From NCBI GenBank assembly GCA_035712245.1, contig DASTBC010000146.1, positions 1-35,087 of the forward strand: a stretch of DNA of 35,087 nucleotides, given 5' to 3'. Source of the stretch: Candidatus Eisenbacteria bacterium. GTDB taxonomy: Bacteria; Eisenbacteria; RBG-16-71-46; SZUA-252. Positions within the stretch are counted from its first letter, which is position 1. Every line of letters begins with the position of its first letter. The position numbers were made by a program, and so were the translations under genes. Shown here one piece after another: positions 1 through 35,087 of this stretch. A model generated the notes under the pieces. The model ran no database searches, had not been told where the DNA came from, and saw only the letters and a program-made list of their open reading frames with translations.

Positions 1-1
1 C

Positions 2-289
2 GACAGGCGCCGCATTCCCACGAGGCGAAGAAGCGTCTACAAGGACGGCGCGAGGAAGATCGTGCCCGCGGCCTATCTCTCGAACCGGCCGCGCGGAAGT
101 TGGAAGCAATCGGTGGAACGCGGATTGCTGCTCGCTCCGAATGCGGCCAACGCCCTCCAGGAGGGGCCCGGCGGGCAGTTCGGCGAGATGCGAACGATGA
201 TGCAGTACCTCTTCCAGAGCTTCAACGCGCGCGGGGATGCCAGGCCCTACAAGGCCGGCGTCAAGGAAGCCGCGGTCGAGCAAGGTTAA
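2..289 (+). CDS. C-terminal part of an unknown protein (open at left edge)
   Basis: The frame is open from base 2 to a TAA stop at 287-289, so at least 95 residues of a C-terminus are present and the true start lies outside the window. A GTG at 62 could start a 75-residue protein, but no good ribosome-binding site precedes it and the frame upstream stays open. The N-terminal part is very basic, followed by a G/P/N-rich middle with GGQFGEMR and a helical segment. I do not recognise the family. The gene points at the lanthipeptide-like locus and is separated from it by the hairpin at 313-340. Confidence 0.5.
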   Translation, partial: DRRRIPTRRRSVYKDGARKIVPAAYLSNRPRGSWKQSVERGLLLAPNAANALQEGPGGQFGEMRTMMQYLFQSFNARGDARPYKAGVKEAAVEQG

Positions 290-312
290 AAGGCGCACAG
301 AATGGGCTGCAG

Positions 313-340
313 CGGGGCTCGGACGACCGTCCGAGCCCCG
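313..340. terminator. Strong 12-bp hairpin between convergent genes
   Basis: A perfect 12-bp inverted repeat (313-324 with 329-340) has a 4-base loop (GACC). It lies between the stop of the plus-strand gene at 289 and the stop of the minus-strand precursor at 411, so it could serve both directions. There is no clear T-tract, so this is a terminator-like hairpin rather than a textbook intrinsic terminator. The rest of 290-410 holds nothing else I can support. Confidence 0.6.
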
Positions 341-410
341 AGATTACGAGCGCGCTTCCATTACGAACACCCCTGCCCTCGATACGCCGAACCGGAAGCC
401 GATTCCGGCC

Positions 411-626
411 TCAGCACTCCAGCGTCGCGTCACACGTTTCGTGGCACGTCTCGTCGCAAGTGAGGTCGCATGTCCCCCCACACGAGAACTGGCACGTACA
501 ATTGGTGAGTCCCTGCGACTTCGTGCCAAGATCGATCGTTCCGCCGCGCGCCTGGCCCGCGAGCTCCGTCGAGAGCTGCCAAACGGTAGTCTTCCGGAGA
601 TGGATCTTTCGGGACCGTAGATTCAA
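411..626 (-). CDS. lanA: Lanthipeptide-like RiPP precursor peptide (71 aa)
   Basis: The product is a probable substrate of the LanC encoded just upstream. I chose the TTG at 624-626 because AAGGAG (633-638) sits 6 bases before it; an ATG at 663-665 in the same frame has no such site. From the TTG, residues 7-18 (KIHLRKTTVWQL) resemble the leader pattern K-x-x-L-x-K-x-T-x-x-x-L of many class I lanthipeptide precursors, and a Gly-Gly at 28-29 is a likely cleavage site for a C39 peptidase. The 42-residue core has eight Cys (43, 45, 49, 53, 57, 61, 65, 71) and eleven Ser/Thr. From residue 48 it runs SC, TC, TC, TC, TC, each four residues apart. The match to lanthipeptides is by pattern; a metal-binding Cys-rich peptide is the alternative. 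Confidence 0.7.
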   Translation of the reverse strand: MNLRSRKIHLRKTTVWQLSTELAGQARGGTIDLGTKSQGLTNCTCQFSCGGTCDLTCDETCHETCDATLEC

Positions 627-694
627 GGTACGCTCCTTTCCTGCCGGGGGCATGTAGGCCAGCATGACACGGAGGTCACCTGGCAGGCTGACAT
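623..694 (-). CDS. 23-codon mini-ORF translationally coupled to the precursor
   Basis: An ATG at 692-694 is preceded by AGGAGG (702-707) with 7-base spacing, one of the best ribosome-binding sites in the window. It encodes a 23-residue peptide with three Cys (4, 11, 15) and several Ser/Thr. Its TGA stop (623-625) overlaps the TTG start of the precursor (624-626) as TTGA, so ribosomes ending here could restart on the precursor. It could be a leader peptide that tunes precursor translation, a second tiny peptide product, or chance. It has no recognisable leader of its own. Confidence 0.4.
   Translation of the reverse strand: MSACQVTSVSCWPTCPRQERSVP
633..638 (-). promoter_or_regulatory. Ribosome-binding site that fixes the TTG start of the precursor
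   Basis: On the minus strand AAGGAG lies 6 bases before TTG 624-626. It is the only good Shine-Dalgarno sequence near the candidate starts, and it places the start at the leader motif instead of 13 codons upstream. Confidence 0.6.
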
Positions 695-701
695 GTCGGA
701 A

Positions 702-707
702 CCTCCT
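702..707 (-). promoter_or_regulatory. Near-ideal ribosome-binding site of the mini-ORF
   Basis: AGGAGG on the minus strand is 7 bases before ATG 692-694. It lies in the gap between the lanC stop (759) and the precursor, where a coding start would be expected. Confidence 0.5.
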
Positions 708-758
708 ATGTTGCCTGGTACGATGGATCGAAACCCGTCTTGTCGCGCGGCCCTCCTT

Positions 759-2021
759 TCAGCGAACCGGGGAGATCGATAGGAAGCGATCCCAACTCGG
801 CTCACGGTCCCCGGCGGCGGCCAGAAGGGCGAGTCCAATCCCGGATGAGCCTTCCAGGAGTCCAGCCATTGCCTGCCAATGCGGATCGGGATCGTGTCTC
901 CAGGTCGCGAACCTGCCCGGCCCGATCCCGTCCACCCTCATGTCCAGCGTGACATCGAACCAGTAGGCAGCTGCCTTCAAGAACGCTTCATCACCCGTAG
1001 CCTGGTAGAAGCGGTTGAAGATATGCCCCACTCCTGCGGTCCCATGGCAGAGAGCGCAGTCGACGTTCCGGCTTATTTCGCGGGTCAGCGTGCTGGCTCG
1101 TCGCACGATGGAAACGGCCTCCTCGCTCCATTCGGAGCGATCCGTCAGCTGACCGGCCACGTAGAGCCCCGACGCGACTCCAAGGTCTCCGTAGCACCAG
1201 GCGAGTCTGGCACCCGGCGGGCTCGGGTTGCCGTTCAACGTGCCCGGGAAGGAGGTGGCGCTGTCACCGGGCCATCGCTGGGCGAGTCCCCAGCGCACCG
1301 AACCCTCGAGGAGTTCCTTGGAGACGCGAGGCTTGACCTGCCGGGCGAGCGTCTGCGCGAGAAGCACCCAAACTCCTGGCATTCCGTGCGACAGGCCCAT
1401 GTTGTAGTAGCCGTTCGGTGATCGCTCCCGCTGCCACGGCGGAAGGAGCTCCGGCGTGGTGTGCCAGCGAATTCCGTCAGGGACCCGCTCCGCGCGCTGC
1501 TCGAAGAAGTCGACGATGAGCTCCAGCGCTTGGACCGCGCGTGGATGCGGCCAGCGCTCCAGTGCGTAGAGTCCCCATCCGGCGACGCCGCCGATCAGGT
1601 CATAGTGGGCGGGATCCTTGATGGTCCTCAAGCATTCGAGTAGGGCTTCCTCCAGATCCTCATGGGATCCGCCGTCCTCGTCGCCGGCTTGGTCCTTCGC
1701 GGACAGGAACGCCGTGGCCCAGCCGACGCCCGTGAAACCGCCGTAGAGGCTGGGCGTGGGATATGGGGAATTGGCAAGCGCATCGATCGCTGCGTTCCAG
1801 TGGCGGTCACGGAGTGACTCGAATTCGCGCCCGGGCCACCGCTGGGCCAGCTCGTCATAGAAGATCGCGAGACCGGAGCTGCCACCGGCGAGGCCGTACG
1901 AGATCCGCTCGGGAGCCCATGTCTCTTCCTGAAGCGCGTCCGCGATCTCGAGAACAGCCTTCTCGGCGTTCGCGGCGATCTCGTCGGTGAGGATTGGTTT
2001 CCAGGAAATCGTAACGGCCAC
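759..2021 (-). CDS. lanC: LanC family lanthionine cyclase
   Basis: LanC enzymes are zinc proteins that add Cys thiols to dehydrated Ser/Thr to form lanthionine rings. The protein is 420 residues from a GTG at 2019-2021, which has GAGG 7 bases upstream. A TTG at 2049-2051 in the same frame, with a weaker site, is the alternative. Family motifs are visible in order: GLSHGMPG near 209-216, WCYG near 275-278 and CALCHGTAG near 322-330. C276, C325 and H326 match the zinc ligands of NisC-type cyclases. The length fits a stand-alone LanC, not a LanM or LanKC fusion. It has its own promoter (2136-2164) and lies upstream of the mini-ORF and precursor in one likely transcript. No LanB, LanM, transporter or protease gene is in the window. 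Confidence 0.9.
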   Translation of the reverse strand: MAVTISWKPILTDEIAANAEKAVLEIADALQEETWAPERISYGLAGGSSGLAIFYDELAQRWPGREFESLRDRHWNAAIDALANSPYPTPSLYGGFTGVGWATAFLSAKDQAGDEDGGSHEDLEEALLECLRTIKDPAHYDLIGGVAGWGLYALERWPHPRAVQALELIVDFFEQRAERVPDGIRWHTTPELLPPWQRERSPNGYYNMGLSHGMPGVWVLLAQTLARQVKPRVSKELLEGSVRWGLAQRWPGDSATSFPGTLNGNPSPPGARLAWCYGDLGVASGLYVAGQLTDRSEWSEEAVSIVRRASTLTREISRNVDCALCHGTAGVGHIFNRFYQATGDEAFLKAAAYWFDVTLDMRVDGIGPGRFATWRHDPDPHWQAMAGLLEGSSGIGLALLAAAGDREPSWDRFLSISPVR

Positions 2022-2135
2022 GTCCTGTCCTCGCACCATTCGGAGGTCCAAGGGCTCGGTTCCTCAATACCGATCAGGATCGTCATGAACTCGTTGCATG
2101 CGACCGGTATGCGGGATTGTGAGGATGATCCCTCG

Positions 2136-2164
2136 ACCATAGGGCTGCCTAGAAGGCCTGTCAA
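2136..2164 (-). promoter_or_regulatory. Promoter of lanC: TTGACA-17-TATGGT
   Basis: On the minus strand a perfect -35 box TTGACA (2159-2164) is followed after exactly 17 bases by TATGGT (2136-2141). Transcription would start near 2129, giving an untranslated leader of about 100 bases before lanC. This makes the lanthipeptide-like locus an independent unit, although blaI-blaR1 lies upstream on the same strand. Confidence 0.6.
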
Positions 2165-2230
2165 CGGCGGCTACAGCAGCGCGTGGGTCGTGCGAACTCT
2201 CGCGATTCCCCTGCGGAACCCTGCTCGCCT

Positions 2231-3898
2231 CTAGAGCTTACGCGCCACACCCCTTCGCACGGCATCCTCCGCGATCCGCCGGAGCTGGCCGCGTAGCTCG
2301 AGCTCCTGCCGTTCCCACTCCGGGCGCACGGCTTCACGGCGCTCCGTGACCGCCTCCATCTGACGTGAGATCTCCTCCTGCTGCCGGGCGAGAGGCTCCC
2401 GCTCGCGCTCGATCTCCATGCGGGACCGCTCGATCTCCTGCAGGCGACGCTGGAGCTCGGCCTGTGACTTCTTGCCGCTGTCGCGGTCCTCCTCGAGTGC
2501 CTCCCGATCCTCTTCGAGCTGCATCGTGCGGTGTTCGAGACGCTCGACCTTCGGTTGGAGCCGCTCCATGCGTCCGTGTAGAAGCTCCAGGTCGTGATCG
2601 AAGTCCTCCAGCATCCGCCTTTGAAGCTCGTCCTGCTTCTGTAGGACCGCTCGTACGGACGCCAGGGTCTCGGGATCGTTCACGCCGTACTGCGTGCGGT
2701 CCAGACGGAACCACCAGATCATGCCGCCGCCCATGCGCTTCTGGGCCGCCTGCGCGCGCTCGTGGTCGTTGTAGCCGCCGCCCATCTTCATGGCGCCGCT
2801 CATCGTGTTGCCCCCGGGCTGGACGAGGAGGTACGCGAAGCGCTCGATCTCGAGCTCGGCCGGCGACTTCGGGGTTCCCTTGTCCTCGCGGGAATCACGG
2901 TCGTCGTGGGCGTGCAGGGTGAGTGGAGCGAGACTCAGGACTGCGACGGCGATGAGGATGGCGCCGGCGATCCGGCCCCAGGTCGACGAATGGGAATCCA
3001 GCACGAGCAACCTCCGAAGAAGCGCGCTTCGCGTGGGGGAGCCACACGAGGCTGTCGAGGGAATGGGTCGAGACGCCACGCCGAAGTGAACCAGAAGCTC
3101 GCCATAGGAGCGCGGGGAAGCCTGAGTCCGATGCAGCGCCATCGCGTCGCACGCCTCCTCCCGGGCCTGCCCGTACTCGCGCACGCTCCAGCGGGCCAGG
3201 GGATGGAACCAGAAGAGCACCTCCGTTGCGGCGGGTAGCCAGCCGAGGAGGAGGTCACGGCGCGCCACGTGCGCGCACTCGTGCGCGAGGACGAGATGCC
3301 GGGCGTGCGACGGAAGCTCCCCGTATCCGGCCGGAAGCAGGATCCGGGGCATCCATCCCGCCAGGGTCACCGGCACGTCGAGTTCCGCCGTGACCCGGAC
3401 CTCCGGCTGCTTGCGGCGCGATCGGCCGCATCGCAGGACCAGCGCTTCCTCCGGGTCGGGATCGTACGGCTCCGCCGCCTTCCAGATTCCCTCGATCCGA
3501 CGAAGAGCACGGAGATGAAGAACCACGGCCAGAGCGACCCCCAGGAGCCAAGCGGCCAGCACGAGAAGAGCCAGGGATCCGGCAACGGTTCGAGGCGCTG
3601 CTGGAAGGATCTGGCTCGAGATCTGGTGGGCCGCGACTCCCGTCTGCGCGGCGACGATTCTCGTGGGAGGCGCGACGGAGGTGATGGCCGGCGGATTCTC
3701 GGAGAAGGGGAGCACGATCCGGTGAGCGGGGATGGCGGCCGTGAGGAACTGCGCGGCCACGAGCCACCAGATCCACGCGCGCCGCGAGGCCGGCACCCGG
3801 TTCCGCGCGAAGATCAACAGGAGCCACGCGACAGTGGTGGCGATGCCACCCGCGACCGACGCTCGCAGGAGCGCGTCCAGCAGGTTCGAAGGAGTCAT
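2231..3898 (-). CDS. BlaR1/MecR1-like M56 family membrane metallopeptidase with long coiled-coil tail
   Basis: This is a membrane zinc protease that probably inactivates the partner repressor when a signal is sensed. The 555 residues show hydrophobic segments near 15-32, 41-60, 105-130 and 303-325. The zinc motif HECAH is at 206-210, and a conserved ExxxxEEACD stretch is near 241-251. After the last membrane segment there is no penicillin-binding sensor domain as in true BlaR1. Residues from about 330 hold a short Gly/Met-rich piece and then a highly charged E/R/Q-rich coiled coil (about 420-535). The start overlaps the repressor stop as ATGA (3895-3898), so the two genes are translationally coupled. 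The natural signal is unknown and probably not a beta-lactam. Confidence 0.85.
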   Translation of the reverse strand: MTPSNLLDALLRASVAGGIATTVAWLLLIFARNRVPASRRAWIWWLVAAQFLTAAIPAHRIVLPFSENPPAITSVAPPTRIVAAQTGVAAHQISSQILPAAPRTVAGSLALLVLAAWLLGVALAVVLHLRALRRIEGIWKAAEPYDPDPEEALVLRCGRSRRKQPEVRVTAELDVPVTLAGWMPRILLPAGYGELPSHARHLVLAHECAHVARRDLLLGWLPAATEVLFWFHPLARWSVREYGQAREEACDAMALHRTQASPRSYGELLVHFGVASRPIPSTASCGSPTRSALLRRLLVLDSHSSTWGRIAGAILIAVAVLSLAPLTLHAHDDRDSREDKGTPKSPAELEIERFAYLLVQPGGNTMSGAMKMGGGYNDHERAQAAQKRMGGGMIWWFRLDRTQYGVNDPETLASVRAVLQKQDELQRRMLEDFDHDLELLHGRMERLQPKVERLEHRTMQLEEDREALEEDRDSGKKSQAELQRRLQEIERSRMEIEREREPLARQQEEISRQMEAVTERREAVRPEWERQELELRGQLRRIAEDAVRRGVARKL

Positions 3899-4284
3899 GA
3901 CGTCCTCCTCTTCCGCTCGGTCAGCGCCCGGACGGCACGGTTCAGCTCGGCGAGCTCCTCGTCACTCACGCTCGTTCGCTCGGAGAGATAGGCCGCGAAG
4001 GGGGAGATGGACCCACCGAGGGCGCGATCCACGAACTGGCCGACCGAGCGGCGCATGGTCTCGACGTGTCCCTCGAGGGCGCGGTAGACATAGATTCCGT
4101 CCTGCTTGCGCCGCGCCACGTGCCCCTTGCGGCGAAGCCTCTCGAGAATGGTGAGCACCGTCGTGCGGGCGAGGTTTCGTGGAGCGCCGAATCCCTCCCA
4201 GAGGCTCGCGGCCGTGAGGGGACCCTGCTGGGCGAGGTGGAGAAGACAGTCCAGCTCCTGGTTGCTGGTCGGGCGTGGCGGCAT
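3895..4284 (-). CDS. BlaI/MecI family transcriptional repressor
   Basis: This is a 129-residue winged-helix DNA-binding protein. The N-terminal half has the BlaI pattern (QELDCLLHLAQQGPLTAASLW, then TTVLTILERLRRKGHVARRK with a basic wing and YVYRAL), and the C-terminal half is helical for dimerisation. AGGAGG stands before the ATG. Such repressors bind palindromes containing GACTACA/TGTAGTC and are cut by the partner M56 protease. Two such sites lie directly upstream (4299-4314, 4332-4347), so the operon should be autoregulated. Confidence 0.9.
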   Translation of the reverse strand: MPPRPTSNQELDCLLHLAQQGPLTAASLWEGFGAPRNLARTTVLTILERLRRKGHVARRKQDGIYVYRALEGHVETMRRSVGQFVDRALGGSISPFAAYLSERTSVSDEELAELNRAVRALTERKRRTS

Positions 4285-4298
4285 CGGTCCTCCTGGAT

Positions 4299-4314
4299 GA
4301 CTACAAACGTCGAC
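4299..4314. promoter_or_regulatory. Candidate BlaI-type operator 1 (imperfect)
   Basis: The 16-bp GACTACAAACGTCGAC has a perfect left half-site and a right half differing from GTAGTC at two positions. It is 15 bp before the repressor start, between promoter and ribosome-binding site. Confidence 0.5.
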
Positions 4315-4331
4315 TAGCAGAGCATGCCGTG

Positions 4332-4347
4332 GACTACAGTCGTAGTC
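4332..4347. promoter_or_regulatory. Candidate BlaI-type operator 2 (perfect palindrome) overlapping a -35 box
   Basis: GACTACAGTCGTAGTC is a perfect inverted repeat (6-bp arms, 4-bp centre). It matches the GACTACA-type half-site known for BlaI-family repressors of high-GC bacteria. On the minus strand it overlaps TTGACT (4344-4349), a good -35 box for the blaI-blaR1 promoter. The start-to-start distance to operator 1 is 33 bp, three helical turns, so dimers could bind on the same face. Confidence 0.65.
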
Positions 4348-4399
4348 AACCGGAAACTTTGGACTCGATGCCCGCTGGGTACAGCGCTAGCCTATCCCC

Positions 4400-4924
4400 A
4401 TGCCACAGGGTGAGTTCTCGCTGCGCTTCCCGGAGCGCGACCTGGAACGATGGGCGTCACGTTTTCCCGACCGGGAAGGGGACCACCGGATTGCGGGCAG
4501 CCTCCGCGCGGCCGTGAGGGAGCGCGGTCATCTCACGCGCCGCGAGTTCGTCGAGATCTGCGCCTGGAAGACGCCCCGGTCGAAGCCGCATTGCGCAAAG
4601 AACACGTCCCGTGGGATCCGCACGCTCACGGCGGCCGCGCTCGCGACTTCGGACGACAGGGTCAAGATGGACCTGCTCCGCCTGCTAGAGGGGGTCGAGT
4701 GGCCCACCGCGTCGACGATACTCCACTTCTGCGACGAGCGGCCCTATCCCATCCTCGACGTCCGAGCCGTCTGGTCGCTCGGGTTCAGCCGGCCGCCGAG
4801 CTACACGATGGAGTTCTGGCTCGCCTACGTCGCGTTCACGAGGGGATTGGCGAAGCGATCGGGGCTCTCCATGCGAGCCGTCGACCAGGCGCTCTGGCAG
4901 TACTCGAAGGAGCGGCAGAAATAG
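4400..4924 (+). CDS. Conserved hypothetical protein with DNA-glycosylase-like helical pattern
   Basis: The protein has 174 residues from ATG 4400. The middle part (about 85-125) reads KMDLLRLLEGVEWPTASTIL followed by PYPILDVRAVWSLG. This resembles the helix-hairpin-helix turn and the conserved Asp-containing segment of HhH-type DNA glycosylases, but I see no iron-sulfur Cys cluster and cannot name a substrate. The C-terminus ends with the helix RAVDQALWQYSKE. It is divergent from blaI and converges on the nitroreductase gene. The family assignment is inference; that it is a real gene is well supported by composition and motif density. Confidence 0.7.
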   Translation: MPQGEFSLRFPERDLERWASRFPDREGDHRIAGSLRAAVRERGHLTRREFVEICAWKTPRSKPHCAKNTSRGIRTLTAAALATSDDRVKMDLLRLLEGVEWPTASTILHFCDERPYPILDVRAVWSLGFSRPPSYTMEFWLAYVAFTRGLAKRSGLSMRAVDQALWQYSKERQK

Positions 4925-4947
4925 GAGCGCCGTGTCCGCGCCGCCGG

Positions 4948-5730
4948 TCAAGGCAGGAAGTGCTTCGACTCCAGGAGTGCTCTGAGCTTCTCCGAGTCCG
5001 CGCGAAACACCTCGGGGTCGTACTTGGCCTCGCTCGTGTAGAACTGGGCGAGCGAGGTGATGCCCAGCTCCTCCACCTTCGCCTTCAGCTCCGGGTGCGC
5101 CATGTACCGCGCCCATCCCTTGACCTCTCGCTGCTCGTAGATCGACTCCAACTCGTCGCCCTCGGCGCGGTGATAACGCTCCTCGTGGAGGAAGGCACGG
5201 AGCGGCAGCCGGTCGCGCTTGGGAGGATCCTCCGCCGGGTAGCCCACCACGATCGTCGTCACCGGGAGACACGTGTCCGGAAGCTCGAGAAACGCGGCGA
5301 TCTCGGTCATGGAATGGAGCGTCGTGCCCATGTAGCAGATTCCGAGCCCCTGGGCCTCGAAGCCGAGGCAGACCGACTGGGACAGGATCATCGCGTCGAA
5401 CGCGGCGACGTGATATCCGATGAAGTTGTCGAAGTTGTCTCGCGCGCCCCGAAGCCTCAGCCAATCCCGGGTGCGGCGCCAATCCGCGCAGAAGGTGACG
5501 AGGAGCGGCGCCTGGAGCACCATGTCCTGCTCGAAATGGAGCGTGTAGAGGTGGCGCTTCCGATCGGGATCCCGCGTGAGCACCATCGAGATCGCGTTGA
5601 GATTGCCCGAAGACGAGGACCCGGCGATCGCGTCGCCGAGGACCTGCTCGACGAGCGCCTGCGGCACCGGGTCGGGCTTGTACCGGCGGATGGAGCGGTG
5701 GTGATTCAGGAGCGCGGACAGATCGGTCAT
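4948..5730 (-). CDS. NAD(P)H-dependent nitroreductase family protein (FMN)
   Basis: This is a 260-residue flavoprotein of the nitroreductase superfamily, closest in pattern to the NfsA/FRP group. It reduces nitro compounds, quinones or flavins with NAD(P)H. Visible features are the N-terminal HHRSIRRYKPDPVP segment that contacts FMN phosphate, GSSSSGNLNA near 36-45, the central SQSVCLGFEAQGLGICYMG stretch, and VVGYPAE. The ATG at 5728-5730 was chosen because the family motif begins about ten residues later; the same frame stays open upstream but with unlike composition. It stands alone, convergent with the hypothetical gene at 4400-4924. Confidence 0.85.
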   Translation of the reverse strand: MTDLSALLNHHRSIRRYKPDPVPQALVEQVLGDAIAGSSSSGNLNAISMVLTRDPDRKRHLYTLHFEQDMVLQAPLLVTFCADWRRTRDWLRLRGARDNFDNFIGYHVAAFDAMILSQSVCLGFEAQGLGICYMGTTLHSMTEIAAFLELPDTCLPVTTIVVGYPAEDPPKRDRLPLRAFLHEERYHRAEGDELESIYEQREVKGWARYMAHPELKAKVEELGITSLAQFYTSEAKYDPEVFRADSEKLRALLESKHFLP

Positions 5731-5860
5731 GGGGGTTCCCGTGGAGGTGGACTCGCCGCGTTCGCGGCTGGCGGTCGGCGCGCATCGGCTCCGCTCGGAA
5801 ACGTATCCTACTTTGGATTGAATTGTCTGATGGCAACCTTCTTGCAGTTCCTGCCGTGTC

Positions 5861-6964
5861 ATGGCTTGCCGCGGCAGGAATACGATCGCGCGGACGATCG
5901 GTGTTGCGCTTTGGCTCGCCTGTTCGCTCGGGCTGCACGGGTGCTCCTCCGACGCGCCGCCCACCCGCCCCGGCGATGCGCCGAATTCAGGCGAGCCATC
6001 TCCCAAACCCGGAGGGGCCGCCCTCGACACGGTCGCCCTGCTCGAGGACTTCTCGTCCCGTCAGGTGTTTCCCTCCAACAACTGGTGGAACCTCGACATC
6101 TCCGGCGCCCCCGTCGATCCCCAGTCCCAGGCCATGATCGACTGGATCAGTGGGAGGACGCCGCAAAATCCCACCGCCACGCGGAGAGTCCATCCCGACT
6201 TCGGACCTCCTCCCTATGGAGTTCCGTACATCGGCGTGGGTGCGGATCAGCCGCTCGTGCCGGTGACGTTCTCTCCGTACGGAAGCGAGAGCGATCCCGG
6301 AGCACCGGGGCGACCACCCGGGTATCCCATTCCGGACGCCGCGCGCACGCAGCCGAACTACATCGAAGGTGGAGTGCCGGGCGGAGGGTCGAGCGGGGAC
6401 CGGCACCTGATCCTGATCGACCGCGACCGCTGGCTGCTCTTCGAGACCTGGGCGACGCGCTGGGATGCGACGGACAACCGGTGGGAGGCCGGCTCGGGCG
6501 CCACGTTCGATCTCGCGAGCAATGCGCGTCGTCCGGAGGGCTGGACCTCGGCGGATGCCGCGGGCCTTGCGATCTTCCCGGGGCTCGTGCGGCGTGACGA
6601 GGTCGTCTCGCCGGATCCCATCACGCACGCGTTCCGCGTCACGGTGCGCGCGACGAACGGATCCGTCTGGCCCGCGTCGCATGAGGCGGGAAACACGGCG
6701 GGTGCTCCGCCCATGGGCGCTCGCCTCCGGCTCAAAGCGTCCGTGAACATCACGGGATATCCGGCCGAGGTTCGGAAGGTCTTCCAGGCGATGAAGACCT
6801 ACGGCCTGATCGTGGCGGACAACGGATCCGACATGTACGTCACGGGCACCATGGATCCGGGCTGGGACAACGACATCCTGAATCCGGCGTTCCACTCCCT
6901 CGATGCGGACGACTTCGAGGTGATCCAGCTGGGCTGGGGCGCCGACGTGACCGGCGTGCCCTGA
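5861..6964 (+). CDS. Secreted lipoprotein of an uncharacterised family
   Basis: The N-terminus has a signal peptide with a lipobox (L-H-G-C, Cys28), then a Pro/Gly/Ser linker to about residue 55. The globular part starts with VFPSNNWWNLDIS and includes HPDFG, a Gly-Pro-rich region near 135-150, GDRHLILIDRD, SGATFDLASN, TSADAAGLAIFPGLVRRDEV, PPMGARLRLK and a closing KTYGLIVADNGSDMYVTG segment. I recognise this motif series as a widespread conserved hypothetical family but know no established function; a carbohydrate-related extracytoplasmic role is possible. The start lacks a strong ribosome-binding site. The 130-bp gap to the divergent nitroreductase gene must hold both promoters; I could not pick clear boxes. 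Confidence 0.75.
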   Translation: MACRGRNTIARTIGVALWLACSLGLHGCSSDAPPTRPGDAPNSGEPSPKPGGAALDTVALLEDFSSRQVFPSNNWWNLDISGAPVDPQSQAMIDWISGRTPQNPTATRRVHPDFGPPPYGVPYIGVGADQPLVPVTFSPYGSESDPGAPGRPPGYPIPDAARTQPNYIEGGVPGGGSSGDRHLILIDRDRWLLFETWATRWDATDNRWEAGSGATFDLASNARRPEGWTSADAAGLAIFPGLVRRDEVVSPDPITHAFRVTVRATNGSVWPASHEAGNTAGAPPMGARLRLKASVNITGYPAEVRKVFQAMKTYGLIVADNGSDMYVTGTMDPGWDNDILNPAFHSLDADDFEVIQLGWGADVTGVP

Positions 6965-6985
6965 CCACGCCGGTCGAGGTATCCG

Positions 6986-9283
6986 CTACCGCCCAGCCTG
7001 AGTTTCGAACCCCATCCTCTTCAAGATCACGGGCCAGCGCGGGTCGCTGTGCAGGGAACGCAGGCTGCGACGGACCTTCAGCTCGGTGAGCCCGCCGTCG
7101 TGCTGCTCGTACGCGCGGTCGAGCCACTCGAAGGCCGTGTCCGCTTCTCCGCGGATGGCGTGCACCTCCGCGATCTGGAACGCGGCGTCTCCGGCGTACT
7201 TCTCCGTCAGGGCTCGAAGTGCCTCGTCCGAAGCGCCGGGACGCCCGCCGGCCGCGTGAATGATCGCCAGCGCCCAGAGACGGTACCCTTCGTCCACCTC
7301 TTCCTGCGCCATGGTCAGGGCCTCCTTCTCGCGTCCCTGATCGAGCAGAACCAGCGCGAGGTAGGCGCGGACGTTCATCCGCTGAGGGGAGAGGTCCAGC
7401 GCGTCGCGGTACGCTGATTCCGCCTCGGCGAGCCGTCCCGCCGCATCGAAGGTAAGTCCCAGGACCGTATACGCGGCCGAGCTCACCGGATCCTGGTCGA
7501 GCCCTTGCTTGGCGAGCGCGATCGCTTCCTCGAACCGCCCGAGCGTTTGCATCAGCACGCTCGCTCCGACGAGAACGGAAGCGCTTCCGGGAGCGAGCTT
7601 CAAGGCTCTGGCGAACGACGCCTCCGCTCCTTTCCAGTCCCGGTCGTACGACATCCGGATCCGTGCGATCCGCGCGTGACCCTCGGCCAGATCGGGCTCG
7701 AGCTCAAGCCCACGCTCCACGGCCGCGCGCGCCCGTCCGTACCCCGCAGCCGTGGGAACCCAACCAAAGGCGGCCGGCACGCCGTACGCGGTGGAGAGCT
7801 CGACCCACCCCCTCGCGAACCGCGGGTCCAAAGCCAGTGCCCTCTCGAGATACTCGGTGGCGCGGAATACATCCTCACGGGAGCCCCGGGATAGAAGGTG
7901 ACGCGCCTGCAGATACAGTCGATGGGCCTCGACGCTCGTTGCGCGTCCCCGCGCCGCCTGAGCGACCTCGGCGGAGACGCCGGTGCTCGCCGTCTCGGCG
8001 GAGCCTTCCCCGAGCAACGCGGTTCGAAGCTCCCGGACCACACAGTTGGCGATCTCGTCTTGAATCGCGAAGATGTCGTCCAGTGTGTGTTCGTAGGTCC
8101 CGGACCAGATCTGGTAGCCATTGGCGGCCTTCACGAGCCGGACGGAGATTCGAACCCTGTTTCCTGCCTTGCGAACGCTTCCCTCGAGTAGGCTTTCCAC
8201 CCGGAGCTTGCGTCCGATCGCCGTGACGTCCTCCGTGGTGTCCCGAAACTGAAACGAGGATGTGCGCGCCGCCACCCGAACGCTGCGGATCTTGACGAGC
8301 GTGTTCAGGAGCTCGTCCGCGAGTCCATCGGAGAAGTACTCGTCTTCCTTGTCCGGGCTTCGATTCACGAACGGAAGCACGGCGATGGAAGCAACCTCGG
8401 TCGGCACCGGCACCGGGGTGAGGCGCACTCCGTGCTCCAGGAGGCTCCTGAGACGCCGGAGCTCGTTGCAGACTTCGAGCGCGCCCGCGAAACGGCCCTC
8501 CGGCTCCTTATCCAGGCAACGAACGACGACTTCCACCAGATCGGCCGGCAAATCGGGGCGGAGGTGCGCGAGGCCGGTCGGCTCGTCCCGAAGGATGGAG
8601 CTGGTCACGTCCGCGTAGGTCGCGCCACGGAACGGTCGCCGCCCCGAGGCGAGCTCGTAGAGGATCACACCGAACGAGAAGAGATCGGCCCGCGCATCCA
8701 CGGGGAGGCCCCGGATCTGCTCCGGAGCCATGTACGGAGCGGTTCCGACGACCTCCGCGCGACTGGTGAACGCGAGCGTTTCGTCCAGAGCCGACCCGGT
8801 CTCGGAGTCTGCCCGAGCGAGACCGAAGTCGAGCACCTTCACGCGGCCGTCGTTCGCGAGCATGATGTTTCCCGGCTTCAGATCGCGGTGGACGACTCCC
8901 TTCTCGTGGACGGCCACGAGAGCGTCCGCGGTCGCGATCGCGATGTCCAGCATTTGGGTCAGCGGCAATCCGCCGGGAGCGATGATTCGTGTGAGCGTCT
9001 CTCCTTCCACCAGCTCCATCGTGAGAAAGTGGAAGCCATCGCCGTCCTCGACGGAAAACACCGTGACCAGATTGGGGTGATTGAGTCCCGCGACGGTTCG
9101 AGCCTCGCGGTCGAGGCGCGCGGCGTGATCGCCTGAGGAAGCCACGGACGGAGGGAGGATCTTGATCGCGACGTCGCGGCCAAGGCGGGTGTCCCGCGCG
9201 CGATAGACCTCTCCCATCCCGCCGGCGCCCAGTGGGGAGAGGATCTGGTAGGCCCCGAGGCGGGTCCCGGGTGCCAGTGCCAT
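6986..9283 (-). CDS. Serine/threonine protein kinase fused to a TolB-N/FlgO-like domain and TPR repeats
   Basis: The protein has 765 residues. The N-terminal kinase domain (12-285) is intact: glycine loop GAGGMGEV at 19-26, Lys41, HRD at 132-134, DFG at 152-154 and APYMAPEQ in the activation segment. Next comes a domain beginning SIAVLPFVNRSPD with EYFSDGLADELLNTL (about 315-445), the module that follows kinase or adenylate-cyclase domains in many bacterial signal proteins. From about 465 to the end there are TPR helices. I see no membrane segment between kinase and repeats, so it is probably cytosolic. Its substrate cannot be read from the neighbours. It converges on the lipoprotein gene at 5861-6964. 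Confidence 0.92.
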   Translation of the reverse strand: MALAPGTRLGAYQILSPLGAGGMGEVYRARDTRLGRDVAIKILPPSVASSGDHAARLDREARTVAGLNHPNLVTVFSVEDGDGFHFLTMELVEGETLTRIIAPGGLPLTQMLDIAIATADALVAVHEKGVVHRDLKPGNIMLANDGRVKVLDFGLARADSETGSALDETLAFTSRAEVVGTAPYMAPEQIRGLPVDARADLFSFGVILYELASGRRPFRGATYADVTSSILRDEPTGLAHLRPDLPADLVEVVVRCLDKEPEGRFAGALEVCNELRRLRSLLEHGVRLTPVPVPTEVASIAVLPFVNRSPDKEDEYFSDGLADELLNTLVKIRSVRVAARTSSFQFRDTTEDVTAIGRKLRVESLLEGSVRKAGNRVRISVRLVKAANGYQIWSGTYEHTLDDIFAIQDEIANCVVRELRTALLGEGSAETASTGVSAEVAQAARGRATSVEAHRLYLQARHLLSRGSREDVFRATEYLERALALDPRFARGWVELSTAYGVPAAFGWVPTAAGYGRARAAVERGLELEPDLAEGHARIARIRMSYDRDWKGAEASFARALKLAPGSASVLVGASVLMQTLGRFEEAIALAKQGLDQDPVSSAAYTVLGLTFDAAGRLAEAESAYRDALDLSPQRMNVRAYLALVLLDQGREKEALTMAQEEVDEGYRLWALAIIHAAGGRPGASDEALRALTEKYAGDAAFQIAEVHAIRGEADTAFEWLDRAYEQHDGGLTELKVRRSLRSLHSDPRWPVILKRMGFETQAGR

Positions 9284-9335
9284 CGCATGAATGTAGTGCG
9301 GATCGGGTCGTGAGTCACGACAGGTTCGAGGAGGG

Positions 9336-9390
9336 TGTCACTGCCACATGGAAATGTCCTCCCTACCTGCTCTGTGAAATGTCCCCCTCC
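9336..9390. mobile_element. Possible insertion-sequence end (scar) with repeated GAAATGTCC
   Basis: TGTCACTGCCACATGGAAAT starts at 9336 and is followed by two copies of GAAATGTCC, at 9351-9359 and 9376-9384, 25 bp apart. The TGT start, CACATGGAAATGTCC and repeated GAAATGTCC resemble the terminal repeats of some IS481-like elements as I recall them. No transposase gene and no second end are present, so at most it is a scar. Together with 9338-9472 it fills the 205-bp gap between the kinase and the benzoyl-CoA operon. Confidence 0.35.
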
Positions 9391-9472
9391 GCGGCCGGGG
9401 CACGTTCAGGATCAGGAGCAGCGCGATGGGGATGCCGTAGTTTCCCCAGAGGAAGGATGGGCCAAGGTCGAT
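9338..9472 (-). pseudogene. Truncated tail of a membrane protein gene
   Basis: In the minus-strand frame ending at TGA 9338-9340, the translation gives a typical membrane C-terminus (GPSFLWGNYGIPIALLLIL). It is followed by a short basic tail that reads into the suspected insertion-sequence end. There is no start codon with a ribosome-binding site and the upstream part is missing. This looks like the 3' remnant of a gene cut by transposition; the family is unknown. Confidence 0.35.
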
Positions 9473-9488
9473 CGGTCGCGCGGTCGTT

Positions 9489-9722
9489 CTACGGAGCCAG
9501 GCGACGGGTGTAGATCACGCGAAAGTCCAGGAGGATCGCGATCCGGCAATCACCGCAGCCTGCGGCGAGCGGGTCCGGCCGGACCGGATCCGCAACGACC
9601 TCGAACCCCAGGGAGGCGTAGAGGTCGACGTATTCGGGAACGCGACGAGCCTCCACGACGAACCGCGGCTCCCAGCCCTCGGCGAGGCGCGAGGGATCGG
9701 GCCGGGTCACGGACTGGGGCAC
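9489..9722 (-). CDS. Small CxxC protein at the end of the benzoyl-CoA operon
   Basis: This is a 77-residue protein from a GTG at 9720-9722, only 15 bases after the bcrD stop, so probably the last gene of the operon. It holds RFVVEARRVPEYVDLYASLG, then the CGDC pair near residue 56-59, and ends FRVIYTRR. The layout (a helix with EYVDLYASLGFEV, a CxxC, then a short strand pair) suggests a compact fold that may bind metal or assist a redox enzyme. I do not know the family. Its link to aromatic degradation is positional only. Confidence 0.65.
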   Translation of the reverse strand: MPQSVTRPDPSRLAEGWEPRFVVEARRVPEYVDLYASLGFEVVADPVRPDPLAAGCGDCRIAILLDFRVIYTRRLAP

Positions 9723-9737
9723 CCGCGATCGCCGGTC

Positions 9738-10586
9738 TTACGCCGCGCCGCTTGCGGCCGGACGTGGCTCGCACGACGCTCCCGCGGCTTCCGGGCGGAG
9801 CCCCTCGAGCCTGCGGAGCCCGAGCCACGCGGCGCCCAGCGCCGGGACGAACTGCACCAGCTCGCTCGGCGGGACATTGACCCCGGCGTGGAGCTGCTCG
9901 CGCGCGACGCGGATCATGGTCTCGAAACGCAGGATGCCGCCGATGAGCGTGAACTCGGGCTCCATCTTGACGCGCCTCATGAGCTGGACGGACCGCCCCA
10001 CCAGAGAGACGATCGCTCCGTGCATGATGTCCGCGGGCGCGAGACCCTGCGACAGGTGATTGATCACCTCCGATTCGGCGAAGACGGCGCACACCCCCGA
10101 GATCGCCGGATACTCCTTGGACGTCGCCACGAGAGGACCGATCTCCTCGGTCGAATAGCCCATGTAGCGCGCGGTCTTCTCGAGGAACGCGCCCGTTCCG
10201 GCGGCGCACTTGTCGTTGAGCCGGAACGCCTTGACCTTGCCCCCCTCGCTGAGGCGGCTCGCCTTCATCGTCTGCCCGCCGACATCGAGGACGGTACGGG
10301 TTCCGGGAAAGAGGAACGTCGCGCCGCGCGCCGCGGCGGTGATGTCGGTGACGTGAGCGTCCGCGAACGCGGCCTGGTGGCGCCCGAAACCGGTGGCGAT
10401 CACGTAGGAGACGCCGGTGCGGGGCAGCGCCGCTCCATCCAGGGCTTGGCCGAGCGTCTCCCGAGCGGCCTCGGCCAGACGGAAGCCGGTAGGCGCCAGC
10501 GCGCGACCGAGGGCGACGCCGTCCTCCCGGAGGAGGATCGCCTTGGTGTAGGTGGAGCCGATGTCGATTCCGGCCGTGATTCTCAT
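9738..10586 (-). CDS. bcrD: Benzoyl-CoA reductase ATPase subunit D (BcrD/BzdQ-like)
   Basis: This is one of two ATPase subunits of ATP-dependent class I benzoyl-CoA reductase, coupling ATP hydrolysis to electron transfer for ring reduction. The 282 residues belong to the BadF/BadG/BcrA/BcrD (ASKHA) family. Phosphate-binding [10 protein letters not shown] is at 6-15, [10 protein letters not shown] is the second phosphate motif, and KCAAGTGAF and [10 protein letters not shown] hold the two Cys expected to bind the [4Fe-4S] cluster shared by the ATPase dimer. The start overlaps the bcrA stop as ATGA (10583-10586). The A/D assignment follows gene order and length; the pair could equally be called BzdP/BzdQ. 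Confidence 0.88.
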
Positions 10587-11401
10587 GAAGCGCTCCGGCG
10601 CGCGTGGGCCGGGACCCTTCCGGCGAGGATGTGGTCGAGCGCGAAGAGGGCCGCCCCCAGCGCCCCGATGTAGTGCGACTCCTCGCTCGTGTTCACACGC
10701 AGATTCAGCTCGCGCTGGAGCGAATCCACCATGGCCACGTTCCTCGCCACGCCGCCCGTGAACGTCACCTCCTCCTCGATTCCGGTCCGCCAGAGGAGCA
10801 TCACCGACCGGGACGCGCTCGATCGGTGGACGCCCAGGAGGATGTCCTCGATCTTCTTCCCCTTTCCGAGCCAGGAGAGGATCTCGGATTCGGCGAAGAC
10901 CGTGCACGTCGTGCTGATCTTCACGGGATTCTCTCCACGGAGCGCCGTGGGGCCGAGCTGGTCGAGATCGATGTGAAGCGCCGCCGCGGCCGCGCCGAGG
11001 AACCGGCCGGTGCCGGCCGCGCACTTGTCGTTCATGCAGAAGTCCTGGACCTCGCCGCGGGCCGAGACCCGGATCGCCTTCGTGTCCTGCCCGCCCATGT
11101 CCACGACGGTTCGCGTGCCGGGGAACATGTGGACGGCGCCCCGGCCATGGCAGCTGATCTCGGTCACCTGGGTGTTCCCGAACGTCACCTTGTAGCGGCC
11201 GTATCCGGTCCCGACAACGTACTCGACCTCCTCCTCGCGGATGTCCTTCCCGAGGAGCGATTCGCGAAACGCGTTCTCCGCGGCGCGGATGACGTTCGCG
11301 CCCGTATCCGTCAGCGCGCGGCCCACGATCTTCCCTTGCTCGTCGATCACGACCGCCTTCGTCTGCGTGGATCCAACGTCCACGCCCGCCGCGTATGCCA
11401 T
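10583..11401 (-). CDS. bcrA: Benzoyl-CoA reductase ATPase subunit A (BcrA/BzdP-like)
   Basis: This is the second ATPase/cluster subunit of the class I benzoyl-CoA reductase. It has 272 residues from ATG 11399-11401, with GGAGG 5 bases upstream. [36 protein letters not shown] and [19 protein letters not shown] are the family motifs, including both cluster Cys. It is short compared with Thauera-type BcrA (about 49 kDa); both ATPase subunits here are near 30 kDa, as in the Azoarcus Bzd-type enzyme. It starts 11 bases after bcrB. Confidence 0.88.
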
Positions 11402-11412
11402 GGAGCCCTCCG

Positions 11413-12720
11413 TCAGCCGTGCCGTGCCGATGCGATCTGGCGCCGCGACTCGATCGACTCGAAGAACGCGTCGATCCGGTTCTTGAGCTGAGCCTCGGAA
11501 ACCACCCGGCGATCCATCATGTCCGACTCGATGAAGAGGCTCGGCACGTCCCGCCGCTCCATGAGCGCGCGCCGGTTGTCCGCGAGGCCCGTGGACACGG
11601 TCCTGCAGCTCTTGATGGGATGGAAGACGACGCCGTCGACGTCGTATTCGTCGACCATACGGGCGAGCGCGTTCGTCGGGAAGAACATGCTGTCCATCGA
11701 GTCTCGCACGCCCAGGAGCAGCCCTTCCGCCAGGCTCTCGATGGGATCGTCCAGGTCGTACTGGAAACCCAGGTTCGACCCGCCGGAGGCGAACCAGAGG
11801 TAGGTCGAGTTGACGAACGTGCCCCCGTGCTCCGTGAAGAACTCCGTGAAGCGCCGGAAGATCGGATAGCAGGGCACCCCGACGAAGACGAGCCGGCAGC
11901 GCTCGTCGACGAGCGTTCCGATCCCGTTCGCCTGCTTCCACTCCATTTCCTCCACCAGCTCGTCGAAGTACGCGGCGCCCTCCGGCGCGCCGCGATAGCC
12001 GTTCGAGACTCCGAGGTAGATCGTCCCGTCCGAGAGCGCGTTGAACAGGGAGGGGCGGCTCCGGTTCAGCTCCAGCACGCGGTTCCACCCGCGGTTCATC
12101 CGGTTGGCATGGCCCAGGAACTCACGCAGGCGGTCCACGTCGAAGCGCGTTCCGGTGACGCCCTCGAGGACGGCGATCAGCTCCCGGAGCTGCGCGGCCA
12201 CGTAGGTTCGGTCGTTCTCGAAGTCGCGGTCGCCCCGGCCCGGAAGCGGGCCGTCGCTCCGAGAGCCGGGCACGTCGAGGACGCAGACGGGCACGCCGTA
12301 CATGCGCTCCCAGATCTCCGCCCACTTGATGTAGGTGTTGCACGCGTTCGTGAGCACCGCGATCTTCGGGCGCGGGATGCGCCCCATCGGGAGCCGTCCG
12401 TCCCTCCGCTGGGCCGCGATGTCGGCCTTCACGTAGCCGCAGATGTCCGGGGAATAGCCGAAGTCCTCGGCCTCGTTCAGGTACTCGTGGGCCACTTTCC
12501 GAACCGCGGTCTGGAGTGAGTTGATCTCGGGGAACACGAGGGGAAGGTCGAACGCGCGGAGGAGCTCTCCCAGGCTTCCCATCACGAAGACGTAGGCCGC
12601 TCCTCGTCCCTCCTCCGCGGCGCGCGTCAAGTCGTCGTACCAGACGCGGAAGAGGCGCGCTCCCTCGCGGTTGGCCCGACCGACGATCTCCGTGCTCGCT
12701 TGCTCCGGCAGGTGATTCAT
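11413..12720 (-). CDS. bcrB: Benzoyl-CoA reductase subunit B (BcrB/BzdO-like)
   Basis: This is a catalytic subunit of the benzoyl-CoA reductase BC module, of the 2-hydroxyglutaryl-CoA dehydratase D-component family. The 435 residues fit BcrB. Conserved Cys-containing stretches are visible: [29 protein letters not shown] and [13 protein letters not shown], giving the three Cys positions that hold a [4Fe-4S] cluster in this family. The substrate benzoyl-CoA is reduced to cyclohexa-1,5-diene-1-carbonyl-CoA by two single-electron steps. It lies 10 bases after bcrC and 11 before bcrA. Confidence 0.9.
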
Positions 12721-12730
12721 CGCACGCTCC

Positions 12731-13897
12731 TCAGTCGAACAGGAGGTTCTCGACGAACGTCTCGAGCTGGATCTCGAGTTGCTCGAACGTCGTCATGTTC
12801 TCCTCGAACTCGGTGACGAAGTGGGGCACGCGGGCGGCGTCCAGCGCGTGCACGTAGGCGACCTGCTCCTCCAGGCCGGGCTCGCACATCTTGGCCGCGG
12901 CCACGATGGCGGCGCCGGCGCCGGCTCCTTCGAGCCGCTCGAGCAGCATCCGCTCCTTGGGCTTCCGGGCGTCGTGCTGCACGGGGCTGTAGGTCGAGCG
13001 CTCCAGGTACGCGCGCGCCAGCTCGCCCAGCGGGTCCTTCCCGACGGGGACGTCCGACACGATCCAGCGCATCCCGACGAGGAAGTCGTCGTCCACGACG
13101 TAGCACGAGCGGCCGATCGACCGGATCAGGTCGATCGGGGGCTGCTCGCAGAAGCCGCCCTCGAAGACGACCCGGATCCGGTCCTGCGAGCGCGCGGGAC
13201 GCTCCGCGAGGAGCGGCAGGACGGCGGCCAGGAGCGCGTTGTGCTCCTCGCGCGGAATCAACCCGCCGACGGCGAGGAGGGCGTAGGCTTCGTGCGCGCC
13301 CACGAGCCAGGGCGACTCGCGCTTCAGGGTGTAGAGCGCGCGCAGGAGGCGTCGATTCTCGTTGAACACGCCGATGGAATCCCGCAGCGCGCCGTCCTCC
13401 ACCCTCGTGCCCGAAACTTCCTCCACGACCCGCCGCAGGCGGTCGTACTCGCCGCGCAGATACTCCGGAGCGCTCGGAGAGCCCGCGTTCTGCGGCAGGT
13501 AGAGGATCTGGCAGGGATAACGGACGTTCCGTCCCCAGATCGCGGCCAGGTTGCGCGCGGCGTCGCAGATCGGATGCGTCACGAATAGGTCGAGCTCGAC
13601 TCGCCGGCTCAAGGCGAGCTCGAGCGAGCTCTTGACGATGGAGCAGAGATACGAGCCGAAGCGCGAGTCGGCCTGGGCGGCGTGGATCGGGGCGCCCCTC
13701 ACCTTGAACGGAAGCAGGCCCGCGGCGTGGACGATCTCCTCGGGGAAGTAGACCTGGAAGTGCCCGACGATCTTCCCTCCCGCTTCCTTCCACCGCTTCG
13801 CGGTGGGGAAACGCGTGTCCTCGAGGAGGTCGAGGCAGGCTCCGAGGACCCCGTCCAGATCCCGGCCGCGCCACTCGGGGAACAGGAGTTCCTTCAT
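12731..13897 (-). CDS. bcrC: Benzoyl-CoA reductase subunit C (BcrC/BzdN-like)
   Basis: This is the second catalytic subunit of the class I benzoyl-CoA reductase, 388 residues, the usual BcrC size. I chose ATG 13895-13897, which overlaps the dch stop as ATGA and has GGAG 6 bases upstream. The frame is open far upstream but that part is the antisense shadow of dch. Cys-bearing motifs SYLCSIVKSS, VTHPICDAARNLAAIWG and VVFEGGFCEQPP match HgdB-type cluster ligands. FEENMTTFEQLEIQLETFVE forms the C-terminal helix. The gene leads the reductase set in the order C, B, A, D. Confidence 0.9.
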   Translation of the reverse strand: MKELLFPEWRGRDLDGVLGACLDLLEDTRFPTAKRWKEAGGKIVGHFQVYFPEEIVHAAGLLPFKVRGAPIHAAQADSRFGSYLCSIVKSSLELALSRRVELDLFVTHPICDAARNLAAIWGRNVRYPCQILYLPQNAGSPSAPEYLRGEYDRLRRVVEEVSGTRVEDGALRDSIGVFNENRRLLRALYTLKRESPWLVGAHEAYALLAVGGLIPREEHNALLAAVLPLLAERPARSQDRIRVVFEGGFCEQPPIDLIRSIGRSCYVVDDDFLVGMRWIVSDVPVGKDPLGELARAYLERSTYSPVQHDARKPKERMLLERLEGAGAGAAIVAAAKMCEPGLEEQVAYVHALDAARVPHFVTEFEENMTTFEQLEIQLETFVENLLFD

Positions 13898-14652
13898 CGA
13901 TGTCTCCAGCTCGGAGACCGCTTCTCCACGAAGGAATGGAGCCCTTCGAGCGCGTCCTCCGTCTCCATCAGCTCTTCCAGATAGATGTCCTGTGCGGCGC
14001 GTAGCGCGTCGGCTCGGGGCCCGTCGGCGGCGGCGAGGAGCGTCTTCTTCGTGGCGCGCAGGGCCGCGGCGCTGTGGCGCGCGAACCGCTGCGCCAGCGC
14101 GCGAGCTTCCGACTCGACCTGCTCGTCCGGAACCACCCGCTGCACGAGCCCGAGATCCGCCGCGCGCCGTGCCGGGATCGCGTCGCCTCCGAACAGGAGC
14201 TCCGCCGCGGCGCCCGGGCCGCCTCTTCTCGGCAGGAGCGCGCATGCCACCGGGGCGGTCACCCCGAGCACGATCTCCGGCTGTCCGAACGAGGCGCTCT
14301 CGCCGGCGACGATCACGTCGGCGCACTGGGCCAGCTCGAATCCGCCTCCCAGGCACCGTCCGCGAACCGCGGCGATCACCGGCACGGGAAACGAGGCCAG
14401 CGCCTCGAGCGTCTGCACGAACTCCGGAATCATCTCCCGGTAGACCGGAGGCAGGTGCTCGCCGACGTCGGCGCCCGCGGAGAAGTGCTTCCCCTCGGCG
14501 GCGATCAGGACCGCGCGAAGCTCGGGCTCCTGGGCGAGGCCGGCGAGCGACCGGCGCAGCTCCCGCACGAGCGCCAGGGTGAGCACGTTCAGCGGCGGGT
14601 GGTCCAGCGTGAGCGTCGCGATTCCGTCGGCGAGTCCGGTCTGGATCGTCAT
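13894..14652 (-). CDS. dch: Cyclohexa-1,5-diene-1-carbonyl-CoA hydratase (dienoyl-CoA hydratase)
   Basis: This enzyme adds water to the diene made by benzoyl-CoA reductase, giving 6-hydroxycyclohex-1-ene-1-carbonyl-CoA. The 252 residues have the crotonase fold: FSAGADVGEHLPP near 57-69 (oxyanion-hole strand with the GEHLP signature I associate with Dch) and VRGRCLGGGFELAQCADVIVA near 100-120 (second oxyanion hole). The C-terminus is also typical. Generic enoyl-CoA hydratase is the fallback, but the position next to bcrC and with had and oah makes Dch most likely. Confidence 0.85.
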   Translation of the reverse strand: MTIQTGLADGIATLTLDHPPLNVLTLALVRELRRSLAGLAQEPELRAVLIAAEGKHFSAGADVGEHLPPVYREMIPEFVQTLEALASFPVPVIAAVRGRCLGGGFELAQCADVIVAGESASFGQPEIVLGVTAPVACALLPRRGGPGAAAELLFGGDAIPARRAADLGLVQRVVPDEQVESEARALAQRFARHSAAALRATKKTLLAAADGPRADALRAAQDIYLEELMETEDALEGLHSFVEKRSPSWRHR

Positions 14653-14671
14653 GGTCTTCCTCTCAGGAGGC

Positions 14672-15421
14672 TCAGAGATACTGGCCCCCGTCCACCCTCA
14701 GCACCTGGCCGGTCACGTGCCTCGCCGGCTCGGAGCAGAGGAACGTGATCGCCGCCGCGCAGTCCTCGGGCTCGGCCATGCGGCCGACGAGCGTTTCGTC
14801 CACCGAGGCCGCGACGGCCTCCGGCGGCATCGAACCCACCATCGGCGTGCGCACGAGACCCGGGGCCACCGCGTTCACGGTCACCCCGTAGGCGCCCAGC
14901 TCGCGGGCGAGCGTCTTCGTGAGCGCGACCACGCCTCCCTTGGACGCCGCGTAGTTCGCCTGGCCGAACTTCCCGCGCAGGCCGTTGATCGAGGCGATGT
15001 TCACGATCCGTCCCCAGCGCCGTCCGCGGAGCACGGCCCCCACGGCGCGGTTCCAGTGGAAGCATCCCGTCAGGTTGACGGCGATCACGTCGTCCCACTG
15101 GGGAAGCGTCATCTTCCAGCTCACCGCGTCGTCGTTGATTCCCGCGCCGTAGACGAGGATGTCGGGGCCGCCGCTCCAGGACGCGACGTCCTGGAGGCCC
15201 CGCGCGGCCGCCTCCGAGTCGCGCACGTCGGCCCGGATCACGAGAGCCCGCCGTCCCAGGGACTCGATCTCGCGCACGACGGGAGCGGCGTCGGCTGCCG
15301 CGCGGCAGTCCACGATCGCCACGTCGCATCCCTCGCGGGCCAGGGCGACGGCAGCCGCCGCGCCGATCCCGGACGCGCCCCCGGTCACGATCGCGGTGCG
15401 ATCACGCAGCCCGTAGTCCAC
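14672..15421 (-). CDS. SDR-family dehydrogenase (FabG/PhaB-like), possible 3-hydroxyacyl-CoA dehydrogenase
   Basis: This is a 249-residue classical short-chain dehydrogenase. The nucleotide motif TGGASGIG is at 13-20 and the catalytic set is S144, Y157 and K161. The segment SINGLRGKFGQANYAASKGG resembles acetoacetyl-CoA reductases. It starts with GTG 15419-15421 with GGAGG about 8 bases upstream, and ends 19 bases before dch. Set between oah and dch, its likely job is to oxidise a 3-hydroxyacyl-CoA such as 3-hydroxypimelyl-CoA, the product of Oah. That role is inference from context; an acyl-ACP reductase cannot be excluded. Confidence 0.85.
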   Translation of the reverse strand: MDYGLRDRTAIVTGGASGIGAAAAVALAREGCDVAIVDCRAAADAAPVVREIESLGRRALVIRADVRDSEAAARGLQDVASWSGGPDILVYGAGINDDAVSWKMTLPQWDDVIAVNLTGCFHWNRAVGAVLRGRRWGRIVNIASINGLRGKFGQANYAASKGGVVALTKTLARELGAYGVTVNAVAPGLVRTPMVGSMPPEAVAASVDETLVGRMAEPEDCAAAITFLCSEPARHVTGQVLRVDGGQYL

Positions 15422-15443
15422 CCGCGCTCCCTCCGGTCTCCCG

Positions 15444-16544
15444 TCAGCGGGTCGCCGCGTGCGGCTGCCGTGGCGAGATCGCGCGCTCCAGCTCCTCGTC
15501 CCAGGGATGTCCCTGGGCCAGGAGCTGCCGAAGCCTGATGAAGTCCACTTCCCGGTGGTCCTTCGGTCCCTCGTGGAACGCGCGGAATCCCACCCGCGCC
15601 TCGGTCATCATGTTCAGCGCGAGCCAGTCGCGGTTCGTGCCGCTGTGGGCGTCCCAGTGGAGCTGCTTGTGCTTGCGCACGCTGGCAACGGTCTTGGAGA
15701 CGCAGTCGGGCATGAGCATGACGATCCTGGCGCAGAGGCTCTCCACCGCCGCGTCGAGGAGGGAGAGGTCGGAGGTTGCCTGTGCCATCGTCTCTTTCGC
15801 CGCGGCGACGTCGGGACCCGTCCGGAAGTCGCCGTAGACGAGCCTGCCGAACTCGTCGAGGAACCGGTCGGTGACGACCAGCGGATTGGGAATCCATCGT
15901 CCGTCCACCTTCAGGACCGGCACGACCTGGTTGATGAGACCGAGGAAGCAGGCCTTGTGGGCGCTCCACGTCTCGCAGAGAACGGCGCTCTCCATCGCGT
16001 GGCCGAACCCGACGTAGAGCGGCAGGAAATCGGTCGAGCCGCCGTCGGGCGCGGAGCCGTGCTTGGGCCCCGCCTGGCCGAAGCGTGCCGTGTCGACCGC
16101 AATGCTGAAGTCGCACGCCATGCCGATTTCCTGCCCTCCGGCGATACGGATGCCGTTCACGCGGTTGATGACCGGCTTGTCGCAGCGGAGGATCCCGTCG
16201 ATCATGTCGTTGAACACACGCATGTACTGCTTGTATTCCTGCGGGTTGCCCGCGTAGTACTCGGCGTACTCCTTCGTGTTCCCGCCGGTGCAGAACGCCC
16301 GATCCCCGGTCGCCGTGAGGACGCAGCAGACGACGCGCCGGTCCATGCTGGCCTGCCGCAGCGCGAGACCGACCTCGCGGGCCATGTCGGTCGTGTAGCT
16401 GTTGAGCTGCGCGGGATTGTCCAGGACGATCCAGGCGTGGAAGAGCCCTTCCGCGGGACGGCCGTCCGGAGCGGACGCCGGACGCAGCTCGTACCGGATG
16501 TGGGTGTAGCGGTGATTCTCCACCAGAGCGTGATTCTTCAGCAT
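15444..16544 (-). CDS. oah: 6-oxocyclohex-1-ene-1-carbonyl-CoA hydrolase (ring opening)
   Basis: This is a crotonase-fold enzyme that hydrates and then cleaves the ring of 6-oxocyclohex-1-ene-1-carbonyl-CoA to 3-hydroxypimelyl-CoA. It has 366 residues from ATG 16542-16544 (GGAGGAAGG before it), close to the roughly 377 of known Oah and far longer than plain hydratases. Typical stretches are AWIVLDNPAQLNSYTTDM, FCTGGNTKEYAEYYAGNPQE, INRVNGIRIAGGQEIGMACD and FGQAGPKHGSAPDGGSTDFL. The long open frame upstream of the ATG is the antisense shadow of had. Confidence 0.92.
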   Translation of the reverse strand: MLKNHALVENHRYTHIRYELRPASAPDGRPAEGLFHAWIVLDNPAQLNSYTTDMAREVGLALRQASMDRRVVCCVLTATGDRAFCTGGNTKEYAEYYAGNPQEYKQYMRVFNDMIDGILRCDKPVINRVNGIRIAGGQEIGMACDFSIAVDTARFGQAGPKHGSAPDGGSTDFLPLYVGFGHAMESAVLCETWSAHKACFLGLINQVVPVLKVDGRWIPNPLVVTDRFLDEFGRLVYGDFRTGPDVAAAKETMAQATSDLSLLDAAVESLCARIVMLMPDCVSKTVASVRKHKQLHWDAHSGTNRDWLALNMMTEARVGFRAFHEGPKDHREVDFIRLRQLLAQGHPWDEELERAISPRQPHAATR

Positions 16545-16579
16545 CGCGTCCTTCCTCCGCGCCCGCGGCGCGCTTCGAG

Positions 16580-17641
16580 TCAGTCCGAGTGCGACCCGGC
16601 CGGGACCAGGACGGCCCGCCGGTGGATCTCGTGGTTCGCCACCCGCCGCAGGACGTCCGGTCCCTCGCTCAGGGAGTGGCGCTCGACGAACGGCCTCAGG
16701 GTGATCCGCCCGGACGTGACGAGGCGAAGGGCGTCCGGATAGAGCTCGGGCCTGCATCCCCAGGATCCCTGGACGGTCGCGTCGAACGCCATCAGGTTGC
16801 TGAGGCGCACCTCGATCTTCGACAGCGTGAATCCGATCACCAGAAGAATTCCCGCGTACCCGAGGAGCCCGAACGCGGTCTCCTGCCCGCCGGCGCTTCC
16901 GGAGCATTCGAAGATCTTCCATGCATGTTCGGTACATCCCCAGGACTTCGCCCGGGCGCCGATCTCCTTCTTCAGCGTCCGAAAGTCGAGCGAGCCGGAG
17001 TTCAGGGTGAGCGATGCTCCGTGCGCTTCGATCGCCTGGAGCCTCTCGTCGTCGACGTCGATCGCGACGACCTTCGCCCCGAGCGCGGCGGCGATCTGGA
17101 TCGCGTAGCCGCCCACGCCTCCCGCGCCGACCACGATCGCGAGATCGCCCGGCTGGAGCCCGCTCCGGACGACCGCCTGGTACGGCGTCGTGACCGCGTC
17201 GGCGATGACCGAGAGGTCGGAGAGCTCGTAGCCGCCGCGGTCCTCCACCGGGCACAGTCCTCGCCCCGGAACCGCGAGGAACTCGGCGAACCCGCCGTCC
17301 AGGTCGTTTCCGGGCATGACCTGCCTCCGGCAGGCGTTTCCGCGGCCGGATCGGCATAGGTCGCACGCGCCGCAGGGAATCACCGAAGGGACGATCACTT
17401 CGCGGCCCACGAGGTGACGATGCGCGGGCGAGGCGTCCGTCACGACGCCGCTGATCTCGTGCCCCAGGGTGAGCGGCAGGGCGTGGCGGGTCGGAACTCC
17501 GTCCCGCCAGAAGCCGATGTCCGTGTGGCAGACACCGCACCCCGCGACCTTGACGACCACTTCCTCGTCGGCTGGCTCGGGCATCGGCACGTCCAGCAGT
17601 TCGAGCGGCGCGTCCGCCGCGGTGAGTCTCACGGCCTTCAT
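16580..17641 (-). CDS. had: 6-hydroxycyclohex-1-ene-1-carbonyl-CoA dehydrogenase (zinc alcohol dehydrogenase family)
   Basis: This enzyme oxidises the Dch product to 6-oxocyclohex-1-ene-1-carbonyl-CoA with NAD+. The 353 residues carry the MDR pattern: GCGVCHTDIG (Cys38) and GHE at 60-62 for catalytic zinc, the four structural-zinc Cys at 90, 93, 96 and 104, and the nucleotide-binding VGAGGVGGYA. ATG 17639-17641 overlaps the TetR stop as ATGA, so translation is coupled to the regulator. The assignment over a generic alcohol dehydrogenase rests on the adjacent oah, dch and bcr genes. Confidence 0.88.
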   Translation of the reverse strand: MKAVRLTAADAPLELLDVPMPEPADEEVVVKVAGCGVCHTDIGFWRDGVPTRHALPLTLGHEISGVVTDASPAHRHLVGREVIVPSVIPCGACDLCRSGRGNACRRQVMPGNDLDGGFAEFLAVPGRGLCPVEDRGGYELSDLSVIADAVTTPYQAVVRSGLQPGDLAIVVGAGGVGGYAIQIAAALGAKVVAIDVDDERLQAIEAHGASLTLNSGSLDFRTLKKEIGARAKSWGCTEHAWKIFECSGSAGGQETAFGLLGYAGILLVIGFTLSKIEVRLSNLMAFDATVQGSWGCRPELYPDALRLVTSGRITLRPFVERHSLSEGPDVLRRVANHEIHRRAVLVPAGSHSD

Positions 17642-18261
17642 CGTTGCCTCCCGTTGGTCGCGACGCGTCGGATCCCGTCCAGCAGGTGATCGGCGAAGTG
17701 CTCGCCGAGGCTGGCGGCCTGGAGCGAGCCTTCGGGGCGGTACCAGCGCGCGATCCAGTTGATGGCGCCGAGAATCGCGAATACCGTCATCTTGGCGTCC
17801 ACGCTGCGGAACGCTCCGTCCTGCACTCCCTGCTCGACGAATCGCCGCACCTCGCGCTCGTACCGGTCGCGCGCGGCGATGATCTCGGCCTGACGCTCTT
17901 CGGAGAAGGCGGTGACCTCGAAGGCCAGAGGGGAGCCCTCGAGCGTGTCCGTCATGACCCGGACGTGCTCTTGGATGACGTGGCGCAGCCGCTCCCGGGG
18001 CGTCGCGAGGGAGCGCGCTTCCGTGAGGATGCGGTTGAGCTCCAGGAGCGACTGCCGGTGACACTGGTAGAGGATCGATTCCTTGTCGGGGAAGTAGTAG
18101 TAGAGCGAGGTCTTGCGCACGTCCAGGCGGCGGGCGATGTCCTCGAGGGTCGTGGCGTGGTAGCCGCGCTCGCGGAAGGCCCGGAGCGCCGCGTGGAGGA
18201 TGGCCTCCCGGCGGCGTGTTCGCTTTCTGGCCACGTGCTCGGATGGGGCGATTGGGTTCAC
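17638..18261 (-). CDS. TetR family regulator, first gene of the benzoyl-CoA operon
   Basis: This is a 207-residue regulator from a GTG at 18259-18261 with GGGAG about 9 bases upstream. The N-terminal helix-turn-helix is clear (ILHAALRAFRERGYHATTLE, then DIARRLDVRKTSLYYYFPDK), with a helical ligand-binding C-terminal half. Because it is first in, and coupled to, the catabolic operon it most likely represses its own operon and is released by an aromatic or ring-cleavage CoA ester. The inducer is inferred. A candidate operator spans the start codon (18254-18285). Confidence 0.88.
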   Translation of the reverse strand: MNPIAPSEHVARKRTRRREAILHAALRAFRERGYHATTLEDIARRLDVRKTSLYYYFPDKESILYQCHRQSLLELNRILTEARSLATPRERLRHVIQEHVRVMTDTLEGSPLAFEVTAFSEERQAEIIAARDRYEREVRRFVEQGVQDGAFRSVDAKMTVFAILGAINWIARWYRPEGSLQAASLGEHFADHLLDGIRRVATNGRQR

Positions 18262-18285
18262 CGACTTTCTCCCGTGAATGAACCC
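18254..18285. promoter_or_regulatory. Candidate TetR operator: GGGTTCA-18-TGAACCC
   Basis: A perfect 7-bp inverted repeat (18254-18260 and 18279-18285) is separated by 18 bp and spans the start and ribosome-binding site of the TetR gene. The gap is wider than in most TetR operators, so this is a suggestion only. No better palindrome was seen in 18286-18380. Confidence 0.3.
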
Positions 18286-18380
18286 AGCATCGAAATTTGA
18301 ACTCGGATTCTAAAGAGGGGATCCGCGGCCGCCATCCGGCACCGAAGGCCACCTCCGGGGTGCCGGAAAGGAGCAGACGC

Positions 18381-18596
18381 AAGGACGCCGACAGCACCTT
18401 CTACGTCGCGCGCGTCAACACCGGAAGGCGTCCGACCGGCGGCGGCACCGGTTCGTGTCGCTGCATTTCGGGGACGGGGAAGTGCTAGGCGGGAGGCACC
18501 GGCACCATCCTTTGTACACCGGCGGATACGACGTGCACCTCATGCGGTCTCGCGGTGGCGACCGGAGGGGTAATCACGACACTCTTCCTGTACTGA
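18381..18596 (+). pseudogene. Decayed copy of the Cys-rich lipoprotein at 27574-28017, with in-frame TAG
   Basis: Translated in frame, this block aligns with the last 70 residues of the intact lipoprotein: DSTFYVARV, GSCRCISGTGKC, PADTTCTSCGLAV and the closing TLFLY. All six Cys of that region are kept. An in-frame TAG at 18486-18488 replaces a Lys codon of the intact gene, and after it the frame stays aligned to TGA 18594-18596. The signal peptide and first half are absent; no start codon with a ribosome-binding site precedes the block. It lies between the TetR promoter and the 3' end of the gene at 18619-19533. The rest of 18262-18380 holds only the TetR promoter region. Confidence 0.7.
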
Positions 18597-18618
18597 GTCG
18601 GCAGCCCACAGCGGTCCG

Positions 18619-19533
18619 TCAGGGGATGAAGTAGAGCCGCCGGTTCGCGTAATCGATCACGGCCCTGTGCTCCTTCATCCAGTCGAACCCGAGCATTCCG
18701 TAGCTCTCGAGATCGCGTTCCGCGATCTTGCCGTACTCGGCGAGATCCTCGAAGGACGCGGCGCTCCGCATCGGGACACCCGCGATCTCGAGCTCGACTC
18801 CCTCGGCGTGGAACTCGTCCGGCGTCGTTCCGCTTGGGCTCCGATCGGGTGCGGCGGACCGGACCATGTCGATCTTCCCTTCGAAGGGCGGCAGATGGAG
18901 CGTCAGGGCGGCGGAGACCGTGGAAGGGGTGATGGGGAGGACGCGATCGATGGCGGGAAAGCGTGCCTCCACCGCGGTCCGCCCGCCCGCGAGGATCGAG
19001 ATCGGCGCCCAGCGGTAGCCGCTCCGCAGCAACCTCCGGTCGGGCTCGCGCTGCGCGGCCACGCCGAGCAGGAGTTCGTCTCGGGTGAAGTCGACCGCGG
19101 CGCGCGCGTCGAGCAGGAAGGGGATACCCACCATTCCTTGGACCGGAGACTCGCCGTCATCGGTGAAGTCGAAGACAGGGACCTCGGGGACCTTCGAGAA
19201 CGTCTGTTCGCCGATCCGAGCGCTCTTCACGTGAATCGAACCCTTGCCTCTCGAGCTGTACCCGTATTCCTCGACCTTGGCGACGGGACCTCCCTGGAGC
19301 CGTTCCGCCGTGTGGTGGGTCAGGGAGAGATACATTCGCGAGTTCCCGTGAACCATGAGCGGCACCTTCGCCACCCCGTCGAAGTCCACGCGGATCACGT
19401 AGCGGTTTCCGGAGAACACGACCGTTTCGAGCGGCACGGTTCGATTGGCCGGAAGCGCGCCCGTCCGTGACGAAGGTGCGGAGCCGGAGCAACCGAGGGC
19501 GACGAGCACGATCGACAGCCAGAGCCGCGTCAC
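18619..19533 (-). CDS. Lipoprotein with retropepsin-like (aspartyl protease) fold lacking the DTG motif
   Basis: This is a 304-residue lipoprotein from GTG 19531-19533, with signal peptide and lipobox ending at Cys15. Two segments look like the closing strands of retropepsin-like domains: GIPFLLDARAAVDFTRDELL near 145-165 and GMLGFDWMKEHRAVIDYANR near 280-300. In active enzymes a D-(T/S)-G triad lies near the start of the domain; here that place reads VPLMVHGNSRMYLSL, without the Asp. It may therefore be a non-catalytic binding protein. The start overlaps the amine oxidase stop as GTGA (19530-19533), so the two are coupled. Confidence 0.7.
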   Translation of the reverse strand: MTRLWLSIVLVALGCSGSAPSSRTGALPANRTVPLETVVFSGNRYVIRVDFDGVAKVPLMVHGNSRMYLSLTHHTAERLQGGPVAKVEEYGYSSRGKGSIHVKSARIGEQTFSKVPEVPVFDFTDDGESPVQGMVGIPFLLDARAAVDFTRDELLLGVAAQREPDRRLLRSGYRWAPISILAGGRTAVEARFPAIDRVLPITPSTVSAALTLHLPPFEGKIDMVRSAAPDRSPSGTTPDEFHAEGVELEIAGVPMRSAASFEDLAEYGKIAERDLESYGMLGFDWMKEHRAVIDYANRRLYFIP

Positions 19534-20834
19534 CTCGCCCTCAACGCGGCGTCGATCTGCCTCGCCGCGCGGCGGCCGCTCGCCAGCGCGGCCTCGACCG
19601 TTCCGCCACGGGAGTCCGTCGCCTCGCCCGCGAAGAAGAGGGTGTCCTCTTCCGGGCGGGTAAGGAGCTTCGACGCGCTCCGCGCGCCGGCTCGCGCGTA
19701 GCTGTAGGCGCCGCGCGCGTGGGGATCGCGGTTCCAGTCGTGCCACCAGACCCGCCGGATCGCCCGAGCCAGACGACGCGGACTCATACCCAGAGCGATC
19801 GCGAGCTGCGACCGCAGTACTCGGAGCGCTTCGCCGCGCGGAAGACGTGAGAGGGCGGCGGCGGCGGGTCCGCCGCACCATGCAGTCGCGAGCGGACATC
19901 GGAACGGATCGGCCGTCCACACGACCTGGAAGGGACCGCCGGAGAGGTGGAGGAAATTGAAGCCGGGCGACCCGCCGGGCTCTCTCCACGGCAGCTCTCG
20001 GAACCAGAGAACCACGCGGACGGCCGCGCCGGCCTCCAATCCCTCGAGCGCGCGGCGGAGCCGGGGCGGCTCCGGTTGAATCTCGATTCCGCCCGCCTGG
20101 TGACGGCCGGCACGAAGCACTCCGATCGGCACCGTGACCAGGACCGCGCGCGCCCGGTACCGACCGGGCCTCCCGGAGGCGGCGCGAGCCTGGACCGTCA
20201 CGCGTCCGCGCCGCCATGCGATCGTGGTGACCTCGCGCCCGAGGCGGAGCGATGGCCCGAGATCACGCGCGAGCCACGCGACGAGCGCGCCGTAGCCCTG
20301 TGTGACCCGCCCCAGGCGCGACGCCGAATCAGAAGATGACTCGCCGGACCCGGTCGCGATCGACTGTGCGCTGAGTCGTTTCGGATCCGCCGCATGGAAT
20401 CCCTCGACGAACCGCCGTGTGACCCGGCGATCGCGGGTCAGGCGCTTTCCCCCGGGGCGTCCGGCCAGGAAGGAGGCGAGGGATTCGTCCGGGCCTTCCG
20501 TGCGGACGCGCTTCAGGACCCGGTCGACCGCGGACCAGTAGTCCGTCCGCTTCAGCGTCCCGCGTTGCGCCGAGGAGTGCTCGGAACGGATCTCCATGGA
20601 CGAGAGGCCCGCGGACGAGAGCAGGGATGCCGTCGTCGGCGCTTCGCCGTGAATGAACTCGGCGCCCAACTCGATCGGAACGTGCAGATTCGGATCGCGA
20701 CGCGTGAAGATCCGCCCGCCCACCCGATCGCGCGCTTCGAGCACGAGCGGCGTATGGCCCCGGTCGCGCAGCTCGCGCGCCGCTTCGAGGCCCGCGGCTC
20801 CGGCTCCAACGATGACGATCCCGGACCCTCTCAC
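19530..20834 (-). CDS. FAD-dependent amine oxidase family protein
   Basis: This is a 434-residue flavoprotein of the monoamine/polyamine oxidase (NAD-binding-8) type. The FAD motif IVIVGAGAAGLEAARELRDRG is at the N-terminus, followed by LEARDRVGGRIFT. The C-terminal FAD-contact segment reads DTLFFAGEATDSRGGTVEAA. Near the C-terminus HARGAYSYARAGA matches the family. I chose GTG 20832-20834, which overlaps the stop of the upstream membrane-protein gene as GTGA. It is the middle gene of a three-gene operon. The substrate is unknown; primary or polyamine substrates are possible. Confidence 0.88.
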   Translation of the reverse strand: MRGSGIVIVGAGAAGLEAARELRDRGHTPLVLEARDRVGGRIFTRRDPNLHVPIELGAEFIHGEAPTTASLLSSAGLSSMEIRSEHSSAQRGTLKRTDYWSAVDRVLKRVRTEGPDESLASFLAGRPGGKRLTRDRRVTRRFVEGFHAADPKRLSAQSIATGSGESSSDSASRLGRVTQGYGALVAWLARDLGPSLRLGREVTTIAWRRGRVTVQARAASGRPGRYRARAVLVTVPIGVLRAGRHQAGGIEIQPEPPRLRRALEGLEAGAAVRVVLWFRELPWREPGGSPGFNFLHLSGGPFQVVWTADPFRCPLATAWCGGPAAAALSRLPRGEALRVLRSQLAIALGMSPRRLARAIRRVWWHDWNRDPHARGAYSYARAGARSASKLLTRPEEDTLFFAGEATDSRGGTVEAALASGRRAARQIDAALRAR

Positions 20835-21385
20835 GAAGGCCGGGACTTGCTCTTCCGGTTGGGAGTCTCCCGCGCGGCCACCGCGATGTAGGTGACCGTG
20901 TCCCACGAGTTGTGGATGCCGATGAACAGGAGGAGGAGCGACGTGCCTCCGATCACGAACAGCGACGCGTTCGGGCTCCAGGGAAGAGAGATCCCCGCCA
21001 TCAGGAGGGCCGCGTAGGCGATGAGGGGAAGCGCTGTGTGCCGGATCCAGTCGGAAGCAACGGGACGATACTCCGTCTGCCGGCGGGCCCGAGCGATGAC
21101 CAGGAGCCCATAGAGCACGCCGGCAAGCCCGGCCGCCCGGAGCACCCACGCGGGTCCGGAGAGGGAAGACCAGGGGGCACTCAGGAGGGCCGCGATCAGG
21201 AGCGCCGCGCAGAAGTGCACGACCGTCGGCGTGGCGAAGGCGCTGATCGAGCGCGTGCCGGTCGGGACCCGGTGGGTGGCTTCCGAGATCATGGTGATCA
21301 CGACGAACTGGAGCCCGGTCAGGACCGCCGCGGACGAGCCGACGATGACGTAGAAGGCTTCCCAGTGGGACAGGGCAGAGGTCAT
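20831..21385 (-). CDS. Integral membrane protein of unknown function
   Basis: The 184 residues contain about five hydrophobic segments (near 10-32, 52-70, 78-96, 115-132 and 138-156). The N-terminal part reads HWEAFYVIVGSSAAVLTGLQ, a pattern I have seen in conserved hypothetical membrane proteins. There is no enzymatic motif. It is the first gene of the operon with the amine oxidase and the protease-like lipoprotein, and its stop overlaps the oxidase start. Confidence 0.75.
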   Translation of the reverse strand: MTSALSHWEAFYVIVGSSAAVLTGLQFVVITMISEATHRVPTGTRSISAFATPTVVHFCAALLIAALLSAPWSSLSGPAWVLRAAGLAGVLYGLLVIARARRQTEYRPVASDWIRHTALPLIAYAALLMAGISLPWSPNASLFVIGGTSLLLLFIGIHNSWDTVTYIAVAARETPNRKSKSRPS

Positions 21386-21478
21386 GAGGTCTCCAATCCG
21401 ATACCGAGGATCCCCGTTCGCATCAGGCGATTGTACCGATGCGGTGAGTGCCTGTCTCGGCTCCTACGGCCGCTCTAG

Positions 21479-21488
21479 TTGACATAAT
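21479..21488 (+). promoter_or_regulatory. AT-richer promoter-like patch TTGACATAAT
   Basis: TTGACATAAT in the 240-bp divergent gap (21386-21626) contains both a perfect -35 hexamer (21479-21484) and a good -10-like CATAAT (21483-21488), but neither has a convincing partner at 16-18 bp. It probably marks the promoter region of the plus-strand gene at 21627. No other feature was seen in the gap. Confidence 0.3.
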
Positions 21489-21626
21489 CACCGTCCCCGG
21501 GGCGAGTAGCTCCTGACTCTCGAAGCTCGTGCGGGGCCCGTTTTGGGACGGAAACGTTCCTGAGGGCTAAAGATCCTCGCGCGAGGGGACGATCGTGGTC
21601 GTATCCAACCAACAGGAGGCACGACC

Positions 21627-22121
21627 ATGCCATTCGAAAACTTCCTCCCGACCCTCGATGAAGCCGCCTGGACCACCTCCCCGACCTCGACCGCGATCGA
21701 CGTCACCTACGACGAGGAGAGCAACGAGGTCATCTTCCGCGAGGAAGAGACGGGCCGGCTCGTGCACGCGTGGGTCGCGGATCGCCGCGACGCCCTGGCC
21801 GTCGCGGGGCTGTTCCAGGCGGTCGCGTCGAAACCGTGGGGGACGCAGGAGACCATTCAGGGCACCGCGTCGGTCCTGCTCGCGATCCTCGGCACCGCGC
21901 CGGGGCAGGTCACCCTCCATGACGAGCTCGCCTCGATTCTTCGCGCCCATGGAAACCGCTGGATGACGACCGCGGAGCTGGCCGCCGAGGTGAATCGGCG
22001 CGGGCGGCACTGGAAGGCGAATCGGAACCGCATCACGGCCGCGAAGGTGCTGGGGCGCGTGAAGCTCTACGCCCGCACGTTCGAGCGTATCGGCGAGAGG
22101 GTGCGGCTCCTCTCCGAGTAG
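21627..22121 (+). CDS. Hypothetical protein with winged-helix-like C-terminal half
   Basis: This is a 164-residue acidic protein with AGGAGG 7 bases before its ATG. The N-terminal half is rich in E/D and Thr; the C-terminal half (about 100-160) has HDELASILRAHGNRWMTTAE followed by LAAEVNRRGRHWK and a basic segment, which looks like a winged helix-turn-helix. No family is recognised with certainty. It stands alone and converges on the gene at 22146-22778. Confidence 0.7.
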   Translation: MPFENFLPTLDEAAWTTSPTSTAIDVTYDEESNEVIFREEETGRLVHAWVADRRDALAVAGLFQAVASKPWGTQETIQGTASVLLAILGTAPGQVTLHDELASILRAHGNRWMTTAELAAEVNRRGRHWKANRNRITAAKVLGRVKLYARTFERIGERVRLLSE

Positions 22122-22125
22122 ACCC

Positions 22126-22164
22126 GTTCTCGGGGTTCGAGCAGGTCAGTTCTCGAGGTTCGAG
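22126..22164. repeat. Imperfect 16-bp direct repeat at a convergent gene end
   Basis: GTTCTCGGGGTTCGAG (22126-22141) and GTTCTCGAGGTTCGAG (22149-22164) differ at one base and are 23 bp apart. The second contains the palindrome CTCGAGGTTCGAG and lies in the last codons of the minus-strand gene. It could act as a terminator for both convergent genes. Confidence 0.35.
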
Positions 22165-22778
22165 ACGAGGTATACGAAGAAGCCCACGAGCACCGCGGTT
22201 CCCACGATCCCGGGAGCGGATCCGAGCTTGCCGCCGGCGCGCCATGTCGTGTCGGAGAGCTTCTGGGGCGAGGCGGTCTCGCCCGGCGTGTAGCCCTCGA
22301 TCTCGTACCGGCTGTGCTCCACCTCGAGGCCGAGCGCGACCCAGTCCCGCCAGTTCAGGGTCGTGCCGAGAATGAGCCCTGGCGCCTGGTGCGTGTAGCC
22401 GCCGTCCTCCGAACCGTAGAAGAGCAGCCCCGGAGCGATGTCCACCGAGGTGTGGCGCGAGAGCCACCGGCGGTACCGGAAGCGCGCGCCCACGCGCGCG
22501 TGGCCGTCACCGGAGCCGCCGAACGCCGTCACGCCAAGGGCCGTTTGGGGCGAGATGTTCTTCATGGCTCCCAGGTCGAGAGTGAAGTAGACCGGGTTGT
22601 CGCTTGCCTGCGTCGGGTCGTCGTCGAGCCGCGCGTAGACCCCCAGCTCCGTGATGAGGAAGGTCCGGCACTCGGGCATCGGCTTTCCGCTCCAGCAGAC
22701 GGAGCCCGAGGCGGAACGCGAGGAGGGCAGGGTCAGCGCGGTTCCCACGAGGACCAGCAAGCCGATACGTCCCAGCAC
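22146..22778 (-). CDS. Secreted or outer-membrane protein of unknown function
   Basis: This is a 210-residue protein from GTG 22776-22778, with an ideal GGAGGTGAT ribosome-binding site (22782-22790). A signal peptide (about 1-22) is followed by alternating strands (VYFTLDLGAM, ARVGARFRYRRWLS, GLILGTTLNWRDWVALGLEV) that suggest a small beta-barrel. A hydrophobic helix ends the protein (about 188-207). Two Cys near 28 and 37 could form a disulfide. Family not recognised. Confidence 0.65.
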   Translation of the reverse strand: MLGRIGLLVLVGTALTLPSSRSASGSVCWSGKPMPECRTFLITELGVYARLDDDPTQASDNPVYFTLDLGAMKNISPQTALGVTAFGGSGDGHARVGARFRYRRWLSRHTSVDIAPGLLFYGSEDGGYTHQAPGLILGTTLNWRDWVALGLEVEHSRYEIEGYTPGETASPQKLSDTTWRAGGKLGSAPGIVGTAVLVGFFVYLVSNLEN

Positions 22779-22846
22779 GAGATCACCTCCACGTCGAGTT
22801 CCTCGCCCGCACGCCGCGGGTCTCCAATTCAGGATACATCGCGCCG

Positions 22847-23083
22847 GTGCGGTCCATTCAGCCCTTCTCCCGTCGACGAACTCGTAGCATCCTCTGCGCT
22901 CAGCTGGTGCGCCGGCTCGTGCTGGAAGCGCCGCGGCTCGTGCGCACGGAGATGTTCCTCGAGACCGACATCCCGGAGTTCGATGCCCGGCTCGGGGCCG
23001 TACGCGACGAGCCTTTGACGGAAGGCGGCTGGATCATGCGGATCGGCGTGAGCCGCGAGACGACTGCAAGGAGGGAACTGTGA
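22847..23083 (+). CDS. Small ORF coupled to the CorA-like gene
   Basis: This frame ends in TGA 23081-23083, which overlaps the GTG start of the CorA-like gene (23080-23082) as GTGA. Over its last 60 codons third positions are mostly G/C, as in real genes here, and the translation RTEMFLETDIPEFDARLGAV looks protein-like. The start is uncertain: GTG 22847 or an internal GTG near 22907; neither has a strong ribosome-binding site. No family is recognised. It could be the remnant of a longer gene. Confidence 0.4.
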   Translation: MRSIQPFSRRRTRSILCAQLVRRLVLEAPRLVRTEMFLETDIPEFDARLGAVRDEPLTEGGWIMRIGVSRETTARREL

Positions 23084-24054
23084 AGCAGGAGTTCACCGTG
23101 AAGGAGGGCCGGGTCGTGCAGGCCGCGCCCGGAGAAGGAACGGTGCGCGTCTACGGCGCGCCCACCGACGAGGAGCGGCGAGAGATCCTCGCCACGACCG
23201 GGATCGACGGGTACACCCTCGCGTCGGTTCTGGATCCCGAGGAGATCCCCCGCGTGGAGGTGGAGGACGACTACCTGCTCCTGATCTGGAAGCGACCCAC
23301 CCCTGCGATGTTCCGGGAAGGGCAAGCGTTTCGCGTTTCCTCGATGGGCGCACTGCTCCATCAGGGCCGGCTGACCTTCATCACCGCGGACGAAGCTCCG
23401 GATCTCGGACGGGTCCGGACCCGGTCCATCGACTCCTTGAACGAGCTCCTGCTGCGCGAGCTCCTGAGCACGGTGCGTCACTTCAGCGAGCACCTCCGGG
23501 TCATCCAGGAGATCGCCCGCGACATCCAGAGGAAGCTCAACGCCTCGATCGGAAACGAGCATCTCCTCCGGATGTTCGCGCTCACCGAAGGGCTGATCTA
23601 CTACCTCACCGCCGTGGAAGGAAACGGAGGGGCGCTGGGCCGCCTCAAGGCATCCTCCGATCGTCTGAAGTGTTCCGAGGAGGATCAGCGGATCCTGGAA
23701 GATCTCATCATCGAGAACGCCCAGTGCGCGCGGCAGGCGGCCATCTACTCGGACGTCCTCTCGAGCCTGATGGACGCCCGAGGAGCCATCATCAACAACA
23801 ACATGAACGTCCTTCTGAGAAACCTCACGCTGATCAACGTCGTGTTCCTTCCCCTGGGAGTGCTCGCGAGCGTCGGGGGGATGTCCGAGTTCACGATGAT
23901 GACGGGGTCGGCGCGGGACATGCACGGCCCTCCGTGGTGGGTCACGTACCCGGCGTTTCTCCTGGTGCTCGCCCTCATCGGGTTCGTCACGTGGTGGCTG
24001 CTCCGGCGCTGGATGGAGCGGACGATGGGGCGGTCGTTCCCTCCGAATCCTTGA
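23080..24054 (+). CDS. CorA-family divalent cation transporter with GMS instead of GMN
   Basis: This is a 324-residue protein with an AAGGAGGG site before its GTG start. The N-terminal domain is soluble and acidic, a long helical stretch spans 115-245, and two C-terminal membrane helices (about 250-268 and 287-308) follow the CorA plan. In CorA the first helix ends with the selectivity motif GMN; here positions 267-269 read GMS, followed by EF. The C-terminus is basic (LLRRWMERTMG) as expected for the inner face. Transport of Mg2+, Co2+, Zn2+ or another ion cannot be decided. Confidence 0.8.
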   Translation: MKQEFTVKEGRVVQAAPGEGTVRVYGAPTDEERREILATTGIDGYTLASVLDPEEIPRVEVEDDYLLLIWKRPTPAMFREGQAFRVSSMGALLHQGRLTFITADEAPDLGRVRTRSIDSLNELLLRELLSTVRHFSEHLRVIQEIARDIQRKLNASIGNEHLLRMFALTEGLIYYLTAVEGNGGALGRLKASSDRLKCSEEDQRILEDLIIENAQCARQAAIYSDVLSSLMDARGAIINNNMNVLLRNLTLINVVFLPLGVLASVGGMSEFTMMTGSARDMHGPPWWVTYPAFLLVLALIGFVTWWLLRRWMERTMGRSFPPNP

Positions 24055-24076
24055 CCGAGGAGACGGCCCTCCGGCG

Positions 24077-26398
24077 TCAGCGCATCCTGGCCGGACCGCT
24101 TTGCTTCGGCGACGAGGCACGACGGATCAGGTAGTACTCGTTCACCGGCCGGTCGTCCGTCAAAGGACCCGCGTCAGGATCCGAGCGAAGGAGCGCGTCG
24201 AGGGAAATCTCGTGGGTGAGGACCGCGGTCAGCGGATCGATGGGAGTCGCTTCGGGCTCCCACTCGACCAGGTCCGCCCGTGCCTCGGGAGGCATCCGCG
24301 CCACCAGCTGCGCCGGGTCGAGGCGCGCGATCGGGGACTTGCTCCCCAGGAAGTGAATTCCCCAGCCGAACTGGGACGTGTACGCGCGCACGTGAGGGAA
24401 CGTCTCCCGGAGCGCGCGTGCGACCGCGCCGACCACGACGGGCTCGGCGGGGGGCAGCCAGTGCTGGAGAATGCCGTCGGGACTCAACCGCGTTCGGATC
24501 GCTTCGAAGAATTCCCTCGAGTAGAGCAGGCTCGAGCCGGCCGCCTCCACGGGCGGCGGCGGATCCACGGTGATCACGTCATACGTCTCCCGCGTCCTCT
24601 CGAGATATCGCCTGCCGTCGTCCACCACGATGCGAGCCTGAGGTCGCGCGCGTACCGCCGCCGCGTCCGGATGGTAGTAGCCGAACAGCTCGGGGACGCT
24701 CGGGATGAGCTCCACCGCGGTCGTGGGAACACCCCACGTCAGCGACGAGCGGAAGCTCGTCCCCATGCCGAAGCAGATGACGAGCACGCGCTCCGGCGGG
24801 CGCTCCCGCGCGGCCGCCGGCAGGTGGGCCATCATCTTCGTGATCGGGGTCAGGGTCGTCATGCCGTATCCATTCACGAGCAGGTGCTTGTTGAAGCCCT
24901 CGCCGACCGCGATCACCGTGGCCGAATGGTCCCGTCGCGACTCGCGGGTGGAGAAGATCCGGTCGAAGTCCCTCGACAGGAGAACGACGGCGACGCCGAG
25001 ACCCAGAGCCGCGGTCCCGACGAGCCGCGCCTGGGCCCCGGCGAGCACGAACGCGAAGAGAGGAAGCGCGAGCAGCGCGAGGACCCATCGCTCGCCCAGG
25101 AACGGCAGCAGGGCGAAGCTCGCGAGGAGCGGACCGGCGATGCATCCGAGCACGTTGAGGGCGTAGACGGATCCCGCACGCCCCGGATCGCCCCGTGACC
25201 AGAGATCCACGAGCCGCGGCGTCAGAAATCCCAGCGCGAAGCAGAACGGGGCGATACCCATCGCGAGGCGAAGGAGGCCGATGGCGAACGTGTCCGGAGG
25301 GCCGAGGCGCGGGTCCGCGAGGACCGTGGGCAGCATCGCGAGGAGCGCGACCGCGAGGACCGCGCCGGGACTCCACGCGGTCCGGCGCGCGGCCGCGCTT
25401 CTCGCGGCGTGCCACCGATACGCGGTCGATCCGAGAAAGGTCGCGACAAGGTAGACCGCCAGGATGGACGCGAACGCGTAGACCACCGTGCCCAGGTACG
25501 GCGTGAACTGACGCACCCAGACGACTTCCATCCCCATGGAGATGAGGCCGGTGAGGAACAGGAGCCACGGCACCCACCGAAGCCCGGGATCCGAGGAGCG
25601 GCCCGCCCATGGCGCCGCGGCCTGCGGTGGGAGCGTCTCGGGAACCCCGGACGGGACCGGGGCCGGAAGTCGGATGCTCAGCGCCAGCGCCGCCGCGCCC
25701 AGAAGTCCGTTGACGATCGCGGTCGCTCGCAGCGTGCCGTGAAATCCGAGCAGCTCGATCATCAGGAGCGCCGAGAGGAGCGTGCCCGAGGCCGCGCCCA
25801 CGACGTTCGCCATGTAGAGATAGCTGAACGTTCCGGCGGCGCGGCTCGCTCCCTCCGTCTCCTGCCGCGACCGCAGGGCAGCCATGCCCAGGGGGAAGGT
25901 GGCGCCCATCGCCGTGCAGAAGGGAAGCAACGTGACCGCGACGAGGATCCCCGCGCCCAGATAGTGGGCGCCGGATGCCCATGTGGCGTCGGTTCCAAGC
26001 GCATCCAGCAGCCTCCGCGCCCACCGGAGCTCCGGTGCGACGAGAAGTCCGCCGGCGCCGATCACGATCTCCGCGACGGCGTAGAGACGCAGGACACGGC
26101 GGGGATCCTCGACGCGCCGCGTCCAGCGACCCGCTCCCCAGCTGCCCAGGGCAAGACCGGCCATGAACACCGAGAGGACGATCGCGACCATCGCGGTCGT
26201 GACCCCGAACGCGGCCATGGCGAGGCGGAGCCACACGACCTGGTAGACCAGGGCGCACGCGCCGGATACGAAGAAGAAGACGAAGAACCAGGATCGGAGG
26301 GGTTCGCGCGGTCCCCGGGCCGCCTTCGATCGTCCGCCGCCGGCCGAGGCTGCGCCGGGCGCGATCGTCCGTGGGCGTCTAGCGGATTCCTTCGTCAA
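24077..26398 (-). CDS. Membrane-transporter-like domain fused to a spermidine synthase-like domain
   Basis: The protein has 773 residues. The first 480 contain many hydrophobic segments with spermine/spermidine-synthase-associated membrane patterns (SGACALVYQVVWLRLAMAAF; MGMEVVWVRQFTPYLG). The last 280 form an SpeE-like fold: RVLVICFGMGTSFRSSLTWG at the SAM/dcSAM site, VELIPSV with an acidic residue, IVVDDGRRYLERT, VITVDPPPPVEAAGSSLLYS. Such fusions are common in environmental bacteria, and whether they make polyamines is not settled. The start is a TTG at 26396-26398 with GGAG 9 bases upstream. Confidence 0.85.
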   Translation of the reverse strand: MTKESARRPRTIAPGAASAGGGRSKAARGPREPLRSWFFVFFFVSGACALVYQVVWLRLAMAAFGVTTAMVAIVLSVFMAGLALGSWGAGRWTRRVEDPRRVLRLYAVAEIVIGAGGLLVAPELRWARRLLDALGTDATWASGAHYLGAGILVAVTLLPFCTAMGATFPLGMAALRSRQETEGASRAAGTFSYLYMANVVGAASGTLLSALLMIELLGFHGTLRATAIVNGLLGAAALALSIRLPAPVPSGVPETLPPQAAAPWAGRSSDPGLRWVPWLLFLTGLISMGMEVVWVRQFTPYLGTVVYAFASILAVYLVATFLGSTAYRWHAARSAAARRTAWSPGAVLAVALLAMLPTVLADPRLGPPDTFAIGLLRLAMGIAPFCFALGFLTPRLVDLWSRGDPGRAGSVYALNVLGCIAGPLLASFALLPFLGERWVLALLALPLFAFVLAGAQARLVGTAALGLGVAVVLLSRDFDRIFSTRESRRDHSATVIAVGEGFNKHLLVNGYGMTTLTPITKMMAHLPAAARERPPERVLVICFGMGTSFRSSLTWGVPTTAVELIPSVPELFGYYHPDAAAVRARPQARIVVDDGRRYLERTRETYDVITVDPPPPVEAAGSSLLYSREFFEAIRTRLSPDGILQHWLPPAEPVVVGAVARALRETFPHVRAYTSQFGWGIHFLGSKSPIARLDPAQLVARMPPEARADLVEWEPEATPIDPLTAVLTHEISLDALLRSDPDAGPLTDDRPVNEYYLIRRASSPKQSGPARMR

Positions 26399-26457
26399 CG
26401 GTCTCGGCTCCCCAGGTGTCGAATCATCGAAGCACCATTCCTCGGGGAGGATATTCC

Positions 26458-27438
26458 ATGATCGGGAGAACAGCCATGCATCGCTCGGGTCTCGCCGTTC
26501 TGGTCCTGGGGTGGGTCGCCCTTGCCCCCTCGCACGGGGCCGTCTGCAATGAGATCTCCGTCTCGAGCGAAACGCCGGTGTGGTCGCCCGACGGACGGCA
26601 GATCGTGTTCTCGTCCGGGGCGTTCATGCAGCACCAGATCTACGTCATGAACGCGGATGGCTCGGACACTCGCCGTCTGACTTCGGGCGAGCAGAACCGC
26701 TGGCCCAGCTGGTCGCCGGACGGGAAGCTCATCGTGTTCATGTCCGACCGGGACGGCCAGGGCGAGCTCTACGTCATGAACGCGGATGGGACCGGACAGA
26801 GGCGTCTGACGAACTCTCCGGTGCACGAATTCGCGCCGGCATGGTCTCCGCAAGGCGAGGTCCTCGTCTGTCTGGCGGAGATGCCTGGAGCGAAGCAGCA
26901 GCTCTTGATCGTGTCGGTCGCGGACGGCTCGACGACCCGGATCGATGGCGACCACCTCTACTACGGCCGCCCCGCATGGCTTCCGGACGGTTCGAGGTTC
27001 CTGATCGCGGCTCATCGCGATGACCGCGCGACAGCGAACGACCGATGGAAGGTCCCGACGCGCATCTATTCGTTCGGCCTCGAGGAAGGCGACCTCCGGG
27101 CCGTGACGAAGGAAGGGCAGGACACGAATCCATGGCCCTCCCCCCAGGGTGACCGCTTCGTCTTCGACACCGGCGACGGAAGCGGCTGGTCGTCGGATCG
27201 CGGCCAGTGGGACCTGTGGATCTTCCGTGTGCGCGATGGCCAGCGCAAACGCCTCACGACGGGCGACGCCAACGACTGGGGCGCCGCATGGTCGCCGGAC
27301 GGGAAGCGGCTCGCATTCAGCTCCGGCAGGAATCGCGTCTATGCGCTGCACGTCGTGCTCGCGGACGGATCGGGGCGACGAGCCCTGACGCGAACCGACC
27401 GGCTTCCCGACGCTCGCAAGGAGGCCTCGAAAGGGTAG
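26458..27438 (+). CDS. TolB-like secreted beta-propeller protein (PD40 repeats)
   Basis: The 326 residues from ATG 26458 were chosen because GGGGAGG precedes it; an upstream in-frame GTG at 26416 lacks a site. A signal peptide (about 1-27) is followed by repeats of the form PxWSPDGxxIxF: TPVWSPDGRQIVFSS, PSWSPDGKLIVFMSD, PAWSPQGEVLVCLAE, NPWPSPQGDRFVFD and AAWSPDGKRLAFSS. They alternate with IYVMNADGS and LYVMNADGT strands. This is the PD40/WD40-like propeller of TolB and related periplasmic proteins. No catalytic prolyl-oligopeptidase domain follows, so it is probably a binding scaffold. Confidence 0.88.
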   Translation: MIGRTAMHRSGLAVLVLGWVALAPSHGAVCNEISVSSETPVWSPDGRQIVFSSGAFMQHQIYVMNADGSDTRRLTSGEQNRWPSWSPDGKLIVFMSDRDGQGELYVMNADGTGQRRLTNSPVHEFAPAWSPQGEVLVCLAEMPGAKQQLLIVSVADGSTTRIDGDHLYYGRPAWLPDGSRFLIAAHRDDRATANDRWKVPTRIYSFGLEEGDLRAVTKEGQDTNPWPSPQGDRFVFDTGDGSGWSSDRGQWDLWIFRVRDGQRKRLTTGDANDWGAAWSPDGKRLAFSSGRNRVYALHVVLADGSGRRALTRTDRLPDARKEASKG

Positions 27439-27498
27439 GCCCCTGGGGACCGACGCACCCCGGCACGGTGCGGCATCCCCTCACCCCCCGTCCCGTCT

Positions 27499-27526
27499 CG
27501 CGGGGCGGTGGTAAGATCGCCCCGCG
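27499..27526 (+). promoter_or_regulatory. 9-bp hairpin with TGGTAAGAT in its loop
   Basis: CGCGGGGCG (27499-27507) pairs perfectly with CGCCCCGCG (27518-27526) across a 10-base loop. The loop carries TAAGAT (27512-27517) preceded by TGG, an extended -10-like sequence 57 bp before the Cys-rich lipoprotein start. It may be the terminator of the gene at 26458-27438, the promoter of the lipoprotein gene, or both. Confidence 0.4.
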
Positions 27527-27573
27527 GTGGCGATCCGCGCCGGCTGTGACTTCCTCGACTGGGGGGACGATCC

Positions 27574-28017
27574 GTGAGGCGAATCGGTATGGCGGCACTC
27601 GTCATTCTGAGCCTTCTCTCCGCATGCTCGAAGAACTCCGATAACTCCTCGACACCCTCGAACGACGTCGATCCTCGGAACGCGACGGGAGAACCGCCGC
27701 ACCGCAAGGGAAGAGCCCTCGTGAAGGAGCTGCCGGCCGGAGTGGAAGGAGTCGAGCTGACCGACGGGGGACTCCGGGTCCTGAAGGGCTATGAAGTCGT
27801 CCATGACTCGGATAGCACCTTCTCCATCGCGCGCGTGAGCACCGGCAGGCCTGGTCCCACCGGCACGAGCGGCTCGTGCAAATGCACCTCGGGGACCGGG
27901 AAGTGCAAGGACGGGGGAGCGACGATCATCGTCTGTGTGCCCGCGGACACCACGTGCACGACGTGCGGGCTCGCCTTGACCGTCGGGGGCGTGAGCACCC
28001 CGATCTTCATCTACTAG
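27574..28017 (+). CDS. Cys-rich lipoprotein of an unrecognised family (intact copy)
   Basis: This is a 147-residue lipoprotein from GTG 27574 with GGGGGGA before it. The signal peptide ends in a lipobox (LLSAC, Cys18), then a Ser/Asn/Pro linker to about 45. A middle part (VEGVELTDGGLRVLKGYEVV) precedes a Gly/Thr-rich turn. The C-terminal domain has six Cys at 102, 104, 111, 121, 128 and 131 (C-x-C-x6-C-x9-C-x6-C-x2-C) and a hydrophobic end. A decayed paralogue with the same six Cys is at 18381-18596. The Cys spacing could bind metal or form disulfides on the cell surface. Function unknown. Confidence 0.75.
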   Translation: MRRIGMAALVILSLLSACSKNSDNSSTPSNDVDPRNATGEPPHRKGRALVKELPAGVEGVELTDGGLRVLKGYEVVHDSDSTFSIARVSTGRPGPTGTSGSCKCTSGTGKCKDGGATIIVCVPADTTCTTCGLALTVGGVSTPIFIY

Positions 28018-28053
28018 GTGCTAGCGCACTCGTGATGTGAAAGGAACGCTCCC

Positions 28054-28896
28054 ATGAAGGGCAAGAAACGGGTCTCCAAGAGGACCGTGAGGAAGCCCGC
28101 GAGGAAGGCTGCCGCCAGTTCCGGGGACTGGCGCGCGGCCGTGCTTCGCCGTGTCCGGGACCTCATCCTGGAAGCGGACCGGGACATCACCGAGGAAGTG
28201 AAGTGGAGGAAGCCTTCCAATCCGGCGGGAGTTCCCGTCTGGTCTCGGAACGGAATGATCTGCACCGGGGAGACCTACAAGAACGCCGTGAAGGTGACCT
28301 TCGCGAAGGGCGCGCACCTCGAGGATCCCGCGGGTCTCTTCAATTCGGGTCTCGAGGGCAACCTCCGCCGAGCGATCGATCTTCACGAGGGGGACGAGAT
28401 CGACGAGTCCGGTTTCCAGGACCTGATCCGTTCCGCGGTTTCCCTGAACCAAGAGAGCGCGAAGGCGGGACAGAAAGCCGGGACCAAGCGGGCCAGGAAG
28501 CCGGTTCTCCTCTCGGGCGGCAACCCCCAGATCGGGAAGGCCGCGGGGAACGCCCCCGTACAGGCCTACATCGCGGCGATGCCCGGCTGGAAGCGTGAGG
28601 TCGGAGAGCGTCTTGACGCGCTCATCACGCGCCACGTGCCCCACGTGCGCAAGGCCGTCAAGTGGAACTCCCCGTTCTACGGAATCGAGGGCAACGGCTG
28701 GTTCGTATCGTTCCATGTCTTCGCCCGTTACGTGAAGGTGACCTTCTTCAAGGGGACGTCGCTCCGTCCCGTCCCTCCCGGAGGCAAGGCCAAGGAAGCG
28801 CGCTGGATCGACGTTCACGAGGACGATCTCGACGAGCGCCAGATGACACTGTGGGTCAAGCAAGCGGCCGCAATCCCGGGTTGGGGCAACGCGTGA
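28054..28896 (+). CDS. Tandem DUF1801-domain protein
   Basis: The 280 residues begin with a Lys/Arg-rich tail (1-20). Two related domains follow, about 22-135 and 165-275. Each has a helix then EEVKWRKPSNP or RKAVKWNSPFYG, a GMICTGETYKNAVKVTFAKG or GWFVSFHVFARYVKVTFFKG hairpin, and an end with IDLHEGDEIDE or IDVHEDDLDE. This is the DUF1801/YdhG-like fold, duplicated in one chain. Function of the family is not established. The basic N-terminal tail could bind nucleic acid; that is inference. Confidence 0.8.
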   Translation: MKGKKRVSKRTVRKPARKAAASSGDWRAAVLRRVRDLILEADRDITEEVKWRKPSNPAGVPVWSRNGMICTGETYKNAVKVTFAKGAHLEDPAGLFNSGLEGNLRRAIDLHEGDEIDESGFQDLIRSAVSLNQESAKAGQKAGTKRARKPVLLSGGNPQIGKAAGNAPVQAYIAAMPGWKREVGERLDALITRHVPHVRKAVKWNSPFYGIEGNGWFVSFHVFARYVKVTFFKGTSLRPVPPGGKAKEARWIDVHEDDLDERQMTLWVKQAAAIPGWGNA

Positions 28897-29019
28897 GGAC
28901 CGTGGCGGCGACCATCGCCACACGGCACGGACCGTGCTGCAGCGCAAGCGGAAGCCTGGAACGCACTCCAGGTCCGCCAGGGCCAGCTTGCGCGGTCGTG
29001 AGGACGTGCCGATGGTTAC

Positions 29020-29029
29020 AAAACGTTTT
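29020..29029. promoter_or_regulatory. LacI/PurR-like operator palindrome AAAACGTTTT
   Basis: A perfect 10-bp palindrome with central CG lies in an AT-richer patch of the 205-bp gap (28897-29101) before the permease gene. The surrounding ACAAAACGTTTTCGT resembles operators of the LacI family, notably PurR boxes, whose known form ends AAACGTTTTCGT. No LacI-type regulator is in the window. Upstream in the gap there is also a small palindrome GCACGGACCGTGC, possibly part of the terminator of the DUF1801 gene. Confidence 0.35.
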
Positions 29030-29101
29030 CGTACTTACACCCTTCGCATCCTCCATTCGCTTCGAGTAACGCAACGCCCCCCACGGCCCCGGCCCTGACC
29101 C

Positions 29102-30460
29102 GTGCGGCCGCCCAGGGGAATCCCGACTCAGACGCTGCGGGTGCGCGACGCGATGGCCATCATCGTCGGGATCGTCGTTGGCGCGGGGATCTTTCGAACT
29201 CCGGCGGTCGTTGCCGCGAACGCTTCGAGCGAGACGGCCGCCCTGCTCGCATGGGTTCTGGGCGGGCTGATCTCCTGCGTGGGAGCGCTCTGCTACGCGG
29301 AGCTGGCCACGACCTATCCACATGCCGGCGGCGACTACCACTTCCTCACGAGGGCGTACGGCAAGCGGCTGTCCTTCCTGTTCGCCTGGGCCCGCCTCAG
29401 CGTGATCCAGACCGGCTCGATCGCGCTGCTCGCGTTCGTGTTCGGCGACTATGCATCGGAGCTGCTGTCCCTCGGGCCGAACTCCGCGGGGCTCTATGCG
29501 GTCCTCATGGTGGTCGGCCTGACGCTCCTGAACATCACGGGAGTGCGGCAGGGGACCGGCGCGCAGAACGTGCTCACGACCCTGGAAGTGCTGGGAGTCG
29601 TGGCGGTCATCGCCGCTGGCGTGAGCGTGATCGCGGTCTCGGGGTCGTCGCCCACGCCGGCCGGGAACGCCACGCCCCCGTCCTCGCCCTCGTTCGGCCT
29701 CATGATGGTGTTCGTGCTGCTCACGTACGGGGGGTGGAACGAGGCAGCGTACGTCTCGGCGGAGCTGCGCGACGCGAAGCGAACCATGGCTCACGCCATG
29801 CTGCGCAGCATCCTCCTGGTCATGGTCCTGTACGTCCTGGCCAACTGGGCGTACCTGAGCGTGCTGGGCCTCCAAGGTACGGCGGGGTCGAGCGCGGTGG
29901 CGACAGACGTCATGCGGCGCGCCATGGGCGGCATCGGCGCGACCGTGATCAGCGTGCTGGTGGCGGTCGCGGCCCTGACCTCGGCCAACGCCTCCGTGTT
30001 CACGGGTGCTCGAGCCAACTACGCGTGGGGCCTGGATGTTCCGCGGTTCGGCTTCCTCGGGCGGTGGAGCGAACGCTCGGGCACGCCGACGGGAGGGCTG
30101 CTCGTGCAGGGCGCGGTCGCGCTCCTCCTGGTTCTCTTGGGAACGCTCACGCGCAAGGGGTTCGTGACGATCGTGGAGTACACGGCCCCGGTATTCTGGT
30201 TCTTCTTCCTGCTGGCTGGCGTGGCTCTCTTCGTGCTGCGCCGCCGCGATCCGAACGCGTCGCGTCCGTTTCGCGTGCCCCTCTACCCCTTCACCCCCCT
30301 GCTGTTCTGCATGACGAGCGCATACCTGCTCTATTCCAGCCTCGCGTACACGGGCATCGGCGCACTCGTGGGCGCGGCGGTTCTTGGAGCCGGTGCGCTG
30401 ATGCTGTTCGTCTTCAGCCCACGCCCAGGCGTGCGTGTTCACGCGGGAGAGATCGCATGA
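29102..30460 (+). CDS. APC family amino acid permease
   Basis: This is a 452-residue inner-membrane transporter with about 12 hydrophobic segments. The first helix carries GIVVGAGIFRTPAVVA, the substrate-binding unwound helix signature of the amino acid-polyamine-organocation family. FVLLTYGGWNEAAYVSAEL matches helix 6. The start is GTG 29102. Its stop overlaps the next gene as ATGA (30457-30460), coupling it to the exported methyltransferase. The substrate is not predictable; amino acids or polyamines are usual. Confidence 0.9.
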   Translation: MRPPRGIPTQTLRVRDAMAIIVGIVVGAGIFRTPAVVAANASSETAALLAWVLGGLISCVGALCYAELATTYPHAGGDYHFLTRAYGKRLSFLFAWARLSVIQTGSIALLAFVFGDYASELLSLGPNSAGLYAVLMVVGLTLLNITGVRQGTGAQNVLTTLEVLGVVAVIAAGVSVIAVSGSSPTPAGNATPPSSPSFGLMMVFVLLTYGGWNEAAYVSAELRDAKRTMAHAMLRSILLVMVLYVLANWAYLSVLGLQGTAGSSAVATDVMRRAMGGIGATVISVLVAVAALTSANASVFTGARANYAWGLDVPRFGFLGRWSERSGTPTGGLLVQGAVALLLVLLGTLTRKGFVTIVEYTAPVFWFFFLLAGVALFVLRRRDPNASRPFRVPLYPFTPLLFCMTSAYLLYSSLAYTGIGALVGAAVLGAGALMLFVFSPRPGVRVHAGEIA

Positions 30461-31092
30461 CACTCCGAACACTCGAGTCTGCGTTGTTGTCGTTGTTACT
30501 CGGTGCCGTGGTCGCCTGTGCGCCGAGCGGTGCGCCTCCCGCCGCCACACAGGCGGAACGAGGGGCGGTGAGTTCCTACGCGGCGCAGCCGGCCGCGAAG
30601 ACCCAGAAAACGCCCCGCACGCCGGACGTGATCTATGTTCCGACTCCTCCGGACGTCGTGGACGCGATGCTGAAGGTCGCCAAGGTCGGGCCGGACGACG
30701 TTCTCTACGACCTCGGCAGCGGAGATGGCCGGATCGTCATCGCGGCGGCCCAAAGCTATGGCGTGAAGCGCGGAGTGGGAATCGACATCGATCCAAAGCG
30801 CATCACGGAGGCCAACCAGAACGCCAAGAAGGCCGGTGTCACCGACCGGGTGAGCTTCCGAAACGAGGACCTGTTCGAGGTCGACTTCAGCGAAGCCACG
30901 GTCGTGACGCTCTATCTGCTTCCGGAGCTCAATCTCAAGCTGCGCCCGAAGCTGTGGGAGGCTCTCGAGCCCGGCACGCGCGTCGTCTCGCATGCCTTCG
31001 ACATGGGAGACTGGGAACCGGAGCAGAGGCTGGATATCGACGGAAGGAAGGTGTTCCTCTGGACCATTCCGGCAAAGCCTGTGTCGCGATAG
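30457..31092 (+). CDS. Exported lipoprotein with class I SAM-methyltransferase domain
   Basis: The 211 residues begin with a signal peptide and lipobox (VVAC, Cys21), then a low-complexity linker to 50. Next comes PDVIYVPTPPDVVDAMLKVA and the SAM motif DVLYDLGSGDGRIVIAAA (near 82-99), with an acidic GIDIDP motif and VTLYLLPELNLKLRPKLWEA. The family is common in bacteria and often has a signal peptide, which is odd because SAM is cytoplasmic. The acceptor is unknown. Translational coupling to the permease suggests a shared task. Confidence 0.8.
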   Translation: MTLRTLESALLSLLLGAVVACAPSGAPPAATQAERGAVSSYAAQPAAKTQKTPRTPDVIYVPTPPDVVDAMLKVAKVGPDDVLYDLGSGDGRIVIAAAQSYGVKRGVGIDIDPKRITEANQNAKKAGVTDRVSFRNEDLFEVDFSEATVVTLYLLPELNLKLRPKLWEALEPGTRVVSHAFDMGDWEPEQRLDIDGRKVFLWTIPAKPVSR

Positions 31093-31155
31093 GCCCGGGG
31101 CACGCTCGTACTCGCGATCGTGGCGGTGTTTCGTGGCCGAGGGGGTGATCTCCCG

Positions 31156-32406
31156 TTACTCGTCGATCAGCTGGTAGACCGACGTCCAGAAGTCGAACGT
31201 CACGGCCGGGGTGTCCAGCAGGTCCGGACGGCGCTGGGCCATCAGCACTCCGACCAGGTCCTCCCTCGGATCCACGTACCATGACGTTCCGAAGGCCCCA
31301 TCCCATCCGAACCGGCCCGGATCCTCGGCGACGTCGGAGCGTGATGTCGTCACCGACATGCCGATACCCCAGCCGCGCGTGCTCCAGAAGTCCTCGAAGA
31401 AGGGCGAAGCCGCCTTCTGCTCGGGGGTGATGTGATCCATGGTCATCAGCTCGACCGAGGGGCGCGAGAGAATGCGCACCGGGCCGAGTGCGCCATGGTT
31501 CCGCATCATCCGGCCGAACGCGAGGAGATCATCCACCGTCGACACGAGCCCGCCGCCGCCCGACTCGAAGAGGGGCGGACGCGAGTAATGCCCGCTTCGC
31601 GCTTCATCCAGGACGGTGAGCTCGGGGCGGGGGAAGTTGGTTCCATAGCAGGTTGGGAGCCGGTGAATCTTGTCCTCGGCCACCCAGAACCCGGTGTCGT
31701 CCATCCCCAGCGGTTCGAAGACGCGCTCGCGGAGGAAGGAAGCGAGCGACTGCCCGGATACCCGAGCGATCAGCACGCCGGCGATCTCGAGCCCCATGTG
31801 ATAGAGCCACCGCTCGCCGGGCTGATGGGCGAGCGGGAGCTTGCCGAGACGGCTCATCAGCTCGTCGCCGGACGCCGTGAAGGGCCAAGTGCTGAGAGGG
31901 AGACCCGCTTCGACCATGGCGGCATAGAGCGGGCTGTTCGGCGCGATGAACTCCACCTCGCCGTAGCCCGACCGAAAGGTCAGGAGGTCTCGAACGGTGA
32001 TCCGGCGGGTTGCAGGGACCGTGTCGCCGAGCGGGCTGTGGATCGTGCGCAGAACCCTGCGGTCCGCGAGCTCGGGAAGCCACTTGTCGACCGGGTCGTT
32101 CAGCCGGATCTTGCACTCCTCGACCAGGATCATGGCGGCGACCGCCGTGATGGGCTTCGTCATGGATGCGAGGCGAAAGATCGTGTCCCGCCGCATCGGC
32201 GTCCCACCCTCGAAGGCGAACGTTCCGAGCGTCTCCACGTGCTCTCGGCCGCGGTGCCAGACGAGGGCGACGAGACCGGGAATCCGGCTCTCCTCGAGGT
32301 GACGACGCAAGGTGGTCTGCAGTCGAGCGATGCGGACACGCGAGAATCCGCCGCGGGTGGCGGTGAGAGGAGGCTGGAGAAGACTCTCGTGGGCGGGAGC
32401 ATGCAT
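31156..32406 (-). CDS. Serine hydrolase of the beta-lactamase/EstB (class C-like) family
   Basis: The 416 residues from ATG 32404-32406 (GGAGGG upstream) hold the nucleophile motif S-M-T-K at 81-84 and Tyr202 of the YxN-like motif (here Y-H-M). A C-terminal FGWDGAFGTSW lies where the KTG box sits. There is no signal peptide, so a cytoplasmic esterase or peptide hydrolase is more likely than a secreted beta-lactamase. The ELDEARSGHYSRPP-like segment and GGGGLVSTVDDLLAFGRMM are typical. It lies downstream of exonuclease III on the same strand with a 128-bp gap. Confidence 0.85.
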   Translation of the reverse strand: MHAPAHESLLQPPLTATRGGFSRVRIARLQTTLRRHLEESRIPGLVALVWHRGREHVETLGTFAFEGGTPMRRDTIFRLASMTKPITAVAAMILVEECKIRLNDPVDKWLPELADRRVLRTIHSPLGDTVPATRRITVRDLLTFRSGYGEVEFIAPNSPLYAAMVEAGLPLSTWPFTASGDELMSRLGKLPLAHQPGERWLYHMGLEIAGVLIARVSGQSLASFLRERVFEPLGMDDTGFWVAEDKIHRLPTCYGTNFPRPELTVLDEARSGHYSRPPLFESGGGGLVSTVDDLLAFGRMMRNHGALGPVRILSRPSVELMTMDHITPEQKAASPFFEDFWSTRGWGIGMSVTTSRSDVAEDPGRFGWDGAFGTSWYVDPREDLVGVLMAQRRPDLLDTPAVTFDFWTSVYQLIDE

Positions 32407-32534
32407 GGGACGGGCCCTCCGGGTTGTCCCATGAAGGATGACTCAGGCGGACAGCGCTCGCGATGGTACGAAGGTAACGTGCCGGAAGGGACCAATGGCC
32501 ACCGGCACCGGGCTCACGTCAGCCCGGAGGTTGC

Positions 32535-33407
32535 TCACCGTTTCCTGGCGGCGATTCGCTGGTCGGCTCCGGTCCATCCCGCATCGAACGGATGCCCGGG
32601 CTGATCCACGTCCACGACCACGGGCGCGTGGTCCGAGGGCGTGGGCTTTCCCTTGCGGGCCTCGCGATCGATCTCCGTCCACATCGAACGCTCGGCGACG
32701 GACCGGGTCGCCAGCAGGTGATCGATTCGCATGCCGAAGTTCTTGTAGAAGTCCCCGGCGCGGTAGTCCCACCAAGAGAAACGCCCGGGCTCGGGGTGGT
32801 GCCGGCGGTAGACGTCCTGGAGACCCCACTCGAGCAGCCGTGAGAACGCCTCCCGCTCGCGAGGGGACACGTGCGTTCCTCCATGACACGCCCGCGGGTC
32901 CCAGACGTCCGCGTCGTCCGGCGCCACATTGAAATCTCCACCGAGCACCATGGGCTCGGCAGGTTTCACTCCCTCATCGAGCCATCGCCGAAGCCGGGCA
33001 TACCAGAGCAGCTTCGCCTCGTAAAAAGGCGAGCCGACCGACCTGCCGTTCGGCGCGTAGACGCTCACCACGCGAACGCCACCGCACATCGCGGCGATCA
33101 TCCGAGCCTCGGCGAGCGGCTCGTCATCCCCGACGTCCTCGGTGCGCGCCGTCCGGAGCGGATCCCCGAAGTTCCTCACGACCGACTCGATCCCGCAGCG
33201 GCTCGCGATGGCCACGCCGTTCCACCGCCCCTCGCCGTGGTGCGCCAGCTCGTAGCCGGCCTCCCGGAACGCCGCCACCGGAGCGTCCGCGTCCTTGAGT
33301 TTCGTCTCCTGCATCAAGAGAACGTCGGGCCGGGCGCGATCGAGCCACCACTGGACCTTTTCCAGGCGCGCCTTGAGGGAGTTCACGTTCCAGGTGGCGA
33401 TCCTCAT
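32535..33407 (-). CDS. xthA: Exodeoxyribonuclease III / AP endonuclease
   Basis: This is a base-excision repair enzyme that cuts at abasic sites and degrades DNA from 3' ends, using Mg2+. It has 290 residues from ATG 33405-33407 with GGGAG upstream. The EEP-family motifs are intact: RIATWNVNSLKARL, LLMQETK (metal-binding Glu34), SVYAPNG, LGGDFNVAPDDADVWD, RIDHLLAT and the closing SDHAPVVVDV. It is slightly longer than the E. coli enzyme (268). Divergent from the gene at 33526. Confidence 0.93.
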   Translation of the reverse strand: MRIATWNVNSLKARLEKVQWWLDRARPDVLLMQETKLKDADAPVAAFREAGYELAHHGEGRWNGVAIASRCGIESVVRNFGDPLRTARTEDVGDDEPLAEARMIAAMCGGVRVVSVYAPNGRSVGSPFYEAKLLWYARLRRWLDEGVKPAEPMVLGGDFNVAPDDADVWDPRACHGGTHVSPREREAFSRLLEWGLQDVYRRHHPEPGRFSWWDYRAGDFYKNFGMRIDHLLATRSVAERSMWTEIDREARKGKPTPSDHAPVVVDVDQPGHPFDAGWTGADQRIAARKR

Positions 33408-33487
33408 CGCGCTCCCATCATACCCGGTCGGCAGGTTCGGGACATGACCGGAGCCGCGGGCTGATCCCAAGATTCGGATGGGCAGCA

Positions 33488-33517
33488 TTGACTCCGATCA
33501 TGCGACTCGGACAGAAT
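33488..33517 (+). promoter_or_regulatory. Promoter TTGACT-18-CAGAAT for the His-rich protein gene
   Basis: TTGACT (33488-33493) and CAGAAT (33512-33517) are 18 bp apart in the divergent gap. Transcription would start near 33524, essentially at the ATG (33526), and no ribosome-binding site precedes that ATG, so the mRNA may be leaderless. CATGCGACTC occurs twice here (33499-33508, 33525-33534). Confidence 0.4.
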
Positions 33518-33525
33518 AGTCGAGC

Positions 33526-33894
33526 ATGCGACTCCTCCTGAGGGGCCTGAGCCTGACCGTGCTGTGCGCGTGGTTCCTGTCCGCCGCGACAGGCGAGCTT
33601 CTTCGGTGGCACGTCGCGAGCGAGCACTCGGAGCTCGGCCATCATCACGATCACGGTTCCGCGAACGACCCCGCCGGGAACGCCTGGACCTCCCAGGGGC
33701 ATGAGCACCCGTCTCTTCCGCAGCAGGAATCCCCCTACGTGAAGTTCTCCAGGCTTCAGCCGCAGGTGCTTCCATCAGCCCCCGCACGGTTCCAGGAGTC
33801 CGCCGGGCCCGAAGGCAGACCTCCTCTGGGCCACGATCCCGCCGAGCAGAGAAAGCCGCCTCACCTCGATCGTTTTCCCATCCTCCTGATCTGA
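33526..33894 (+). CDS. Small secreted His-rich protein, probable metal-handling
   Basis: The 122 residues start with a hydrophobic signal-like segment (1-22). Next comes a His/Asp cluster (WHVASEHSELGHHHDHGSAN, about 28-47, and SQGHEHPS near 56-63), then a Pro/Gln-rich tail. His-rich small proteins like this often precede cation efflux genes and bind Co, Zn, Ni or Cu. The next gene is a CzcC/CusC-like outer-membrane factor, which supports a metal role. The metal cannot be named. Confidence 0.65.
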   Translation: MRLLLRGLSLTVLCAWFLSAATGELLRWHVASEHSELGHHHDHGSANDPAGNAWTSQGHEHPSLPQQESPYVKFSRLQPQVLPSAPARFQESAGPEGRPPLGHDPAEQRKPPHLDRFPILLI

Positions 33895-33901
33895 GCGAAC
33901 C

Positions 33902-33921
33902 ACCCCTGACGCGTCAGGGGT
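33902..33921. terminator. Perfect 20-bp palindrome between the His-rich gene and the efflux gene
   Basis: ACCCCTGACGCGTCAGGGGT is a perfect inverted repeat with no spacer; as RNA it would fold with a 4-base CGCG loop. It starts 8 bp after the stop of the small gene and lies 40 bp before the next start. No T-tract follows. It may be an attenuator, an mRNA-stabilising hairpin or an operator for a dimeric regulator. Confidence 0.4.
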
Positions 33922-33960
33922 CGTGCCTCAGCTCGCCCTCAACGCTCGATCGGAGGAGTC

Positions 33961-35087
33961 ATGCTGCGCCAGATTCTGCTCGGAATCCTGTTCCTTGCGT
34001 TCATACCGGCCGCCCACGCCCAGAATCGTGTGAGCGAAGCGGAGTTCCTGTCCGTGCTTCACGAAGACGGTCCCGCCTTCGCTTCGCTCACCGAACGCCT
34101 CGGAGCCGCCCGAGCGGCGCGTTCGCGGGCGGGGCTCCTCTCCAATCCCACGATCAGCTTCGAGCACGAGGCTCCGGGTAAGGCGGAGCAAACCACGTGG
34201 AGGCTCGCCTGGACTCCTCCGCTCGACGCGGGGCGTGGCGCGGGGAAGCGATCGGCCGAAGCCGGCGTCCAGTCGGCGGAGCGTCAGCTCGAGGCCGATC
34301 GTTTGCGGCTTCGGTCACAGCTGCGCCAGGCGTTCGCGGACTGGGCCCTCGGCCAGGAGCGGCGAGATACCGCCGTCTCCCACCTCGAGTCGATCCGCCG
34401 GCTCGCGGACCAGATGAGGGTGCGCGCGCGGTCCGGGGAGGAGTCCGGGCTCGCCTCGCGGCGCGTGTCCCTCGCGGCTCTCGAGGTCGAGGCCGAAGCC
34501 GCTCGAGCCGAGGCCGAGGCCGCTCGCTTCCGAGCGCTCGCGCTGTCGTGGAACCCGAGCCTCCTCCCCGCGTCACTCCCCGCCCGCCCGCCCTTGCCCG
34601 CACTCGCCGACACGGTCGCGACGACGCGCCCCGATATCCTCGCTCTGGAACGCGAGGTGGAGCAGAGCGAGTGGGAGGTCCAGCACCAGGGGCGCTTCCT
34701 GAGCGCTCCGGAGCTCTCGTTCGGATGGGAGCGGATCCGGGGACAGGGGGAGAAGGCGGAAGGACCGGTCTTCGGCGCGAGCTGGGACGTGCCCCTGTTC
34801 GACCGGAAGCAGCCGGGAAGGATCGAAGCGGCCGCGCGCCTCATCGCCGCGCGAGGTCGGTTGGAGATCGTCCGCGCGCGAGCCGAACGGGAGCGCGCCG
34901 CCGCGCGCGCCGCCTACGCGCGTCTACGCGCGTCGGCGCTGGGAGCGATCGAGACCGCCGGCGAAGGGGATCAGGTGATCGATAGCGCGGCCGCGAGGTT
35001 CCGCCTGGGAGAGAGCCGGCTGACCGATCTTCTCGAGACCCTGCGCTCCGTGCTCGCGGCCAGGCTCGCGGCGATCGAGCTCTACGC
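33961..35087 (+). CDS. TolC/CzcC-family outer-membrane efflux protein (partial, runs off right edge)
   Basis: The frame is open from ATG 33961 (GGAGGAG upstream) to the window end, 375 codons. A signal peptide (1-20, ending A-H-A) leads to a helical protein rich in Ala, Glu and Arg. Its two long heptad-like helix pairs (about 70-190 and 255-355) are typical of TolC-type factors. ARAARSRAGLLSNPTISFEH is the family's N-terminal signature, and DRKQPGRIEAAARL marks the second repeat. It is most like the CzcC/CusC partners of RND metal pumps; pump genes would be expected to follow outside the window. Confidence 0.88.
   Translation, partial: MLRQILLGILFLAFIPAAHAQNRVSEAEFLSVLHEDGPAFASLTERLGAARAARSRAGLLSNPTISFEHEAPGKAEQTTWRLAWTPPLDAGRGAGKRSAEAGVQSAERQLEADRLRLRSQLRQAFADWALGQERRDTAVSHLESIRRLADQMRVRARSGEESGLASRRVSLAALEVEAEAARAEAEAARFRALALSWNPSLLPASLPARPPLPALADTVATTRPDILALEREVEQSEWEVQHQGRFLSAPELSFGWERIRGQGEKAEGPVFGASWDVPLFDRKQPGRIEAAARLIAARGRLEIVRARAERERAAARAAYARLRASALGAIETAGEGDQVIDSAAARFRLGESRLTDLLETLRSVLAARLAAIELY

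What the first reader, a model, noticed from the sequence alone, without database searches (positions are those of the whole stretch)
411..2164. Lanthipeptide-like locus with LanC and precursor but no dehydratase
LanC alone cannot make rings: a dehydratase (LanB, or the lyase/kinase part of LanM/LanKC) must first act on Ser/Thr. Here a full LanC with all three zinc ligands sits in one transcript with a precursor that has a class I-like leader and Gly-Gly site, and no dehydratase, transporter or protease is within 33 kb to the right. Either the partners are outside the left edge or encoded elsewhere, or the LanC does different chemistry.
Basis: partly seen in the sequence, partly recalled or inferred. 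Interest (0 to 1): 0.8.

Follow-up and report, generated by a model that had tools for sequence, protein, structure and literature searches.

The report
Class I lanthipeptide cluster, contig-split
The apparently missing ring-making partner gene sits just past the edge of this assembled DNA piece, so this is an ordinary peptide-antibiotic-type gene cluster cut in two by the assembly, although its genome also carries three more matching precursor genes at scattered places.

Summary
The LanC gene (window 759-2051, -) and the Cys-rich precursor (411-626, -) are real. The missing dehydratase is an assembly effect. The window is a whole contig (C146) of a 312-contig genome. Its first 141 bases are identical to the reverse complement of the first 141 bases of contig C204, and that 141-mer occurs nowhere else in the bin. 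C204, placed left of base 1, carries a full LanB about 885 bases from the edge, a C39 peptidase-ABC exporter, a possible membrane-fusion protein, a second LanC (73% identical) and a second precursor. Distant relatives also have LanB next to LanC. Best reading: a standard class I lanthipeptide system.

The part worth keeping was not in the finding. A 29-residue leader profile hits exactly five places in the genome (E 4e-16 to 6e-18; next hit 0.35), on five contigs, including three with no other lanthipeptide gene seen nearby (C35, C198, C20). The genome holds one LanB, one C39 exporter and two LanCs. This suggests trans-acting enzymes with dispersed substrates, as in class II prochlorosins; inferred from sequence only. 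New member of a known kind.

The parts
1..141 (.). Contig-end overlap: identical to the reverse complement of bases 1-141 of contig C204, so C204 (reversed) continues to the left
   Evidence: Longest suffix-prefix overlap is exactly 141 b; no other copy in the genome. On C204: LanB 1026-4406 (-), C39-ABC 4238-6439 (-), HlyD-like 6436-7290 (-), LanC2 7369-8661 (+), LanA1 532-816 (+).
137..289 (+). Fragment of a manganese catalase (N-terminal region only), probably a remnant; lies between LanA1 and LanA2
   Evidence: PF05067 E 5.6e-11 over profile positions 19-56 of 284, frame ends at 289.
411..626 (-). LanA2 precursor, 71 aa: 29-aa leader MNLRSRKIHLRKTTVWQLSTELAGQARGG, 42-aa core with 8 Cys and 11 Ser/Thr; probable start TTG 626
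   Evidence: Leader profile E 1.7e-16 at 540-626, one of five such hits in the genome; Shine-Dalgarno AAAGGAG; core counts.
759..2051 (-). LanC1, stand-alone lanthionine cyclase; start codon uncertain (TTG 2051, ATG 2039 or GTG 2021)
   Evidence: PF05147 E 1.1e-38; best solved relative MadC, 8byk; 73% identical to LanC2 on C204; dN 0.15, dS 0.94 against LanC2.
2136..2164 (-). Promoter-like site TTGACA-17-TATGGT upstream of LanC1
   Evidence: 10 of 12 consensus matches; mean 0.3 in shuffles.

Best explanation
This is the right-hand end of a class I lanthipeptide biosynthetic cluster split over two contigs. In window orientation the order is: LanC2 (-), HlyD-like (+), C39-ABC exporter LanT (+), LanB (+), LanA1 (-), Mn-catalase fragment (+), LanA2 (-), LanC1 (-). 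Mechanism by homology: LanB uses glutamyl-tRNA to dehydrate Ser/Thr in the cores of leader-bearing precursors. LanC1 and/or LanC2, with a Cys-Cys-His zinc site, add core Cys thiols to the dehydro residues to form (methyl)lanthionine rings. The C39 domain of LanT cuts after Gly-Gly and exports the product. Shown: the genes, the motifs, the contig-end overlap, selection on LanC, and the shared leaders. Inferred: the physical join, co-transcription, the chemistry and the product. Three further precursors with the same leader lie on other contigs and are probably modified in trans, because the assembly holds only one LanB and one C39 exporter.
For: Exact 141-base overlap of the two contig ends, unique in the bin. 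One LanB with both PF04738 (E 3e-148) and PF14028 (2e-60), 1126 aa, related by sequence to solved chains 9g04, 5ehk (lantibiotic dehydratase) and NisB 4wd9. C39-ABC exporter, the only C39 in the genome. LanC1 with the complete active-site set and purifying selection against LanC2 (dN/dS about 0.16). Both precursors share a 29-aa leader. LanB is adjacent to LanC in L014-L017 and L019, and LanB-LanT-LanC occur together in L020 and L021. Cores have near-equal Cys and Ser/Thr (8/11, 13/15, 10/14, 13/14).
Against: The join rests on one shared 141-mer. The assembler broke the contig there, so the graph branched, and another path is possible in principle. The right ends of C146 and C204 show no such overlap in the bin, so the overlap length could not be confirmed as a general feature of this assembly. 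No product is known. C39-type LanT is more typical of class II than of classic class I systems.
Confidence: 0.9

Rival explanations
1. LanC1-LanA2 is a separate satellite locus, not physically next to LanB, and the LanB cluster on C204 serves it in trans.
For: Three other precursors with the same leader are on unlinked contigs, so trans modification is plausible in this genome. C204 has its own LanC2.
Against: The exact 141-base end-to-end overlap between the two contigs, with LanA1 and LanA2 then lying about 0.8 kb apart on the same strand.
Confidence: 0.07
2. LanC1 performs different chemistry without dehydration (for example thiol addition to another acceptor, as reported for LanC-like proteins).
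For: No dehydratase on this contig; LanC1 also matches LANCL2 and LANCL1 sequences weakly.
Against: A full LanB is in the genome and abuts the contig. LanC1 keeps every bacterial cyclase active-site residue checked. It is closest to class I MadC (5.1e-30 versus 1.1e-08 for LANCL2) and is 73% identical to the LanC2 of the LanB cluster.
Confidence: 0.02
3. The Cys-rich frame is not a lanthipeptide precursor, but for example a target of a radical SAM enzyme (thioether of another type) rather than of LanB/LanC.
For: The core weakly resembles the Cys-Xaa-Xaa-Xaa repeat radical SAM target family TIGR04117 (18.2 bits against a cut-off of 50, E 0.002). Core Cys follow one another at spacing 4 five times in a row.
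Against: The score is far below cut-off and is driven by the Cys spacing. The other cores have irregular spacing. Leaders are shared with LanA1 inside the LanB/LanC cluster. Radical SAM genes were not searched for specifically.
Confidence: 0.04

Closest known systems
Class I lanthipeptide clusters (nisin NisABC-T; maddinglicin MadA/MadC)
   Same: Full-length LanB, stand-alone LanC with Cys-Cys-His zinc site, leader-core precursor
   Different: Two LanCs and at least two precursors in one cluster; exporter carries a C39 peptidase; leader box RKLRLRKxT..DL instead of a nisin-type FNLD box; cores with 8-13 Cys
Gram-negative class I clusters with Gly-Gly leaders and C39 exporters (e.g. the Pedobacter locus L017)
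   Same: LanC-LanB-C39 exporter together; leader KKLSLNKETIAKL...GG resembles RKLRLRKxTxRDL...GG
   Different: Only about 30% identity of LanB and LanC; two LanCs here; host not identified
Prochlorosins (class II, ProcM; reviewed in PMC12328550 and PMC11251773)
   Same: Conserved leader, diverse cores, precursors scattered over the genome with one set of enzymes
   Different: Class I enzymes (LanB + LanC) rather than LanM; only five precursors; a different, short leader; cyclase zinc site is CCH, not the CCC reported for the promiscuous type

Membership tests
Class I lanthipeptide system | Full-length LanB (glutamylation and elimination domains) in the system | tested here: met
   PF04738 E 3.2e-148 and PF14028 E 2.1e-60 in one 1126-aa protein on abutting contig C204
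Class I lanthipeptide system | Stand-alone LanC with Cys, Cys-His zinc ligands and acid-base residues | tested here: met
   C286, C335, H336, D151, H222, R282 in LanC1 (reference residues from PMC9889658)
Class I lanthipeptide system | Precursor with leader and Ser/Thr/Cys core | tested here: met
   LanA1 and LanA2, 29-aa leaders, cores 13 Cys/15 Ser+Thr and 8/11
Class I lanthipeptide system | Genes clustered | tested here: met
   By contig-end overlap; not verified by reads
Class I lanthipeptide system | (Methyl)lanthionine in the product | not testable with these tools
   Needs mass spectrometry
Class II, III or IV lanthipeptide system | LanC domain fused to a kinase, lyase or dehydratase part (LanM/LanKC/LanL) | tested here: not met
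   Only two PF05147 hits in the genome, both stand-alone, open frames 434 and 454 aa
Dispersed-precursor (prochlorosin-like) organisation | Several precursors with a common leader at unlinked loci, one modification enzyme set | tested here: met
   Five leader hits on five contigs (C204 and C146 abut, so four places as far as the contigs show), one LanB, one C39
Dispersed-precursor (prochlorosin-like) organisation | Unlinked precursors are actually modified by the shared enzymes | not testable with these tools
   Needs co-expression or native mass spectrometry

The most novel reading that the evidence does not exclude
A class I counterpart of the prochlorosin system: one LanB and one C39 exporter serve five precursors at four separate genomic places, with two diverged LanC cyclases dividing the substrates, giving several Cys-dense, multi-ring peptides in an uncultured bacterial lineage.
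Probability: 0.45. Interest if true: 0.5.

Novelty: new member of a known kind. Interest (0 to 1): 0.3.

Why it matters
It removes a false lead: no LanC without a dehydratase needs explaining here. It also shows how a contig edge can create one; Walker et al. 2020 (PMC7268733) met 381 unclassified cases within 3 kb of a contig end. If the five dispersed precursors are all modified, class I enzymes also support a scattered, one-enzyme-many-substrates layout best known from class II prochlorosins, with two cyclases that could be compared on the same substrates.

Tried and rejected
Different LanC chemistry: rejected, since LanB is present and the LanC active site is complete. Class II-IV synthetase elsewhere in the genome: none. 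Overlap as a chance or repeated element: rejected, the 141-mer has no other copy in the bin. As controls I checked the other ends of both contigs; neither overlaps another contig in the bin, so the assembler's k was not confirmed independently. The three other precursor contigs do not overlap each other or the cluster contigs at the ends examined (only one end each of C35 and C198 was compared). Same-genus and same-family genomes give no LanC and no precursor, so no close relative with an unbroken copy of the cluster could be used. Papers: no report found of dispersed class I precursors, but the open library is partial. Structure prediction was not run because the sequence families were clear.

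Full report
What was claimed. A LanC gene and a precursor at 411-2164, with no dehydratase, transporter or protease, hence possibly unusual chemistry.

What is there. The minus-strand frame 759-2051 is a LanC (PF05147, E 1.1e-38). Its best solved relative is 8byk (E 5.1e-30), which is MadC, a class I cyclase (PMC9889658). The zinc ligands and acid-base residues named in that paper for NisC and MadC (Cys, Cys-His; Asp, His, Arg) are all present, at C286, C335-H336, D151, H222 and R282. The precursor frame downstream is real, but its start should be moved. TTG 626 is preceded by AAAGGAG and gives a 29-residue leader of the same length as four paralogues, each with its own purine-rich ribosome-binding-like site.

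Why the dehydratase seemed absent. The window is the whole of contig C146 in a 312-contig assembly (3.54 Mb, 97% complete). Base 1 is therefore a contig end, not an arbitrary cut. The only LanB in the genome is on contig C204 (13,199 b). The first 141 bases of the window equal the reverse complement of the first 141 bases of C204, and this is the longest end overlap. The sequence has no other copy in the bin. A perfect end-to-end overlap of 141 bases is what MEGAHIT with maximum k = 141 leaves between neighbouring contigs (my knowledge; one unrelated public record found bears such a k141 name). I could not confirm k from other ends, since neither far end has a partner in the bin.

The joined cluster. 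In window orientation, left of base 1: LanC2 (-), an HlyD-like protein with no Pfam hit (+, so named only from its place and its single membrane-anchor-like stretch), a C39 peptidase-ABC exporter (+), LanB (+, stop about 885 b left of base 1) and LanA1 (-, from about -390 to -674). Then, inside the window: a Mn-catalase fragment (+, 137-289), LanA2 (-) and LanC1 (-). LanB has both domains of a class I dehydratase (PF04738, PF14028) and matches the solved chains 9g04, 5ehk and NisB. The C39 exporter is the only C39 protein in the genome. LanC1 and LanC2 are 73% identical, with dN 0.15 and dS 0.94, so both have been kept under purifying selection.

Relatives. Among 59 genomes searched, four besides the window's own carry a LanC match and none is in the same genus or family. 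In named or held relatives LanB lies beside LanC (L014, L015, L016, L017, L019) or LanB-LanT-LanC occur together (L020, L021). Class I organisation is thus the rule for this LanC family.

The unexpected part. Searching the genome with LanA1 found further precursors. A profile of the 29-residue leaders alone hits exactly five places, E 3.6e-16 to 5.5e-18, with the next hit at 0.35. The profile was built from these five, so the gap to the next hit, not the E-value itself, is the evidence; the single-sequence search found them independently (E 4e-5 or better). They are LanA1 (C204), LanA2 (window), LanA3 (C35, 98 aa), LanA4 (C198, 98 aa) and LanA5 (C20, cut by the contig end). The ungapped leader consensus is MxPRxRKLRLRKxTxRDLxxxDAxxARGG. 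The complete cores hold 8-13 Cys and 11-15 Ser/Thr, no leader has a Cys, and the cores do not align well. Genes near LanA3, LanA4 and LanA5 are unrelated (DinB-like, thiamin pyrophosphokinase, FG-GAP protein). With one LanB, one C39 exporter and no LanM/LanKC/LanL, trans modification of the scattered precursors is the natural inference, as in class II prochlorosins (PMC12328550, PMC11251773). It is not shown. None of the 58 other genomes searched has a leader hit better than E 0.006.

Limits. All functional statements are by homology. The ring pattern cannot be predicted from these cores. Bin contamination is low (0.52%), but contigs C35, C198 and C20 were assigned to this genome by binning; the shared leader is the only independent support. 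The precursors on C35, C198 and C20 lie near contig ends, so a closer linkage to one another cannot be fully excluded, although the ends examined do not overlap. The host was not identified.

Verdict. The finding is a contig-edge artefact on top of an ordinary class I lanthipeptide cluster. The dispersed precursor set is the part worth following.

Noticed in passing
G000 C35:49266-49562 (+), C198:1456-1752 (+), C20:1-181 (-): Three additional precursors with the same 29-aa leader and different Cys-rich cores, with no other lanthipeptide gene seen nearby; the one on C20 is cut by the contig end.
   Followed up: yes
window 137-289 (+): N-terminal fragment of a Mn-catalase between the two precursors, probably a gene remnant; the contig break lies at its start.
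   Followed up: partly
window 9335-9387 and C204:306-359: A 54-base near-repeat (89%) containing GGGACATTTC-like ends, one copy between LanA1 and the contig junction and one about 9 kb into the window; looks like a mobile-element remnant.
   Followed up: no
window 2231-4284 (-): BlaR1-like M56 peptidase with a long coiled C-terminal part next to a BlaI-like repressor, directly upstream of LanC1; could be a regulator of the cluster, untested.
   Followed up: no
window 9738-12720 (-): Two BcrA/BadF-type activase frames and an HgdB-like subunit in a row, as judged by eye from the translations (benzoyl-CoA reductase / 2-hydroxyacyl-CoA dehydratase type).
   Followed up: no
window 411-540 (-): Core of LanA2 has Cys at a strict spacing of four (five intervals in a row) with Ser/Thr directly before six of eight Cys (shuffle p 0.002).
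   Followed up: partly
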